This document shows, piece by piece, positions 1-64,000 of a DNA stretch of 64,000 nt. The notes beneath the pieces were generated by a model, which was not told where the DNA came from, searched no databases, and worked only from the letters and a program-made list of their open reading frames with translations. Made by a program: the position numbers and the translations under genes. Within the stretch, counting starts at the first letter, position 1; every line of letters starts with the position of its first letter. This DNA comes from Romboutsia hominis (GTDB lineage: Bacteria > Bacillota > Clostridia > Peptostreptococcales > Peptostreptococcaceae): positions 124,001 through 188,000 of the forward strand of contig NZ_LN650648.1 in assembly GCF_900002575.1 (NCBI RefSeq). The letters run 5' to 3'.

Positions 1-1478
1 CTATAACGATGAAAGATGTTATAGGAACAAAAGAAATTTGTACAGTAAGTTACAAAGATTTAGCTAAAGATGTTGTTTCAGGAGATACTATACTAATAGA
101 TGATGGATTAGTAGGACTTAGAGTTAAAGAAGTTAATGGAGATGATATCGTTTGTGTAGTTGAAAACTCTGGAGTAGTTAAAAATCACAAAGGTGTAAAT
201 GTTCCGGGTGTTAAGATAAACTTACCAGCTATAACTGAAAAAGATGCAAGTGATATAGAATTTGGTATATCTCAAGGTATAGATTACATAGCAGCTTCAT
301 TTGTAAGAAAAGCATCAGACGTATTAGCTATAAGAGAATTATTAGAAAAAAATAATGCTACAGATATACAAATAATATCTAAAATAGAAAATCAAGAAGG
401 TGTAGATAATATAGATGAAATATTAAAAGTTTCTGATGGTATAATGGTTGCAAGAGGGGATCTTGGAGTTGAAATACCAACAGAAGATATACCTGTAGTT
501 CAAAAGATGATAATAAGAAAATGTAACGAATTAGCTAAGCCAGTAATAACAGCTACTCAAATGCTTGATTCTATGATAAGAAATCCAAGACCAACAAGAG
601 CAGAAGTTACAGATGTTGCAAATGCTATATACGATGGAACAGATGCTATAATGCTATCAGGAGAAACTGCTGCTGGTAAATATCCAGTTGAAGCTGTTAA
701 GACTATGGCTACAATAGCTAAAAGAACTGAAGAAACATTAGATTACGATAACTTATTAAAGCAAAATACTAATAATAACTCAACAGTAACAGATGCAATA
801 AGTCATGCTACTTGTACAACTGCAATAGATTTAAATGCATCAGCTATAATAACTTCTACATCTACAGGATACACTGCTAGAATGGTATCTAAATTTAGAC
901 CTAAGTGTCCAATAATAGCTACTACTGATGATGAAAAAGTTATGAGAAGATTAGCTCTTACTTGGGGTGTATATAGTGTTAAAGCATCTAATGCTCATAA
1001 TACAGATGAAGTTATAGAAAACTCTATAGAAGCAGCTAAAAATGCTAAATACATAAACAATGGAGAATTAGTTGTTATAACAGCTGGAGTACCTGTTGGA
1101 GTAAGCGGAACTACTAACTTAATAAAAGTTCATGTTATAAGTGAAGAAATAGCAAATGGTATAGGTGTTGGAAGTAAGACTGCTGAAGGTAATGTACGTA
1201 TAGTTAGAAATGTAGGGGAATGTGTAGAGTTTAACGAAGGAGATATATTAGTTACAACTATGACTGATATAGAAATGAATCCATATATAGAAAAAGCAGG
1301 AGCTATAGTAACAGAAGAAGGCGGTATGACTTCACATGCAGCAATAGTTGGACTAAACTTAGATAAACCAGTTATAGTTTCAGCTAGAGATATATTAAGT
1401 ATAGTAAAAGATGGAGAGGTTATAACTGTTGATGCATCAAGAGGAGTAATATATAGAGGATCAAGTAGAGTTCTGTAG
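1..1478 (+). CDS. pyk: Pyruvate kinase with C-terminal PEP-utilising domain (5' end missing)
   Basis: Final step of glycolysis: transfers phosphate from phosphoenolpyruvate to ADP in the cytoplasm. The reading frame is open to the left edge of the window, so the gene is cut off; roughly the first 95 residues of a normal ~585-residue enzyme are missing. Visible are the catalytic core motif ISKIENQEG, the metal/ADP region ARGDLGVEIP, the conserved MLSGETAAGKYP segment, then the allosteric domain. The last ~80 residues carry GGMTSHAAIVG, a phosphohistidine-type PEP-utiliser domain found in the long pyruvate kinases of bacilli and clostridia. It stops at TAG and is followed by a strong terminator. 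In relatives pfkA usually lies just upstream, but that is outside this window. Confidence 0.96.
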   Translation, partial: ITMKDVIGTKEICTVSYKDLAKDVVSGDTILIDDGLVGLRVKEVNGDDIVCVVENSGVVKNHKGVNVPGVKINLPAITEKDASDIEFGISQGIDYIAASFVRKASDVLAIRELLEKNNATDIQIISKIENQEGVDNIDEILKVSDGIMVARGDLGVEIPTEDIPVVQKMIIRKCNELAKPVITATQMLDSMIRNPRPTRAEVTDVANAIYDGTDAIMLSGETAAGKYPVEAVKTMATIAKRTEETLDYDNLLKQNTNNNSTVTDAISHATCTTAIDLNASAIITSTSTGYTARMVSKFRPKCPIIATTDDEKVMRRLALTWGVYSVKASNAHNTDEVIENSIEAAKNAKYINNGELVVITAGVPVGVSGTTNLIKVHVISEEIANGIGVGSKTAEGNVRIVRNVGECVEFNEGDILVTTMTDIEMNPYIEKAGAIVTEEGGMTSHAAIVGLNLDKPVIVSARDILSIVKDGEVITVDASRGVIYRGSSRVL

Positions 1479-1577
1479 TAAAAAGAATTAAAAAATAATT
1501 TTAAATTTTCTAAAAACTTAAAAATAACAACTTTAAAATTCCTAAAGTCAGTTATACTATATTTTTGAGTTATATAT

Positions 1578-1618
1578 TAGCCACTAAGTTTAATAATTAA
1601 ACTTAGTGGCTATTTTTT
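1578..1618 (+). terminator. Rho-independent terminator of pyk
   Basis: A 16-bp perfect stem (1578-1593 with 1597-1612) with a 3-nt loop, followed by a T-run. It separates pyk from the transporter gene downstream. Confidence 0.93.
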
Positions 1619-1702
1619 GTATTCATATTCTGTAACAAATTGATATGTAACAGTAATATGCACCTCATTTAAAGCATAACTATAAAAAAAGGGGGGATAC
1701 AA

Positions 1703-3268
1703 ATGTCAGAGAGTAGAGAGAATTGGGGTTCTAAGGTTGGCCTTATATTGGCTATGGCGGGTAATGCTGTTGGGCTAGGGAACTTCTGGAGATTTCCATA
1801 TGTAGCCGCTTCAAATGGTGGAGGAGCATTTATGATACCATACTTCTTCGCACTAATAGTTATAGGTATACCTATAATGTTAGTTGAATGGAGTATTGGA
1901 CGCCATGGAGGTAAATATGGGCATGGTACAATAGGTCCTATGATGTATTTACAGGCTAAGCAAGCAATGGCTCCGAAAAAAGCAATTATAGTTGGAGCTT
2001 TATGTGGAATGATAGCTTTTGGAGTTACTATATTAGTTAACTCTTACTACAATCACATAATAGGATGGTCATTAGGGTTTGCATTCAACTCATTGACAGG
2101 AGGATACAATTCAGATCCAGGAGCGTTCTTTGGAAGTTATATACAAGATCCGAAGAATTTAATATTCTGGGTTATTTCATTACTCTGTCTAGCATTTGCT
2201 GTAATGAAAGGTATACAAAAAGGTATAGAATCATGGGCCAAAGTTATGATGCCTACGCTTTATGTATTTGGTATTATACTAGGTATAAGAGCGTTGACAC
2301 TAGGGGCACCAGTCAATCCAGATTGGAGTTCATTAGCAGGTCTTAACTTTATATGGAATCCAGACTTTAGTCAATTATCATGGTCATCTGCAATAGCAGC
2401 AGCAGGTCAAATATTCTTCACATTATCTTTAGGTATGGGTATAATACACAATTATGCATCTTACTTAAAGCCAGATGAAGATATAGTAACAGCTTCTGTA
2501 GCTACAGTATCATTAAATGAATTTGCAGAAGTTATATTAGGTGGTACAGCTGTTATACCTATAGCTTATGCATTTTTAGGACCAGAAGGTATAAAAGGAA
2601 GTATAGGTCTTGCATTTATGGTATTACCAAATGTATTTAGCACTATGACTGGTGGAGGAATATTTGGAGCTCTGTGGTTCTTATTGTTATTCTTTGCTGG
2701 TATAACATCTGCAATAGCAATGTACAATTATTTAGTTGCATTACTAGAAGAAGATGCAGGTATAGATAGAAAGAAAGGTGCTTGGATAGTATTTGTTGGA
2801 TATCTAATAGTTGGGGCACCAATAGCATTAGAGTCAATACTAACTCAAAGTGCTAACTTAGTTTACTTTACAGAAATTGACAACTGGATAGGTAACTACT
2901 TACTGATAGTTCTTGGGTTAATAGAGATAATAGTAATAGGTTGGTGTGTTAAAGATAAGGCTTTACAAGAAATGAATAGAGGCGGATTATGGAAAGTCCC
3001 TAAGTGGTTCTTTAGATTGTTCCATCAGTTCTTAACACCAATAACTATAATAACTTTCCTAGTATTCTTCACAAGAGATTATTGGATGGCTGGTAACTTT
3101 AAAATAACACCAAGCTATATAGAAGGTATACCAGAGTTTGCCGTTTGGGTAAATTTAGGTAGAGCAGTTGTTTTTGGAGTATTATTGATTGGTTTTATTC
3201 AATCATATAAATCTATCAAATCTAAATATAAAGAGGAAATAGAATCAAATAAAGTAACAACTTCATAA
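1703..3268 (+). CDS. Sodium-dependent NSS/SNF-family amino acid transporter
   Basis: Predicted Na+-coupled symporter of the neurotransmitter:sodium symporter family; bacterial members import amino acids such as methionine, alanine, leucine or tryptophan. The N-terminus has the family signature GNAVGLGNFWRFPY (unwound TM1 binding site), and the 521 residues contain about 11-12 hydrophobic segments, the usual NSS size. ATG is preceded by a strong GGGGGG-type ribosome binding site. A 32-codon gene for the small subunit follows after 19 bases, an arrangement typical of MetP/MetS-type systems, so methionine or alanine is a reasonable but unproven substrate guess. Confidence 0.93.
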   Translation: MSESRENWGSKVGLILAMAGNAVGLGNFWRFPYVAASNGGGAFMIPYFFALIVIGIPIMLVEWSIGRHGGKYGHGTIGPMMYLQAKQAMAPKKAIIVGALCGMIAFGVTILVNSYYNHIIGWSLGFAFNSLTGGYNSDPGAFFGSYIQDPKNLIFWVISLLCLAFAVMKGIQKGIESWAKVMMPTLYVFGIILGIRALTLGAPVNPDWSSLAGLNFIWNPDFSQLSWSSAIAAAGQIFFTLSLGMGIIHNYASYLKPDEDIVTASVATVSLNEFAEVILGGTAVIPIAYAFLGPEGIKGSIGLAFMVLPNVFSTMTGGGIFGALWFLLLFFAGITSAIAMYNYLVALLEEDAGIDRKKGAWIVFVGYLIVGAPIALESILTQSANLVYFTEIDNWIGNYLLIVLGLIEIIVIGWCVKDKALQEMNRGGLWKVPKWFFRLFHQFLTPITIITFLVFFTRDYWMAGNFKITPSYIEGIPEFAVWVNLGRAVVFGVLLIGFIQSYKSIKSKYKEEIESNKVTTS

Positions 3269-3287
3269 AATAAAGGAGGTTGAACTT

Positions 3288-3386
3288 ATGACAGGCGCTG
3301 CATGGGTATTTATGGGGACGATATGGACTACAATATTTGTCTGTATAGGAGTATCTATGAAAACTATAATTAAAGATCAAAAGTAA
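3288..3386 (+). CDS. MetS-like small subunit of NSS transporter (32 aa)
   Basis: A 32-residue single-membrane-span peptide with ATG start, an AAGGAGG site 7 bases upstream and TAA stop. Its sequence begins MTGAAWVFMGTIWTTIF and ends in basic residues, matching the tiny companion subunits encoded directly after NSS transporters (MetS in the actinobacterial MetPS system). The family is established; the substrate here is not. It is co-transcribed with the transporter and followed at once by a terminator. It falls below common gene-calling length cut-offs. Confidence 0.85.
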   Translation: MTGAAWVFMGTIWTTIFVCIGVSMKTIIKDQK

Positions 3387-3400
3387 GATAAAATATAAAG

Positions 3401-3431
3401 ACCCTACTTAATTTTACTGTAGGGTTTTTTG
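3401..3431 (+). terminator. Terminator of NSS transporter operon
   Basis: Stem ACCCTAC / GTAGGGT (3401-3407 and 3419-3425) followed by six T residues. Confidence 0.88.
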
Positions 3432-3500
3432 AATAAAACACATATATAATAAGGTAAAAATAGATTAAGTATATTAATATATATTTAAGGGGGGATTTTA

Positions 3501-4193
3501 ATGGGCGGAAAATTAGTTATGACAACTATAAATCAAATAAGAATAGAGGTTGAGAAATCTAAGAGGATAAAGGATAATAAAAAGGAAAAATACATAAAAC
3601 AGCTCAAAACATTGTATACAAAGTATGAGGACATAGAAATAAATGAAAATTTTAAAAAGCAGTATCAGCAACTAAATTCAAAAGGAACAGAGCTTTTAAA
3701 AGAAATTAAAGGATCTAAAGATGAAAACAAAATAGAAGGAAGTATAGAAGTTTACATAAGGTATCTAAAAGCGTCTTTATGTGATTTTGAGGGAAAGACA
3801 AGTTACTTAAGAAAGTATATTACGAGTTTTTTATTTAGTTCTATATTGTTTTTAGCACTATCTCCACAGTTTTATGGATTTATATTGCCAGTGATATTCT
3901 TCTTACCTATATACATGGGTCTAAAAGGTGTTAAACAAAGAACCATGACGGGATTTTATATGACTATGAGTGTCGTACCTGTAGCTATAATGACTTCTTT
4001 TACATGGATAAGATATGGAATTAATGCCAAGGCAGACTACACAGGCGCAGTTAAGGCTATTGTGGATAGTGGGGTAGCAGAACGTTTAGCAGAAAAATTA
4101 GTATATATAGGCCCTATATTTGGTTTTATATTATTATTATTTGCTTGCTTACAAATGTATAGGGGCTATAAAAGTAGAGATTTATTTATATAA
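3501..4193 (+). CDS. Membrane protein of unknown function with coiled N-terminus
   Basis: I do not recognise a family with confidence. The 230 residues start with about 100 highly charged, Lys/Glu-rich helical residues that look like a coiled coil, followed by three to four hydrophobic segments (about residues 105-125, 127-140, 152-172 and 203-222) and a short basic tail. ATG at 3501 has an AAGGGGGG ribosome binding site 8 bases upstream; an internal ATG six codons later is possible but has no site of its own. It stands alone between two terminators, so context gives no functional clue. Confidence 0.8.
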   Translation: MGGKLVMTTINQIRIEVEKSKRIKDNKKEKYIKQLKTLYTKYEDIEINENFKKQYQQLNSKGTELLKEIKGSKDENKIEGSIEVYIRYLKASLCDFEGKTSYLRKYITSFLFSSILFLALSPQFYGFILPVIFFLPIYMGLKGVKQRTMTGFYMTMSVVPVAIMTSFTWIRYGINAKADYTGAVKAIVDSGVAERLAEKLVYIGPIFGFILLLFACLQMYRGYKSRDLFI

Positions 4194-4219
4194 GGGCTTT
4201 ATAAGGCTCTATTTTTTTG
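4190..4219 (+). terminator. Weak terminator after the 3501-4193 gene
   Basis: An imperfect stem (ATA-GGGC with GCTC-TAT, one bulge, one G:U) overlaps the stop codon and runs into seven T residues. Confidence 0.45.
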
Positions 4220-4268
4220 GTAAAATAAATTCTTGTAGCTTTAAAATATACGGACGGAGGATACTTTG

Positions 4269-5627
4269 ATGTTGACAAAAAATAAAGAATATATTGTAGA
4301 TATAGTTGATATAGGTCAAGGTGGAGTAGGAATAGGAAAACATGATGGATTTACAGTCTTCGTAGAGGGCGGATTAGTAGAAGACAAGGTAAAAGTTAAA
4401 ATAAACAAATCTAAGAAAAACTATGCAGTTGGAGATATAGTTGAAATAATAGAAAAATCACCATTTAGAGTTGATAGAAAATGTAGTGATTCACTTAAAG
4501 ATTGCGGTGGATGTCAGGTACAAGAATTAGAATATCAAAAGCAATTAGATATAAAAACAAATGAAGTAAAACAAGTTATAACGAGAATCGGAAAATTAGA
4601 TAACGTAGAAATACACAATACTATAGGAATGGAAAATCCTTTTAGGTATAGAAACAAAGCACAATTTCCTATACAAAAGAGTGGAAATAATCCAGTAATA
4701 GGTTTTTATAAGAAAAAAAGCCATGATATAATTCCAATGGACAAGTGTATAATACAACATGACATAAATGATAAAATAGTGAAAATAATAAAGACTTATA
4801 TAAATGCATATAATGTAAGTGTTTATGATGAAAAAACACACACTGGAGTATTAAGACATTTAGTAACTAAAATAGGATTTACGACTAATGAAGTAATGGT
4901 TGTATTAGTAGCTAATGGCAAAAAGTTGCCATATTTAAAGGAGTTAGCATCAGTACTAGAAGAAAATATACCAGGATTTAAAACTTTAGTAGTTAATGTA
5001 AATAGAGAAAAAACTAATGTTATATTAGGAAAAGAAAATAGAGTTATATATGGAAATGGAAAAATAAATGATTATATAGGAAATTTAGTATTTGAAATAT
5101 CTCCATTATCATTCTTCCAAGTAAATCCAGTTCAAACAGAGGTTTTATACAATAAAGCTTTAGAATATGCTGATTTAAAAGAAAATGATACTGTATTTGA
5201 TATATACTGTGGAATAGGGACTATATCATTATTCTTAGCTCAAAAGGCAAAAAAGGTTTATGGAATAGAAATAGTGGAAGATGCTATAAAAGATGCTAAA
5301 ATAAATGCTCAGATAAATAAATTAGACAATGTTGAATTCTATGTAGGTAAGGCTGAAGAAGTTGTTCCTAAGATGTATAGCGAAGGAAAAACAGCTAATG
5401 TAGTTGTAGTAGACCCTCCTAGAAAAGGATGTGATGAGAAAGTATTAGATACAATAATATCAATGCAACCGGATAGAGTGGTATATGTATCTTGTAATCC
5501 ATCTACATTAGCAAGAGACCTAAATTACCTAGATGAAAGAGGGTATAGATGTACTGAAATACAACCAGTAGATATGTTCCCTCATACTATGCACGTAGAA
5601 TGTGTAGCAAAATTAGAAAAGAAATAA
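4269..5627 (+). CDS. rlmD: 23S rRNA (uracil-5-)-methyltransferase, RlmD/RlmCD type
   Basis: SAM-dependent methyltransferase that makes 5-methyluridine in 23S rRNA. Domain order: N-terminal TRAM/OB domain (about residues 1-60), four-cysteine Fe-S cluster site (CSDSLKDCGGC and a later Cys in DKCIIQ), then the Rossmann methyltransferase with the SAM motif FDIYCGIGTISLF, VVDPPRKGC and the catalytic cysteine in YVSCNPSTLARDL. The 452-residue length is normal. I chose ATG at 4269 because GGAGG ends 8 bases upstream; an adjoining TTG one codon earlier is also in frame. In Gram-positives one such enzyme often modifies two positions (RlmCD), which cannot be decided from sequence. Confidence 0.93.
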   Translation: MLTKNKEYIVDIVDIGQGGVGIGKHDGFTVFVEGGLVEDKVKVKINKSKKNYAVGDIVEIIEKSPFRVDRKCSDSLKDCGGCQVQELEYQKQLDIKTNEVKQVITRIGKLDNVEIHNTIGMENPFRYRNKAQFPIQKSGNNPVIGFYKKKSHDIIPMDKCIIQHDINDKIVKIIKTYINAYNVSVYDEKTHTGVLRHLVTKIGFTTNEVMVVLVANGKKLPYLKELASVLEENIPGFKTLVVNVNREKTNVILGKENRVIYGNGKINDYIGNLVFEISPLSFFQVNPVQTEVLYNKALEYADLKENDTVFDIYCGIGTISLFLAQKAKKVYGIEIVEDAIKDAKINAQINKLDNVEFYVGKAEEVVPKMYSEGKTANVVVVDPPRKGCDEKVLDTIISMQPDRVVYVSCNPSTLARDLNYLDERGYRCTEIQPVDMFPHTMHVECVAKLEKK

Positions 5628-5668
5628 AAATGCAAATAAATATAGTGGAATTTGGTTAGAATAGTATT

Positions 5669-5725
5669 AAATAAATGTATATAGCACCTCAGAACTTATC
5701 ATCGCAGTCGTATATACATTTATTT
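5669..5725. other. Long perfect inverted repeat, candidate structured RNA
   Basis: Arms of 15 bases (5669-5683 and 5711-5725) are exact reverse complements and enclose a 27-base loop, GCACCTCAGAACTTATCATC followed by GCAGTCG, that is richer in G and C than its surroundings. A normal terminator follows 12 bases later. It may be the first of two tandem terminators or a small RNA body; no open reading frame explains it. Confidence 0.6.
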
Positions 5726-5737
5726 TTAAATAGATTG

Positions 5738-5771
5738 GTCCTTCAAGCAATTGAAGGACTTTTATTTTTTT
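5738..5771 (+). terminator. Rho-independent terminator
   Basis: A perfect 9-bp stem GTCCTTCAA / TTGAAGGAC with a GCAA tetraloop (5738-5759), followed by a T-rich run. It ends the rlmD unit or the hairpin RNA before it. Confidence 0.93.
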
Positions 5772-5884
5772 ATTATAGAGAAATTATAATATGAAATAAT
5801 TAAACAAATGATAAGGTTATAGTGATATACTAAAATATATTAAAGTTATAAAATGGCAATAATAAAAAATAAGATTTTACATAA

Positions 5885-7918
<2,034 letters not shown>

Positions 7919-7927
7919 TAAATAAAC

Positions 7928-7957
7928 TATTGTAGAAAGAATATTTCATCTACAATA
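7928..7957. other. Hairpin without T-run after ligA
   Basis: Nine-base arms TATTGTAGA and TCTACAATA separated by 12 bases. No U-tract follows, so it is not a convincing terminator; it could be an mRNA-stabilising hairpin. Confidence 0.35.
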
Positions 7958-8045
7958 TTACGAACGTAGAAAGCTATTAACAATATATGCTAATATTATT
8001 AGTATATATAAAAGCTAAGCATACAAGGTTAAGAGAGGTATTTAT

Positions 8046-9395
8046 ATGGCGAGAATTAATAATAGAAAAAATGATGAAATAAGAGATATAAAAATAACTA
8101 GAAATTATACTAAATATGCAGAAGGTTCTGTGCTTATAGAAATGGGAGAAACAAAAGTAATATGTACAGCTTCAATAGAAGATAAAGTACCACCATTTTT
8201 AAGACACACTGGCACAGGATGGATAAATGCTGAGTATTCTATGTTACCAAGATCTACTCATCAAAGAAAAATAAGAGAAGCATCAAGAGGAAAGCTAGAC
8301 GGGAGAACTCAAGAAATACAAAGACTAATAGGAAGAACTATAAGATCTGTTGTAGATTTATCTAAAATAGGCGAAAGAACTATATGGGTAGACTGTGATG
8401 TTATTCAAGCTGATGGTGGAACTAGAACAGCATCAATAACAGGGGCATTTGTAGCGGTTGTAGATGCTTTAAATAAATTACATAAATCAAAAGCAATAAA
8501 AGAAATGCCAATAACAAACTTTGTATCTGCAATAAGTGTTGGTATAGTTGGCCAAGAACATATGCTTGACTTATGTTATGAAGAGGACTCAAATGCACAT
8601 GTAGATATGAATGTAATAATGACTGATAAAGGTGAATTTGTTGAAGTTCAGGGAACTGGAGAAGAAAGACCTTTCTCAAGAAATGATTTAAATAAATTAT
8701 TAGAACTTGGTGAAAAAGGAAATAAAGAATTAATAAAAGCGCAAAGAGCTGCTTTAGGTGAAATAGCAGATGAAATATTAGGTATGGAGTATGGAAATGA
8801 AGTTGTTATAGCAACAAATAATGCTCATAAATTAGAAGAAATAGGTGCTATATTAGAAGACTTTGAATACAATGTATACTCATTAAAAGATGTAGATTTA
8901 GCTGGAATAGAAATAGTTGAAGATGGAAAGACATTTGAACATAATGCACTTATCAAGGCAAGAACTATAGCAAAGAAAACAAAAATGATAACAATAGCTG
9001 ATGATTCAGGGTTAGAAGTAGATGCTATAGGTAAAAAGCCGGGAATTTATTCTGCTAGATTCGCAGGAGAAAACGCAACTGATGAAGAAAATAGACAAAA
9101 GTTAATGAAATCTTTAAATAATGTAGCTGCAAGTCAAAGAACTGCAAGATTCGTATCAGCTATAGCTGTAGTATTCCCAGATGGAAAAGAGTTTGTAGTT
9201 AGAGGAACTTGTGAAGGTGCCATAGGATTTGAAGAAAAAGGTAAAAATGGATTTGGATATGACCCATTATTTATAGTAAGTGGATATAATAAAACATTTG
9301 CAGAAATGCCAAGTTCTGTAAAAAATAGTATAAGCCATAGAGCTAATGCATTAAAATTAATGAAAAGTGAGTTTTCTAAAAGGGTAGTGAGATAA
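8046..9395 (+). CDS. RNase PH fused to RdgB/Ham1 XTP/dITP pyrophosphatase
   Basis: Two enzymes in one 449-residue chain. Residues 1 to about 245 are ribonuclease PH, a phosphorolytic 3'-5' exonuclease for tRNA ends ([38 protein letters not shown]). Residues about 250-449 are a non-canonical purine NTP pyrophosphatase that removes dITP/XTP ([38 protein letters not shown]). Both halves keep their main motifs and look active. There is no stop or restart between them. In most bacteria these are separate adjacent genes, rph and rdgB. The next gene overlaps the stop codon by one base, so translation is probably coupled. Confidence 0.95.
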
Positions 9396-9865
9396 TGAAA
9401 ATAGGTATAGTAAGTGATACACATATGATAACTAAGTTTATAGATAAAGCTATACCCTACTTAAAAGATTGTGATTTACTAATTCATGCAGGAGATAATT
9501 TTTCTGATTCTAAGTATATACACAATATGACTAATGTTCCTATTATGGCTGTAAAAGGAAATTGTGATTTTGAAAATGTAGAAGATGAATTGGTATTTGA
9601 TATAGAGGATAAAACTATATTCTTGTGTCATGGGGATAAGTATGGAGTAAAGTATGGATTAGATGAACTAGAAATAAAAGCAAAGTCTGTAAATGCAGAT
9701 ATAGTTGTATTTGGTCATACTCATACACCTTTATGTAAAGAAAAAGGTAAAATTTTATATATTAATCCTGGAAGTGTATCTTTTCCAAGGGGAGTCGCAT
9801 ATAAAAGTTTTGTAATATTAGATATAGATAATGGAAAAATAAATATGACAGAAATTAAGATATAA
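9395..9865 (+). CDS. YfcE/MJ0936-family metallophosphodiesterase
   Basis: Small calcineurin-fold phosphodiesterase, 156 residues. Metal ligands are visible in order: SDTHM near the N-terminus, HAGDN, GNCD, CHGD and GHTHTP. Family members hydrolyse model phosphodiesters; the physiological substrate is not known. The ATG overlaps the TAA of the RNase PH/RdgB gene (TAATG), so the two form an operon. Clustering of this family with rdgB is common in Firmicutes, which suggests nucleotide housekeeping, an inference only. Confidence 0.92.
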   Translation: MKIGIVSDTHMITKFIDKAIPYLKDCDLLIHAGDNFSDSKYIHNMTNVPIMAVKGNCDFENVEDELVFDIEDKTIFLCHGDKYGVKYGLDELEIKAKSVNADIVVFGHTHTPLCKEKGKILYINPGSVSFPRGVAYKSFVILDIDNGKINMTEIKI

Positions 9866-9905
9866 ACAAGTATTCAAAAGTTTTATAAACTAAGTGAATA
9901 CTTGT
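9866..9905. other. Hairpin after the phosphodiesterase gene
   Basis: Ten-base perfect arms ACAAGTATTC (9866-9875) and GAATACTTGT (9896-9905) begin right after the stop codon. A-rich rather than T-rich sequence follows, so termination is doubtful. Confidence 0.4.
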
Positions 9906-9931
9906 AAATAAAAAAACTTATGTGATATAAT
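9902..9931 (+). promoter_or_regulatory. Candidate sigma-A promoter of tig
   Basis: TTGTAA (9902-9907), an 18-base spacer and a perfect TATAAT (9926-9931), about 80 bases ahead of the tig start. Confidence 0.5.
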
Positions 9932-10009
9932 TAAAGAGTTAAACTATAATATTGTAAATTAAAATCAATATAAATTAATTACATAACAATAACTAGGAGG
10001 ATTAAGTTA

Positions 10010-11296
10010 ATGAAAGCAGAATTATTAAAAAAAGAAGGTACTAAAGTATCTTTAAAAATAACTGTAGAAAATGATAAATTTGAAGCAGCAGTAACAAAAG
10101 CATACAATAAAAATAAAGGAAAGTTCAATATACCAGGATTCAGAAAAGGTAAAGCTCCAAGAGTTGTAATAGAATCTCAATACGGTAAAGGTGTATTCTA
10201 CAACGATGCTATAGAATTATTATTCCCTGAAGTTTATCCAGAAGCTATAAAAGAATTAGATATAGATCCAATAGATAGACCAGACTTAGATGTAGAAGAA
10301 ATAAGCAAAGACAACGGATTAGTTATGGTTGTTACTGTTGAGGTTAAACCAGAGTTTGAATTAGGAGCTTACAAAGGTATAGAAATAGCTAAAGTTGATA
10401 ATAATGTAACTGAAGCAGAAGTTGAAGTAAGCCTACAAGAAATGCAAAACAAGCACGCTAGATTAGTAAGTGCAGAAGATAAAGCATTAGAAAAAGGATT
10501 CACAGCTATAATAGACTTCGAAGGATTCGTTGATGGTGTAGCATTTGAAGGTGGAAAAGGTGAAAACTATAGCTTAGTTATAGGATCAAACACTTTCATA
10601 CCAGGATTTGAAGATCAATTAGTAGGAAAGAAAGCTGGAGAAGAAGTAGAAGTAAACGTTGAGTTCCCAGCAGAATACCATGCTGAAAACTTAGCTGGAA
10701 AGCCTGCAGTATTCAAAGTTAAAGTAAATGATGTTAAGGTAAAAGAATTACCAGAATTAGATGATGAATTTGCTAAAGATTCAAGTGAGTTTGATACATT
10801 AGCTGAATTAAAATCTGACTTAAGAGCTAAGTTAGAAGAAAACGCAAAAGCTTCAGCTGAAGCTGAAATGAGAAATGCTATAGTTGAAAAAGTTTCTGCA
10901 AATACAGAAGTAGAAATACCAGAAGCTATGATACAACATCAAATAGACAATATGTTAATGGAACTTAACATGCAATTACAATACCAAGGATTAAACTTAC
11001 AACAGTTATTACAAATGACTGGAAGAAGCATAGAAGAGTTAAGAGAAGAAAGAAGAGAAGATGCTGCTAGATTAGTAAAATCTTCATTAGTATTAGAAGC
11101 AATAGCTAAAGCTGAAGCTATAGAAGTTTCAGAAGAAGAAATGAATGAAGAATTAGAAAAAATGGCTAAAATGTACAACATGGAATCTGATAAAATAAAA
11201 GCATCTTTAAGAGAAACTGATATAGAAGATATAAAAGGTCAAATAAAGATAAGAAAAACTATAGATTTATTAGTTGATAATGCAGTAATAGCTTAA
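10010..11296 (+). CDS. tig: Trigger factor (ribosome-associated chaperone)
   Basis: Binds ribosomes near the exit tunnel and shields nascent chains; also has a prolyl isomerase domain. Residues 1-~110 form the ribosome-binding domain with the signature FNIPGFRKGKAPR; the FKBP-type PPIase domain is at about 160-240 (FEGFVDGVAFEGG, NTFIPGFEDQLVGKKAGEE); the rest is the helical C-terminal cradle. The 428 residues are standard. ATG follows an AGGAGG site. It precedes clpP and clpX, a conserved bacterial order linking folding and degradation. Confidence 0.97.
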   Translation: MKAELLKKEGTKVSLKITVENDKFEAAVTKAYNKNKGKFNIPGFRKGKAPRVVIESQYGKGVFYNDAIELLFPEVYPEAIKELDIDPIDRPDLDVEEISKDNGLVMVVTVEVKPEFELGAYKGIEIAKVDNNVTEAEVEVSLQEMQNKHARLVSAEDKALEKGFTAIIDFEGFVDGVAFEGGKGENYSLVIGSNTFIPGFEDQLVGKKAGEEVEVNVEFPAEYHAENLAGKPAVFKVKVNDVKVKELPELDDEFAKDSSEFDTLAELKSDLRAKLEENAKASAEAEMRNAIVEKVSANTEVEIPEAMIQHQIDNMLMELNMQLQYQGLNLQQLLQMTGRSIEELREERREDAARLVKSSLVLEAIAKAEAIEVSEEEMNEELEKMAKMYNMESDKIKASLRETDIEDIKGQIKIRKTIDLLVDNAVIA

Positions 11297-11299
11297 TTT

Positions 11300-11328
11300 T
11301 TTACAGTAGCCTTTTAGGCTACTGTAAA
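11300..11328 (+). terminator. Hairpin between tig and clpP (attenuating terminator or processing site)
   Basis: A 12-bp perfect stem TTTACAGTAGCC / GGCTACTGTAAA with a 5-nt loop starts four bases after the tig stop. No clear T-run follows, so it may only partly terminate and set tig versus clpPX expression. Confidence 0.45.
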
Positions 11329-11375
11329 TTATATATAAACAAAATAAATATAAACATATAGAGGGGGTATGATCT

Positions 11376-11966
11376 ATGGCATTAGTACCTGTAGTTGTTG
11401 AACAAACAGGAAGAGGAGAAAGATCTTACGATATATATTCTAGATTACTAAAAGATAGAATAATATTCTTAGGAGACGAAGTAAATGATGCTACAGCAGG
11501 TCTTGTAGTGGCACAATTACTTTTCCTAGAAGCAGATGACCCAGATAAAGATATACATTTATATATAAATTCACCAGGTGGAAGTATAACTGCTGGAATG
11601 GCAATATATGATACAATGCAATATATCAAACCAGATGTAAGCACTATCTGTATAGGTATGGCAGCGTCTATGGGAGCATTCTTATTAGCAGCAGGAGAAA
11701 AAGGAAAGAGATTTGCATTACCAAATAGTGAGATAATGATACATCAACCATTAGGTGGGACTAGAGGGCAAGCAACTGATATAGAAATACACGCAAAAAG
11801 AATATTAAAAATGAAAGACACTTTAAATAAAATATTATCTGAAAGAACAGGTCAGCCATTAGAAACTATTCAAATGGATACTGAACGTGATAACTTCATG
11901 AGCGCACAAGAAGCTAAGGAATATGGTTTAATAGATGAAGTAATCACACAAAAAGACCGTAGATAG
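11376..11966 (+). CDS. clpP: ATP-dependent Clp protease proteolytic subunit
   Basis: Serine peptidase that forms the tetradecameric ClpP chamber and works with ClpX or ClpC ATPases. The catalytic serine is in GMAASMGAF and the histidine in IMIHQPLGG, with the aspartate in the C-terminal third near TERDNFMS. The 196 residues are normal. A GAGGGGG site precedes ATG. It is followed after 15 bases by clpX, so the two are almost certainly co-translated from one message. No CtsR heptad repeat was evident upstream. Confidence 0.97.
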
Positions 11967-11981
11967 GAAGAGGTGCTTAAT

Positions 11982-13229
11982 ATGTCAAAAAATGAAGACA
12001 AAAGACAGTTAAAATGTTCATTCTGCGGCAAAAACCAAGAGCAAGTAAGAAGGTTAATTGCAGGTCCAAGTGTTTATATATGTGATGAGTGTGTTGAACT
12101 TTGTGATGAAATAATCCAAGAAGAAATAGAAGACACTGTTGAAGAGGATACAACATCTCTACCTAAGCCAAAAGAGATGATGGACATCTTAAATGGTTAT
12201 GTAATTGGTCAAGAAACAGCTAAAAAAGCTTTATCAGTAGCAGTTTATAATCATTATAAAAGAATATACAGTAAAAAGGCAAGCAATAAAGATGTAGAAA
12301 TACAAAAGAGTAATATACTTTTACTTGGGCCTACGGGTTCAGGGAAGACATTATTAGCTCAAACACTAGCAAAAACTCTAAATGTTCCTTTTGCAATGGC
12401 TGATGCAACATCTTTAACAGAAGCTGGATACGTTGGAGAAGACGTAGAAAACATACTACTAAAGCTTATCCAAGCAGCTGACTTTGATGTAGAAAAGGCT
12501 GAAAGAGGAATAATATATATAGATGAGATAGATAAGATAGCTAGAAAATCAGAAAATCCATCTATAACTAGAGATGTTAGTGGAGAAGGTGTTCAACAAG
12601 CTCTTTTAAAAATATTAGAAGGAACAACAGCTAACGTTCCACCACAAGGTGGTAGAAAGCATCCACATCAAGAATTCTTAAAAATAGATACAACTAATAT
12701 ATTATTTATATTAGGTGGAGCTTTTGATGGTATTGAAAAAATAATACAAGGCCGTGGTAAAGAAAAAACTCTAGGATTTGGAGCTAAAATTGAAAGTAAA
12801 AAAGAAATGGATTTAGGAAAGGTATATGCCCAAGTACTTCCAGAAGATTTACTTAAATTTGGTTTAATACCAGAGTTTATAGGAAGGATTCCTGTTGTTG
12901 CAACTCTAGAATTATTAGATGAAAATGCTTTAGTTCAAATATTAAAAGAACCTAAAAATGCTTTAGTAAAACAATACAAAAAGCTTTTAGAAATAGATGA
13001 CGTTGAACTAGAATTCGAAGATGACGCACTTCGTGCAATAGCTAATAAAGCTATAGAAAGAAACACAGGTGCAAGAGGTCTTAGAAGTATAGTTGAAGGA
13101 ATCATGATGGAGAGCATGTTTGAAGTTCCATCAAGAGATGACGTTAAAAAAGTTGTAGTTACAAAGGAATGTGTAACTAAAGGAGAACAACCAGTATTTA
13201 TATTAAAAGATCAAGAAGAAAGTGCATAA
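11982..13229 (+). CDS. clpX: ATP-dependent Clp protease ATP-binding subunit ClpX
   Basis: AAA+ unfoldase that feeds substrates to ClpP. The N-terminal zinc-binding domain has two cysteine pairs (CSFCGKN and [10 protein letters not shown]); then Walker A GPTGSGKT, Walker [11 protein letters not shown], the RKHPHQE pore segment and GARGLRSI sensor-2 region. The 415 residues are standard. I chose ATG at 11982, 6 bases after GGAAGAGGTG; an in-frame GTG three codons earlier is part of that ribosome binding site. Confidence 0.97.
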
Positions 13230-13237
13230 TAAAAAAG

Positions 13238-13262
13238 AGGAGCCTTAAAAGCTCCTTTTTAA
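13238..13262 (+). terminator. Terminator of tig-clpP-clpX
   Basis: Stem AGGAGC / GCTCCT (13238-13243 with 13251-13256) followed by TTTTT. Confidence 0.85.
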
Positions 13263-13691
13263 ATGTAAGGATTTTATAACTATAATTAATGGGTATTAAT
13301 AGATTAATAAACTTTAAAAAGTATAAAATATCATTAATTAGATAAAAGAGGATCATTACATATAATAGTCAAAACTTGTTTATTATTAAAATATCATATA
13401 AACTATTCATATAAAACCTATTTAAAGTTTATCATAAAAATTATATAAGAGTATATTTATAAATATATATTATCTTAAAATAGAAAATATAAAGTTTATT
13501 CATTAGTATATTACATTCAATATTACAACATAATAAAATAAGAGAAAAATGATAAAAGATTTTATCAAATCAATAAATTTGTTTATACATTCTTTAAGAA
13601 AAGTGAATTTTTCTATAAATGTTGAAAATTAGGGATTGTAAATATATAATATATAAAGCAATAAAATCTAGCACTTTAAGGAGTGATATTA
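13263..13691. other. Long AT-rich intergenic region before lon
   Basis: About 430 bases with very low GC and no open reading frame with a ribosome binding site. The only structured element I find is an 18-base near-palindrome TGATAAAAGATTTTATCA at 13550-13567 (8-base arms, GA centre), which could be an operator for lon. No CIRCE or CtsR site was found, and no consensus promoter stands out against the A/T background. Confidence 0.5.
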
Positions 13692-16040
13692 GTGGAACAG
13701 AATTATACGAAGATAGAACATGAATTACCGCTAATTCCACTGAGGGGATTAGCGATATTCCCATATATGATACTAAACTTTGACATAGGAAGAGAAATAT
13801 CTTTAAAAGCTTTAGACCAAGCTATGTTAGCTGATGAGTTAGTATTCTTAACTTCTCAGAAAGCAGCAGAAGTTGATGAGCCAACAGAAGATGATTTTTA
13901 TCATGTAGGAACTATATGTAAAGTTAAACAAATGATAAAACTTCCTGGGGATACAGTACGTGTATTAGTAGAAGGAATTTCAAGAGGTAAAATAAAAGAA
14001 GTAAGCAATGAAGAAGGGTATTTTAAAGCAACAATAGAGGAAATAGCATACGATGATGAAAATGCAGAAGAAGATATTGAGGTAGAAGCACTTGTAAGAA
14101 ATGTGTTTGATGCATTTGAAGAGTACATAAACATAGGAAATAGAGTATCACCAGAAATATTAATATCTCTAGGTGAAATAGAAAATGTAGATCGTTTTAT
14201 AGACACTATAGCTGCTAATATCTATCTAAAACCAGAACAAAAGCAAGAAGTTTTAGAAGAATTTGATATTAAGAAAAGATTAGAATTAATATACAAAACT
14301 CTTTTAGAAGAGATAGATATACTTAAAATAGAAAAGAAAATAACTCTAAGAGTTAAAAAGCAAATGAATAAGGTTCAAAAGGAATATTACCTAAGAGAAC
14401 AATTAAAAGCTATACAAAAAGAATTAGGAGAAGAAGAAGACATAAATTCTGAAGCTGACGAGTATAGAGCAAAGCTTAAGAAAATAAAAGCTCCTAAAGA
14501 AACAAAAGAAAAGATATCTAAAGAAATAGATAAGTTTTCTAGAATATCACCAATGTCTCCAGATGTATCAGTTTTAAGAGGGTATTTAGATAATATATTC
14601 TCATTACCTTGGAACAATGAAACTAGAGACAAGCTTGATATAGAAAAAGCTAAAGAAATATTAGATAATGAACATTATGGATTAGAAAAAGTAAAAGAAA
14701 GAATACTTGAGTATTTAGCTATAAGAACATTATCAAAATCACTAAAAGGACCTATCATATGTTTAGTAGGACCTCCAGGTGTTGGTAAAACATCTATAGC
14801 AAAATCGATAGCGAACTCATTAGGAAGAAAATTCGTTAGAATATCTTTAGGTGGAGTTAGAGATGAAGCTGAAATAAGAGGTCATAGAAGAACTTATGTA
14901 GGAGCTATACCAGGAAGAATAATAAATGGAATAAAAGAAGCCAAAACTAAAAATCCAGTATTCTTACTAGACGAGATAGATAAAATGTCAGCAGATTATA
15001 AGGGAGATCCATCTGCTGCAATGTTAGAAGTTTTAGATCCAGAGCAAAACAAAGATTTTGTGGATCACTACATGGAAGTTCCTTTTGATTTATCAAAAAT
15101 ATTATTTGTTACAACTGCAAATAGCTTAGGAACTATTCCAAGACCTTTATTAGATAGAATGGAAATAATAGAGGTATCTGGATATATAGAAGAGGAAAAG
15201 CTTAATATAGCTAATAAATATTTATTACCTAAACAAATAAAAGAACATGGTTTAGCACCTGGTTTTGTTAAAATAAATGAAGAAACTATGAGAGAGATAA
15301 TAGGATCTTATACTAGAGAAGCAGGGGTAAGAAACCTTGAAAGAACTATAGGTAAAATATGCAGAAAAGCAGCTAAAAAGTATGTAGAAGATAAATCTTT
15401 AGAAGAAATAGTTATAAATAAATCTGACCTAGATGATTACTTAGGTAAGAATAAATATAGACATCAATTAGCAGGAACTAAACCAGAAGTAGGTGTTGTA
15501 ACAGGTCTTGCATGGACGTCTGTTGGAGGAGAAACTCTAACTGTAGAAGTAAATGTTGTAAAAGGTAAAGGCCAAATAGTATTAACTGGTAAACTAGGTG
15601 ATGTAATGAAAGAATCAGCTAGAACAGGTATATCTTATATAAGATCAATTGCTGACAAATTTGATATAGATCCTGATTTTTACCAAAATAAAGATATACA
15701 CATACATTTACCAGAAGGTGCAGTACCTAAAGATGGTCCATCAGCAGGTATAACAATGGCTTTAGCTGTTTTATCAGCATTAACAAATATACCAGTAAGA
15801 AATGATGTTGCTATGACAGGAGAAATAACTCTTAGAGGAAGAGTTTTAGCTGTAGGTGGAGTTAGAGAAAAACTATTGGCTGCACATAGATCTGGAATAA
15901 CAAAGGTATTACTTCCAAAAGAGTGTGAAGCTGATTTAGATGAAATACCTGAAAATGTAAAAGAAAAAATGGAATTTGTACTTGTAGACCATATGGACCA
16001 AGTATTAGAGCAGGCATTAGTAAGGAATGGTGAAAAGTAA
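13692..16040 (+). CDS. lon: ATP-dependent Lon protease
   Basis: Homohexameric AAA+ serine protease that degrades damaged and regulatory proteins. Domains in order: N-terminal LAN substrate domain (about 1-200), a long helical linker, AAA+ with Walker [10 protein letters not shown] and Walker [10 protein letters not shown], then the protease domain with the catalytic serine in [11 protein letters not shown] and a lysine about 43 residues later. The 782 residues are full length. GTG at 13692 is preferred because AAGGAG lies 8 bases upstream; the GTG three codons earlier is within that site. The stop codon overlaps the next gene's ATG. Confidence 0.96.
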
Positions 16041-16651
16041 TGAAAATTAGAAGTGCAGAAATAACAATGAGTGCAGTAAACAGAGCTCAATACCCAGACG
16101 AAGGTATACCAGAAATAGCTTTAGTTGGTAGATCTAACGTTGGAAAATCATCAACAGTAAATACATTATTAAATAGAAGAAATTTTGCTAGAACAAGTCA
16201 GACGCCTGGTAAAACTAGAACAATAAACTTCTATCTTATAAACCAAGAATTTTTCTTTGTTGACCTTCCAGGTTACGGATATGCAAAGGTTGCAAAATCT
16301 GAAAAAGAAAAATGGGGAACTATAATGGAAAGATATCTAGCTGATAGAGAAGAATTATGTGCAATATTCTTATTAGTAGATATAAGACATGAACCTACAA
16401 GTGATGACGTTATGATGTATGAATGGATAAAGCACTTTGGATATAAATGCGTAGTAATAGCTACTAAAGCAGATAAAATAGCTAAAGGTAAATACCAAAA
16501 GCATTTTAGTATGATAAGAAAGAAATTACAATTAGATAAAGATGAAAAGATACTTCCTATATCTTCTCTTAAGAAAACTGGAGTAGAAGAAATATGGAAA
16601 GAAATAATAAGCCAATACAATGAAGCTGGTTATGAAATAACTGTTGACTAG
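16040..16651 (+). CDS. engB: Ribosome biogenesis GTP-binding protein EngB/YsxC
   Basis: Essential small GTPase for 50S subunit assembly, 203 residues. G motifs visible: G1 [10 protein letters not shown]2 region with [11 protein letters not shown]3 [10 protein letters not shown]4 TKADK and G5 SSLKKTG. Its ATG overlaps the lon stop codon (TAATG), giving the common lon-engB pair. A strong terminator follows. Confidence 0.96.
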
Positions 16652-16656
16652 TATGA

Positions 16657-16693
16657 AATAGACTATCTCAAAACTGAGATAGTCTATTTTTTT
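16657..16693 (+). terminator. Terminator of lon-engB
   Basis: A 14-bp perfect stem AATAGACTATCTCA / TGAGATAGTCTATT with an AAAC loop, then a T-run. Confidence 0.95.
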
Positions 16694-16864
16694 ATATTAT
16701 TTATAGAAAAATAATTTATAAATTTATATTAATTAAAGTAAATATTTTAAAATTAAAAAAATTTAAAAAATTAAAACTAAAATGTCAATTTATATTGATA
16801 TTTATTAAATTAAATAGTAAAATATGTAAAATAACACGAAATAGAGCAACTTGGGGGTGAAACA

Positions 16865-18220
16865 ATGAGTAACAATAATCAAAAAGGATTAAGAAAGACA
16901 TTAGGCTTAAGTGCAGCACTTTCTACGGTAGTAGGAATGCTAATAGGTTCGGGAGTATTCTTTAAACCACAAGCCATATATGAATCTACAAATGGAGGAG
17001 CAGGTCTAGGACTTTTAGCATGGTTAATAGGGGGACTTATAACTATAGCTGCTGGGCTTACAGCAGCTGAAATATCTTCTAGTATAGTAAAACCAGGTGG
17101 ATTAATAGTTTATTTAGAAGAAATTTACGGTGAAAAAGTAGGATTTTTAACAGGATGGATGCAATCTATACTATTTATACCTGCAATAACAGCAGCGCTA
17201 GGAATTATATTTGCACAAGAAGCAGTGAGCTTATTGAGTTTACAAAGTGACATATATGTAATTTTAATTGCAATAGGAGTAATAGTGCTTATAGCTTTAT
17301 TAAATTCTCTAGGTGCCAAATTTGGAGGAGGAATACAAACTGTATCTACAATATGTAAGTTAATACCTTTAGCACTTATAGTTATATTTGGATTTATAAA
17401 AGGAGAACCATCAACAGATATAATGACACCTCTGGTAGGTGAAAATACGAATATGGTTAGCGCCATATCTCAAGTACTTATAGCAACTTTATTTGCATAC
17501 GATGGATGGATATATGTGGGAGCATTAGCAGGTGAGATGAAAGATCCAGCTAAGCATTTACCTAAAGCTATAGTAGGCGGAATTTCTTTAGTAATGGGAG
17601 TATACATAATTATAAATGTAGCATACTTATGTGTTGTTCCAGCATCAGAGATGGCAGCAGTAAGTGCACCAGCTACACTTGTAGCAAGTAAATTATTTGG
17701 AGAATCAGGAGCTAAGGTGATAAGTGTAGGTATATTAATATCGGTATTTGGAACATTAAATGGTTTCTTGATGACCGGAGGAAGAATACCTTATATAATG
17801 GGATGTGACGGGAGAATACCTTTTTCAAAAACTTTTGCTAAGTTAAATAATAATGGTGTTCCATTAAATGGAATGTGGTTAATAGCTGGGTTAGCAATAA
17901 TATATTCTTTATCAGGTCAGTTCAATTTCCTATCTGATTTAGCAATATTTACAATATGGATATTCTACACAATGTTATTTGTAGGAGTTATAAAACTTAG
18001 AAAAGATAAGCCAAATATGAAGAGATCATATAAAGTACCGTTATATCCAGTAATACCTATAATAGCAATAATAGGAGGAGTATTTATTGTTGTTAGTACA
18101 TTTATCACTCAAACACAAAATGCTATATTAGGACTTATAATAACATTAGCTGGCTTGCCAATTTATAATATAATTAAAAATAAGAAGATAAAACAAGAAA
18201 TACAAAATAATGTAGCGTAG
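16865..18220 (+). CDS. APC-family amino acid permease
   Basis: Predicted membrane transporter of the amino acid-polyamine-organocation superfamily, 451 residues with about 12 hydrophobic segments. TM1 carries the GSGVFFKP-type unwound motif (GMLIGSGVFFKP), typical of the LAT/SteT-like exchanger branch. Binding residues cannot be assigned to a specific amino acid. ATG follows a GGGGGTG site. It has its own terminator and no metabolic neighbour that would reveal the substrate. Confidence 0.9.
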   Translation: MSNNNQKGLRKTLGLSAALSTVVGMLIGSGVFFKPQAIYESTNGGAGLGLLAWLIGGLITIAAGLTAAEISSSIVKPGGLIVYLEEIYGEKVGFLTGWMQSILFIPAITAALGIIFAQEAVSLLSLQSDIYVILIAIGVIVLIALLNSLGAKFGGGIQTVSTICKLIPLALIVIFGFIKGEPSTDIMTPLVGENTNMVSAISQVLIATLFAYDGWIYVGALAGEMKDPAKHLPKAIVGGISLVMGVYIIINVAYLCVVPASEMAAVSAPATLVASKLFGESGAKVISVGILISVFGTLNGFLMTGGRIPYIMGCDGRIPFSKTFAKLNNNGVPLNGMWLIAGLAIIYSLSGQFNFLSDLAIFTIWIFYTMLFVGVIKLRKDKPNMKRSYKVPLYPVIPIIAIIGGVFIVVSTFITQTQNAILGLIITLAGLPIYNIIKNKKIKQEIQNNVA

Positions 18221-18224
18221 TATA

Positions 18225-18259
18225 AGGAGCCGTCTCAAAATTGAGACGGTTCTATTTTT
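18225..18259 (+). terminator. Terminator of the APC permease gene
   Basis: Stem of about 13 bp containing CCGTCTCAA / TTGAGACGG with G:U pairs, followed by a T-rich run. Confidence 0.92.
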
Positions 18260-18478
18260 ATTTAAGATTATTTAGTTAGATATAGCTATATTACAAAATT
18301 ATTAAATAGATATTATAAGTAAATAAGAATATAACTATAAAAAGCATTCATTGAATTTTAATATTAAAAAATGTATTAAAATAATTAGTTATAGACAAAA
18401 TAATTTTTAAGATAGTAACAAAATAAAATGCAAATTAATATTTTATAAAGTAGAAGAAAAATATGAGGGGGCTAAATC

Positions 18479-19552
18479 ATGGCAGGTAGAGTTAGGAAGT
18501 TATTCCCAGGTGGAAATACGGCAAATGGATCATTTAATTTTTTTGATAATATAATACCTCAAAATGTTAATAGAATCTTTTGCTTAAAAGGTGGACCAGG
18601 AGTTGGAAAATCATCATTTATGAAAAAAATAGCAAAAGAATTTATTGAAAAAGGGTATGATGTAGAGCTACACTACTGTCCATCAGATCCAAGCTCTTTA
18701 GATGGGGTTGTGATACTTAAATTAGGAGTAGTTCTGCTAGATGCAACTGCACCGCATATTGTAGACCCAAAAGACCCTGGTGCTATAGATGAAATATTAA
18801 ATTTTGGTGAATATTGGGATGTAGAAAAATTAGAAAAAAATAAAGATACTATTGTAGAATGTGGAAAAGATATAAGTAACTCATTTAAAAGAGCATATAA
18901 GTATTTAAAAGCTGCTGAGCCAATTTATTATGATATAGAAGAAAAGTATAGAGATTGCATGGACTTTGGTCAAGTAAATCTAAAAATAGAGCATTTTATA
19001 CACGATATATTTAAAGATTCTAGTAGTACTGGTATTTATAAATCACCAAGACATTTATTTGGAACAGCTATAACACCAGTCGGACATTTAGATTATGCAG
19101 ATAGTATATTAAGTCAAGTTAATAAGGTATATCACTTGAAAGGTAATATAGGAACAGGTAAAACTACGTTTTTACGAAATATATGTGATAAAGCCATTCA
19201 AAAGGGAATGAATGTGGAAATTTTTCATTATCCACTTATTAAGGATAAGATTGAAACTGTAATAATAAAAGATTTAGATATAGGTATAACCGTAAGTAGT
19301 TTATTTGAAGGTAAGAATACTATAAATTTAAATGCTTACCTAGATGAAGAAAAATTAGAAAAATATATAGAAGAAATTAAGTTTGATAAAAAAGTATTTG
19401 ATGAGCTATTAAATTATGCTATATCAAACTTAAAAAAGGCTAAGGCAAAGCATGATATTATAGAAGCATACTATGTGCCTAATATGAACTTTGATAAAAT
19501 GGAAGAGTTAAAAGAAGAGATAATAAATAGAATTTTGAAGTATGAAGAATAA
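18479..19552 (+). CDS. Tandem P-loop ATPase-like protein (PRK06851-type), function unknown
   Basis: A 357-residue cytoplasmic protein made of two similar halves, each with a Walker A motif: GGPGVGKSS near residue 45 and GNIGTGKTT near residue 225. The first half starts FPGGNTANGSFNFFDNI; the second has a matching lead-in (HLFGTAITPVGHLDYAD). This matches a Firmicute family of unknown function that I know only by the name PRK06851. The symmetry suggests duplication of an ancestral NTPase. It has its own promoter region and terminator, and neighbours give no clue. Nucleotide binding is well supported; a substrate or pathway is not. Confidence 0.85.
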   Translation: MAGRVRKLFPGGNTANGSFNFFDNIIPQNVNRIFCLKGGPGVGKSSFMKKIAKEFIEKGYDVELHYCPSDPSSLDGVVILKLGVVLLDATAPHIVDPKDPGAIDEILNFGEYWDVEKLEKNKDTIVECGKDISNSFKRAYKYLKAAEPIYYDIEEKYRDCMDFGQVNLKIEHFIHDIFKDSSSTGIYKSPRHLFGTAITPVGHLDYADSILSQVNKVYHLKGNIGTGKTTFLRNICDKAIQKGMNVEIFHYPLIKDKIETVIIKDLDIGITVSSLFEGKNTINLNAYLDEEKLEKYIEEIKFDKKVFDELLNYAISNLKKAKAKHDIIEAYYVPNMNFDKMEELKEEIINRILKYEE

Positions 19553-19553
19553 T

Positions 19554-19592
19554 AAAAAAAGAGAAAGGCACAACGTGTCTTTCTCTTTTTTT
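19554..19592 (+). terminator. Terminator after the tandem P-loop gene
   Basis: Stem AAAGAGAAAGGCAC / GTGTCTTTCTCTTT with a 3-nt loop and a long T-run; the A-run on the left makes it potentially bidirectional. Confidence 0.93.
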
Positions 19593-19711
19593 ATTAGAAT
19601 TAAACTACATATTATTTAATATACTTAGAACTCTAAAGAGTTATTAAAAATATGGATGATATTATTAGAAATTAAATAACATAAAAATTAATTTATAGGG
19701 AGTATAGTTGT

Positions 19712-19756
19712 ATGAAAGACAAATATATGTTGATAATATTAACTAGTATATATTAA
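19712..19756 (+). CDS. Possible 14-codon leader peptide ahead of the pilus genes
   Basis: ATG at 19712 with a GGGAG site 10 bases upstream, encoding MKDKYMLIILTSIY then TAA. Too short to judge by sequence alone; listed because the ribosome binding site is better than expected by chance in this region. Confidence 0.25.
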   Translation: MKDKYMLIILTSIY

Positions 19757-19764
19757 TAAGTAGC

Positions 19765-19845
19765 ATGATGGCGATACTAATTAGAGAGTATCAAATTGGA
19801 AAAATTAATTATCAAGGTAAATTTGAGTATATAGGAGGTAAATAA
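19765..19845 (+). CDS. Possible 26-codon ORF overlapping the pilus ATPase ribosome binding site
   Basis: An open frame from ATG at 19765 (second ATG at 19768) that ends MAILIREYQIGK then INYQGKFEYIGGK. Its last codons contain the GGAGG site of the next gene and its TAA ends one base before the suspected ATA start at 19847. Its own ribosome binding site is weak. It may be a translational-coupling leader, a decayed N-terminal fragment, or chance. Confidence 0.3.
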   Translation: MMAILIREYQIGKINYQGKFEYIGGK

Positions 19846-19909
19846 AATAAACCTAAATAAAATTGAGAGTATATCTTTAAAAAATAAAATAATTAGAAAC
19901 AAATACAAA

Positions 19910-21142
19910 GTGTTTAATATGAAACATAAACACATACAAAATGATGTAAAAGAAGAAGTTCTAAAAAGACCAGAAGAAGAATTGTACATAGGAAATAATA
20001 TAAATTTAAATGAAACTTATGCAAGAGACATTTTTAAAAGTATATTAGACAAAGCTATAATAAAAAATGCTAGTGATATACACATAGAACCATTTAAAGA
20101 GCATATAATAGTTAGGTTAAGGATAGATGGATTCTTAGTAGAAGATATAAAAATAGAATATGAAGTATATCAACAACTATTAGTAGTAATAAAATTAGAT
20201 ACATTTATGAATATAACTGAAAAAAGATTACCTCAAGATGGTAGACTTGCCATTGAGGTAAAAGGTCAAGTGATTGATATTAGAGCATCAACTCTACCAA
20301 CTGTTTATGGTGAAAAAATTGTTTTAAGAATATTAAATAGAAAGTCATTTCTAAAAAGAAAAGAAGAACTTGGATTTTCTAATAAAGCTATAGATAAGAT
20401 AGAAAGTATTATAAATAAAAAGTCAGGGATATTATTAGTAACAGGATCAACAGGAAGTGGAAAAACCACAACAGTATACTCTATAATAAATGATTTAAAA
20501 TGCACAAGTAAAAACATAGTGACTATAGAGGATCCTGTAGAGTACAAAATAGAAGGAGTAAACCAGATACAAGTAAATAATAAAGTAGGCTTGAGTTTTG
20601 AAAATGGATTAAGGTCTATATTAAGACAAGACCCAGATATAATTATAGTTGGAGAAATAAGAGATATAGAAACAGCAAAAATAGCAATAAAAGCAGCTAC
20701 TACAGGCCATTTAGTGATAAGTACTATACATACTAAAGATGCAGTATCTGCCATATCTAGATTATTAGATATGGAAATACCACAATATTTGATAAGTGCA
20801 TCTCTAATAGGAATTATATCTCAAAAGCTCATAAGAAAAGTATGTACCACTTGTATTATGCAGAAGGAAGTAAATGAATTAAACCAAACTAATGAGAAAC
20901 ATACAAATAGGGAGTGCGAAGAATGTAATGGATTGGGCTATAAAGGAAGAACTGCTATTTATGAAATACTAGAAATAGATAATGATATAAGAAAAGATAT
21001 ACAAAATATGCAAGATTATAACACCATAAAAGATACTGCAATAAAAAATGGCATGATAACATTTGAAGAAAGTGCAAAAGATTTAATCGATAATAATATA
21101 ACTACTGAAGAAGAATACATAAGTTTAGAAATAGGTATTTAA
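19910..21142 (+). CDS. pilB: Type IV pilus assembly ATPase PilB/GspE family
   Basis: Cytoplasmic hexameric ATPase that powers pilus extension. Visible: the N2-domain lead-in KNASDIHIEP, Walker A TGSTGSGKTT, Asp box, Walker B DPDIIIVGEIRD, His box TTGHLVISTIHT, and a four-cysteine zinc motif (CTTC, CEECNG). The catalytic part is complete, but the long N1 domain of classical PilB is absent. The start is uncertain: GTG 19910 and ATG 19919 lack ribosome binding sites, while a strong GGAGG at 19834-19838 points to an in-frame ATA at 19847, which would add 21 residues. The platform protein and pilin follow, with no retraction ATPase nearby. Confidence 0.9.
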   Translation: MFNMKHKHIQNDVKEEVLKRPEEELYIGNNINLNETYARDIFKSILDKAIIKNASDIHIEPFKEHIIVRLRIDGFLVEDIKIEYEVYQQLLVVIKLDTFMNITEKRLPQDGRLAIEVKGQVIDIRASTLPTVYGEKIVLRILNRKSFLKRKEELGFSNKAIDKIESIINKKSGILLVTGSTGSGKTTTVYSIINDLKCTSKNIVTIEDPVEYKIEGVNQIQVNNKVGLSFENGLRSILRQDPDIIIVGEIRDIETAKIAIKAATTGHLVISTIHTKDAVSAISRLLDMEIPQYLISASLIGIISQKLIRKVCTTCIMQKEVNELNQTNEKHTNRECEECNGLGYKGRTAIYEILEIDNDIRKDIQNMQDYNTIKDTAIKNGMITFEESAKDLIDNNITTEEEYISLEIGI

Positions 21143-21173
21143 AATTATAATTTATACAATAAACGAGGATAAA

Positions 21174-22283
21174 ATGGATTCTAATATATATGAGGATTTT
21201 ACTGAAAGTAAAGTAGTAAATAATAAAAATAAAAAGTTAAAAGAGAAATCATACAAATTAAAAGATAGAGAATTAAAAGATTTATGCAATGAAATGGGTA
21301 TATTATTAGATTCAGGATGTCATATAATAAATGCATTTGAATTAATAAGAAATCAATCAAGCCCAAAGATAAGAAGAGTCATAAATAAAATAATACAAGA
21401 TATACAAAAAGGTAATTCTATAAGTCAATCATTTCAAAATACAAATTCATTTTCAATGTTTTTTATAAGTACTATAAGAGCAGGTGAAGTTACTGGAAAG
21501 TTAGAATATGCTATGAATAATCTAGCTAAGTATTATGACAATCAATATAAGTCCAAGTCTAGGATAAAAAATATGTTGATATACCCAGCATTTGTTTGTA
21601 TATCATTTTTAATCTCTGTAATAGTTGCAATAACTATGATAATACCAAATTTTGAATCTATTTTCATAGTAAATGATATAGATATTCCAGTATTAACAAA
21701 GGTACTTATAAATTTAGGAAAATTCTTCAGAAATAACTTTAGTACAATAATATTTGGTTTATTATCAATAGTATCTGGGATATTTTATTTATATAAATAT
21801 ACTTACACATTTAAAGCTATACTATATATAGTAGCATTAAGATTGCCAATAATAAGAGGTATAATAGAATTATTAGTGGCTAGTAGATTTTGTTCAACAC
21901 TAAGGCTATTAATAGAAAGTGGTATACAGATAACTGAGGCAGTAGAAATATCTGCAAGAGTTATTGATAATAAATATATTTATAAAAAAATTTTAATTTC
22001 AATAGATCATATCAACAAAGGGAATAGTATTTCATATTCAATAAGCTTATCAAATATATTTCCAAAATCGCTCATAAGTATAATAAAAATAGGAGAAGAA
22101 AGTGGGCGATTAGATAGATGTTTAAAATCTAGCGAAGATCTATATACAAGCAAACTAAGTACAAAAATAGAGAAAGTAATCAAATCTATAGAACCTACAA
22201 TAATAGTCATAATAGGTATTTTTGTGGGGGTATTTGCTATAGCAATGATAACTCCTATGTTTGATTTATCAAGTTCATTTTAA
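21174..22283 (+). CDS. pilC: Type IV pilus inner-membrane platform protein PilC/GspF family
   Basis: Polytopic protein that connects the assembly ATPase to the growing pilus. The 369 residues contain two T2SSF domains (about 45-165 and 250-365), each with the CNEMGILLDSGCHI- or CSTLRLLIESGIQI-type helical start, and three membrane spans (about 137-160, 183-205 and 340-362). An acidic/basic N-terminal tail of about 40 residues precedes the first domain. The gene starts 31 bases after pilB with a GAGG site and is followed by the pilin after 11 bases. Confidence 0.92.
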   Translation: MDSNIYEDFTESKVVNNKNKKLKEKSYKLKDRELKDLCNEMGILLDSGCHIINAFELIRNQSSPKIRRVINKIIQDIQKGNSISQSFQNTNSFSMFFISTIRAGEVTGKLEYAMNNLAKYYDNQYKSKSRIKNMLIYPAFVCISFLISVIVAITMIIPNFESIFIVNDIDIPVLTKVLINLGKFFRNNFSTIIFGLLSIVSGIFYLYKYTYTFKAILYIVALRLPIIRGIIELLVASRFCSTLRLLIESGIQITEAVEISARVIDNKYIYKKILISIDHINKGNSISYSISLSNIFPKSLISIIKIGEESGRLDRCLKSSEDLYTSKLSTKIEKVIKSIEPTIIVIIGIFVGVFAIAMITPMFDLSSSF

Positions 22284-22294
22284 GAGGTGAAATT

Positions 22295-22681
22295 ATGATT
22301 AATAAAAAAAGCAAAAAGAAGCAAGGATTCACACTAGTAGAAATGGTTATAGTTATAACTATTTTAGGAATATTATCTGGGATAGGATTTCTGAAGTTTG
22401 GAGAAGTTCAGCAGACGGCAAAAATTAATGCCGATAAGGTAGCAGCATCAGGTTTAGTTACGGCTACAAATTTAGCCATACAAAGTGGAGAAATTGAAAT
22501 AAATAAAATAAATAATGAGACCGACATTATCCAAGAGTTAGTAACAAAAGGATTTATTACAGTAGCTCCAAGACCACAGAGCAAAGATAAAGAATCTAGT
22601 TTTAAGGTTGAAATATCTGAGAAGGGAGACGTATCAGTTTTAATTGATAAAGAACCTTTTTATCCAGAAAAAGAATCTTAA
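22295..22681 (+). CDS. Type IV pilin (class III signal peptide)
   Basis: Pilus subunit precursor, 128 residues. A short basic leader (MINKKSKKKQG) ends at a prepilin peptidase site, G followed by FTLVEMVIVITILGIL, with the required Glu at +5 of the mature protein. The hydrophobic helix is followed by a small globular part that includes a conserved-looking APRPQSKD segment. Mature length of about 117 residues is short, similar to ComGC-like or minor clostridial pilins. It is last in the pilB-pilC-pilin unit; the prepilin peptidase must be encoded elsewhere. Confidence 0.92.
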   Translation: MINKKSKKKQGFTLVEMVIVITILGILSGIGFLKFGEVQQTAKINADKVAASGLVTATNLAIQSGEIEINKINNETDIIQELVTKGFITVAPRPQSKDKESSFKVEISEKGDVSVLIDKEPFYPEKES

Positions 22682-22708
22682 AAAATAGAATACAAAATAA
22701 AAAATAAG

Positions 22709-22738
22709 AACTATCTATAAATTTAGATAGTTTTTTTG
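22709..22738 (+). terminator. Terminator of the pilus operon
   Basis: Nine-base stem AACTATCTA / TAGATAGTT followed by seven T residues. Confidence 0.92.
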
Positions 22739-23038
22739 TATATTAGGATAGATTTTGAAAAGAAAAACATATTTTAAGAAAGGATAGTGTATATATACAA
22801 AGTCTTATAAGATATTTAATAGTATTAAGTATAAAAATGACAAAATAAATATGAAGGAATATTTAAAAAATCTGTAGAAACACTATATATATCCAAAGGT
22901 CAATTTTATATACCAAAACTTAACAGTATACATAAATTTAATAAAATAATATGATATTTATAGAATCATTTAATAAAAAATGGTATAATAATAAATTGTA
23001 CTTTAATCTAATATAAAAATGAAGGAGTGACAGTCACA
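22739..23038. other. AT-rich intergenic region before the SEC-C gene
   Basis: About 300 bases without a supported gene. A TATAAT at 22984-22989 lies about 50 bases before the next start and may be its -10 box, but I see no good -35 at the right distance. No riboswitch or repeat was found. Confidence 0.4.
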
Positions 23039-24091
23039 TTGTTAGGGAGAAATGAGTTATGCCCTTGTGGAAGTGGCAAAAAATATAAAAAATGCTGTTT
23101 AAATAAAGATGTTGTTATGGAGAGAGCTGAGAGAAAAGTTAGTTCTACACAAAAACAATATTCACAATTATATACAAGAATACAGGAATTTGCTAAACAA
23201 GATAAATTTAAAGAAGAATGTGAAAAAGCTAAGGAAATGTTCTATATAGTTGAGGATGAAGCAACTAATGAAAAATTCGAAAGATTCTTCAACACTTATT
23301 TTATCCAAGACCACATAATGGAAAATAAGAAAGTAATGACAGTTGAATTTTATGAAGAAAATAGAGATAACTTAACAACTCAAGATGTTGAAGTGTTAAG
23401 AAGCTTATTTGAATCTTACGTAAGCGTATATGAAGTTACAGAAATATTAGAAGGTAAAATAGTATTAAAAGACTGTTTAACTGAGAGAGAAATTTCAACA
23501 GAAGACATCAACTTATTAAAAGACTTTAAAGTTGGAAGTTGCATGATAGCTAGAATAGTTGAAATAGAAGGAACTAGTATACTAATAGATGTAACTATAA
23601 GCATATCTAATGCAGTTAAGGATGTAATATGCAATGATGTTAGATATCTATTCAATCAATATGAAGATCTATATAAAGATATGAAGACATTCTTAATACA
23701 TCATACACACATATTATATAAGTATATGCAACAATTACTTGATCCAAGTATAGCAGAATATTTAAAAGAACAAAAAGAATCAAAAATGAAAAAAGTACAA
23801 GAAGAAGTAGCTTTAACTTCTGAAGATGGACAAGAAGATGATTGTAAAGTATGTTCTGTTCTTAGACAAAATGTTGAAGCTGAGCATATAGATGCTTGTG
23901 TATCATTCTGGAAAGAGTATACAAAAACAAACTCAGATGTTAAAGGATCTGAAAACGGATGGGCAGCTGCTGTTGAATACCACATAAAGAAAAATGCTGG
24001 TGAAAGTATAACACAAGCTCAAATATCTAAGAAGTATGAAATAAGCCCTAGTACATTAGGAAAAAGATATAAAGACCTTAAAGTATCTTAA
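23039..24091 (+). CDS. SEC-C zinc-motif protein with C-terminal helix-turn-helix-like segment
   Basis: A 350-residue cytoplasmic protein. The N-terminus is a SEC-C metal-binding motif (NELCPCGSGKKYKKCC), the same fold as the SecA C-terminus. The middle is acidic and helical without a recognised domain. A later cysteine pair (CKVC) is followed by a C-terminal stretch, ITQAQISKKYEISPSTLGKR, that looks like a helix-turn-helix or cyclin-type DNA-binding helix. TTG at 23039 is taken as start because GAAGGAG lies about 11 bases upstream; GTG at 23027 is inside that site. Possible roles are ribosome association or transcription control; neither is shown. Confidence 0.82.
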   Translation: MLGRNELCPCGSGKKYKKCCLNKDVVMERAERKVSSTQKQYSQLYTRIQEFAKQDKFKEECEKAKEMFYIVEDEATNEKFERFFNTYFIQDHIMENKKVMTVEFYEENRDNLTTQDVEVLRSLFESYVSVYEVTEILEGKIVLKDCLTEREISTEDINLLKDFKVGSCMIARIVEIEGTSILIDVTISISNAVKDVICNDVRYLFNQYEDLYKDMKTFLIHHTHILYKYMQQLLDPSIAEYLKEQKESKMKKVQEEVALTSEDGQEDDCKVCSVLRQNVEAEHIDACVSFWKEYTKTNSDVKGSENGWAAAVEYHIKKNAGESITQAQISKKYEISPSTLGKRYKDLKVS

Positions 24092-24106
24092 TAAAAAGCA
24101 TAAACT

Positions 24107-24150
24107 AAAATTTTAGGAATTATATTTAAATATAATTCCTAAAATTTTAT
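24107..24150 (+). terminator. Terminator-like 19-bp perfect hairpin
   Basis: Arms 24107-24125 and 24130-24148 are exact complements with a TTAA loop. The 3' arm ends in TTTT, so it may terminate in both directions. Confidence 0.65.
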
Positions 24151-24264
24151 CCAAAAATATAAAAATATCTGTATAAATTTTATATTTTTTATTAAAAAAA
24201 GGTTTTAATATGTTCAAATAATGTATAAAATAAAGATATAAAATATACAGAAAGAGGTACATGT

Positions 24265-24645
24265 ATGAGTCTTAAGTTAGGAAGCGCAATTGCCGTATCA
24301 ACAAATTACATAAAATCTAATCCAGCAGTTCCTGTGTATAATGGAGAAGAAAATCCAAATAACCTTTATGCGGTTATTTATCATATAGAAATAGGATATA
24401 ATGAATCTAGTGTTCAAAAAACTAAACAATATATAATAATAGATTATAAGGAATTTGACTTATCTCAAGATAAGAAAAATGAATTAATAGAAATAGGAAA
24501 AGAATACTGTAAAAATAAAGGTATATCTGAAAATGATGAATTACAAATAGCTCTTTTAGATGATAATGAAGAAGCTGAAATATTCTTAGAAAAAATATTC
24601 AACAATATGAAGGTTATAAGAGGACTTATAACTAAAAAGGACTAA
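24265..24645 (+). CDS. Conserved-looking hypothetical protein (126 aa)
   Basis: I do not recognise the family. It is soluble, acidic, with no signal peptide or membrane span. It begins MSLKLGSAIAVSTNYIKSNP and has alternating strand and helix segments. ATG has an AGAGGT site 8 bases upstream and codon use like its neighbours. A second small gene follows 4 bases later, so the two are an operon and probably work together. Confidence 0.75.
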   Translation: MSLKLGSAIAVSTNYIKSNPAVPVYNGEENPNNLYAVIYHIEIGYNESSVQKTKQYIIIDYKEFDLSQDKKNELIEIGKEYCKNKGISENDELQIALLDDNEEAEIFLEKIFNNMKVIRGLITKKD

Positions 24646-24649
24646 CAAT

Positions 24650-24967
24650 ATGAATTTAGCAGGTATAGAAGAAATAACACCTTTTGAAGGTGTAACAGAA
24701 TTTAAAATTTATAAATACGACGATAGAATAGACTTAAGTGATAAAGAACAATTTATATGTGATCTAAAATTAGTTAGTATTAAAGTTAATCCTATTTATG
24801 TAGAGAAAATAGGTAAATCAATGGATATGTTAGCTTTAGTGAAAAATGTAAACCCCAAATTAGATAAATCAAGTATAAAAGAAGATATTAAAGCGTTTAT
24901 ATTAGATGAAATTTGGGAAGAAAGTCTAAAAAAAGAGAATATAGATGTAATATTTATAGAAAGCTAG
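24650..24967 (+). CDS. Hypothetical protein (105 aa), partner of the preceding gene
   Basis: Not recognised. Soluble 105-residue protein, acidic, starting MNLAGIEEITPFEGV. ATG lies 4 bases after the upstream stop, with AAGGA in the end of that gene as ribosome binding site, so translation is probably coupled. The stop codon lies within the 5' arm of the terminator hairpin. Confidence 0.72.
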   Translation: MNLAGIEEITPFEGVTEFKIYKYDDRIDLSDKEQFICDLKLVSIKVNPIYVEKIGKSMDMLALVKNVNPKLDKSSIKEDIKAFILDEIWEESLKKENIDVIFIES

Positions 24968-24988
24968 GTATATACCCTAGCTTTTATA
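24961..24988 (+). terminator. Terminator overlapping the stop codon
   Basis: AAGCTAGG / CCTAGCTT arms followed by TTTTAT. Confidence 0.8.
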
Positions 24989-25054
24989 TTGTTTAATGTA
25001 TTTTTAGATATAAAGAAAAATACAAAATATTAAAACTTAAATAGGAGGAAAGTT

Positions 25055-26647
25055 ATGTTAAGAGTATCTAATTTAAAAATAAGCATAAATGAAGATATAT
25101 TAGTATTAAAGAAACTTATATTAAAAAAATTGAAAATAAAAGAAAAAGACCTTATAAAGTACACTATATATAAAGAATCTATAGATGCAAGAAGAGGGAA
25201 GATTGATTTTGTGTACACTGTAGATGTAGAGGTTAAAAATGAAGATAAATTAATAAAAGCTAATATAAAAGATGTAATAAAATTAAAAGAGACAAGATAT
25301 ATAGGAGTTCAAACAGGAGAAGTAAAATTAAAGCATAGACCTGTAATAATAGGTAGCGGTCCAGCTGGATTATTTGCAGCACTTTTATTAGCACAAAGAG
25401 GATATAATCCACTTCTTTTAGAAAGAGGGTTAGACGTAGACCAAAGAACTAAAGATATATATAATTTTTGGACTAACAGAAAGTTTAAAAATAATTCTAA
25501 TGTACAATTTGGGGAAGGTGGAGCAGGAACTTTCTCAGATGGTAAGCTTACTACAAGGATAAAAGATATAAGATGTAGAAAAGTTCTAGAAGAACTTGTT
25601 AATTTTGGTTCTCCAAACGAAATATTATACTCTCATAAGCCACATGTAGGGACAGATATATTAAAGGGTGTAGTTAAGAATATAAGAAATGAAATAATAA
25701 GACTTGGCGGAGAAGTTAAGTTTGATGCTAAGGTTACAGATATTGAAATTGAAAATGGAGAGATAAAATCAGTAGTAGTAAATGATGTGGAAAAAATAGA
25801 ATCAGAAGTTATAATACTTGCAATAGGTCATAGTGCAAGAGATACTTATAAAATGTTAAATAAAAGAGGTGTAAAAATAATTCAAAAACCTTTTGCTATA
25901 GGAGCGAGAATTGAGCATCCTCAGGAATTGATAAATAAGTCTCAGTACAAAGAGTATTATAATCATCCTAGATTAGGTGCAGCAGACTATAGACTTATAG
26001 ATCACGCATCAAATGGTAGAACTGCATATACATTCTGTATGTGCCCAGGAGGTACTGTAATAGCCTCAGCATCTAATGAATTTGAAGTAGTAACAAATGG
26101 TATGAGTGAGCATGCAAGAGATCAGGTAAATGCAAATAGTGCTTTCTTAGTAAATGTGCTTCCTGAAGACTTTGGAAGTGATGATCCATTAGCAGGAGTA
26201 TATTTCCAGGAGAAATATGAAAGACTAGCTTATGAATTAGGTGGAAAAAATTATAATGCTCCAGCTCAACTTGTAGGAGATTTTTTAAATGATAAAGTAT
26301 CTACATCATTAGGTAGTATAGAACCATCATATAAACCAGGAATAGAGTTTGTCGACTTAAGAGAATGCCTTCCGGAGTTCGTAACTACAACTATGAAAGA
26401 ATCATTAATTTCTTTAGATAAAAGATTAAATGGATTTGCTATGCATGATGCAGTTTTAACAGGTGTGGAAACTAGATCATCAGCTCCTATAAGAATAGTT
26501 AGAGATGAGGAAACTTTAGAGTCTGTAAATGTTAAAAATCTATATCCATGTGGAGAAGGCGCAGGATATGCAGGTGGTATAGTTACAGCTGCAGTAGATG
26601 GAATAAAGTGTGCAGAAAAAATTATAATGAAATATTCAAATATATAA
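25055..26647 (+). CDS. FAD-dependent dehydrogenase (COG2509-type, NAD(FAD)-utilising)
   Basis: Predicted flavoprotein of 530 residues. Residues 1-~90 form a small N-terminal domain; the FAD-binding dinucleotide motif VIIGSGPAGLFAALLLAQ is near residue 95, followed by the acidic LLLERG strand end. QFGEGGAGTFSDGKLTTR and the C-terminal NLYPCGEGAGYAGGIV, the second FAD contact, are typical of this uncharacterised dehydrogenase family found across anaerobes. The substrate is unknown. It has an AGGAGG site and its own terminator, so it is monocistronic. Confidence 0.88.
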   Translation: MLRVSNLKISINEDILVLKKLILKKLKIKEKDLIKYTIYKESIDARRGKIDFVYTVDVEVKNEDKLIKANIKDVIKLKETRYIGVQTGEVKLKHRPVIIGSGPAGLFAALLLAQRGYNPLLLERGLDVDQRTKDIYNFWTNRKFKNNSNVQFGEGGAGTFSDGKLTTRIKDIRCRKVLEELVNFGSPNEILYSHKPHVGTDILKGVVKNIRNEIIRLGGEVKFDAKVTDIEIENGEIKSVVVNDVEKIESEVIILAIGHSARDTYKMLNKRGVKIIQKPFAIGARIEHPQELINKSQYKEYYNHPRLGAADYRLIDHASNGRTAYTFCMCPGGTVIASASNEFEVVTNGMSEHARDQVNANSAFLVNVLPEDFGSDDPLAGVYFQEKYERLAYELGGKNYNAPAQLVGDFLNDKVSTSLGSIEPSYKPGIEFVDLRECLPEFVTTTMKESLISLDKRLNGFAMHDAVLTGVETRSSAPIRIVRDEETLESVNVKNLYPCGEGAGYAGGIVTAAVDGIKCAEKIIMKYSNI

Positions 26648-26650
26648 GTA

Positions 26651-26697
26651 AAAATACTATGAACTAATTCAATTCTAGTTCATAGTATTTTTTTATA
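26651..26697 (+). terminator. Terminator of the FAD dehydrogenase gene
   Basis: A 15-bp perfect stem AAATACTATGAACTA / TAGTTCATAGTATTT with a 9-nt loop, then T residues. Confidence 0.95.
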
Positions 26698-26945
26698 GAT
26701 AAATAGAATTTATTATAAATTATGGTTAAAATTTTAACGATTGATAATTATTAAACTGTAAAATTATTAAAAAAATACATAAATATAATAGTATAAATAA
26801 TGAATAAATAGAAATTATACTAAGATTGTAAAATATGATTATAATATGTATATGAATAAATAATTTACTTGTTATTTTTTTATTAATGTAATCTATATTT
26901 TATGTTATAATTTCATTATACTAAAAAAAGAAGAGAGGTACGTTT

Positions 26946-28292
26946 ATGGGAACTATAAAGTTTGATTATAGTAAGGCATTAGGTTTTTTTAAACAACATG
27001 AAATCGATTGTATGCAAACGTATGTAGATGCAGCACACCGTATGATACATGAAAAAACTGGTTTAGGAAATGATTTTTTAGGATGGGTAGAACTTCCAAA
27101 TAATTATGATAAAGAAGAGTTTTCTAGAATAAAAAAAGCAGCCGACAAGATAACGTCAGATTCAGATGTATTGCTAGTTATAGGTATAGGGGGTTCTTAC
27201 CTTGGAGCTAGAGCAGCAATTGAAATGGTAAGTCATTCTTTTAGAAACAATTTAGAAAGAGAAGATAGAAAATCTCCTCAAATATATTATGTAGGGAATA
27301 ATATAAGTTCAACATATATGATGGACTTATTAGATGTTATAAAAGATAAAGATGTATCTATAAATGTAATATCTAAATCAGGTACAACAACAGAGCCTGC
27401 TATTGCATTTAGAATATTTAAAGATTTCTTAGAAAAGAAATATGGAAAAGAAGAAGCAAGTAAAAGAATATATGCAACAACAGATGCTAAAAAAGGTGCT
27501 TTAAGACAATTAGCAAATGAAGAAGGATACGAGACATTTATAATACCTGATGATGTGGGTGGTCGTTTCTCTGTATTAACACCAGTAGGATTATTACCTA
27601 TAGCTTGTGCAGGTCTTGATATAGATGCAATGATGAAGGGTGCTCAAGATGCATCACAAGAGTTTAAAGCATCAGATTTAAAAACTAACTACAGTTATCA
27701 GTATGCAGTTGTCAGAAATATTTTACATAGAAAAGGCAAAGATGTAGAAATGCTAGTTAACTATGAGCCACAATTACATTATGTAGCTGAGTGGTGGAAG
27801 CAATTATATGGAGAAAGTGAAGGAAAAGATAACAAAGGAATATTCCCAGCATCAGTAGACTTTTCAACAGATTTACACTCAATGGGTCAATATATTCAAG
27901 AAGGAAAAAGAATATTATTTGAAACTGTTCTTAATGTAGAAAAGTCAAAGAGAAATATAACTATAGAAGAAGCTGATGTAGATTTAGATGGATTAAATTA
28001 TCTGGCAGGTAAAACAGTGGACTTCGTTAATAAAAAAGCGTTTGAAGGTACAATGCTTGCTCATACAGATGGACAAGTTCCTAACTTAATAATAAATATA
28101 CCTCAATTAGATGAATATAACTTTGGATATCTTGTTTACTTCTTTGAAAAGGCATGTGCATTAAGTGGATACTTATTAGGGGTAAATCCATTTAATCAAC
28201 CAGGAGTTGAAGCATATAAGAAAAATATGTTTGCTCTTTTAGGCAAGCCAGGATTTGAAAAAGAAAAAGAAGAATTAGAAAAAAGACTTTAA
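26946..28292 (+). CDS. pgi: Glucose-6-phosphate isomerase
   Basis: Interconverts glucose-6-phosphate and fructose-6-phosphate. The 448 residues match the short Gram-positive type. Visible: the sugar-phosphate binding loop [22 protein letters not shown], the PROSITE-like segment [17 protein letters not shown], and a C-terminal active-site lysine region near [15 protein letters not shown] follows an AGAGAGGT site. A possible -10 TATAAT lies at 26906-26911. It is monocistronic with a terminator downstream. Confidence 0.97.
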
Positions 28293-28329
28293 TCAGTTAA
28301 GGTTAAGTTAAGAATATAGTAATATAATA

Positions 28330-28373
28330 AAATCATCAGTAAATAGTTATCTATCTACTGATGATTTCTTTTT
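28330..28373 (+). terminator. Terminator of pgi
   Basis: AATCATCAGTA / TACTGATGATT arms with further inner pairing, followed by a T-rich run. Confidence 0.88.
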
Positions 28374-28485
28374 ATCTATTGAATCGAAAGTATATAGGTA
28401 TTAAGAATATTATAGAGTTAAAAGTATAAACAATATAAAGTAAGTAAAAACTAAATATTATGATTAATATATGGGAGGTATTTAT

Positions 28486-29562
28486 ATGTCAAATAAGAAA
28501 GGCATAGGATTGATAGTAATAGTTTGTATAATAACTGGGGTATTAAGTAGTTTATTCACAGTAGTATTGATGAAAAATAACTTAGTAAGTTCAACAAAAG
28601 AAAATTCTACACAAATAGTTGTGAATAATAAGGGGAAAAGTCAAAATGTGTATCATGCCGTAACTGATAAAGCAATGCCATCAGTAGTAGGAATTACAAC
28701 AACAACGATAGATAATAATAATATTTTTGCTATACCTACACAAAGCCAAGGGGTTGGTACAGGTGTAATAGTTGATGCAAATGGATACATATTAACAAAT
28801 TCGCATGTTGTTTCAGATGGTAAAGCATCAGATGTTAATGTACTTTTCAATGATGGATCTACATCACAAGGAAAAGTATTATGGAATGACTCTAATTTAG
28901 ATTTAGCAATGGTTAAGGTAGATAAAAAAGGGTTAACTCCAGCAGAATTAGGAAATAGTGATGATGTTAGAACTGGAGATATATCAATAGCTATAGGTAA
29001 TCCATTAGGTCTTGAGTTCCAAAAGAGTGTTACACAAGGTATAATAAGTGGATTAGATAGAACTATCAAAACAGAAAAATCTAACATGACAGGGCTTATG
29101 CAAACAGATGCTAGTATAAATCCAGGAAATAGTGGAGGACCATTATTAAATGAAAAAGGTCAAGTAATAGGTATAAACACAGCTAAGGCATCACAGGCAG
29201 AAGGTTTAGGATTTGCAATACCTATAAATACAGCAAAACCAATAGTAGAACAAATAATAAAAAATGGTAACTTTGAAAAAGTTACTTTAGGAATAAGTGG
29301 AGCAGACTTACAAATGTTTGAAGCATCAACAGGAACTGATTTAGCAGCAGAAGATGGCGTATATGTAGTAGAAGTTATGGACAACAGTGCAGCTAAAAAG
29401 GCAGGTATACAAGCAGGAGATGTTATTGTTAAAGTTGGAAATGATAAAGTAAGTACAATGTCAGATTTAAATAAAGCTTTATATCAATATTCTTTAGGGG
29501 ATAAATCTGAAATTACAGTAAATAGAGGTGGAAAAGAAGTAAAATTACAAGTTAATTTTTAA
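28486..29562 (+). CDS. HtrA/DegP-like membrane-anchored serine protease with PDZ domain
   Basis: Extracytoplasmic quality-control protease, 358 residues. One N-terminal membrane anchor (about residues 6-28) is followed by a trypsin-like domain with the triad: His in LTNSHVV, Asp in DLAMVKV and Ser in INPGNSGGPLL. A single PDZ domain (about 265-355) contains GVYVVEVMDNSAAKKAGIQ. I chose ATG at 28486, 7 bases after GGGAGG; the ATG five codons earlier lies upstream of that site. Members are usually induced by envelope stress, but no operator is evident here. Confidence 0.94.
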   Translation: MSNKKGIGLIVIVCIITGVLSSLFTVVLMKNNLVSSTKENSTQIVVNNKGKSQNVYHAVTDKAMPSVVGITTTTIDNNNIFAIPTQSQGVGTGVIVDANGYILTNSHVVSDGKASDVNVLFNDGSTSQGKVLWNDSNLDLAMVKVDKKGLTPAELGNSDDVRTGDISIAIGNPLGLEFQKSVTQGIISGLDRTIKTEKSNMTGLMQTDASINPGNSGGPLLNEKGQVIGINTAKASQAEGLGFAIPINTAKPIVEQIIKNGNFEKVTLGISGADLQMFEASTGTDLAAEDGVYVVEVMDNSAAKKAGIQAGDVIVKVGNDKVSTMSDLNKALYQYSLGDKSEITVNRGGKEVKLQVNF

Positions 29563-29563
29563 T

Positions 29564-29602
29564 AAATAAAGGGTGAATCTAAGATTCACCCTTTATATTT
29601 TT
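29564..29602. terminator. Bidirectional terminator between htrA and feoB
   Basis: A 15-bp stem ATAAAGGGTGAATCT / AGATTCACCCTTTAT lies between the two convergent genes, with T-rich sequence on the htrA side. Confidence 0.88.
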
Positions 29603-29623
29603 ATACTAAATTATATTTAATTT

Positions 29624-31558
29624 CTATTTAGCTTTACTTTTAACTTGTGATGGACAAGATCCGCTACTAGCGCATCCAGAGCATCCACTACAACCAGAAG
29701 ATACATTTTTAGAAGTAAACTTTCTAAATATGAATATAACTGATATAGCTATTATTAATCCACCAACTGCAAGTTCCGCAATTGAGCTACCAGATTCTAC
29801 TGCAAATAAAGTTCCTCCGATTATTCTAACTATAAATGCACCAATCCATGCAATTACAAATTGATATATAAATGATATCCACATCATTTTGCTTCCGTAC
29901 TCTTTTTTCATTGTAGCAAGAGCTGCAATACAAGGAGTATATAATGATGTAAACACTAAGAATCCATATGCACTAAGGGCAGTGAATACTGTTGGTAAAA
30001 CAACCTTTAAATCACCATAAAGTACACCCATAGTATTAACAACTATTTCTTTAGCTCCAAGACCTGTAAGTATAGATACAGCAGCTTTCCAATCACCAAA
30101 TCCTAATGGTGCAAATATAGGAGCTATTAAATGTCCTGCATAAGCTAAGAAACTGTTATTTAAATCTGGTGTATATCCACTGAAGTTAAATGATGATAAA
30201 ACCCAAATTACAACTGACATTGCAAACATAACAGTAATTACTTTAGTTAAGAATCCTTTTGATTTACTCCAAGCATTTTTAAATAAAGAACCTATAGTAG
30301 GTAATTTATACTCAGGAAGTTCTAGTATAAAAGGTTCAACTTCTGCATTAAAAGCAGTTTTATTTAATATAAAAGCTATTATTATAGCTACTACAATTCC
30401 TAATAAATAAAGAGATAAAGTAACTAATGCAGCATTTTTAGGGAAGAATATACCAACAAATAATGCATATATAGGTAATCTAGCACTACAAGTCATAAGT
30501 GGAGCTATAAGCGCTGTTACTTTTCTATCTTTTTCGCTTTCTAATGTTCTAGTTGCCATTATAGCAGGAGAAGAACATCCAAATCCCATAACCATAGGTA
30601 TAAATGCTTTACCAGATAGGCCAACTTTTCTCATTATGTTATCCATTAAGAAAGCTGTTCTTGACATATAACCACTATCTTCTAAGAATGACATACCAAA
30701 GAATAAAGCAAATACTAGAGGGAAGAAAGGTAAAGTACCTCCAACACCACCAATTATACCGTCTATAATTAATGATCTAAACCAAGGACTAGCATTAGCT
30801 AATAAAACATCAGCAGGGCCTGCTACATATGTTTCTATTAAACCACCTAATCCTTCTTGTAAAGGACCTCCAACCCAATCAAATGTAAATTTGAATAATA
30901 ACATTAGTGCGGCTATAAATATAGGGTAAGCTAAAACAGGATTTAATACAAACTTATCTATTTTATCAGTGATAGTTTTTTTATTGTTATGAGGTAGATT
31001 ACAACATCTACTTAATATATCTTCTATTTCTTTATAAGTTTCACTTTCAGATCCGAAATTAGTCTTAAAATTAGGTTTATTGTTAGCGACTTTTCTTATA
31101 GCAGGAGCTATTTTATCAGTTCCTTCTTTCTTTTTAGCTATTATAGGAATTACTGTCATATTAAGTTCTCTAGATAGTTTATCCACATCTATATGAATTC
31201 CTTTAGCCTCAGCTACATCCACCATATTAAGAAGAAGTATTATAGGCTTTTTAAATTCCATAAGTTGAGTTGTTAAGTAAAGGTTTCTAGATAAACTAGA
31301 TGCATCAACTACATTTACTATAACATCTACATTTCCTTCTTCTAAAAATCTCTTTGATACTTTTTCTTCATTAGAGAAAGTATCCATAGCATAAATACCA
31401 GGTAAGTCTACTATATTAATATCTTTTTCTAAAATACCTTCTTTTTTATCTATAGTAACTCCAGGCCAGTTACCAACGTGTTGGTTAGCACCTGTAAGCA
31501 GATTGAAAACCGTAGTTTTACCAACGTTAGGGTTTCCAAGTAACGCAACGTTAATCAT
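29624..31558 (-). CDS. feoB: Ferrous iron transport protein B
   Basis: Inner-membrane Fe2+ transporter with an N-terminal GTPase, 644 residues. G1 GNPNVGKTT, G3 DLPGIYAMD and G4 NMVD are present; a helical dissociation-inhibitor domain follows, then about 10 membrane spans with two inverted Gate motifs (SCSSPAIMATR-like GFGCSSPAIMATR, and SLYTPCIAALATM). The C-terminus ends in a cysteine-rich tail (GCSGCSGCASSGSCPS) seen in many clostridial FeoB proteins. It lies 12 bases downstream of feoA in one operon behind a Fur-box promoter. Start ATG has an AAGGAAG site. Confidence 0.97.
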   Translation of the reverse strand: MINVALLGNPNVGKTTVFNLLTGANQHVGNWPGVTIDKKEGILEKDINIVDLPGIYAMDTFSNEEKVSKRFLEEGNVDVIVNVVDASSLSRNLYLTTQLMEFKKPIILLLNMVDVAEAKGIHIDVDKLSRELNMTVIPIIAKKKEGTDKIAPAIRKVANNKPNFKTNFGSESETYKEIEDILSRCCNLPHNNKKTITDKIDKFVLNPVLAYPIFIAALMLLFKFTFDWVGGPLQEGLGGLIETYVAGPADVLLANASPWFRSLIIDGIIGGVGGTLPFFPLVFALFFGMSFLEDSGYMSRTAFLMDNIMRKVGLSGKAFIPMVMGFGCSSPAIMATRTLESEKDRKVTALIAPLMTCSARLPIYALFVGIFFPKNAALVTLSLYLLGIVVAIIIAFILNKTAFNAEVEPFILELPEYKLPTIGSLFKNAWSKSKGFLTKVITVMFAMSVVIWVLSSFNFSGYTPDLNNSFLAYAGHLIAPIFAPLGFGDWKAAVSILTGLGAKEIVVNTMGVLYGDLKVVLPTVFTALSAYGFLVFTSLYTPCIAALATMKKEYGSKMMWISFIYQFVIAWIGAFIVRIIGGTLFAVESGSSIAELAVGGLIIAISVIFIFRKFTSKNVSSGCSGCSGCASSGSCPSQVKSKAK

Positions 31559-31570
31559 TTTATCACTTCC

Positions 31571-31789
31571 TTATTTTAATGTAATGTTTTTAGCGTCAGA
31601 CTTTCTTATAGCAAGATCTAATCCTCTAAATCTAACTACTATAGGGTCTCCTAAAGGAGCAACTTTTTTTACTTCTATTTCCGTATTATTTATACATCCT
31701 AAAGCTAATAATCTCTTAGCTAATTTTTCGTTTCCATTTATATTATTAATAGTACCTCTTTGACCTACTTTTAAATCGTAAACAGTCAT
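31571..31789 (-). CDS. feoA: Ferrous iron transport protein A
   Basis: Small SH3-like cytoplasmic partner of FeoB, 72 residues, standard length. Sequence features include LKVGQRGTINNI at the N-terminus and a GDPIVVRFRGLDLAIR strand pair typical of FeoA. ATG follows an AGGAGGT site. It is first in the feoAB operon. Confidence 0.95.
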   Translation of the reverse strand: MTVYDLKVGQRGTINNINGNEKLAKRLLALGCINNTEIEVKKVAPLGDPIVVRFRGLDLAIRKSDAKNITLK

Positions 31790-31804
31790 TTTTATACCTC
31801 CTAA

Positions 31805-31853
31805 TGAAATTCATTATCACTTAAATTGTATCAATAATGATTTTGATTGTCAA
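31805..31853 (-). promoter_or_regulatory. feoAB promoter with two candidate Fur boxes
   Basis: On the minus strand: TTGACA (31848-31853), exactly 17 bases, then TACAAT (31825-31830). Two 7-1-7 Fur-like sites overlap it: TGACAATCAAAATCA (31838-31852), covering the -35 and spacer, and TGATAATGAATTTCA (31805-31819), between the -10 and the ribosome binding site. The second matches TGATAAT-N-ATTATCA at 12 of 14 positions. Repression by Fe-Fur is the natural reading, from family knowledge. Confidence 0.85.
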
Positions 31854-31951
31854 CTAATAACTAATATTTAAGAATAAATATTTTCGTACAGTAAGAAAAC
31901 TGATGAAATAAAATTAAATTGGTTAAAAAATAACGTTTTACCGCTATAATA

Positions 31952-31981
31952 TTGACAAATAATGGTTTTATTTGTTATTAT
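31952..31981 (+). promoter_or_regulatory. Promoter with operator-like palindrome ahead of the Spo0E-like gene
   Basis: TTGACA (31952-31957), 18 bases, TATTAT (31976-31981). The spacer holds an inverted repeat, ACAAATAA (31955-31962) and TTATTTGT (31968-31975) with a 5-base centre, placed where a repressor would block RNA polymerase. Confidence 0.6.
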
Positions 31982-32020
31982 ATAATTGAAATTATATAAA
32001 TTTGTAATAGTGGTGATGAT

Positions 32021-32185
32021 ATGGCTAATGGTGAGTTAGAAGCATTAAAAAAAGAAATAGAAGCACTAAGAGATGAGATTAATACTTATATAGAATATCC
32101 AGAGATATTTAAAGAAGAGATAGTCGATACGAGTAATAAGATAGATATATTAATAAATAAGTATATGAATTTGAGTAATAAGTAA
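32021..32185 (+). CDS. Spo0E-like aspartyl-phosphate phosphatase (54 aa)
   Basis: A 54-residue protein made of two predicted helices. The second helix contains VDTSNKIDILINKYM, matching the Spo0E family signature S-x-x-(L/I)-D-x-L-I-x-x-Y at the expected distance from a first helix (LEALKKEIEALRDEI). Spo0E-type proteins dephosphorylate Spo0A~P and restrain sporulation; whether this one does so is inference. It has a GTGGTGAT ribosome binding site, its own promoter and a terminator, so it is a compact independent gene. It is short enough to be missed by gene callers. Confidence 0.78.
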   Translation: MANGELEALKKEIEALRDEINTYIEYPEIFKEEIVDTSNKIDILINKYMNLSNK

Positions 32186-32208
32186 CCCACATTAAAGTGG
32201 GTTTTTTT
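32184..32208 (+). terminator. Terminator of the Spo0E-like gene
   Basis: AACCCAC / GTGGGTT with a 6-nt loop, directly on the stop codon, followed by a T-run. Confidence 0.93.
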
Positions 32209-32322
32209 ATACTCAAAAATCATATGTTCATCCTTAATATTGTATATGTTTAGTACAAAGTGAGAATATTAAATAATTATATGATTTAATAACAAAATTA
32301 ATTTGTAAGGATGATATTTATT

Positions 32323-33168
32323 ATGATAGGTAGTTTTTTAAGATCAATAGCAATTATAGCAGCATCATATTCAATATTGAAACTTATACAATATAGTCTT
32401 AACAAGATATGTAAAATAACTAAATTTGATGTAAGATACGAAAATACCCTTTGTAGCGTATTATCATCAATTTCTTATTACATCATATTCTTGACAAGTA
32501 CAGTTCTCATATTAAGGGAATTTCAAATAGTGGATATAACTAAATTTGGGACATTAGTTACTGGTGCTAGTATAGTAGGTATACTAGCAGGGGTTGCATC
32601 TCAAAGTATATTAAAAGATATATTTAATGGATTTTTTGTATTATTTGAAAAGCAAATGCAAGTAGGAGATTTTGTAATAATAAATGAAACTTTTAGAGGA
32701 ACTATAGAAGAAATAGGAGTTAGAAGCACTAGTTTAAGGGATTGGGATTTAAAAAGAATTACTATTCCAAATGGTAGTATAAGTAGCATAAGAAATTTTA
32801 GCAAGGAGAGAATGAGGGTTGTAGTACATGTAAGGGTACCTTATGAAGAGGATCCAATGAAGGTGCTAGAATCTTTAGAAGAAGTATGCAATATAATGAA
32901 TGAACAATATAAAAATTATCTATTTAAATTACCATCAGGTAAACCTAAAGGTCCTTTTAATGTATATGGAGTAACAGATATAGAAGATAGTCCAGTGGGA
33001 GCAAAATATACAATAACAGGTATAGTATATTCTTATAAGTATTTTAATGCACTTAGAGATACTAAATTACAGATACTTATTGTATTTAGAAATAACAAAG
33101 TACGAATAGCTTACCCGACACATATAAATATATTACACAACGATAATGAATATAGAGGAGATTTTTAG
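32323..33168 (+). CDS. MscS-family mechanosensitive ion channel
   Basis: Small-conductance mechanosensitive channel, 281 residues. About three membrane spans at residues 1-25, 48-70 and 80-110, the last being the glycine/alanine-rich pore helix (GASIVGILAGVASQSILKD), followed by the beta domain with the signature ITIPNGSISSIRNFS, and the alpha/beta vestibule domain. I chose ATG at 32323 because TAAGGA lies about 11 bases upstream; ATG at 32311 overlaps that site. Acts as an osmotic safety valve by family analogy. Next gene is 51 bases downstream. Confidence 0.9.
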   Translation: MIGSFLRSIAIIAASYSILKLIQYSLNKICKITKFDVRYENTLCSVLSSISYYIIFLTSTVLILREFQIVDITKFGTLVTGASIVGILAGVASQSILKDIFNGFFVLFEKQMQVGDFVIINETFRGTIEEIGVRSTSLRDWDLKRITIPNGSISSIRNFSKERMRVVVHVRVPYEEDPMKVLESLEEVCNIMNEQYKNYLFKLPSGKPKGPFNVYGVTDIEDSPVGAKYTITGIVYSYKYFNALRDTKLQILIVFRNNKVRIAYPTHINILHNDNEYRGDF

Positions 33169-33219
33169 AGTATAAATATTTCTTATATATTGTTTATATG
33201 AAATAGGGGGGGGATTTGA

Positions 33220-33879
33220 GTGGCAGACCATAAAGAAGTGATTCTGAGGTTACTTATAGCGTTAGTTATAGGGGGGTTAACAGGGCTTGAAAGAGAAAAG
33301 TCACATCAATTTGCAGGATTTAGAACACACATCTTAGTATCTGTTGGCTCATGTATAACAGCAATAACATCTTTGTATTTATTTTTTGATTATAGAGAAT
33401 ATGCTAATGTTGATCCTGCAAGATTAACTGCACAGGTATTATCAGGAATTGGTTTTTTAGGTGCAGGTGCTATACTAAAAACCTCAAATGGAATAAGAGG
33501 ATTAACGACTGCCGCAGGTATATGGGCAACTGCATGTATTGGTATAACAATAGGGTATGGATATTATGTCTTAAGTATAAGTGCTTGGCTATTTGTTATG
33601 ATAACACTATACATATTGAAGAATATAGACAAAATACTTTTTAGAAAAAAATATACTATTTTTAATGTTGTTATAGATAACATGGGAAGTATATCTATGC
33701 TATATTCAATCTTTAAAAAATCTCAAATAGAAGTTAAAAGTATTGATATAGAAGCTGAGGGAGAATCCCTTTGGAAATTGAGCTTTTTTCTAGTTCATGA
33801 TAGAAGAATAATAGTAGATGAGTTAGTAAAAGAATTGAATATGTTAAAAAATATAATAAGTGTAGATTATTTACACTAA
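33220..33879 (+). CDS. MgtC/SapB-family membrane protein
   Basis: Integral membrane protein of 219 residues. The MgtC domain (about 1-135) has four to five spans and the signature GGLTGLEREKSHQFAGFRTH followed by GIGFLGAGAIL and GLTTAAGIWATACIG. The C-terminal ~80 residues are a cytoplasmic ACT-like domain. Members affect Mg2+ homeostasis, ATP synthase or virulence in different species, so the role here is open. GTG start has a GGGGGGGG-type site 6-13 bases upstream. Confidence 0.92.
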   Translation: MADHKEVILRLLIALVIGGLTGLEREKSHQFAGFRTHILVSVGSCITAITSLYLFFDYREYANVDPARLTAQVLSGIGFLGAGAILKTSNGIRGLTTAAGIWATACIGITIGYGYYVLSISAWLFVMITLYILKNIDKILFRKKYTIFNVVIDNMGSISMLYSIFKKSQIEVKSIDIEAEGESLWKLSFFLVHDRRIIVDELVKELNMLKNIISVDYLH

Positions 33880-33927
33880 AATAATATAGAATAAGTATAA
33901 TTAAAAATTTAGGTTGAGGTGTATAAA

Positions 33928-34773
33928 TTGACAAAAAAAATAAGAATAATAACAGATGGATCATGCGATTTTCCACAGGAAGTATTAGATAGAGCAAGAC
34001 CAGATGTAGTAGGAATAAATGTAGCTTTTGGAGAAGATAGTTATATAGGGGGAATTGATATAGATTCTGAAACTTTCTATAAAAAAATGAAAGAAAGTAA
34101 AGAATTACCTAAAACTTCAAGTCCATCTCCAGATAGATTTTTAGAGCTTTATAAAGGTGATGATGAAGAGCTTTTAGTATTTACATTAACTTCTAAGCTA
34201 TCTAGCACTTATAATAATGCTGTTTTAGCTAAAGAAATGTACTTAGAAGAAAATCCATATAAAAGAATTGAAGTTATAGATAGTGCAAGTGGGTCTATTG
34301 GGGTTGCATCAATGATATTAAAATGCAGCGAACTTATAGATGCTGGTAAAAATATGGATGAAATACTAGAGCACATAGAAAGATACAAAGAAGAAATTGT
34401 ATTCTTTGGAGCTTTAGAAACATTAGAAAATGCAATAAAAGGTGGTAGAATAAACAAAGTTGCTGGAAAGATAATAAATGCATTAAACTTTAAAGTTATA
34501 ATAAAAATAGAAGATGGTCTTGTTAAACCTATAGACAAAGCAAGAGGCGGAAGTAATAGTATAAAAAAAGCCTTAGAGTATGTAGAAAACAATGTAGGAC
34601 ACCAAGATGAAAAAACAGTTATAATAGGTCATGCTAATTGTATAGATAAAGCAGAAAAAATAAAGAGCATAGTAGAAGGAAATCTAAACTTCAAAGAAGT
34701 ATTAATAGCAGAGATAGGTCCTATAATGGGAACGTTCACATCTGAAGGTGCTATATTAGTATCTGTTTTATAG
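33928..34773 (+). CDS. DegV-family fatty acid-binding protein
   Basis: A 281-residue EDD-fold protein. Signature segments ITDGSCDFP at the N-terminus, KTSSPSPDRFLELY, LTSKLSSTYNNA and the ETLENAIKGGRI loop are DegV hallmarks; these proteins bind a fatty acid and, as FakB, present it to the FakA kinase. No fakA is nearby. I take TTG at 33928 as start, 6 bases after GAGGTG; GTG at 33919 is part of that site. It lies 48 bases after the MgtC gene and may be in its transcript. Confidence 0.9.
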   Translation: MTKKIRIITDGSCDFPQEVLDRARPDVVGINVAFGEDSYIGGIDIDSETFYKKMKESKELPKTSSPSPDRFLELYKGDDEELLVFTLTSKLSSTYNNAVLAKEMYLEENPYKRIEVIDSASGSIGVASMILKCSELIDAGKNMDEILEHIERYKEEIVFFGALETLENAIKGGRINKVAGKIINALNFKVIIKIEDGLVKPIDKARGGSNSIKKALEYVENNVGHQDEKTVIIGHANCIDKAEKIKSIVEGNLNFKEVLIAEIGPIMGTFTSEGAILVSVL

Positions 34774-34899
34774 TATATATTAGGTAATATTTACTCAAAA
34801 TATTAGTATAAAAATTTTTACATTAATAGTGTAATAAGAATATTAGATTTAAGAACCATAAACTCTAGATAAAAATTAATATATTAAAGGAGAAAAGCT

Positions 34900-36690
34900 A
34901 TGGGATTAGATAGAAGTAAAATAGAAGATAAATTCAAATGGAATTTAGAGCAGATGTATAAGAATAAAGATGAAGTAGAAAAAGACATAAGTAAGGTTAA
35001 AGAACTTATACAAAAGGCTAAAGAATACAAAGGAAAGCTAGCAGAGAGTTTTGAGAATTTATATAATGCACTAAATATATCAGAACAAGCATCAAGACTT
35101 TTACAAAACTTATATGTATATACTCATATGAAGCAACATGAGGATACAAGAATAAATGAAAATCAAGGTTTAGCTACAAAAACAGATATGTTAGCTACTG
35201 AATTATCTACAGCTACATCTTATATGGTACCTGAAATAATAGCCATAGAAGAGGAGAAGTTAAAAGAATTTATGAAGGATGAAAAATTATCTTTCTATGA
35301 AAAACATATAAAAGAAATTTTAAGAGAAAAGCCACATACATTAAGTGAATCAGAAGAAGAAATATTAGCTGCAGCATCTGACATAACTAAAGTATCAGAA
35401 GATGTATATGATATGTTTTCTTTTGCAGACTTAGAATTTCCAGAAATAGAAGATGAAGAAGGTAATAAGGTTAAACTTACACACTCTAATTACTCTGTAT
35501 TTTTAAAGAGTAAGAATCCTAGAGTTAGAAAAGATGCTTTTGAAGCTATGTACTTAGTATATGGTAAATATAAAAATACATTTGCATCAACGTTATATGG
35601 AGGCATAAAGTCAGAAATATTCTACTCTAAAATAAGAAAATACAAATCAGCACTAGAGGCATCATTATTCCAGGATGATATAAGTGTGGATGTATATAAT
35701 AATCTTATAAAAGCTGTAGATGAAAGTTTACCAACACTAAATAAATATGTAGATCTAAAGAAAATGTTTTTAGGATTAGAAGAAATACATATGTATGATT
35801 TATATGTTCCTTTAACTGACAAATTTGATATGAAGATAACTTATGAAGAGGCTAAGGAAATAATATTAAATGCTTTAAAACCATTAGGAGATGAATACTT
35901 AAAGCTAATACAAAGAGCCTTTGATGAAAGATGGATAGATGTATATGAGAATGAAGGTAAGCAAGGTGGAGCGTATTCTTGGGGTAGTTACGATTCTCAT
36001 CCATACATATTAATGAGTTATAAAGATGATTTAAATTCTTTATTTACGTTAGTACATGAATTAGGTCACTCTATGCATAGTTACTACTCAAGAACTACTC
36101 AGCCATATATATATTCAAGCTACAAAATATTCGTAGCAGAAGTTGCATCTACTCTAAATGAGCTATTATTAATAAACTATTTATTAGAAAATTCTAAGTC
36201 TAAGGAAGAAACATTATATCTTCTAAATTATTACTTAGAGCAATTTAGAACAACTGTATATAGACAGACTATGTTTGCTGAATTTGAAAAAATAACTCAT
36301 GAAAGTGTTGAAAGTGGAGAGCCATTAACGGCAAAAGAGTTTACTGATATATATTATAAATTAAATGAGAAATACTACAAAGAATCTTGTGTGGTTGATG
36401 AGCAAATAGGATTAGAGTGGGCTAGAATACCTCATTTTTATTCAAACTTCTATGTATATAAATATGCAACAGGATTCTCAGCGGCAAGTGCTTTAAGTAA
36501 ACAAATACTTGAAGAAGGTAAGCCAGCAGTAGAAAGATATATAGAATTTTTAAAGAGTGGAGGGTCTGAATATCCATTAGATCAACTAAGAAAAGCTGGA
36601 GTAGACATGGAGAAAAAAGAATCTGTTGAAGAAGCCCTACAAATATTCAAAGGGCTAGTTGATAAATTAGAAAAAGAATATAAAGGATAA
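34900..36690 (+). CDS. pepF: Oligoendopeptidase F (M3 family)
   Basis: Zinc metallopeptidase that cleaves oligopeptides in the cytoplasm, 596 residues, normal for PepF. The zinc site HELGHSMHS contains HExxH, with the third ligand Glu about 25 residues later in VAEVASTLNE. The N-terminal half is helical, and the family feature YSWGSYDSHPYILMSY precedes the active site. ATG has an AAAGGAG site. It is monocistronic with a strong terminator. Confidence 0.95.
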   Translation: MGLDRSKIEDKFKWNLEQMYKNKDEVEKDISKVKELIQKAKEYKGKLAESFENLYNALNISEQASRLLQNLYVYTHMKQHEDTRINENQGLATKTDMLATELSTATSYMVPEIIAIEEEKLKEFMKDEKLSFYEKHIKEILREKPHTLSESEEEILAAASDITKVSEDVYDMFSFADLEFPEIEDEEGNKVKLTHSNYSVFLKSKNPRVRKDAFEAMYLVYGKYKNTFASTLYGGIKSEIFYSKIRKYKSALEASLFQDDISVDVYNNLIKAVDESLPTLNKYVDLKKMFLGLEEIHMYDLYVPLTDKFDMKITYEEAKEIILNALKPLGDEYLKLIQRAFDERWIDVYENEGKQGGAYSWGSYDSHPYILMSYKDDLNSLFTLVHELGHSMHSYYSRTTQPYIYSSYKIFVAEVASTLNELLLINYLLENSKSKEETLYLLNYYLEQFRTTVYRQTMFAEFEKITHESVESGEPLTAKEFTDIYYKLNEKYYKESCVVDEQIGLEWARIPHFYSNFYVYKYATGFSAASALSKQILEEGKPAVERYIEFLKSGGSEYPLDQLRKAGVDMEKKESVEEALQIFKGLVDKLEKEYKG

Positions 36691-36701
36691 AACAGAACAT
36701 T

Positions 36702-36743
36702 AAAAAGGCTTAAGTTATTAATAACTTTAAGCCTTTTTATATT
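36702..36743 (+). terminator. Terminator of pepF
   Basis: AAAAAGGCTTAA / TTAAGCCTTTTT arms with additional inner pairing. Confidence 0.93.
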
Positions 36744-36841
36744 TTAAGCAATATATATTTAAGTGTTTGTGGAAACGTCGCTTAAAGTGAATTTAAAGTC
36801 ATATTGTTGAGAAAATGGAGTATATTGAATTTTACTTTTTC

Positions 36842-36889
36842 TTAACATAATTTACATCCCTTTAACTTGTTCATAATATTTACTTAACA
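36842..36889 (+). promoter_or_regulatory. Pho-box-like repeats ahead of pstS
   Basis: Hexamers resembling TT(A/C/T)ACA recur about every 10 bases: TTAACA 36842, TTTACA 36851, TTTAAC 36861, TTCATA 36870, TTTACT 36879 and TTAACA 36884. This resembles the PhoP-binding direct repeats of Firmicutes. The remainder of the 300-base gap between pepF and pstS is AT-rich with nothing else I can support. Confidence 0.6.
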
Positions 36890-36998
36890 AAATAACTGTA
36901 ATATTAAAGTATAAAGAACAGCAAAGCAAACAAAGCATTGTAGCAGAAACATGAATAAAAATTAAAATAAATTATCAAATACATATGGAGGGAATATT

Positions 36999-37823
36999 AT
37001 GTTTAAGAAAAAGGTAGCGGTATTATTATCAAGTACAATATTAGTAGGAAGTTTAGCAGTAGGATGTGGTTCAGGTTCAAAATCAGAGGGGGAAAAAATT
37101 ACGATATCAGGTTCAACGTCAGTCGGTCCAGCAATAGAGGTATTATCGAAAGATTTCCAAAGTAAGAATGAAGGTGTATCTATAGAAGTTCAGCAATTGG
37201 GATCTTCAGCAGGTATAAAAAATGCAATAGATGGAACATCTCAAATAGGTATGGCATCTAGAGATTTAAAAGATGAAGAAAAGCAAGCAGGATTAAAGGA
37301 AGCTGAAATAGCATTAGATGCTATAGCAGTAGTTACTAATAAATCAAATGAAGTAAAAGATTTAAGTATTGAGCAAATAAAGGATATATACACAGGGAAG
37401 ATAAATAACTGGAAAGAAGTTGGAGGAAAAGATGCTCCAATAGTAGTAGTATCAAGAGAAGATGGATCAGGAACTAGAGGGGCTTTTGAGGAAATAGTTG
37501 GATTTGAAGCAGATGAGTTAACTCAAGATGCACAAATAAGTGATGGATCAGGAAATATAAAATCTACAGTAGAAGGTAATGAAAATGCAATAGGATATAT
37601 ATCATCTTCATATGTTGATGATAAAGTAAAACAATTGACAGTAGAAGGACAAGAATTAACAGTAGAAAATGTTAAGGATAAGAAATATCCTCTAGCTAGA
37701 CCATTTTTACTAGTTAGTAAAGAAGAAAATATTACTGAAAAAGGAAATGAATTTATTGAGTTCATATTAAGCGAAGAAGGTCAGAAAATAGTAGAAGGTG
37801 AAGGGCTTATAAGCATAAAATAG
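36999..37823 (+). CDS. pstS: Phosphate ABC transporter substrate-binding lipoprotein
   Basis: Extracellular phosphate-binding lipoprotein, 274 residues. The signal peptide ends in the lipobox LAVGCGSG, so the cysteine is lipidated and anchors the protein. The mature protein begins with the phosphate-contact motif ISGSTSVGP and later has SREDGSGTRGAFEE, both classic PstS contacts. AGGG site upstream. It has its own terminator, so it is not simply the first gene of pstCAB-phoU, which starts 360 bases later behind a second Pho-box-like region. Confidence 0.96.
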   Translation: MFKKKVAVLLSSTILVGSLAVGCGSGSKSEGEKITISGSTSVGPAIEVLSKDFQSKNEGVSIEVQQLGSSAGIKNAIDGTSQIGMASRDLKDEEKQAGLKEAEIALDAIAVVTNKSNEVKDLSIEQIKDIYTGKINNWKEVGGKDAPIVVVSREDGSGTRGAFEEIVGFEADELTQDAQISDGSGNIKSTVEGNENAIGYISSSYVDDKVKQLTVEGQELTVENVKDKKYPLARPFLLVSKEENITEKGNEFIEFILSEEGQKIVEGEGLISIK

Positions 37824-37842
37824 ATATCCTCATTATTATAAG

Positions 37843-37877
37843 AAAAAAGGCACATATAGTTATGTGTCTTTTTTTAT
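37843..37877 (+). terminator. Terminator of pstS
   Basis: GGCACATA / TATGTGTC (one G:U) with flanking A and T runs. Partial read-through to pstC remains possible. Confidence 0.9.
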
Positions 37878-38063
37878 TTTAATATGCTAAGTGATTGGAA
37901 ATTATCTGATCTATGAAAATTTCTAATTTTAAATTGCCAAATTGAGTAACAGACGTATTCATAGTAAGTGTACTAATATATCATTGGTGAAATTAAGCAA
38001 ATTTTTACATAAATTTAACGAAAATATAAAAAGTAAAATCTATGTTAAAAAAATGCCTTTTAT

Positions 38064-38113
38064 TTTACTTCAAGTTAACGGAAATCTAATATGGATTTAA
38101 CCTAGAAATAATA
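38064..38113 (+). promoter_or_regulatory. Second Pho-box-like region, ahead of pstC
   Basis: Four hexamers at 11-base spacing: TTTACT 38064, TTAACG 38075, CTAATA 38086 and TTAACC 38097, followed by a possible -10 TACTAT. A TTTACA/TTTAAC pair about 10 bases apart lies further up near 38004-38019. The 360-base pstS-pstC gap contains no gene. Confidence 0.6.
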
Positions 38114-38184
38114 CTATATGTGTGTAAGGAATAATAAAAAATAATGAATAAGAAATATATTGAGGATTTTTGAGGAGGATTTTT

Positions 38185-39108
38185 ATGTTAGTTAAGTCTC
38201 GTATAGTAAGCATAGAACAAAGAGACAATAAAAATAGCAACAACAAGAATAAATATATAGCAGAGAAAATATCTAAGAACGTATTTATGATAAGTGCATT
38301 AATAGCAGTTGCAAGTTTACTTTTAATAATAGGATTTGTATTCTATAAAGGTTTAACACCATTTTTATTTAAAGATTATTCATTTATAGAATTTATAACT
38401 GGAAGTAAATGGATACCAAGTGCAGATAAATTTGGAATTTCATCAATGGTAGTTGCATCATTAATTGCAACGACAGGAGCTTTAATAATAGGAGTACCAG
38501 TAGGTATACTTACGGCAGTATTTATAGCTGAACTAGCTCCAAAAAAATTAGCTAAAATAATATCTCCAGCAGTTGAGCTATTAGCAGGTATACCATCAGT
38601 TTTATATGGAATATTTGGTTTAGCAGTTATAGTACCAGCAATACAAAACATATTTAATTTACCAAAAGGTCAAAGTTTATTGGCGGTGATAATAGTTTTA
38701 GCAATTATGATGTTACCTACTATTATATCGGTATCTGAAACAGCAATAAGAGCAGTACCAAAAGCATATAAAGAAGGTTCATTAGCATTAGGTGCATCGA
38801 ATATAGAGACAATATTTAAAGTTGTATTACCAGCTGCAAAGTCAGGAATATTAGCAGCAGTTATACTTGGAATAGGTAGAGCATTAGGTGAAACTATGGC
38901 AGTAATACTTGTTGCAGGTAACTCTCCAGTAATGCCATCATCTCTAATGGATAGTGTAAGACCACTTACTACAAACATAGCGTTAGAGATGGGATATGCA
39001 TTTGGGACACATCAAGAAATGTTGTTTGCAACAGGAGTTGTATTATTCACGTTTATATTAATCTTAAATATAGTGTTAAATAAAGTTTCGAATAAGGCGG
39101 TAGATTAG
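38185..39108 (+). CDS. pstC: Phosphate ABC transporter permease PstC
   Basis: Inner-membrane channel subunit, 307 residues, six spans. The cytoplasmic N-terminus of about 35 residues is charged. The ABC coupling (EAA) loop is seen in KEGSLALGASNIETIFKVVL, and the GIGRALGETMAV segment is typical of PstC. I chose ATG at 38185, 6 bases after GAGGAGG; TTG at 38170 lies ahead of that site. First gene of pstC-pstA-pstB-phoU. Confidence 0.95.
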   Translation: MLVKSRIVSIEQRDNKNSNNKNKYIAEKISKNVFMISALIAVASLLLIIGFVFYKGLTPFLFKDYSFIEFITGSKWIPSADKFGISSMVVASLIATTGALIIGVPVGILTAVFIAELAPKKLAKIISPAVELLAGIPSVLYGIFGLAVIVPAIQNIFNLPKGQSLLAVIIVLAIMMLPTIISVSETAIRAVPKAYKEGSLALGASNIETIFKVVLPAAKSGILAAVILGIGRALGETMAVILVAGNSPVMPSSLMDSVRPLTTNIALEMGYAFGTHQEMLFATGVVLFTFILILNIVLNKVSNKAVD

Positions 39109-39109
39109 C

Positions 39110-39934
39110 ATGAGAAAATTTAAAGAAAATATATTAAAAACATCAGTTTATTTATCTGCGGCATTTACAGTAACAACATTAATTGTGATAGTCGGATATA
39201 TATTTATGCAAGGTATAAAAGGAATAAATCCATCATTCTTATTTAGTGATTATTCGCCAATGGGTGGTGGAGGAATACTACCGATGATAGTATCCACAGT
39301 TTATATGGTACTTTTATCAATAATAGTGGCAACGCCAATAGGTATATTATCAGCAATATATCTACAAGAGTATGCTAAAAAAGGAAGATTAGTAACAATA
39401 ATAAGATTTGCGACTGAGAGTTTAGCAGGTATACCATCAATAATATATGGATTATTCGGGGGAATATTTTTTGTAGTTACCTTAGGAATGAAGTACTCAA
39501 TACTTTCAGGGGCATTGACAGTAGCAATAATTATATTGCCAGTAATAATAAGAACAACAGAGGAATCTTTAAAGACAGTACCACAAAGTTATAGAGAAGC
39601 ATCATTAGCTTTAGGTTCAACTAAGTTCCAAACCTTATATAAAGTAGTACTTCCCAGTGCAATACCAGGGATACTATCAGGAGTTATATTATCAGTGGGT
39701 CGTGTTATCGGAGAATCAGCGGCTATATTATTAACAGCAGGAACAGTTGCACAAATGCCAGGAACTATATTTGATAGTGCTAGAACATTAACAGTTCATG
39801 CATATTTACTTACAAAAGAAAAAGGAGATATACAAGGAGCAGCAGCTATAGGAATTGTGTTAATAATAATGGTACTAATATTAAATACATTAGCTAAAGT
39901 AGTGGCTAAGAAATTAAATAAAGCAAATTACTAA
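39110..39934 (+). CDS. pstA: Phosphate ABC transporter permease PstA
   Basis: Second channel subunit, 274 residues, six spans. The coupling loop REASLALGSTKFQTLYKVVL is close to that of PstC, and GRVIGESAAILLTAG marks PstA. ATG is one base after the pstC stop, so translation is coupled. Forms the PstC-PstA heterodimer with PstB on the cytoplasmic side. Confidence 0.95.
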   Translation: MRKFKENILKTSVYLSAAFTVTTLIVIVGYIFMQGIKGINPSFLFSDYSPMGGGGILPMIVSTVYMVLLSIIVATPIGILSAIYLQEYAKKGRLVTIIRFATESLAGIPSIIYGLFGGIFFVVTLGMKYSILSGALTVAIIILPVIIRTTEESLKTVPQSYREASLALGSTKFQTLYKVVLPSAIPGILSGVILSVGRVIGESAAILLTAGTVAQMPGTIFDSARTLTVHAYLLTKEKGDIQGAAAIGIVLIIMVLILNTLAKVVAKKLNKANY

Positions 39935-39956
39935 GAAATTTTACGAGGTGTAAAAG

Positions 39957-40718
39957 ATGAGTTTAAATAATACAAAGATAAGTATAAAAAATTTAGATTT
40001 ATATTATGGAAATAATCAAGCATTAAAGAAAATAAATATGAATATAGAAGAAAGGAAGGTTACTGCATTAATAGGTCCTTCTGGATGTGGTAAGTCAACA
40101 TTTTTAAGAACTTTAAATAGAATGAATGATTTAATAGACAATGTCAGAATAGAAGGACAAATAGAGGTAGATGGAGAAGATATATATAAAAGTGAAGATG
40201 TAATAAAATTACGTACTAAGGTAGGAATGGTATTTCAAAAGCCAAACTTATTCCCAATGAGTATATATGATAATGTAGCCTATGGACCTCGTACACATGG
40301 AATAAAAGATAGAAAAGTTTTAGACAAGATCGTTGAAGAAAGCTTAAGAGGGGCAGCTATTTGGGATGAAGTAAAAGATAGATTAAAATCATCTGCACTA
40401 GGGCTATCTGGAGGTCAACAGCAACGTATATGTATAGCAAGAACAATAGCTATGAAACCAGAAGTAATACTTATGGATGAGCCCACATCAGCGCTAGATC
40501 CTATATCTACAGCAAAGGTAGAAGAGTTAATAGAGTCTTTAAAAGATGAATATACTATAGTAATAGTTACACATAATATGCAGCAAGCGGCACGTGTATC
40601 TGACCAAACAGCATTCTTCTTAACTGGAGAAGTAGTAGAGTTTAGTGACACAAAAACTATGTTTACAACTCCAACGGATAAGCGTACAGAAGATTATATA
40701 ACAGGAAGATTTGGATAA
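39957..40718 (+). CDS. pstB: Phosphate ABC transporter ATP-binding protein PstB
   Basis: ABC ATPase of 253 residues. Walker [11 protein letters not shown]-loop, signature LSGGQQQR, Walker [13 protein letters not shown] and the switch His in VTHNMQQA are all present. The [12 protein letters not shown] segment is diagnostic for PstB. An ACGAGGTG site precedes ATG. Confidence 0.97.
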
Positions 40719-40743
40719 AACTTATAAGAAAAGGAGTAAATAT

Positions 40744-41397
40744 ATGGTTGATACAAGTTTAGAGTTAAGTATAAACACACTTAAAAACTACACATTAGCA
40801 ATGATAAAAAGGTGTAGGGAAGCAGTAGATAATTCTATTAACTCTATGATCAATAAAGACTTAGAGGGAGCAAAAAAAGTAATAAAAGAAGATGATGAGA
40901 TAGATACTCTAAGAGAATATATAAGAGATAGAAGTATTGAACTTATAGCATTAAAACAACCAATGGCAAAAGATTTAAGATATATATATGCTCTAGGAAA
41001 TATAGCACTTGATTTAGAACGAATAGGAGATTATGCAGTTAATATAGCACAAGAAACTTTAAAAATAGGTGATGAAGCCTATATAAAGGAATTAATTGAT
41101 ATACCAAAATCAGCTAAAATATGTACTGATATGCTTAATGATATTTATAAAGCTTTGGAAAATGAAGATGAAGACCTTTGCTATGATATAGCAAAAAGGG
41201 ACGACAAGATAGATAATTTATACGAACAAATACACGTAGAGTGCTTAGAAGTTATGAATAAGAATTCAACTACTATAAATCAGGGAGTAAGGCTTTTATT
41301 TGTAGGAAGGTACTTAGAAAGAATAGGTGATCACAGCACTAATGTATGTGAAAAAATAATATATGCTATAAAAGGTGAAATGGTTGAGATAGGATAA
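40744..41397 (+). CDS. phoU: Phosphate signalling protein PhoU
   Basis: Cytoplasmic negative regulator that links the Pst transporter to the PhoR/PhoB (PhoP) system, 217 residues. Two three-helix PhoU repeats are visible, each with the metal-binding E/D-x3-D pattern: LGNIALDLERIGDYAVNIA and FVGRYLERIGDHSTNVCE. ATG at 40744 follows AAAAGGAG; the longer frame from TTG 40711 overlaps pstB and has no site. The two-component regulators are not in this window. Confidence 0.95.
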   Translation: MVDTSLELSINTLKNYTLAMIKRCREAVDNSINSMINKDLEGAKKVIKEDDEIDTLREYIRDRSIELIALKQPMAKDLRYIYALGNIALDLERIGDYAVNIAQETLKIGDEAYIKELIDIPKSAKICTDMLNDIYKALENEDEDLCYDIAKRDDKIDNLYEQIHVECLEVMNKNSTTINQGVRLLFVGRYLERIGDHSTNVCEKIIYAIKGEMVEIG

Positions 41398-41417
41398 AGT
41401 AAAAGCTTTATCCTATT
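41389..41417 (+). terminator. Hairpin at the end of phoU
   Basis: An 11-bp stem ATAGGATAAAG / CTTTATCCTAT overlaps the stop codon; the T-tract is short and broken. Confidence 0.6.
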
Positions 41418-41566
41418 TATAATTTGAGATAATTTATGATTTAATTTACAAATAAGCTATAAATTAAAAATTTTAGAGATTAGTCAAATTAAGAATCAAG
41501 ATAGATAAAGGAAGCAAAAAAATATATATAATTTTTATATGGGAATTTAAATAGTCCTAATTAAGG

Positions 41567-41581
41567 AAGATTCAGAAAATT
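41567..41581 (-). promoter_or_regulatory. Candidate CodY box ahead of gluD
   Basis: The minus-strand sequence AATTTTCTGAATCTT matches the CodY consensus AATTTTCWGAAAATT at 13 of 15 positions. It is about 90 bases before the gluD start. CodY control of glutamate metabolism is known in low-GC Firmicutes; binding here is inferred. Confidence 0.45.
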
Positions 41582-41630
41582 TCAATAAATTAGAAGGTGT
41601 TGATATTATAGATATAGTGGAGTACTATTT

Positions 41631-43022
<1,392 letters not shown>

Positions 43023-43072
43023 GTTAAACTTATATCGTTATAAATAATATAGATTTTTCAAATTCATTGAAT

Positions 43073-43109
43073 AAAAAAGAGAGGTATCCTTTTGGATATC
43101 TCTTTTTTA
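43073..43109 (+). terminator. Terminator of gluD
   Basis: GAGGTATCC / GGATATCTC with flanking A and T runs. Confidence 0.92.
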
Positions 43110-43235
43110 TTTGTAATAAAAATAAATCAATATTTCTCATGTTATAATATAAATCTAAAAAATAAACAAATAATAAGGATTAATTATAAACATGATTAAT
43201 AAGAAATATATTATAAAGATAGGAGTTTAAAAAAT

Positions 43236-43790
43236 ATGGACATTTTAAAGAAAATTGCAGAGATATTAAATAAATTAGATTGTACTTGGGCTATAGGTAG
43301 TTCTATGATGCTAAAATTTAATGGATTAGTAAAAAATCCAAGGGATATAGATATATTAATAGAGGCAAAAGATTCACAAAAAATAAAAAAGGCTATGGAT
43401 AATATAGGTCAAAGGCTAGATTTGCCATCTAAAGATCCATTTAGAACTAAAGAGTTTTTTGGGTATAATATAGATGGAGTAGAAGTAGAATTTATGGGTG
43501 ACTTTAGTATAGAGTTAGAAAATAAATCTATATACGAGTTTATACTAGATGAAAAGTCTATAAAGTATTTAACAAATTTAGATAAAGTAGTTATACCTAT
43601 AACCACTCTAGAAGATTGGTTTGTAGCATATTTAGTTATGGGAGATCCTAAAGGAAGAGTACCTATTATAAAAAAATACTTAGTTAAAAATGGTATAAAA
43701 CATGAAGAATTATTAAAAAGAAATTTAGAGCAGGACTTACCAAATGATATAAAAAATGAAATAATAGAATTATTAAATATAAATAAATAA
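43236..43790 (+). CDS. Nucleotidyltransferase-fold protein
   Basis: A 184-residue soluble protein with the minimal nucleotidyltransferase pattern: AIGSSMMLKFNG (helix after GS), then PRDIDILIEA with the two metal-binding aspartates, and a third acidic strand VEVEFMGDF. The fold resembles MNT/AbiEii-type or LnuA-type enzymes. No partner (HEPN toxin or abiEi) is adjacent, so a toxin-antitoxin role is not supported. The start has a weak AGGAG site about 12 bases upstream. Substrate unknown. Confidence 0.75.
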   Translation: MDILKKIAEILNKLDCTWAIGSSMMLKFNGLVKNPRDIDILIEAKDSQKIKKAMDNIGQRLDLPSKDPFRTKEFFGYNIDGVEVEFMGDFSIELENKSIYEFILDEKSIKYLTNLDKVVIPITTLEDWFVAYLVMGDPKGRVPIIKKYLVKNGIKHEELLKRNLEQDLPNDIKNEIIELLNINK

Positions 43791-43808
43791 CAAATTGGAG
43801 GGAAAATT

Positions 43809-44696
43809 TTGAAATTAGAAAAAGTCGGCATGAGGACCTTTAAAACAGGATTAAGTGTAGCTGTTTGTGTTGTATTAGGTTCAATGATTGTCCAAAATCC
43901 ATTTTACTCAACCATAGCATGTGTAGTATCAGTGCAAGATACAGTTAAAGGTTCGCTAAAAGCTGGATTTAACAGAGTAAAAGGTACGATACTTGGAGGT
44001 ATAATAGGCTTTCTAATTGTGCTAATTAAGCCAGGAGATGCATTACTTTGTGGTCTTGGAGTAATTATTACAATATATCTATGCAATATGTTTAAACTCA
44101 ATAAAGCAGTAGTTGTTGCATGTGTAACTTTTTTATCTATACATCTTGGAGTTATAAATTCTAGCCCCGCAGAGTATTCATTCTTTAGAGTGTTAGATAC
44201 TTCAATAGGAGTAGTTGTAGGGGTATTTATTAATTATATATTAGCAAGACCAGACTATTTAGATACTACAAAAAATGATTTTCAATCTATAGAAAAATTA
44301 ACAAAAGAATTTCTAGAACTTAAGATATTAAAAAAAGGAAGTTTTAATATAAAAGAACTAGAAAAAGAGATAAAGAAAGTAGAAGGCTCTTATTCTAAGT
44401 TGATAGATGAGCTAGATTATAGCAGAGATAATATAGATATAGAAAAAATAGAAGAAACAATAATTATATGTAGAGAGATATATTTCCATGTACAGTCAAT
44501 AGAATTATTAGATAAAAAACTATACTTAAGCAAAGAAAATTATGCAATTCTAAGAGATATCTATAAAATAGAAGAAATAGAATGGGATTTAGATGAAAGC
44601 AAAAGTCCTGTATTCAATTATCATCTAAGGAAGATAATAGAAGAAGCAGAAATACTTCATACTATTAATAGTAACAATCAATATAAATTATATTAA
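43809..44696 (+). CDS. FUSC/ArAE-family membrane protein (aromatic acid exporter-like)
   Basis: A 295-residue protein with about five N-terminal membrane segments (about residues 10-145) starting MRTFKTGLSVAVCVVLG, then a cytoplasmic helical domain rich in Lys/Glu. The GSLKAGFNRVKGTILGGIIG segment is typical of the aromatic acid exporter/FUSC family. The TTG start has a TTGGAGGG site 7 bases upstream. It follows the nucleotidyltransferase-like gene by 18 bases, so they are probably co-transcribed. Substrate unknown. Confidence 0.85.
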   Translation: MKLEKVGMRTFKTGLSVAVCVVLGSMIVQNPFYSTIACVVSVQDTVKGSLKAGFNRVKGTILGGIIGFLIVLIKPGDALLCGLGVIITIYLCNMFKLNKAVVVACVTFLSIHLGVINSSPAEYSFFRVLDTSIGVVVGVFINYILARPDYLDTTKNDFQSIEKLTKEFLELKILKKGSFNIKELEKEIKKVEGSYSKLIDELDYSRDNIDIEKIEETIIICREIYFHVQSIELLDKKLYLSKENYAILRDIYKIEEIEWDLDESKSPVFNYHLRKIIEEAEILHTINSNNQYKLY

Positions 44697-44763
44697 AACG
44701 ATCTAGTGAATCTAGAGATTAATTTAATATATTCAAATTACAAATTTAATAAATAAAATTTAG

Positions 44764-44809
44764 TGCCTTCGTAAATATTACCTATATAGTATTTAAGGAG
44801 GCATTTTTC
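44764..44809 (+). promoter_or_regulatory. Terminator-like hairpin that contains the hydrogenase ribosome binding site
   Basis: TGCCT (44764-44768) pairs with AGGCA (44799-44803) and TAAATATTA (44772-44780) with TAGTATTTA (44787-44795), with near-pairing between. Five T residues follow. The AAGGAGG ribosome binding site (44795-44801) is inside the 3' arm, and the ATG is 7 bases after the stem. It could be the terminator of the upstream gene, a switch limiting hydrogenase synthesis, or both. Confidence 0.65.
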
Positions 44810-46192
44810 ATGGAATCAATTAATTTAAATACGAAAATATTAGATACTTATAAAATGAAGCTTTTTAATGAGCTTATAAAAGCTATTTGGAGTGAGGAAT
44901 TTGATGATATAGATAATATACCTAAAAAAGTGCTAGATAAAAGCGTATATAATGAATTTGGGGAAGAGGTCATATTAAATTTAATGAGAATAGTTATGGG
45001 GCTAGATCCAATAGATAAAATAGATGAAACAATAAAAGAAATGCTAAATAAAGCTATGTGCACAAAGGAAATAAGCACACCAATAATATCAGTAATCTCT
45101 CAAGTGTGCAATCATTGTGTTAACAAAGAAGATGGAAAGGAATGTTTAGTAAAAGAGAAGCATATTAATTGTAATAAGGACAATACATGTAATTCATGTG
45201 GAGGATGTATAAGAGAATGTAGCTTAGGGGCAATATCTGATAAGATTCAATTCATACCTATTTTAAAGTTACTAAAAGATAAAAAACATCCTGTGTACGC
45301 AACTGTAGCTCCATCATTTGTAGGACAACTTGGAAATGATGTAACTCCTGGTAAGCTAAGAAGTGCTCTTAAAAAAGTAGGTTTCAAAGACATGATAGAA
45401 GTAGCTTTAGCAGCAGATATACTTACTGTCAAAGAAAGTTATGATTATTGTAATCATATTAAAGAAAATAAAGAAGAATGTTTTATAACTAGTTGCTGTT
45501 GCCCGATTTGGATTAGTTTAATAAAGTCAAGTTACCCTGAAATTGTAGACAACATATCTAAGTCAGTATCTCCTATGATTGCCTGTGCAAGGATTATAAA
45601 GGTTTTAAACGAAGATGCTAAAGTAGTTTTTATTGGACCTTGCGTAGCCAAAAAGAAAGAAGCTATAGCAGAAGATATAAAAGGAGCAGTAGATTTTGTA
45701 TTAACATTTAAAGAATTAGAGGAGATATTTAAGGCTTTGGATATAGAAGCGGATAAAGAAGTAGAAGAAAATAGAATAGAATCATCAGCTCTTGGAAGAA
45801 TATATGCTCATGCAGGAGGGGTAAGTAAATCTATTGAAGAGTGTGTAAAAAAAATAAATCCGAAAGCTAATTTTAAAGCTATTACTTTTCAGGGAGCTAA
45901 AGACTGCAAAGCAGGGCTTGAAAAAGTTATAAATAAAGACATCGATGTAACTTTTGTTGAAGGTATGGGATGTATAGGTGGATGTGTAGGAGGGCCAAAG
46001 CGTATTTTAGAAACAGAAAAAGGTAAATCATTTGTACAAGAATATTCTAAAGAAACAAATATAAAAACTCCATTTGAAAATATAAATGTAATTCAATTTT
46101 TAGCAAAAATGGATATGAAAAAAATAGAAACACTAAGAAGTGAAGACAGGGAGAAATTGTTAGGATTATTTAACAGAGATATAAGATTATAA
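44810..46192 (+). CDS. [FeFe] hydrogenase-like protein, divergent monomeric form
   Basis: A 460-residue protein with a helical N-terminus (about 1-105), a cysteine-containing region (CNHC, then a single 4Fe-4S motif CNSCGGCIRECS near residue 125-136), and the H-cluster domain. H-cluster motifs depart from the prototype: L1 is TSCCCPIW, L2 is GPCVAKKKE (Gly for the usual Met), L3 is EGMGCIGGCVGGP. All four expected cluster cysteines are present. It has no flavin, HydB or HydC partner nearby. H2 production, uptake or a sensory role are all possible; the variants resemble the divergent non-group-A enzymes. The ribosome binding site lies in a hairpin. Confidence 0.88.
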   Translation: MESINLNTKILDTYKMKLFNELIKAIWSEEFDDIDNIPKKVLDKSVYNEFGEEVILNLMRIVMGLDPIDKIDETIKEMLNKAMCTKEISTPIISVISQVCNHCVNKEDGKECLVKEKHINCNKDNTCNSCGGCIRECSLGAISDKIQFIPILKLLKDKKHPVYATVAPSFVGQLGNDVTPGKLRSALKKVGFKDMIEVALAADILTVKESYDYCNHIKENKEECFITSCCCPIWISLIKSSYPEIVDNISKSVSPMIACARIIKVLNEDAKVVFIGPCVAKKKEAIAEDIKGAVDFVLTFKELEEIFKALDIEADKEVEENRIESSALGRIYAHAGGVSKSIEECVKKINPKANFKAITFQGAKDCKAGLEKVINKDIDVTFVEGMGCIGGCVGGPKRILETEKGKSFVQEYSKETNIKTPFENINVIQFLAKMDMKKIETLRSEDREKLLGLFNRDIRL

Positions 46193-46218
46193 AGTAATAA
46201 ACAAAGGGGATTAGGGGG

Positions 46219-47022
46219 ATGAATATAAAAAAAAATTACAAAATTTTAGCTATAATTTTAGTAGCATTTATTGTATTAAGCATAGTTATTTTTAATATAC
46301 CAAAGGAAGATGAGGATAGAAAATATACTTTATTAGAAAATTATATAGTAACGAGTACTTTAACTCAAACTATAAACGAAGCTACAACACAAAAAGAAAA
46401 AGGTCCTGTTTTATTACCACAGAAGATAGCATATATAACTATAGATGATGGTCCATCTAAATACACTAACTCGATATTAGACATATTAGAAAAAAATCAA
46501 GTTAAAGCAACTTTTTTTATGATAAATGATAATATGAAGAAACACCCAGATGAATTAAATAGAATGCAAAAAGAGGGGCATGGTATGGGATTTCATAGTG
46601 TAACTCATGATATACATAAGCTCTATGAAACACCACAAGCAACACTAAATGAATTTAAAACCTGCCAAGAAACTCTTTATAATATAACAGGAGATGTATC
46701 AAAATTAATAAGGCTGCCTTATGGAAGCAAGCCTTATATGCCTAAAGAATCTTATGATATATTAGTAGAAAATAATTATAAAATATGGGATTGGAATCTA
46801 GACACACTAGACTGGAAATCCACAACAGACAATATTTTAAGTAGTTTATTATATTATGGTAGAGATAAATCTAATTTAATAGTACTAATGCATGAAAAAG
46901 AACAAACTGTAGAAGCTTTAGATAACATTATAAGAGTATTAAAAGAAAGAGGTTATAAGATAGAACCAATAAGTGAAGATACACAAGATCGAAACTATTG
47001 GAAAGGAAATGTTCAAAGCTAA
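46219..47022 (+). CDS. Polysaccharide deacetylase family protein, membrane-anchored
   Basis: NodB-homology carbohydrate esterase (CE4), 267 residues. One N-terminal membrane anchor (about 9-29), then the catalytic domain from about residue 70. Motif 1 is TIDDGPS (catalytic Asp and metal Asp), motif 2 HSVTH (both metal His), motif 3 RLPYG, motif 4 DTLDW and motif 5 LMHE. All metal ligands are kept, so it should be active on extracellular peptidoglycan or another N-acetylated glycan. ATG has a GGGG-rich site. It begins 26 bases after the hydrogenase gene. Confidence 0.92.
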   Translation: MNIKKNYKILAIILVAFIVLSIVIFNIPKEDEDRKYTLLENYIVTSTLTQTINEATTQKEKGPVLLPQKIAYITIDDGPSKYTNSILDILEKNQVKATFFMINDNMKKHPDELNRMQKEGHGMGFHSVTHDIHKLYETPQATLNEFKTCQETLYNITGDVSKLIRLPYGSKPYMPKESYDILVENNYKIWDWNLDTLDWKSTTDNILSSLLYYGRDKSNLIVLMHEKEQTVEALDNIIRVLKERGYKIEPISEDTQDRNYWKGNVQS

Positions 47023-47060
47023 TTAAAAAATCAAAGTAGTACATATATTATTATAAATAA

Positions 47061-47090
47061 TTGACAATAATAATATTAATTGGATATAAT
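47061..47090 (+). promoter_or_regulatory. Sigma-A promoter of the valS T-box leader
   Basis: Perfect TTGACA (47061-47066), 18 bases, perfect TATAAT (47085-47090). Transcription would start near 47097. Confidence 0.85.
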
Positions 47091-47096
47091 TAAAGA

Positions 47097-47437
47097 ATAA
47101 ATAATAAGATAAAAACTATGATAAAGAGGAGTATGTAAATACTACTAAAAGAGATGAAGACTCATAGGCTGAAAGGTCTTCTTAGTATAGGTTTGCAGAA
47201 GGTAGCTTTGGAGTTTCTAGGCTGAACTAGCAGTAGGTTTAGACGGTGGGAATCGTTAAAATCCATAAAGAGCCCAAATTATTAAGTATCTGTATTATAG
47301 ATTAGTGAAGTTATGATTAAGAGATGTAGCTAAGTAAATACGGAATATAACTCTTGAGAGATGAATGAGTTCAATTTGGGAATTAAGGTGGTAACGCGAG
47401 CTTTTCGTCCTTATAAGGATGAATGGCTCTTTTTTAA
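47097..47437 (+). promoter_or_regulatory. T-box riboswitch leader of valS
   Basis: tRNA-sensing leader of about 340 bases. Recognisable parts: the stem I apical region with GGCTGAAAGG inside a GAAGAC / GTCTTC hairpin, the conserved AGTAGG and CGTTA segments, the T-box AAGGTGGTAACGCGAGC (47385-47401) that pairs with uncharged tRNA 3' ends, and a terminator hairpin (GAGC 47398-47401 with GCTC 47426-47429, then T6). Uncharged tRNA-Val is expected to allow read-through into valS. I could not assign the specifier codon with confidence. Confidence 0.93.
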
Positions 47438-47572
47438 TTTATACTATAAAATATATAAGTTTAAGACTTTTAATCAAAATAAAGTTATTAAGTTACTTGT
47501 ATTATTAATAATTTTAGTAAGACAAATTTTTAATAAAAATAAAATTTTAAATAAAATGAGGAGGAAATGAAA

Positions 47573-50239
47573 TTGGAAAACACTAATTTACCAAAAACGT
47601 ATAATCCAAAAGATTTTGAATCAAGATTATATTCAAAGTGGATTGAAGATGGATTATTTAAATCTAAGCCAAATCCAAACAAGAAGCCTTTCACTATAAT
47701 GCTTCCACCACCAAATATAACAGGACAATTACACATGGGGCATGCTCTTGACCATACTTTACAAGATATACTTATAAGATGGAAGAGAATGGACGGTTAT
47801 GAAGCTTTATGGCAACCAGGAACTGACCATGCTTCTATAGCAACTGAAGTTAAAGTTGTTGAAAGAATAAGAGAACAAGAAGGAAAGTCTAAGTACGATT
47901 TAGGAAGAGAAGAATTCTTAAAGAGAGCTATGGATTGGAGAAATGAATTTGGTAGAAAAATAGTAGACCAAATGAAACAATTAGGAGACTCTTGTGATTG
48001 GGATAGAGAAAGATTCACAATGGATGAAGGATGTAACGAAGCTGTTATTGAGTTCTTCATTAAGTTATATGAAAAAGGTCAAATATACAGAGGAAACAGA
48101 ATAATAAACTGGTGTCCAGATTGTAAAACAACTTTATCAGATGCAGAAGTTGAACATGAAGAACATGATGGAAAGTTCTATCATATAAAATACCCAATAG
48201 TTGGTAGTGACGAATTCTTAGAAATAGCTACTACTAGACCAGAAACAATGCTTGGAGATAGTGGTATAGCTGTAAATCCAGAAGATGAGAGATACACTCA
48301 CTTAGTTGGAAAGAAAGCAATACTTCCACTAGTAAACAGAGAAATAATAATAGTTGCTGATGATTATGTTGATTTAGAGTTCGGTACTGGTGCAGTTAAG
48401 ATGACTCCAGCTCATGACCCTAATGATTTTGAAGTTGGTCAAAGACACAACCTTGAAAAGATAAATGTAATGAACGAAGATGGAACAATGAATAAATTAG
48501 CTGGTAAGTATGAAGGCATGGACAGATATGAGTGTAGAAAGCAACTTATAGCTGACTTAGATGAAGCTGGATACTTAATAGCTATAAAAGATCATAACCA
48601 CAATGTAGGTTCTTGCTATAGATGTCATACAGTAGTTGAGCCAAGATTATCAGACCAATGGTTTGTTAAGATGGATGAATTAGCAAAACCTGCTATAGAT
48701 ATATTAAAGAAACAAGAATTAAAGTTTGTACCAGATAAGTTTGACAAAACTTACTTACAATGGTTAGAAAATATAAGAGATTGGTGTATATCAAGACAAT
48801 TATGGTGGGGTCACCAAATCCCAGCTTACTACTGTCAAGAGTGTGGAGAAGTAGTTGTTGCTAAAGAAATGCCTACTACTTGTCCTAAGTGTGGACATCA
48901 TGAATTTAAGCAAGATGAAGACGTATTAGATACATGGTTCTCTTCAGCACTTTGGCCTTTCTCAACATTAGGTTGGCCACACAATACAGAAGAATTAAAC
49001 TACTACTATCCAACAAGTGTACTTGTAACTGGATACGATATAATATTCTTCTGGGTTGTAAGAATGGCATTTGCAGGAATGTTCTGTATGGGAGAAACTC
49101 CATTTGAACATGTATTAATCCACGGACTTGTTAGAGACTCTGAAGGTAGAAAGATGAGTAAGTCTTTAGGAAACGGAATAGACCCATTAGAAGTAATAGA
49201 CCAATACGGAGCTGATGCTTTAAGATTCATGTTAGCTACTGGAAACTCTCCAGGAAATGATATGAGATTCTATATGGAAAGAGTAGAAGCATCTAGAAAT
49301 TTCGCAAATAAATTATGGAATGCATCAAGATTTGTATTCATGAACATAGATGAAGAGATAATGAATGGTGTAACTAGAGAATCAGTTGAAAGCTCTATGA
49401 CTTTAGCTGATAAGTGGATAATATCAAGAGCTAACAATGTGGTTAAAGAAGTTAACGACAACATGGACAAGTTTGACCTTGGTATAGCTGCTCAAAAAAT
49501 ATACGACTTTGCGTGGTCTGAGTACTGTGACTGGTATATAGAAATAGTTAAGCCAAGATTATACTCTGACGATAAAGCTGCTAAACAAACAGCATTATAT
49601 ACATTAACATATGTATTAGAGAAGATATTAAAACTTCTTCATCCATATATGCCATTTATAACAGAAGAAATATACACTCATCTTCCAACAGTAGAAGGAA
49701 GTATAGTAGTGGCTCAGTGGCCTCATTACACTGAAGAAGACAACATGGCTAAAGAAGAAGAAATGATGAACTTAACAATGGATGGAATAAGAAACATAAG
49801 AAATGTAAGAGCTGAAATGAATGTTCCACCATCAAAGAAAGCTAAAGTTATAATAGTTCCAACAGCTGAAAAGAAAGAAGCTATGGAAGCTGGTAGAGAT
49901 TACTTTGTAACATTAGCATCTGCATCAGTTGTTGAAATAGTAGACAATGAAGCTGGTATACCAGAAGATGCAGTAAGTGTTGTTATAGATGGAGTTAAAA
50001 TATTTATACCACTTGATGAATTAGTAGACTTCACTAAAGAATTAGATAGATTAAATAAAGAAAAAGCTAAATTAGAAGGCGAAATAAAGAGAGTTAACGG
50101 AAAGCTTTCTAACCAAGGATTCTTAGCTAAAGCTCCAGAAAGCTTAGTTAATGAAGAAAAGGCTAAAAAAGAAAAATTCGAAGAAATGATGAAATCAGTT
50201 CTTGAAAGAATAGAAAATATAGAAGCTAAAATAAAATAG
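47573..50239 (+). CDS. valS: Valyl-tRNA synthetase
   Basis: Class I aminoacyl-tRNA synthetase charging tRNA-Val, 888 residues. HIGH motif appears as [15 protein letters not shown] near residue 45, the editing (CP1) domain includes [10 protein letters not shown], a two-pair cysteine zinc knuckle lies at CQECGE and CPKCGH, and [12 protein letters not shown] is the KMSKS loop. The C-terminal ~70 residues form the ValS coiled coil ([16 protein letters not shown]). I favour TTG at 47573, 8 bases after GAGGAGG; ATG at 47567 is only 2 bases from that site. Expression is set by the T-box leader. Confidence 0.97.
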
Positions 50240-50246
50240 TTTATAT

Positions 50247-50284
50247 AAAAAGAGCTACCTCTAAATAGAGATAGCTCTTTTATT
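50247..50284 (+). terminator. Terminator of valS
   Basis: AAAGAGCTA-C-CTCT / AGAG-A-TAGCTCTTT with an AAAT loop, then T residues. Confidence 0.92.
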
Positions 50285-50300
50285 ATGTTATGAAAAATCT

Positions 50301-50331
50301 TTGAGATAAGTGGATAATTATAGTTTATAAT
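50301..50331 (+). promoter_or_regulatory. Candidate promoter of the PH-domain gene
   Basis: TTGAGA (50301-50306), 19-base spacer, perfect TATAAT (50326-50331), about 47 bases before the start codon. Confidence 0.45.
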
Positions 50332-50377
50332 ATAAGTAAGAGAATTGAAATACTTATTTATATTAGGAGGTAGAAAA

Positions 50378-51001
50378 ATGGCAAAAAATATATTAGGAAG
50401 AATGGCAGCCGATACATTAGGACTATCAGATATAGGAAAGATTATATCTCCTCAAGATTTTGATAAAGTTGATGGAGACGACTACATAATGCATGAAGAT
50501 GGAGAAAAAATATACTTTGTTATAAAGTCAAAATCAGATGAATACGTATTTACTAATAGAGGCCTTTTACATGTAGATGGAGCAAATGCAGTTAGTAGGA
50601 AAAGGGTTGTAAAAAGACATGAATTTTACTATGAAAGAGTAGATGAAGTTACATTAGAAACTGCAGGTACAGTAGATTTAGATATAGAAATAAAGTTTAA
50701 TTTCGGTAATGAAAGGTTTAGCATAGATGTAGATAAAAAACAACTAGAACAGTTAAAAGATTTATATAAAGCTCTAGTTGAAATAAGTATGATACAAGGC
50801 AGAAATTATACATCTGTAGAAGATGGTATAAATGGACTTAAGATGGCTAATGATGCAATATCAAGAAATCATCTAGAAGGAAATCCGGTAAATATAGTAG
50901 AAGACTTAGCTAAGTTTAACTTCAACTGGATGGAAAACTTAAGAAATACATATAACAATAAAGATTTTGGAGAAGTATTTGAAAAATATATAAATAACTA
51001 A
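50378..51001 (+). CDS. Bacterial PH-domain protein (YvbH-like)
   Basis: A 207-residue soluble protein. Residues about 25-145 form a bacterial pleckstrin-homology domain (EKIYFVIKSKSDEYVFTNRGLL, strand-rich), and the C-terminal ~60 residues are helical, resembling the YvbH extension of B. subtilis. No function is established for this family. ATG at 50378 has an AGGAGGT site 6 bases upstream; the longer frame from TTG at 50345 runs through it. Confidence 0.8.
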   Translation: MAKNILGRMAADTLGLSDIGKIISPQDFDKVDGDDYIMHEDGEKIYFVIKSKSDEYVFTNRGLLHVDGANAVSRKRVVKRHEFYYERVDEVTLETAGTVDLDIEIKFNFGNERFSIDVDKKQLEQLKDLYKALVEISMIQGRNYTSVEDGINGLKMANDAISRNHLEGNPVNIVEDLAKFNFNWMENLRNTYNNKDFGEVFEKYINN

Positions 51002-51042
51002 TAACTCATAGAATTTTATAAAAGTTATTGATGATTTATAGA

Positions 51043-51070
51043 GCATAGGTATACTACCTATGCTTTTATA
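51043..51070 (+). terminator. Terminator of the PH-domain gene
   Basis: GCATAGGTA / TACCTATGC with a 3-nt loop and a TTTTAT tail. Confidence 0.88.
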
Positions 51071-51167
51071 TTTATTAGATAAAGTACAATGTAAAATATT
51101 TTAAAGGATATTATTTCCGAAAAAAGGAATATATATAATCTATATATTTAAGATTGGAGAGAATGCT

Positions 51168-51953
51168 ATGATATTGAAACTAGAAGATAAACATAGAAAT
51201 ATAGTCTTAGATTATGTAGTAAAGGAGCCTAGTAAAAATTTATTTATAATAGGAGATATTGAACAGCATGGGTTTAATAAAGATTTCCAAGAAGTATGGG
51301 GAAAGTTTGATGAAGATAACAATTTAAGAGGTATTTTATTAAGATACACAAATAATTTTATACCATATATTGAAAAACTAGATGAAGATGTATATGAATT
51401 TAAGGATATTATAAGAAAATATAAAGGCAAAAAAATAATATCAGGAAAAGATACTATAATAGAAAAATTTAAAGATGTATTGGAAGATTACGAAGAAAAA
51501 ATTACATATTTTTGTGAATTAAAAGATGATAAAAAACTTTTAAAATGGGATGATACTATAAAACTAGGCATCGAAGAGGATGCACAAAGGATATATGATT
51601 TATTAAGTACAATAGAGGAATTTTCTGTAGAATATAGTGTTGATACAATAAGAAGTAGAATAAAAGATAATAGCACAGTATCTTATTATATAGAAAATGA
51701 CAACAAAGAAATAATAACTATATCACAAATAACGGCAGAGAATAGTAAATCTGCTATGGTTGTAGGGGTAGCAACTAAAAAAGAATATAGAGAACAAGGA
51801 TATATGGGTAAATGTTTATCTAAACTATGTAGTGATTTACTTAAACGCAATAAGACATTATGTCTATTTTATGATAATCCAAAAGCGGGAAGAGTATATC
51901 GTAGGATAGGATTTAAAGAGATTGGAATATGGACTATGTTAGTAGAAAAATAA
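51168..51953 (+). CDS. GNAT-family N-acetyltransferase
   Basis: A 261-residue protein. The first ~140 residues are a degenerate N-terminal half; the C-terminal half carries the acetyl-CoA fold, with the pyrophosphate-binding stretch VATKKEYREQGYMGKCLS (Q/R-x-x-G-x-G/A variant) and the closing strand YRRIGFKEIGIW. The acceptor substrate is unknown. ATG follows a TTGGAGAG site. It stands alone between terminators. Confidence 0.88.
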   Translation: MILKLEDKHRNIVLDYVVKEPSKNLFIIGDIEQHGFNKDFQEVWGKFDEDNNLRGILLRYTNNFIPYIEKLDEDVYEFKDIIRKYKGKKIISGKDTIIEKFKDVLEDYEEKITYFCELKDDKKLLKWDDTIKLGIEEDAQRIYDLLSTIEEFSVEYSVDTIRSRIKDNSTVSYYIENDNKEIITISQITAENSKSAMVVGVATKKEYREQGYMGKCLSKLCSDLLKRNKTLCLFYDNPKAGRVYRRIGFKEIGIWTMLVEK

Positions 51954-52067
51954 TTTATTATTATGATGTAATTAAATATCATATTATAAACTAAATTAGT
52001 AAAAAATATACTATAATAAAAAGTAGATAAATAATAACAAAAGAGAAATGACTAAGGGGGATAATAA

Positions 52068-53378
52068 ATGAACTACCAAGAATCATTACATTACATAGAA
52101 GAAACTCACAAGTTTGGTGTAAGGTTAGGACTAGATAATATATCTAAACTATTAGAACTATTAGGAAATCCACAAGATAAGATAAATATAATACATGTGG
52201 CAGGAACTAATGGAAAGGGTTCAACTTGTTCTTTTATAACAAGTATATTAAAGGAAGCTGGATACAAAGTTGGATTATATACATCACCATTTTTAGAGAC
52301 TTTCACAGAGAGAATAAGAGTAAATGGAGAAAATATACCAGAAGATGATGTAGCTAGAATAGTTACCTTAATAAAAGAAAAAATAGAATATATGGTGGCA
52401 AATGGATATTCATATCCTACAGAATTTGAAATAGTAACTGCCATGGCATTTTATTATTATTGTGAACAAAATGTAGATTTTGTAGCGCTAGAAGTTGGAT
52501 TGGGTGGAAGATATGATGCTACTAATGTTATAAGCAAATCAGAAGTAAGTGTAATAACATCTATAAGCTTAGATCATGTAGGTATATTAGGAGATACAGT
52601 TGCTAAAATAGCCTATGAAAAAGGTGGAATAATAAAAGAAAATGGAGTAGCTATAGTATACGATCAAAGTGATGAAGCAAAAGATGTTATAAAAAATATA
52701 TGTAAAGAGAAAAATGCTAAATATATAGAAGTTACATTTGATAGTATGAAAATTAAAAAATCAGATATAAATTCTCAAGTATATAGCTGTAAGGTTATGA
52801 ATAAAACATATGAAGACTTAGAAATAAAGTTAATAGGAGAACATCAAGTTAATAATTCCATGTTAGCTTTAAGTGTGGTAGAGTACTTAAAAGAAGCTAA
52901 AAATTTAGATATAAATGAAGAAGATATTAGAATAGGTCTATTAAATACAAAGTGGCCAGGTAGAATAGAAAAGTTAATGGAAGATCCTATATTTATAATT
53001 GATGGAGCACACAATGAAGATGGAGCAAGTTCTTTGGCTAAATCTATAAGTGAAAATTTTGGAGACAAAAAAGGAACTCTTTTAATAGGAATGTTAGAGG
53101 ATAAAGATATAGATAGTGTGTTAAAAATAATTATGCCTTATTTTGATAAGGTAATAACAACAACTCCAGATAATCCAAGAGCTATAAGCTGTGAAGCTTT
53201 AAAAGAAAAAATATCTAAATATGTGGACGATGTAATTTCAATAGAAAACATAGAAGAAGCTGTCAATTATACACTAAGAAACTCTAAAAAAGAAGATATA
53301 ATAATAAGTGCAGGATCTTTATATATGATAGGAGCAGTTAGAACAATAGTAAATAATACATTAGAGTTAGCAGAGTAG
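52068..53378 (+). CDS. folC: Folylpolyglutamate synthase / dihydrofolate synthase
   Basis: Mur-ligase-fold enzyme that adds glutamate to folates, 436 residues. The ATP-binding P-loop VAGTNGKGSTCSF is near residue 45; the EVGLGGRYDATN loop and the C-terminal FIIDGAHNEDGA follow. It has an AAGGGGG site. In many clostridia folC follows valS, and here it is two genes downstream of valS, so ancestral linkage is retained with two genes inserted. A terminator follows. Confidence 0.95.
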   Translation: MNYQESLHYIEETHKFGVRLGLDNISKLLELLGNPQDKINIIHVAGTNGKGSTCSFITSILKEAGYKVGLYTSPFLETFTERIRVNGENIPEDDVARIVTLIKEKIEYMVANGYSYPTEFEIVTAMAFYYYCEQNVDFVALEVGLGGRYDATNVISKSEVSVITSISLDHVGILGDTVAKIAYEKGGIIKENGVAIVYDQSDEAKDVIKNICKEKNAKYIEVTFDSMKIKKSDINSQVYSCKVMNKTYEDLEIKLIGEHQVNNSMLALSVVEYLKEAKNLDINEEDIRIGLLNTKWPGRIEKLMEDPIFIIDGAHNEDGASSLAKSISENFGDKKGTLLIGMLEDKDIDSVLKIIMPYFDKVITTTPDNPRAISCEALKEKISKYVDDVISIENIEEAVNYTLRNSKKEDIIISAGSLYMIGAVRTIVNNTLELAE

Positions 53379-53386
53379 TATAAAAC

Positions 53387-53434
53387 AAAGTGCTTTAAAA
53401 TAGTAACAATGGCTATTTTAAGGCACTTTTTAAA
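53387..53434 (+). terminator. Terminator of folC
   Basis: A 17-bp stem (53387-53403 with 53413-53429, one G:U pair) and a T-run. Confidence 0.95.
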
Positions 53435-53511
53435 TTTAAAAACAATTATAAAATAGTTTATCAATATATTATTTAAATGAACTAAAAATTTATAAAATAT
53501 ATTTTATATAA

Positions 53512-53555
53512 ATAAAAAAGAGTATCAAATAAGGTAAAATACCTAAAGATACTCA
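53512..53555 (-). terminator. Terminator of the TSCPD gene (minus strand)
   Basis: GAGTATC / GATACTC outer arms (53520-53526, 53548-53554) with an inner AGGTA / TACCT helix; the A-run at 53514-53519 becomes the U-tract on the minus strand. Confidence 0.85.
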
Positions 53556-53565
53556 TAAATAAATA

Positions 53566-53811
53566 TTATAGAGATTGGCGTATAGCCTTAGATAATTGGT
53601 CTGGGCAAGAAGTAGTTTTTCCACCACAAGGTATATTAGCTAACTTATCAGCTACTTCAAATGCATTTTGCCCAATTACTAATTGCTTAAGTCCTATTAA
53701 ATTACCTGGACATCCACCTACAAACTCAACATTAGTTATAACATTGTTATCATCTACTTCAAAATTCATTTCTCTACAACAAACGCCACTTGGCTTAAAT
53801 GTTACTTTCAT
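53566..53811 (-). CDS. TSCPD-domain protein (TIGR03905 type)
   Basis: An 81-residue protein of a family common in anaerobes. The TSCPD motif is present as KTTSCPDQLSKAI near the C-terminus, with further cysteines in GVCCREM, GGCPGN and NIPCGGKT, so a metal or Fe-S site is plausible. The TSCPD domain is also found at the end of vitamin-B12-dependent ribonucleotide reductases. Function of the free-standing form is unknown. ATG has a TAGGGG site. Single gene, minus strand. Confidence 0.88.
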   Translation of the reverse strand: MKVTFKPSGVCCREMNFEVDDNNVITNVEFVGGCPGNLIGLKQLVIGQNAFEVADKLANIPCGGKTTSCPDQLSKAIRQSL

Positions 53812-53959
53812 AATAAAACCCCTAACTTAATATATTATTTTCAATCCTATCATATCAAATATATATTTAATATTGCAATACTAAAAGATAGTAATAATAT
53901 ATAGATACAAAAGAATATACTATTATAGTATATGTATGAATAATAAAGGGGGCTAAAGT

Positions 53960-54823
53960 TTGAAGCTATACATTTCAAATTATCTATCGAATAGCATAAG
54001 TATATTAGATTATAAAGATTTTAAAACTGAAGAAATACTATTAGATGATGGGACTTATCCGCATCATTTTTGCATAAATAAAAAGCAGAAATTAATGTAT
54101 TTACCCAGTTCAATTAATGGAATAATGTATATACTAGACCTGGAACTAAAGAAAATAATAGATAGTATGTCTATAGGTGGTAACTTAAGTCAGATAGGTA
54201 TATCTAAAGGAGAGCTTTATATATCTAATGAAGATTCTAATAGTATTTACATAATAAATGAACATACGCTAGAGCCAGTAGGTATAATTAGTGTAGGAGA
54301 AACACCGCATGGATTTGATTTTAATGAAAAAGAAAATAAATTATATGTACCTTGTAAAAATTCTATATACTGTATAGATACCTTAAGCAAATGTATAGAT
54401 AGGGAGATTAAGATAGACTTCAAAGCATGGCATATAAAGGTAGATACTAAAAAAAATGAAGTATATGTATCTACATTAGATGGAAGTGTAATAGTACTAG
54501 ATGGATTTAATATGAAGATAAAGCATACAATAAATCAGTTTTTGATACCAGTAGAAATATGCTTTAACTATAGTAAAAGTGAGGTATATATAGCTGATTT
54601 AGGACATAAAAAAGTAGTAATATTAGATTATAATAACTTAGAAATTAAAGGTGAAATTAAGATAAATGGGAATCCACAAGGTTTAGCTATTTCTAGAAAT
54701 GAAGAATTATTATTTGTATCTGATACTCAAAATAACTCTATAAAAGTATATAATGCAATAAATCACATGTTTATAAATGAAATTAAAACAGGAAAAGAGC
54801 CTACAACAATAATATGTTTATAG
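53960..54823 (+). CDS. YncE/YVTN-type beta-propeller protein
   Basis: A 287-residue protein made of about six to seven repeated strands of the YVTN type: LYISNYLSNSISILD, LYISNEDSNSIYIIN, VYIADLGHKKVVILD and LFVSDTQNNSIKVYN. It has no signal peptide, so it is probably cytoplasmic, unlike many YncE proteins. TTG is the start, with AAGGGGGC 8 bases upstream; no ATG fits. It ends 2 bases before the stop of the convergent DUF4364 gene, so each gene's terminator must lie inside the other or be absent. Ligand unknown. Confidence 0.85.
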   Translation: MKLYISNYLSNSISILDYKDFKTEEILLDDGTYPHHFCINKKQKLMYLPSSINGIMYILDLELKKIIDSMSIGGNLSQIGISKGELYISNEDSNSIYIINEHTLEPVGIISVGETPHGFDFNEKENKLYVPCKNSIYCIDTLSKCIDREIKIDFKAWHIKVDTKKNEVYVSTLDGSVIVLDGFNMKIKHTINQFLIPVEICFNYSKSEVYIADLGHKKVVILDYNNLEIKGEIKINGNPQGLAISRNEELLFVSDTQNNSIKVYNAINHMFINEIKTGKEPTTIICL

Positions 54824-54825
54824 GC

Positions 54826-55362
54826 TTAGTGGTTATCACGTATAAGTAAATCTATAACTTCTGCATACATATATGATGCATTTTTCTTCCAATTGTTACA
54901 AATAAGCTTGGCCTGTTTCTCTGATGAAACATTTAAGTTTAAATCTATTAAGTTAGATTGATTTTCAATAACTCTCAAGTTAACAATAAATTCATGATCA
55001 CTTTGTTTTACAAAGCTTGATTTTACTTGTGTATCAGATAACAGATTCTCTTTATTATTTATTATATACTCGTCTATTTTTTTAGCTGTATCTTCAGGTA
55101 TTCTAGATAAGAAGTACTCTAATATTTCTAACCCTTTTTGAGTAAGAGAGTAATATTCTTTACCAGAATCCTCATAAGTAACTAAAAATTTAGATTCCAT
55201 AAGTTGACTTAAAAACTGTTGAAGAGAAAAATAATTCATAGTCTCAGTTTCTAAGATAACTTGAGTAATTTGAGAATTAGTTAAATCCATATTAATTTTA
55301 TTTAAAATATATAAAATTAAAAGCTTGTGAGAAGCTAATTCTTCAGATGAGTTTTCAAACAT
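54826..55362 (-). CDS. DUF4364 family protein with winged-helix N-terminus
   Basis: A 178-residue protein matching the DUF4364 family of clostridia. The first ~85 residues look like a winged helix (LLILYILNKINMDLTNSQIT, then a wing around YEDSGKEYYSLTQKGLEIL), so DNA binding is likely; the C-terminal half is a strand-rich domain. The family is uncharacterised. ATG has a GGAGGAT site. It is convergent with the beta-propeller gene, with a 2-base gap. Confidence 0.85.
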   Translation of the reverse strand: MFENSSEELASHKLLILYILNKINMDLTNSQITQVILETETMNYFSLQQFLSQLMESKFLVTYEDSGKEYYSLTQKGLEILEYFLSRIPEDTAKKIDEYIINNKENLLSDTQVKSSFVKQSDHEFIVNLRVIENQSNLIDLNLNVSSEKQAKLICNNWKKNASYMYAEVIDLLIRDNH

Positions 55363-55471
55363 TGTACCATCCTCCGTAAACTATTTCTATATAATATATT
55401 AAACCAAAATATACAAAAATAAAAGTAGAATTTGAATATATTCAATAAATAAAATATCTTTTTTTATTCGT

Positions 55472-55506
55472 AAAAATATAAGAGACTACCATTTAGGTAG
55501 CCTCTT
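55472..55506 (-). terminator. Terminator of the SASP gene (minus strand)
   Basis: AAGAGGCTACC / GGTAGTCTCTT on the minus strand (with one G:U), then a U-rich tail. Confidence 0.75.
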
Positions 55507-55533
55507 ATCACTTAGATGTCAGAATTTACTATA

Positions 55534-55737
55534 CTATTTACCTGCCATTTGGTTTTCAGCCATTTCAACTAATTTTTTAGTCATATAGCCACCAACATAA
55601 CCGTTTTGTCTAGCTGTTAAGTTACCTTTGTCTATTGTGTCATAGTTAGCTAATCCTATTTCATTAGCTATCTCTAACTTCATTTGATTTAATGCAGCCT
55701 TAGCTTCTGGAACAGCTTTTCTGTTGTTGTTTGCCAT
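55534..55737 (-). CDS. Alpha/beta-type small acid-soluble spore protein
   Basis: A 67-residue DNA-binding protein that coats spore DNA and protects it from UV and heat. Family signatures are present: MKLEIANEIGL, which includes the GPR protease cleavage region, and GNLTARQNGYVGGYMTKKLV near the C-terminus. ATG at 55737 has an AAGGAGG site 7 bases upstream; a longer frame upstream runs through that site and is not used. Expected to be made in the forespore under sigma-G, although I could not confirm a sigma-G promoter by eye. Confidence 0.95.
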   Translation of the reverse strand: MANNNRKAVPEAKAALNQMKLEIANEIGLANYDTIDKGNLTARQNGYVGGYMTKKLVEMAENQMAGK

Positions 55738-55764
55738 AGTAAATTTCCTCCTTAGATGTTGTGT

Positions 55765-55783
55765 ACAATACATATTGTATTGT
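55765..55783. promoter_or_regulatory. Palindrome in the SASP promoter region
   Basis: ACAATAC-ATATT-GTATTGT, seven-base perfect arms, about 30 bases upstream of the SASP start codon, immediately beyond its ribosome binding site. It may form a 5' hairpin or bind a regulator. Confidence 0.35.
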
Positions 55784-55841
55784 TGATACTAATTTACCCT
55801 GGAATCAAATTTTATATACGTTTTTTTAAAAATTATTTGTG

Positions 55842-55886
55842 CTTTGTATCAATTTTTATTGTTTGAACTTTGTATCAATTTTTATT
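55842..55886. repeat. Tandem duplication, 26-base period
   Basis: CTTTGTATCAATTTTTATT occurs at 55842-55860 and again at 55868-55886. The duplication covers the 3' end of the minus-strand 55-residue gene. Confidence 0.85.
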
Positions 55887-56023
55887 TTTTTATCTTTACG
55901 TACACCTTCTTCAATTCCATGTGCTTCTCTTAGATAGTGTCTACCTTCAAGTTTAAATGTCTTTCTAGCTGTTTCAACTTGATGACCTTTAATATTACCA
56001 AAAGAACTTTTTATAATTGACAT
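55856..56023 (-). CDS. Small hypothetical protein (55 aa)
   Basis: A 55-residue basic protein starting MSIIKSSFGNIKGHQVETAR, with ATG at 56023 and an AAGGTGGTG ribosome binding site. Not recognised. Codon use and the ribosome binding site support a real gene. It lies in the same orientation as, and just upstream of, the SASP gene, so a sporulation role is a guess. Its last codons are altered by a 26-base tandem duplication: without the repeat the protein would end IDTKHK; with it, it ends IDTKFKQ. Confidence 0.7.
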   Translation of the reverse strand: MSIIKSSFGNIKGHQVETARKTFKLEGRHYLREAHGIEEGVRKDKKIKIDTKFKQ

Positions 56024-56148
56024 AATAGCACCACCTTATATTAGTATTAACTTTAATTTGCCCAAATAATAAATTTAGTTTAATAGTAATTTTTTGAAAA
56101 AAATAAAAATAAGTTTTAAATATAGGACAACAAAAAGGAGGTGTAAAT

Positions 56149-56916
56149 ATGAAGTATAAGTCTAAAAAAATAAAATATTTTAGATCTAGTACTTTCTTTT
56201 TAGGAGTAACAATAGTTTTTATAATAGCTTTAATAGGTGGAATTAGATATGTATGTTATGAAAAAGAAGTAGCTAGTATGCCAATACATAGTGTTGATAC
56301 AAATGATAAAGAAATAGCTTTAACCTTTGATGTAGCATGGGGAAAAAATAATATAGATGAAATTTTACAAGTTTTAGAAAAACATAATGTAAAATCTACG
56401 TTTTTTTTGCTGGGCAGTTGGATAGAAGATAATAAGGAATTAGTTGAAAAAATACATAATGCAGGTCATGAAATAGGAAATCATTCTAATACACATGCAA
56501 GTTTTAAAAATTTATCAAAAGAATCAAAAGTTCAAGAAATTAAGTTAGTATCAGAAAAAATATATGATATAACAGGAGAAAAAACAAGTTTATTTAGACC
56601 TCCATTTGGTGATACAGATAAAGAAACTTTAGAGGTGAGCAATTCATTAGATCATCAAACCATTAAATGGAGCCTAGATTCTATGGATTGGAAGGGATTT
56701 GGTGCAAATCATGTTATTGATAGAGTAATGAAAAATTCTGAACCAGGATCTATAGTATTATTTCATTCAAATGTAAGTAATGTGGAAAATTACATAGACA
56801 CTATAATACTTAATTTAAAGAAAGATGGATATAAAATAGTTCCTGTATCAGAAATAACATACAAAGAAAATTTCAAAGTGGATAGTAATGGAGTTCAAAA
56901 GCTACAGAATAAGTAG
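56149..56916 (+). CDS. PdaB-like polysaccharide deacetylase (sporulation type)
   Basis: A 255-residue CE4 protein close to PdaB, which modifies spore cortex peptidoglycan. One N-terminal membrane anchor (about 14-34), then motif 1 LTFDVAWG (the second Asp of the usual DD pair is replaced, as in PdaB), motif 2 HSNTH, motif 3 RPPFG, motif 4 DSMDW and motif 5 LFHSN. The missing metal Asp suggests weak or altered catalysis, as reported for PdaB-type proteins. AGGAGGTG site upstream. It is divergent from the 55-residue gene and SASP. Confidence 0.9.
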   Translation: MKYKSKKIKYFRSSTFFLGVTIVFIIALIGGIRYVCYEKEVASMPIHSVDTNDKEIALTFDVAWGKNNIDEILQVLEKHNVKSTFFLLGSWIEDNKELVEKIHNAGHEIGNHSNTHASFKNLSKESKVQEIKLVSEKIYDITGEKTSLFRPPFGDTDKETLEVSNSLDHQTIKWSLDSMDWKGFGANHVIDRVMKNSEPGSIVLFHSNVSNVENYIDTIILNLKKDGYKIVPVSEITYKENFKVDSNGVQKLQNK

Positions 56917-56995
56917 TAATAAAAGTAAGAATTTATAAATATATTTATTATATAAAAGATAAAATATACAATTAACAAATTGTGGGGGGATAAAG

Positions 56996-57631
56996 ATGGT
57001 AACAGTTAAAGAAGAAACGAATGTAGTGAATTTAAGAGGGGAACTGAGTGAAAACTTAGAATTCAGTCATGAAATATTTGGAGAGAAGTTTTATAACACT
57101 ACTATTAAAATAAATAGACTTAGTGATTCTTATGATATACTTCCTATTACAGTTTCAGAAAGACTTTTAGAAGATATAAAAATAGAGGAAGGGAATTTAT
57201 GTAGTATATTGGGGCAGTTAAGGTCTTATAATAAAAATATTGATAATAGAAATAGACTAGTTTTAACTGTTTTTGTTAGAGAAATAAAGACGATAGAAGA
57301 GGAAAATAAAGATCCAAACAGTATATTTTTAGATGGTTACATATGTAAAGAGCCCGTTTATAGAAAGACTCCATTAGGGAGAGAGATAACAGATTTATTA
57401 GTAGCAATAAATAGACCATACAATAAATCAGACTATATACCATCAATAGTTTGGGGAAGAAATGCAAAATTTGCTAAAGGGTTAAAGGTTGGAGATAGAA
57501 TACAAATGTGGGGAAGAGTTCAAAGTAGAGAGTATGAAAAAAAAGGTGAAGATGGAAATAGTATAAAGAAAGTTGCTTATGAAGTTTCTATATCGAAAAT
57601 AAAAAAAATGAGTGAAAATAATAATGAATAG
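56996..57631 (+). CDS. Single-stranded DNA-binding-like protein with two OB folds
   Basis: A 211-residue protein that appears to hold two OB folds: residues about 8-98 (NVVNLRGELSENLEFSHEIF) and a second, clearer SSB-like fold at about 108-207 (IFLDGYICKEPVYRKTPLGR, IPSIVWGRNAKFAKGLKVGD). It lacks the acidic C-terminal tail (DDDIPF type) of housekeeping SSB, so it probably does not recruit the replisome in the usual way. ATG has a GGGGGG site. Found in this arrangement in related clostridia as far as I recall. Role unknown. Confidence 0.8.
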   Translation: MVTVKEETNVVNLRGELSENLEFSHEIFGEKFYNTTIKINRLSDSYDILPITVSERLLEDIKIEEGNLCSILGQLRSYNKNIDNRNRLVLTVFVREIKTIEEENKDPNSIFLDGYICKEPVYRKTPLGREITDLLVAINRPYNKSDYIPSIVWGRNAKFAKGLKVGDRIQMWGRVQSREYEKKGEDGNSIKKVAYEVSISKIKKMSENNNE

Positions 57632-57661
57632 GGTTTCATAAAAAAACTAAAAATTTACTAG

Positions 57662-57690
57662 TTGAATAGTTGCTCCTTATTTATTATAAT
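57662..57690 (+). promoter_or_regulatory. Sigma-A promoter of the methyltransferase-like gene
   Basis: TTGAAT (57662-57667), exactly 17 bases, perfect TATAAT (57685-57690). Confidence 0.75.
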
Positions 57691-57740
57691 TTATTCTATG
57701 ATGTTAGTTATAAATGCAGAAAGTAAAGAGGGGGAGCACT

Positions 57741-58310
57741 GTGAAAAGCGTATTATATCATGATTACGACCCTAGTATTAGTTTGACAGATAACTCTGAT
57801 GATATAACTTGTTTTTTAGATACGATAAAGTATAATGTAGGCAATCATATACTACTTGTAGGAAAAATAGGTGACCTAGGGAAAAGATTAAGAAGGCTAG
57901 GAGTATATGTAACAATACTTGAGAATAGCCCTTATGAAGACGTATGTTATTCCTTAATACACAACGGAAACTGTAATGTTATAAAAGGAACACTTGAACT
58001 ATTGCCTTTTGAAGATAGACATTTTGACAAAGTTATAATATTAGATCACTTTAATAACACTGGAAATTTCGAGCAAGCATCTAAAGAAATTAACAGAGTA
58101 CTAAAGATCAATGGTGAGTTAATATTAGAAGATTTAAATTTAAAAAATATTAAAGTTAAGTTAAAAAATCTAAAGCATAAACTGTGCGGAGAAAATATCA
58201 AGTACCATTATCCAAATGATGTTGCAAAGTTATTTTCAACTTTAGATTTTGAAGGTAATGTTAAAGAAGTAGAAAATGAAAGATACATTTATATAGGAAA
58301 AAGAAAATAG
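57741..58310 (+). CDS. Class I SAM-dependent methyltransferase-like protein
   Basis: A 189-residue Rossmann-fold protein. The first strand and loop are HILLVGKIGDLGKRLR (glycine-poor version of the SAM loop), followed by VTILENSP, and the later FEDRHFDKVIILDHF and NRVLKINGELILEDL match methyltransferase motifs post-I to III. The acceptor is unknown. I chose GTG at 57741 with AGAGGGGGAG 8 bases upstream; ATG at 57714 precedes that site. Promoter and terminator make it monocistronic. Confidence 0.82.
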   Translation: MKSVLYHDYDPSISLTDNSDDITCFLDTIKYNVGNHILLVGKIGDLGKRLRRLGVYVTILENSPYEDVCYSLIHNGNCNVIKGTLELLPFEDRHFDKVIILDHFNNTGNFEQASKEINRVLKINGELILEDLNLKNIKVKLKNLKHKLCGENIKYHYPNDVAKLFSTLDFEGNVKEVENERYIYIGKRK

Positions 58311-58325
58311 AGATTTTACTAATAT

Positions 58326-58360
58326 ATATAAAGACTAGGTTAGCCTGGTCTTTTATATAT
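58326..58360 (+). terminator. Terminator of the methyltransferase-like gene
   Basis: AAAGACTAGG / CCTGGTCTTT with TTAG loop and outer A/T pairing. Confidence 0.85.
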
Positions 58361-58387
58361 TAAACTAAAAATAGGAGCCATATAGTT

Positions 58388-58528
58388 ATGAGTATAAATT
58401 ATCAATTAATAATAGTAGTAATGATGTTTGTTATATTAATATCTATACAATTTACGCTAAATAAAATATATTTAGTATTAAAGGATATAAAAGAAATACT
58501 TAATTTAAAAAGATTAAGAAAGGATTAA
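58388..58528 (+). CDS. Small single-span membrane protein (46 aa)
   Basis: A 46-residue protein with one membrane span (about residues 6-24, [14 protein letters not shown]) and a strongly basic C-terminal helix ending LKRLRKD. ATG has a GGAG site about 10 bases upstream. The next gene, the sigma-54 regulator, starts one base after its stop and uses AGAAAGG within it, so translation is coupled. It could tether or sense something for the regulator, but that is speculation; no family is recognised. Confidence 0.68.
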
Positions 58529-58529
58529 T

Positions 58530-60299
58530 ATGGCAAACTTAAAATACATAAGAGAAGATATTCAAAATATAGCAGAAGCAATAGTAGCTGTTTTAGGTAT
58601 AGATGTAACCATAGTAGATGATGACTTAACTAGAGTTGCAGGTACAGGTATATATTTAGAAAAAATAGGAGAAAAAATAAGTGGATACTCTGCTTTTAAT
58701 AAATGTCTAATAGAACAGATAGAAATAATAATAGATGATCCAAGTTGTAATGATATATGTAATGAATGCTCCAATAGTGGAGATTGTAAAGAGTTTGCAG
58801 AGGTTTGTTGCCCTATAATAAGCGAAGGAGTAACCTATGGGGTTATAGGCCTTATAGCTTTTACAGAGGAACAAGCTAAAGTTATAAAAAATAATAAAGA
58901 TGTATTAATGAATTTTTTAGGTAAAATGGCTGATTTAATATCTAATAAAATTAAAGCTCAAGTAAAAGCTTATGAGTTAGAATTAGAAAAGAAAAAGCTA
59001 GAGACTTTAGTAAATGGTATAGATAAGGCTATAGTATCTATTGATGTAGATGGAAATATAGATAAATATAATTTAAAATTTAAGAAAGTATTCAATTTAG
59101 AAAATAATATAAATGGTAAAAATATATTTAAGCTTTTAGAGTTCATAAAAAAACCATCAAGAGATAATTTTAAAAAAGAAAAATCACATAGTTTTAACTA
59201 TAAATTAGATGGATATGAATTAAAAGGAATATACAATATAAATGAAATTATTTTAAAGAAAGAATTAAAAGGATATGTTATAGACTTTATAGATAACAAA
59301 GATGCTATTAAAAACTACAATAAAATAAATAAAGATTATAGTATAACATTAGAAAATATAATAGGAAATAGTAGCATTATAAATAGTGTTAAAAAGGAAG
59401 CGCTAATAGCTTCTAAGTCCACTTCTACAGTACTAATTACAGGAGAAAGTGGTACTGGTAAAGAGTTATTTGCAAGAGCTATACATAACCATAGTAATAG
59501 ATGTGAAAATCCATTTGTAGCTGTAAATTGTGCAGCCATACCAGATAATTTACTAGAAAGTGAATTATTTGGTTATGAAGAAGGAGCTTTTACAGGAGCA
59601 AAAAAGGGTGGTAAATTAGGTAAGTTTGAAATAGCTAATAAGGGTACTATATTCCTAGATGAAATAGGAGATATGAGCTTGCATCTACAAGCAAAATTAC
59701 TTAGGGTATTACAAGAAAAAGAGCTAAATAAAATTGGAGCAAAATCAAATAAATTTATAGATGTAAGGATAATAGCAGCTACCAATAAAGATTTAGAAAA
59801 AATGGTATTAAAGGGAACTTTTAGAGAAGATTTATATTATAGGCTTAATGTAATACCTATATCACTTCCAAATTTAAGACAAAGAAAAGATGATATACCA
59901 GATTTAATAGATTTTATGATAAAAGAATATTCTAGAAAGTTAGAAAAGCATGTAACTGGTATTGACAAAAATGTGCTAGATGTAATGTTAGAATATAAAT
60001 GGCCAGGAAATATAAGAGAGCTTCAAAATATAATAGAGTATGGCGTGAATATGTCTATAGGAGAAATTATAACATTAGATGTAATACCTAATAAATTAAA
60101 AAATGTAGAGTTAGAAGAAGTATTAGTTCAAAATGATAAGATAAGAACTTTAGAAGAATTAGAAAAAGCAGAAATCATTAAAGCATTACATAAATATAAA
60201 GATTATAAAAAAGACAAAGAGCTAGTAGCAAAAGCATTAGGTATATCTAGAGCTACTCTATATAGAAAACTAGAGAAATATAAAATTATCTCAAAATGA
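58530..60299 (+). CDS. Sigma-54-dependent transcriptional activator (CdsR-like)
   Basis: A 589-residue enhancer-binding protein. The N-terminal ~150 residues form a sensory domain with a cysteine cluster ([22 protein letters not shown]) that could bind a metal or thiol; a PAS-like domain follows (about 160-250). The AAA+ domain has Walker A GESGTGKE, the sigma-54 contact loop [10 protein letters not shown] (GAFTGA intact) and DEIGDM; the C-terminus is a Fis-type helix-turn-helix ([17 protein letters not shown]). Adjacent to a -24/-12 promoter and an L-cysteine desulfidase gene, it matches the C. difficile CdsR-CdsB arrangement. Confidence 0.93.
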
Positions 60300-60328
60300 G
60301 AAAAAATCTCATTTTGAGATTTTTTTTA
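60288..60328 (+). terminator. Terminator of the sigma-54 activator gene
   Basis: A 14-bp perfect stem ATCTCAAAATGAGA / TCTCATTTTGAGAT, overlapping the stop codon, followed by eight T residues. Confidence 0.96.
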
Positions 60329-60439
60329 CTCGAATTGAGATAAAAATATAAATTTATACACAAAATTAATATTTAAATGCAGATTTAGAAAAAAACTAAA
60401 AAAATAATAATCTTAATTATAATGTAGAAAAATGATGAC

Positions 60440-60461
60440 AAATGCGTACATATAAGCATTT
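60440..60461. promoter_or_regulatory. Candidate activator (UAS) site upstream of the -24/-12 promoter
   Basis: Inverted repeat AAATGC (60440-60445) and GCATTT (60456-60461) with a 10-base centre, ending about 60 bases upstream of the -24 element, a normal distance for an enhancer-binding protein. Confidence 0.5.
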
Positions 60462-60462
60462 T

Positions 60463-60477
60463 ACGGAAACGTTTTAA
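60463..60477 (+). promoter_or_regulatory. cre-like site
   Basis: ACGGAAACGTTTTAA matches the CcpA consensus WTGNAANCGNWNNCW except at two positions (T to C and C to A). It sits between the UAS candidate and the sigma-54 promoter. Confidence 0.35.
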
Positions 60478-60522
60478 CTAGATAAATTAAATAATAGAAA
60501 AATAATAATTAATTTAAAAAGT

Positions 60523-60537
60523 TGGCACATATATTGC
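60523..60537 (+). promoter_or_regulatory. Sigma-54 (-24/-12) promoter of the cysteine desulfidase gene
   Basis: TGGCAC (60523-60528), five bases, TTGC (60534-60537): an exact match to the TGGCAC-N5-TTGC consensus, 44 bases before the start codon. It lies just downstream of the gene for a sigma-54 activator. Confidence 0.92.
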
Positions 60538-60580
60538 TATATATAAAAGTATAAACTTAATTTATGTGGGAGGAAATGTT

Positions 60581-61885
60581 ATGAAGGATGTAAGAAATCA
60601 AATAGTTAATATATTAAAGGCAGAAGTAAAGCCAGCTCTAGGATGTACAGAGCCAGTTGCAGTTGCATTAGCTTGTGCTAAAGCAAAAGAATTATTAGGG
60701 GAAGAAATAGTTAAGCATAACGTATTAGTTAGCCCAAACGTATATAAGAACGGAATGTGTGTAGGAATACCAGGAACAGAAAGATTAGGATTAAAAATAT
60801 CAGTAGCTTTAGGATTTATAGGTGGACACTCTGAAAATGGATTAAGAGTATTAGAAACTTTAACTGAGGAAGAAGTTAAAAAGGCAGAAGAGTATATGGA
60901 TACTCATCCAATATCAATATCACCAGCGGATACAAAGGAAAAGGTATATATAGAAGTAAACTTAGAAGGAAAAACTAGAACTTCAAGGGTTATTATAAGA
61001 ACTAAGCATGATAACTTTGTTTACTTAGAAGAAAATGGAAATGTTTTATTAAATGAAGAAGGTTTAGAAGAAATAGCAGTTACAACAGAAAAAGAAGAAA
61101 ACATAATGGACACTATAACTATAGAAGAATTAGTTAAAAATGTAGAAGCATTAGATCTTAAAGACATAGAATTCTTATTAGAAGGAATAGCTATGAATGA
61201 AGAAATAGCTAACTATGGATTAAATCAAAAAGTAGGTATAGGTGTTGGATACGGAATAAAGAAATCTATGGAAGATGGATTACTTGGAGACGACTTAATG
61301 AACCAAGCTATGATGATAACAGCAGCTGCATCAGATGCTAGAATGGCAGGAGTTAAAATGCCAGTTATGAGTTCAAATGGTAGTGGAAATCACGGTTTAA
61401 CTGCTATACTTCCAATAGTAGCATACAACAAGAAATTCCCTCAATCAGATGAAAGATTAGCAAAAGCTTTAGCTATATCTCACTTAGTTACAGCATACAT
61501 TAAAAATTACACAGGAAGATTATCAGCAGTATGTGGATGTGGAGTTGCTGCATCAACAGGAGCTACAGCAGGTTTATCTTGGTTAATGAGCGGAGATGAA
61601 AGACAAATAGAAGGTGCTATAGAAAATATGGTAGCTAACTTAAGTGGTATGATATGTGATGGTGCAAAAGCAGGTTGTGCATTAAAATTAGCATCAGCAG
61701 CATCAGCAGCAGTACAAAGTGCTATAATAGCTAAACAACAATGTTTCGTACCACCAATGAATGGTATAGTTGGAGCTAAAGTAGAACAAAGTATACAAAA
61801 CCTAGGAAGAGTAAGTGATAAAGGTATGTCTGTTACAGATGAGGTTATAATAAATGTAATGGATGATATGAACAAGGTTAAGTAA
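60581..61885 (+). CDS. cdsB: L-cysteine desulfidase (UPF0597/CyuA/CdsB family)
   Basis: Breaks down L-cysteine to pyruvate, ammonia and sulfide. The 434 residues belong to the serine-dehydratase-alpha-like/UPF0597 family: GCTEPVAVALACA near the N-terminus, NGSGNHGLTAILP, VCGCGVAAS and GMICDGAKAGCALK, which include the cysteines expected to hold a 4Fe-4S cluster. ATG at 60581 has a GGGAGG site 7 bases upstream; the GTG five codons earlier overlaps that site. Expression is expected to need sigma-54 and the upstream activator. No clear terminator separates it from hpt. Confidence 0.93.
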   Translation: MKDVRNQIVNILKAEVKPALGCTEPVAVALACAKAKELLGEEIVKHNVLVSPNVYKNGMCVGIPGTERLGLKISVALGFIGGHSENGLRVLETLTEEEVKKAEEYMDTHPISISPADTKEKVYIEVNLEGKTRTSRVIIRTKHDNFVYLEENGNVLLNEEGLEEIAVTTEKEENIMDTITIEELVKNVEALDLKDIEFLLEGIAMNEEIANYGLNQKVGIGVGYGIKKSMEDGLLGDDLMNQAMMITAAASDARMAGVKMPVMSSNGSGNHGLTAILPIVAYNKKFPQSDERLAKALAISHLVTAYIKNYTGRLSAVCGCGVAASTGATAGLSWLMSGDERQIEGAIENMVANLSGMICDGAKAGCALKLASAASAAVQSAIIAKQQCFVPPMNGIVGAKVEQSIQNLGRVSDKGMSVTDEVIINVMDDMNKVK

Positions 61886-61955
61886 TTCTCCTTGCAAAAA
61901 CATCTAATCTCCTATAAAATTGAAAGTATCATTTATACATAATGGAGGATTTATT

Positions 61956-62495
61956 ATGAATATCGAAACTAAAAAGTGGGAAGTTTTATGTTCTGAAGAA
62001 CAAATTGCTACTAGACTTAAGGAATTAGGTGCACAAATATCTAAAGAGTATGAAGGAAAGAATCTTTTAGTAGTATCTTTATTAAAAGGAAGCTTTATCT
62101 TCTGTGCTGACTTAGTAAGAAACATAACTGTTCCAGTTAAAATAGAGTTTATGACAACTTCAAGCTATGGTCACGGAGAACAAAGTAGTGGGAACGTAAA
62201 GGTTGTATCAGATGTAAATTCTAGTTTAGAAGGATATGATGTATTAATAGTAGATGATATAACAGATACAGCATTAACTATGCATCATGTTATGAATCAT
62301 TTAAAAACTAAAAATCCAGCAAGCGTAAAATGCTGTGTATTACTTGATAAGCCAAGTAGAAGAAAAGTTGAATTAGTTCCAGATTACTGTGGATTTGAAA
62401 TAGAAGACAAGTTTGTTGTTGGATATGGATTAAACTATGGTGATTATTACAGAAACGTACCATACGTATTCAATGTTACAAATGAAGATAGATAA
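61956..62495 (+). CDS. hpt: Hypoxanthine phosphoribosyltransferase
   Basis: Purine salvage: joins hypoxanthine or guanine to PRPP. The 179 residues show the flexible-loop segment TTSSYGHGEQS, the PRPP motif as VLIVDDITDTALTM, and the purine-binding tail FVVGYGLNYGDYYRNVPYV. The PRPP loop has Ala where most HPRTs have Gly, and Asn in place of Asp in GYGLDY; these are mild departures. ATG at 61956 has a GGAGGA site 7 bases upstream; a longer frame from 61920 lacks one. A terminator follows. Confidence 0.9.
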   Translation: MNIETKKWEVLCSEEQIATRLKELGAQISKEYEGKNLLVVSLLKGSFIFCADLVRNITVPVKIEFMTTSSYGHGEQSSGNVKVVSDVNSSLEGYDVLIVDDITDTALTMHHVMNHLKTKNPASVKCCVLLDKPSRRKVELVPDYCGFEIEDKFVVGYGLNYGDYYRNVPYVFNVTNEDR

Positions 62496-62496
62496 A

Positions 62497-62527
62497 TAAA
62501 AAGTTGCTCTTAGGAGCAACTTTTTAT
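62497..62527 (+). terminator. Terminator of hpt
   Basis: AAAAAGTTGCTC / GAGCAACTTTTT with a TTAG loop. Confidence 0.95.
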
Positions 62528-62659
62528 TTACAAAGATTTTGTAATTTATATAAACTATATAAGTAAACTAAGCTAATATATATTTATACACATATCAACT
62601 GTAAAAATGGTTGAAAAGTGGATAACTTCAAAATGAAAATGGTTGCAGGAGGATTAAGT

Positions 62660-63067
62660 ATGGGGATAAAAATGATACATCATATATGCATTCAAACAGA
62701 AAAATATAAGGAATCATTAGATTTTTACACAAGAATACTGGGATTTGAAGTAGTTCAAGAGAGTAAAAATTTCCACAACAGAGAATATAATACGTGGATA
62801 AAACAAGGTACCTTTATGATAGAACTTCAGACGCCTAAAGCTGGGGATAAGTTTAAAAAGTGGACATCTTTAAATGAAGGCCCAGTGCATATGGGATTTA
62901 TTGTGGATAATGTGGAAGAAGAGTATAAAAGGATAAAATCGCTAGGATATACTAATTTCAAAGTTAAAAATGGAGAAATTGTATACAAAGTAGAAGGTGA
63001 AAGCTTATTTAAAATAAAAGCACCAGAAGGAACAGAAATAGAAATTAGAGATACTGATATAGCTTAG
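62660..63067 (+). CDS. VOC-superfamily (glyoxalase/lyase-like) metalloprotein
   Basis: A 135-residue protein with the beta-alpha-beta-beta-beta pair typical of glyoxalase I and fosfomycin-resistance-type enzymes. Candidate metal ligands are His in IHHICIQ, Glu in MIELQ, His in VHMGFI and Glu in EIEIRD, the usual H-E-H-E layout. Substrate not predictable. ATG at 62660 has an AGGAGGA site 6 bases upstream; the frame is open back to GTG 62618 but without a site. Confidence 0.87.
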   Translation: MGIKMIHHICIQTEKYKESLDFYTRILGFEVVQESKNFHNREYNTWIKQGTFMIELQTPKAGDKFKKWTSLNEGPVHMGFIVDNVEEEYKRIKSLGYTNFKVKNGEIVYKVEGESLFKIKAPEGTEIEIRDTDIA

Positions 63068-63134
63068 TATCAAAAATACCCTTCTATTAATATCATATTA
63101 GTATGAAAGTATTATGATTAATGGGGGGATTTTT

Positions 63135-63737
63135 TTGAGAAACTTCAATGAGAAATATTCATTGGTTAGAGTATTGCATGCCTTGGTAAGTGGAGAAGAA
63201 TTAGATGTATATATAGATGGATTTCCTTTTTATATGGATGTAAGATTTGCTCAATTTACACCATATATATATGTACCAGAAGGAGAGCATATATTTAGCG
63301 TTTATTTAAAAGAGGAAAGGGATAGTCCTTTGAGTGAGGTTAGTATCGATGTAAAAAATGATGAGCTTATAACAGCAGCTATTATAGAAAAAAATGATAA
63401 AGTAGATATACTTCCTATACCAGAGAAAATGGGAGTTCCAGAAGATAATACATCGAAGATTAAGTTTGTACACTTAGTTCCAGAAGCACCAAATGTTAAT
63501 ATACTAATGGGTGGAGAAGAAATATTTAATAATGTAGGTTATACAGATTATACAGAGTATGAAAATGTGCCAATAGGAGAGTATAAGATGGATATAGAAT
63601 TGACGGAAAATAAAAAAACAGTTTTAAGCAACTTAGTAAATATAAATCCAAATAGAATATATACATTTTATGTTATTGGGATATCGCCTAATATAGATAT
63701 GATTCAGACATTAGATGGAGCAACTTTCTTACAGTGA
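63135..63737 (+). CDS. DUF4397-domain protein
   Basis: A 200-residue protein with two DUF4397-like beta-sandwich units: residues about 5-90 (VRVLHALVSGEELDVYIDG) and about 112-195 (IKFVHLVPEAPNVNILMGG). The repeated R/K-(F/V)-(V/L)-H-(A/L) opening shows the internal duplication. No signal peptide is visible, which is unusual because many family members are exported. TTG at 63135 is preferred, 7 bases after GGGGGG. Function unknown; possibly cell envelope or spore related. Confidence 0.85.
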   Translation: MRNFNEKYSLVRVLHALVSGEELDVYIDGFPFYMDVRFAQFTPYIYVPEGEHIFSVYLKEERDSPLSEVSIDVKNDELITAAIIEKNDKVDILPIPEKMGVPEDNTSKIKFVHLVPEAPNVNILMGGEEIFNNVGYTDYTEYENVPIGEYKMDIELTENKKTVLSNLVNINPNRIYTFYVIGISPNIDMIQTLDGATFLQ

Positions 63738-63768
63738 TAGATATAAACTATAAAAATTTGTTATTATT

Positions 63769-63801
63769 AAAAGTATAGATAAATTTATCTATACTTTTTT
63801 A
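63769..63801 (+). terminator. Terminator of the DUF4397 gene
   Basis: A perfect 30-base palindrome, AAAAGTATAGATAAA / TTTATCTATACTTTT, then T residues. Confidence 0.92.
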
Positions 63802-63892
63802 CGCTTAAGGAAATTATCATACTTCAAAAACTATAGATAACTATTGTAGCTAAGTAATACCAATTAGTTTAGTAAGCGCAAAAAAGACAATT

Positions 63893-63966
63893 TGAAGCGC
63901 TTCGCGATACGTCGCTCAAGCAACGGATGAAGTGTAGCGCCCACGTAGTGGCTTAAGCGAAGCGAA
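63893..63966. repeat. GC-rich self-complementary element
   Basis: About 74 bases at roughly half G+C in a window near 30% G+C. CGCTTCGC (63898-63905) is the exact reverse complement of GCGAAGCG (63957-63964); inside, TCGCTCAAGC pairs with GCTTAAGCGA (one G:U) as an alternative, and GCCCAC / GTGGC forms a central hairpin. A-run on the left and T-run on the right. No reading frame explains it. Best guess is a copy of a dispersed palindromic repeat or structured RNA. Confidence 0.7.
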
Positions 63967-64000
63967 TTTTTTATGTTCAAAGTTATATTTATGTGGTATA

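Follow-up and report, generated by a model that had tools for sequence, protein, structure and literature searches.

A short element behind an intrinsic terminator in Romboutsia hominis, very probably a miniature relative of terminator-targeting IS91-family transposons

The GC-rich island and the element that contains it

The window analysed here is a stretch of 64,000 nucleotides from Romboutsia hominis, and the features described below lie on the forward strand close to its right edge. An ORF at 63114..63737 encodes a DUF4397 domain protein of 207 aa (Pfam PF14344, E 7.4e-39). It is followed by the intrinsic-terminator hairpin of this gene (63773..63794), GTATAGATA-AATT-TATCTATAC, whose stem ends at a T-run and which has a folding energy of -7.9 kcal/mol, or -11.1 kcal/mol when the flanking A/T pairs are included. 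The T-run (63795..63800) forms the left junction of an inserted element at 63801..63972, the terminator hairpin being the insertion target. The ORF that follows the element starts at 64035 (locus L001), just past the window; judging by its translation, it may encode a class B sortase.

A preliminary description of this DNA had singled out 63893-63966 as a GC-rich island explained by no gene, and in both respects it was correct. The GC content is 55.4% (0.554) compared with 28.9% (0.289) for the whole window; equally GC-rich 74-nt stretches make up 0.006% of the window's total and all start within 63500-63999, and nowhere else in the window is the DNA as rich over this length. No listed ORF covers the island, the upstream ORF ending at 63737 and the downstream one starting outside the window. 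The coordinates of the island were nevertheless too narrow. It is the right half of a 172-bp element directly behind the DUF4397 gene terminator, and the repeated unit is 63801-63972, because the copies found elsewhere also have the AT-rich left flank, which had been omitted, in common. The extent of the unit was read from an alignment of 19 copies in the R. hominis genome and 87 in relatives.

The left end of the element (63801..63866) is homologous to the left end of an IS91-family transposon in genome G063, the alignment reaching as far as the first part of the transposase reading frame. An internal A-run (63880..63885) can, together with the preceding bases, pair with the left T-run (inverted repeat I2, arms 63794-63807 and 63873-63886, 93% complementary). 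The GC-rich right half (63893..63966) is a modular hairpin array, with an inverted repeat of its own and related modules in other copies, and the element ends in T6 (63967..63972). The A-run and T-run that had been reported to flank the island are thus present. The remark that the sequence looks the same on both strands misses what matters: the element has a polarity, and it is the AT-rich end that faces the terminator. As to the two helices proposed for the island, the outer inverted repeat is exact (CGCTTCGC at 63898-63905 with GCGAAGCG at 63957-63964, from an inverted-repeat search), while by direct reading one of the 10 positions is mismatched in the second helix, formed by TCGCTCAAGC and GCTTAAGCGA. 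The folding itself is unexceptional, with z-scores of -0.12, -0.81 and -0.43 against dinucleotide shuffles (RNA of both strands, and DNA). At 172 bp and without a listed ORF, the element has no transposase gene aboard.

Distribution of the family and its position behind terminators

When the R. hominis genome was searched with the island alone, 6 matches were found (E <=0.001); inclusion of the left flank gave 44 (E <=1), a list that includes chance matches because E was allowed up to 1. Alignment of the 19 copies defines a base form of approximately 147 nt, counted from the left T-run. This T-run is followed by ACGCTTAAGGAAATTAT or a variant, often by a TGTGGATAA motif, then by GCGTAAAAAAG or a variant, hairpin modules and TTTTTTAT; the window copy has additional modules beyond the base form. 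The GC-rich module array of the short elements ends in GCGAAGCGAATTTTTTAT, and complete ends include ...GAGCGAAGCGAATTTTTTAT. A degenerate counterpart of TGTGGATAA is found in the window at 63832-63840 (TATAGATAA), and a similar motif immediately precedes the transposase gene in the autonomous elements described below. We take TGTGGATAA to be the DnaA-box consensus in reverse complement. Within the final 60 nt of 101 copies there are 80 GNA-triloop mini-hairpins (e.g. GCGAAGC) versus a mononucleotide-shuffle mean of 7.8, an excess for which the copies are not independent cases because they are related by ancestry. Motifs of the GCGAAGC type are unusually stable in single-stranded DNA.

The family was surveyed more widely with a sequence model (R1) built from 8 R. 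hominis copies, which misses distant relatives. It has 36 matches in R. hominis, and 45 of the 71 genomes of the bacterial family (18 of 23 genera) contain at least one. Since the best 44 candidate places were considered per genome, high counts are lower bounds, with R. ilealis (G001) and R. lituseburensis (G007) having at least 44 each. A class-wide scan with R1, under strict filters and with the best 10 candidates per genome, returned matches in 2 of 291 sampled genomes, these being R. hominis itself and a Clostridium genome (G153). The latter contains a second short family of approximately 200 bp with a different GC-rich half (at least 41 matches), and its flanks are identical to loci of Clostridium sp. 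CMCC3677. A left-end pattern, scanned against 84,980 species genomes, identified 79 stretches from Clostridium, Romboutsia, Tepidibacter and unclassified Clostridiales, of which a few, such as L357, resemble chance matches in coding DNA. Searches of plasmids and phages with the element DNA, and of viral contigs with two exact element patterns, did not find it. Tandem copies occur at seven loci, where the second element starts in the terminal T-run of the first (L030:1501-1780, L151, L136, L143, L150, L160 and L162).

The suggestion that the island belongs to a mobile, MITE-like dispersed repeat is therefore borne out: the proposed search for dispersed copies with the same ends found many, both at home and in relatives. 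The element is short, non-coding and multicopy, as MITEs are, and has sequence ends in common with an autonomous element on the left only. Terminal inverted repeats of the strict MITE kind are absent; the inverted repeat joins the left end to the internal A-run, not to the right end. Having no transposase gene, the window element is classed only as a non-autonomous IS91 relative.

Most copies lie directly behind a terminator hairpin. Of the 18 non-tandem copies in R. hominis, 17 follow a hairpin that reaches -8 kcal/mol or lower and ends at the T-run (range -8.7 to -23.6 kcal/mol), the exception being L069 at -6.4 kcal/mol; these counts use the same single-hairpin test as was applied elsewhere, earlier fold energies having been able to include a second hairpin. 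For 15 of the 18 copies an ORF ends on the same strand within 150 nt upstream, although the ORF caller is crude and placed a spurious-looking ORF over 3 of the 18, the window copy not among them. Relatives contributed 87 copies. Of these, 6 were classed as starting in the T-run of another copy; the remaining 81 include one tandem copy that was overlooked (the second at L160) and a pair of identical ones (L145). A hairpin of -8 kcal/mol or stronger precedes 61 of these 81, compared with 37 of 303 control T-runs (T-runs of the window followed by A). The species scan gave a similar result, with 62 of 81 sites having the hairpin versus 89 of 928 control T-runs from the same loci (Fisher 5e-40). 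The two samples overlap, R. timonensis (G074) and R. lituseburensis (G007) being present in both, and without these two species the scan retains 36 of 48 sites with a hairpin. Control T-runs thus have a hairpin in 10-12% of cases in both samples, and no hairpin of -8 was present at 20 of 81 sites (relatives) and 19 of 81 (species scan). The counts are less than fully independent because copies are related and sites are common to several of them.

Eight element-bearing loci, chosen because by eye they resembled T-box leaders or 5S rRNA ends, were checked against Rfam, and comprised five T-box leaders and three 5S rRNA 3' ends. At the former (L159, L208, L266, L292 and L363) the element lies just 3' of the leader terminator, where it separates a regulated attenuator from the region downstream, and may add a second terminator-like end to a controlled transcript. 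At the latter (L163, L181 and L207, from three genomes) it begins 6-7 nt past the 3' end of the 5S rRNA gene.

A constant position and orientation behind terminators might also be expected of a structured RNA or a host regulatory module kept there by selection, and the exact occurrence of TGTGGATAA in 52 of 101 copies could be read in the same way. Some compensatory variants (ACGC/GCGT, ATGC/GCAT and ACAT/ATGT) are seen in the helix that the left T-run forms with the internal A-run, though not in every copy; this tally is rough, the 3' arm having been mis-picked in some rows, and in a subfamily with ACGCT and GAAAGTAAAAAA pairing is confined to the T-run and the bases that adjoin it. Four other pieces fold with z-scores of -0.75, -2.09, -0.92 and +1.03, the second of these belonging to the copy at L057, whereas the other values, like those of the window copy, are near zero. 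RNAalifold predicted no pairs for the 19 aligned copies (a weak test, as the A-runs are misaligned), and every match in an Rfam search, ribozymes included, was under the cut-off of its family. Furthermore, the element differs in presence between related species at the same loci, and tandem copies occur. The structured-RNA alternative raised in the preliminary description is thus without clear support, and we regard a selected RNA or host module as very unlikely.

Insertion junctions and the search for a transposase

Presence of the element varies between related species at the same loci, which allows occupied and empty sites to be compared. A first comparison covered six places, of which sites 1, 2 and 5 were readable, 3 and 4 unreadable, and 6 did not concern the element; site 2 is without a terminator. 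A second comparison covered nine places and yielded three element insertions (I3, I4 and I7), with I3 lacking the right part; I9 has element remnants in both species, and I1, I2, I5, I6 and I8 are other differences. At I7 (occupied in G007, empty in G077) the empty site reads hairpin-TTTTTA-TTATTC and the occupied site hairpin-TTTTTA-[element]-TTTTTTA-TTATTC. At I4 (occupied in G077, empty in G007) an interrupted target run, TTTATTT(T)A, is kept on the left and TTTTTTA is found on the right. The left T-run therefore belongs to the target and the right T6 to the element. At those empty sites that can be read, then, the hairpin and T-run to the left of the element are the target's, and the hairpins and T6 at its right end came with the element. 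For the window copy, the assignment of the left T-run to the target rests on direct reading and on analogy with I4 and I7; it has TTTTTTA at both junctions, and the cut can be located only to somewhere within this heptamer.

Identical TTTTTTA junctions are also what a bcr1-like MITE would leave if it were moved by a DDE transposase that duplicates a T-rich target. The size of bcr1 is similar at 147 bp (PMC2267715) and a TTTAT motif is described for it (PMC6542083), in the extracts of these papers used here. Across 98 copies, left and right T-runs are equal in length slightly more often than when permuted (64 versus 59.4, p 0.037). Yet the lengths show a correlation of -0.15, and the right run is nearly constant, being exactly six T in 83 of the 98, and is not a copy of the target run at I4 and I7. 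Target-site duplication is absent at these two sites, and a duplication of T alone is possible at plain T-run sites. Together with the absence of terminal inverted repeats and the homology of the left end to that of an HUH transposon, this makes a DDE-mobilised MITE improbable.

Profile searches of the R. hominis genome gave no match to Y1_Tnp (PF01797), RVT_1 (PF00078) or Y2_Tnp; since Y1, Y2 and reverse-transcriptase matches are all lacking, the window element is probably immobile now. An IS91-type transposase was likewise found in neither R. hominis, R. ilealis (G001) nor R. lituseburensis (G007). Among the 71 genomes of the family, Y1_Tnp is present in 37 and Y2_Tnp in 8. In the 18 genomes with at least 30 R1 matches, Y1_Tnp occurs in 9, RVT_1 in 5 and Y2_Tnp in 2, and 7 have none of the three. 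Y2_Tnp does not clearly track the element, R1 matches occurring in 7 of the 8 genomes with Y2_Tnp and in 38 of the 63 others.

These data bear on the proposal that the repeat is of the REP or REPIN type, moved by a Y1 transposase (RAYT or IS200/IS605) acting on single-stranded hairpins. The element is hairpin-rich, has no copied target sequence and is inserted 3' of a short motif, and Y1 transposases occur in just over half of the family's genomes. A left-end-like element piece lies directly beside one of the four Y1 copies of R. ilealis (L093). However, inspection of 11 Y1 loci from 8 relatives revealed only separate copies or pieces of the element, with no ends common to the Y1 copies: besides the piece at L093 (G001), there are separate copies at L099 (G007) and a weak match at L097. 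Nine of the 18 copy-rich genomes have no Y1_Tnp, and it is the IS91 left end that matches instead. REP/RAYT was rejected after searches for Y1_Tnp in 31 and then 71 genomes, with 0 Y1/RAYT matches at home. The REP-associated tyrosine transposase that the preliminary description had suggested looking for is thus not found in R. hominis, and its REP-type reading is unsupported; IS91 transposases surfaced in relatives instead. We consider mobilisation by Y1 highly improbable.

A retroelement was also considered, in which a reverse transcriptase like that of group IIC introns, which prefer terminators, would insert at such sites. According to the extract of PMC10190682, these introns recognise their insertion site by a DNA stem-loop upstream of it. 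On the other hand, RVT_1 is absent from R. hominis and from 13 of the 18 copy-rich genomes, no reverse-transcriptase gene was noticed inside an element with these ends, and there is an IS91 relative whose left end and target are the same. A group II intron was rejected on the search for RVT_1 in 71 genomes, with 0 at home. We also take the ends of the element to be unlike those of group II introns. This is the explanation to which we give least credence, as one that is barely tenable.

Autonomous IS91-family relatives, proposed mechanism and known systems

The first lead to an autonomous relative was L300, from a Clostridium metagenome bin, where the left end is that of the short elements and leads into an open frame. 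The encoded protein of 418 aa matches PF04986 (Y2_Tnp, 4.7e-38) and PF14319 (Zn_Tnp_IS91, 9.5e-25), and scores 301.9 bits with the NCBIfam model transpos_IS91 (cut-off 125), which identifies it as an IS91-family transposase. A second stretch, L356, continues with sequence similar to L300, with no ORF of 100 aa there. The HUH motif NPH(I/V)HAL and the two-tyrosine motif YIGRY (YxxxY) are invariant in 5 of 5 aligned transposases. The left flank of L300 resembles its own right end, so that tandem insertion is apparently not confined to the short form.

Genome G063 contains 14 copies of a 1.7-kb IS91-family element, with identities to the reference copy of 99.7% or higher, and all 14 lie directly behind a terminator hairpin and T-run (-8.7 to -21.7 kcal/mol). 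A fixed tetranucleotide target (e.g. GAAC), which characterises the IS91/IS801 members studied so far but not the protein family as such, is not found at these 14 insertions. Of seven further IS91 copies with a readable left end, six are behind a terminator hairpin; the R. timonensis copy is inside a gene and has no such hairpin (-3.1). The terminator test covered the G063 copies and the Y2 loci L364 and L366-L369, plus L300 and L356 from the pattern scan; L370-L371, L373-L376 and L378-L379, which are fragments or have no readable left end, fall outside it. Relatives of the transposase also occur on plasmids, and five were examined by eye among the 15 matches listed of at least 5000 records. 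For three of these (L393, L394 and L395, from plasmids of Enterococcus faecium, Lacticaseibacillus paracasei and Pediococcus pentosaceus) a terminator precedes the element and the left end is similar; two from Fusobacteriota have no clear terminator or left-end pattern.

The short elements and the autonomous transposons agree in three respects: their left ends are homologous, their right ends are similarly laid out, and they have the same target. Alignment of the left end of the window element with that of G063 gives a score of 28 (z 7.4), the highest among 1000 mononucleotide shuffles being 16.8; the homology spans only about 66 nt. The same 66 nt give z-scores of 5.0, 4.2 and 6.0 against three other IS91 left ends, and the comparison of R. 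ilealis with R. timonensis reaches 7.5. Over 16 such comparisons, z was below 3.7 in 5 and the shuffle maximum was not beaten in 6; all four that involve the window copy beat it. At the right, the autonomous elements of G063, G013, G086 and R. timonensis have by eye an A-run, hairpins and TTTTTTAT, as in the short elements. This layout of A-run, hairpins and T6AT is what the right ends have in common, no likeness between the right-half sequences of short and autonomous elements being visible by eye. We conclude that the window element is very probably a miniature, non-autonomous relative of an IS91-family (HUH, rolling-circle) clade that prefers intrinsic terminators as its target. The short elements may be internally deleted or recombined forms of IS91-type transposons, and would have been moved in trans by an IS91-type transposase since lost from the R. 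hominis genome, with many of them now apparently stranded without a transposase.

As regards mechanism, the right end of the element resembles the target, a T-run following a hairpin in both. The transposase would act on single-stranded DNA and cut 3' of a hairpin and T-run, both at the right end of the element (the ori side) and at the target, such that a terminator might be read as a copy of the transposase's own end. Cutting behind a hairpin and T-run at both places would explain the terminator bias and the lack of a copied target sequence, as well as tandem insertions and the likely harmlessness of insertion. That a single-stranded hairpin with a T-run serves an IS91-type clade in Bacillota as both its own ori end and its target is a proposal whose chances we consider evenly balanced. 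If it is true, intrinsic terminators, numerous in every genome, would be pre-made landing pads; the right end of the element being a landing pad itself, insertions would spare the upstream terminator and consume no sites. A position behind a terminator is among the safest in a compact genome, because insertion there breaks no gene and ends no transcript early. The extra terminator-like ends behind some T-box leaders could alter gene regulation. The proposal would further account for many repeats in clostridial intergenic regions, and would provide a case, open to testing, in which a transposon chooses targets that mimic its own end.

Among known systems, REP and REPIN sequences are likewise short, intergenic and palindromic, but the window element is larger and its genome has no Y1 transposase match; the ends and target of REP/REPIN elements also differ from those of the window element. 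The bcr1 repeat of the Bacillus cereus group is an intergenic, MITE-like element of approximately 150 bp with tens of copies and a T-rich motif (PMC2267715, PMC6542083, PMC3446304); compared by description only, it differs in that the extracts of these papers mention neither an IS91 link nor terminator targeting. Helitrons are similar in their HUH chemistry, the hairpin near the 3' end and the lack of target duplication (PMC4778049, PMC5876387), and most are described as having no coding sequence (PMC4683698), but they are eukaryotic, have a helicase and insert between A and T.

IS91, IS801 and ISCR elements are akin in that the autonomous relatives found here have an IS91 transposase. According to the extracts of the papers cited, IS91 and its relatives use HUH chemistry on single strands without target duplication (PMC5876387), and movement starts at the right end (ori) and stops at the left (ter), with the transposase working in trans (PMC3189936); ori is placed at the 5' end in PMC9330008. 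In ISCR elements the transposase promoter is in the ter end and secondary structures are present at both ends (PMC13393415). Miniature derivatives of IS801 are known, their left end marked by a target-like motif (PMC3189936). The IS91 transposase family and IS801 miniatures are thus known, the latter with tetranucleotide targets: as far as that extract goes, IS801 uses GAAC, GGAC, CAAG and CGAC, whereas the target here is a T-run 3' of a terminator hairpin. IS801 miniatures are, by the same account, right-end fragments, whereas the short elements here keep both ends and have tens of matches per genome. None of the best-ranked titles of a literature search dealt with IS91 elements that target terminators, or with this repeat.

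In target recognition, group IIC introns are a counterpart: their target, by the extract of PMC10190682, is a DNA stem-loop with the insertion site behind it. These introns depend on a ribozyme and a reverse transcriptase, whereas RVT_1 has no match in the R. hominis genome and none of the ribozyme matches attained its Rfam cut-off. If the mechanism put forward here is correct, the IS91-type clade would be a structure-reading DNA transposon, and as such a DNA counterpart of group IIC introns.
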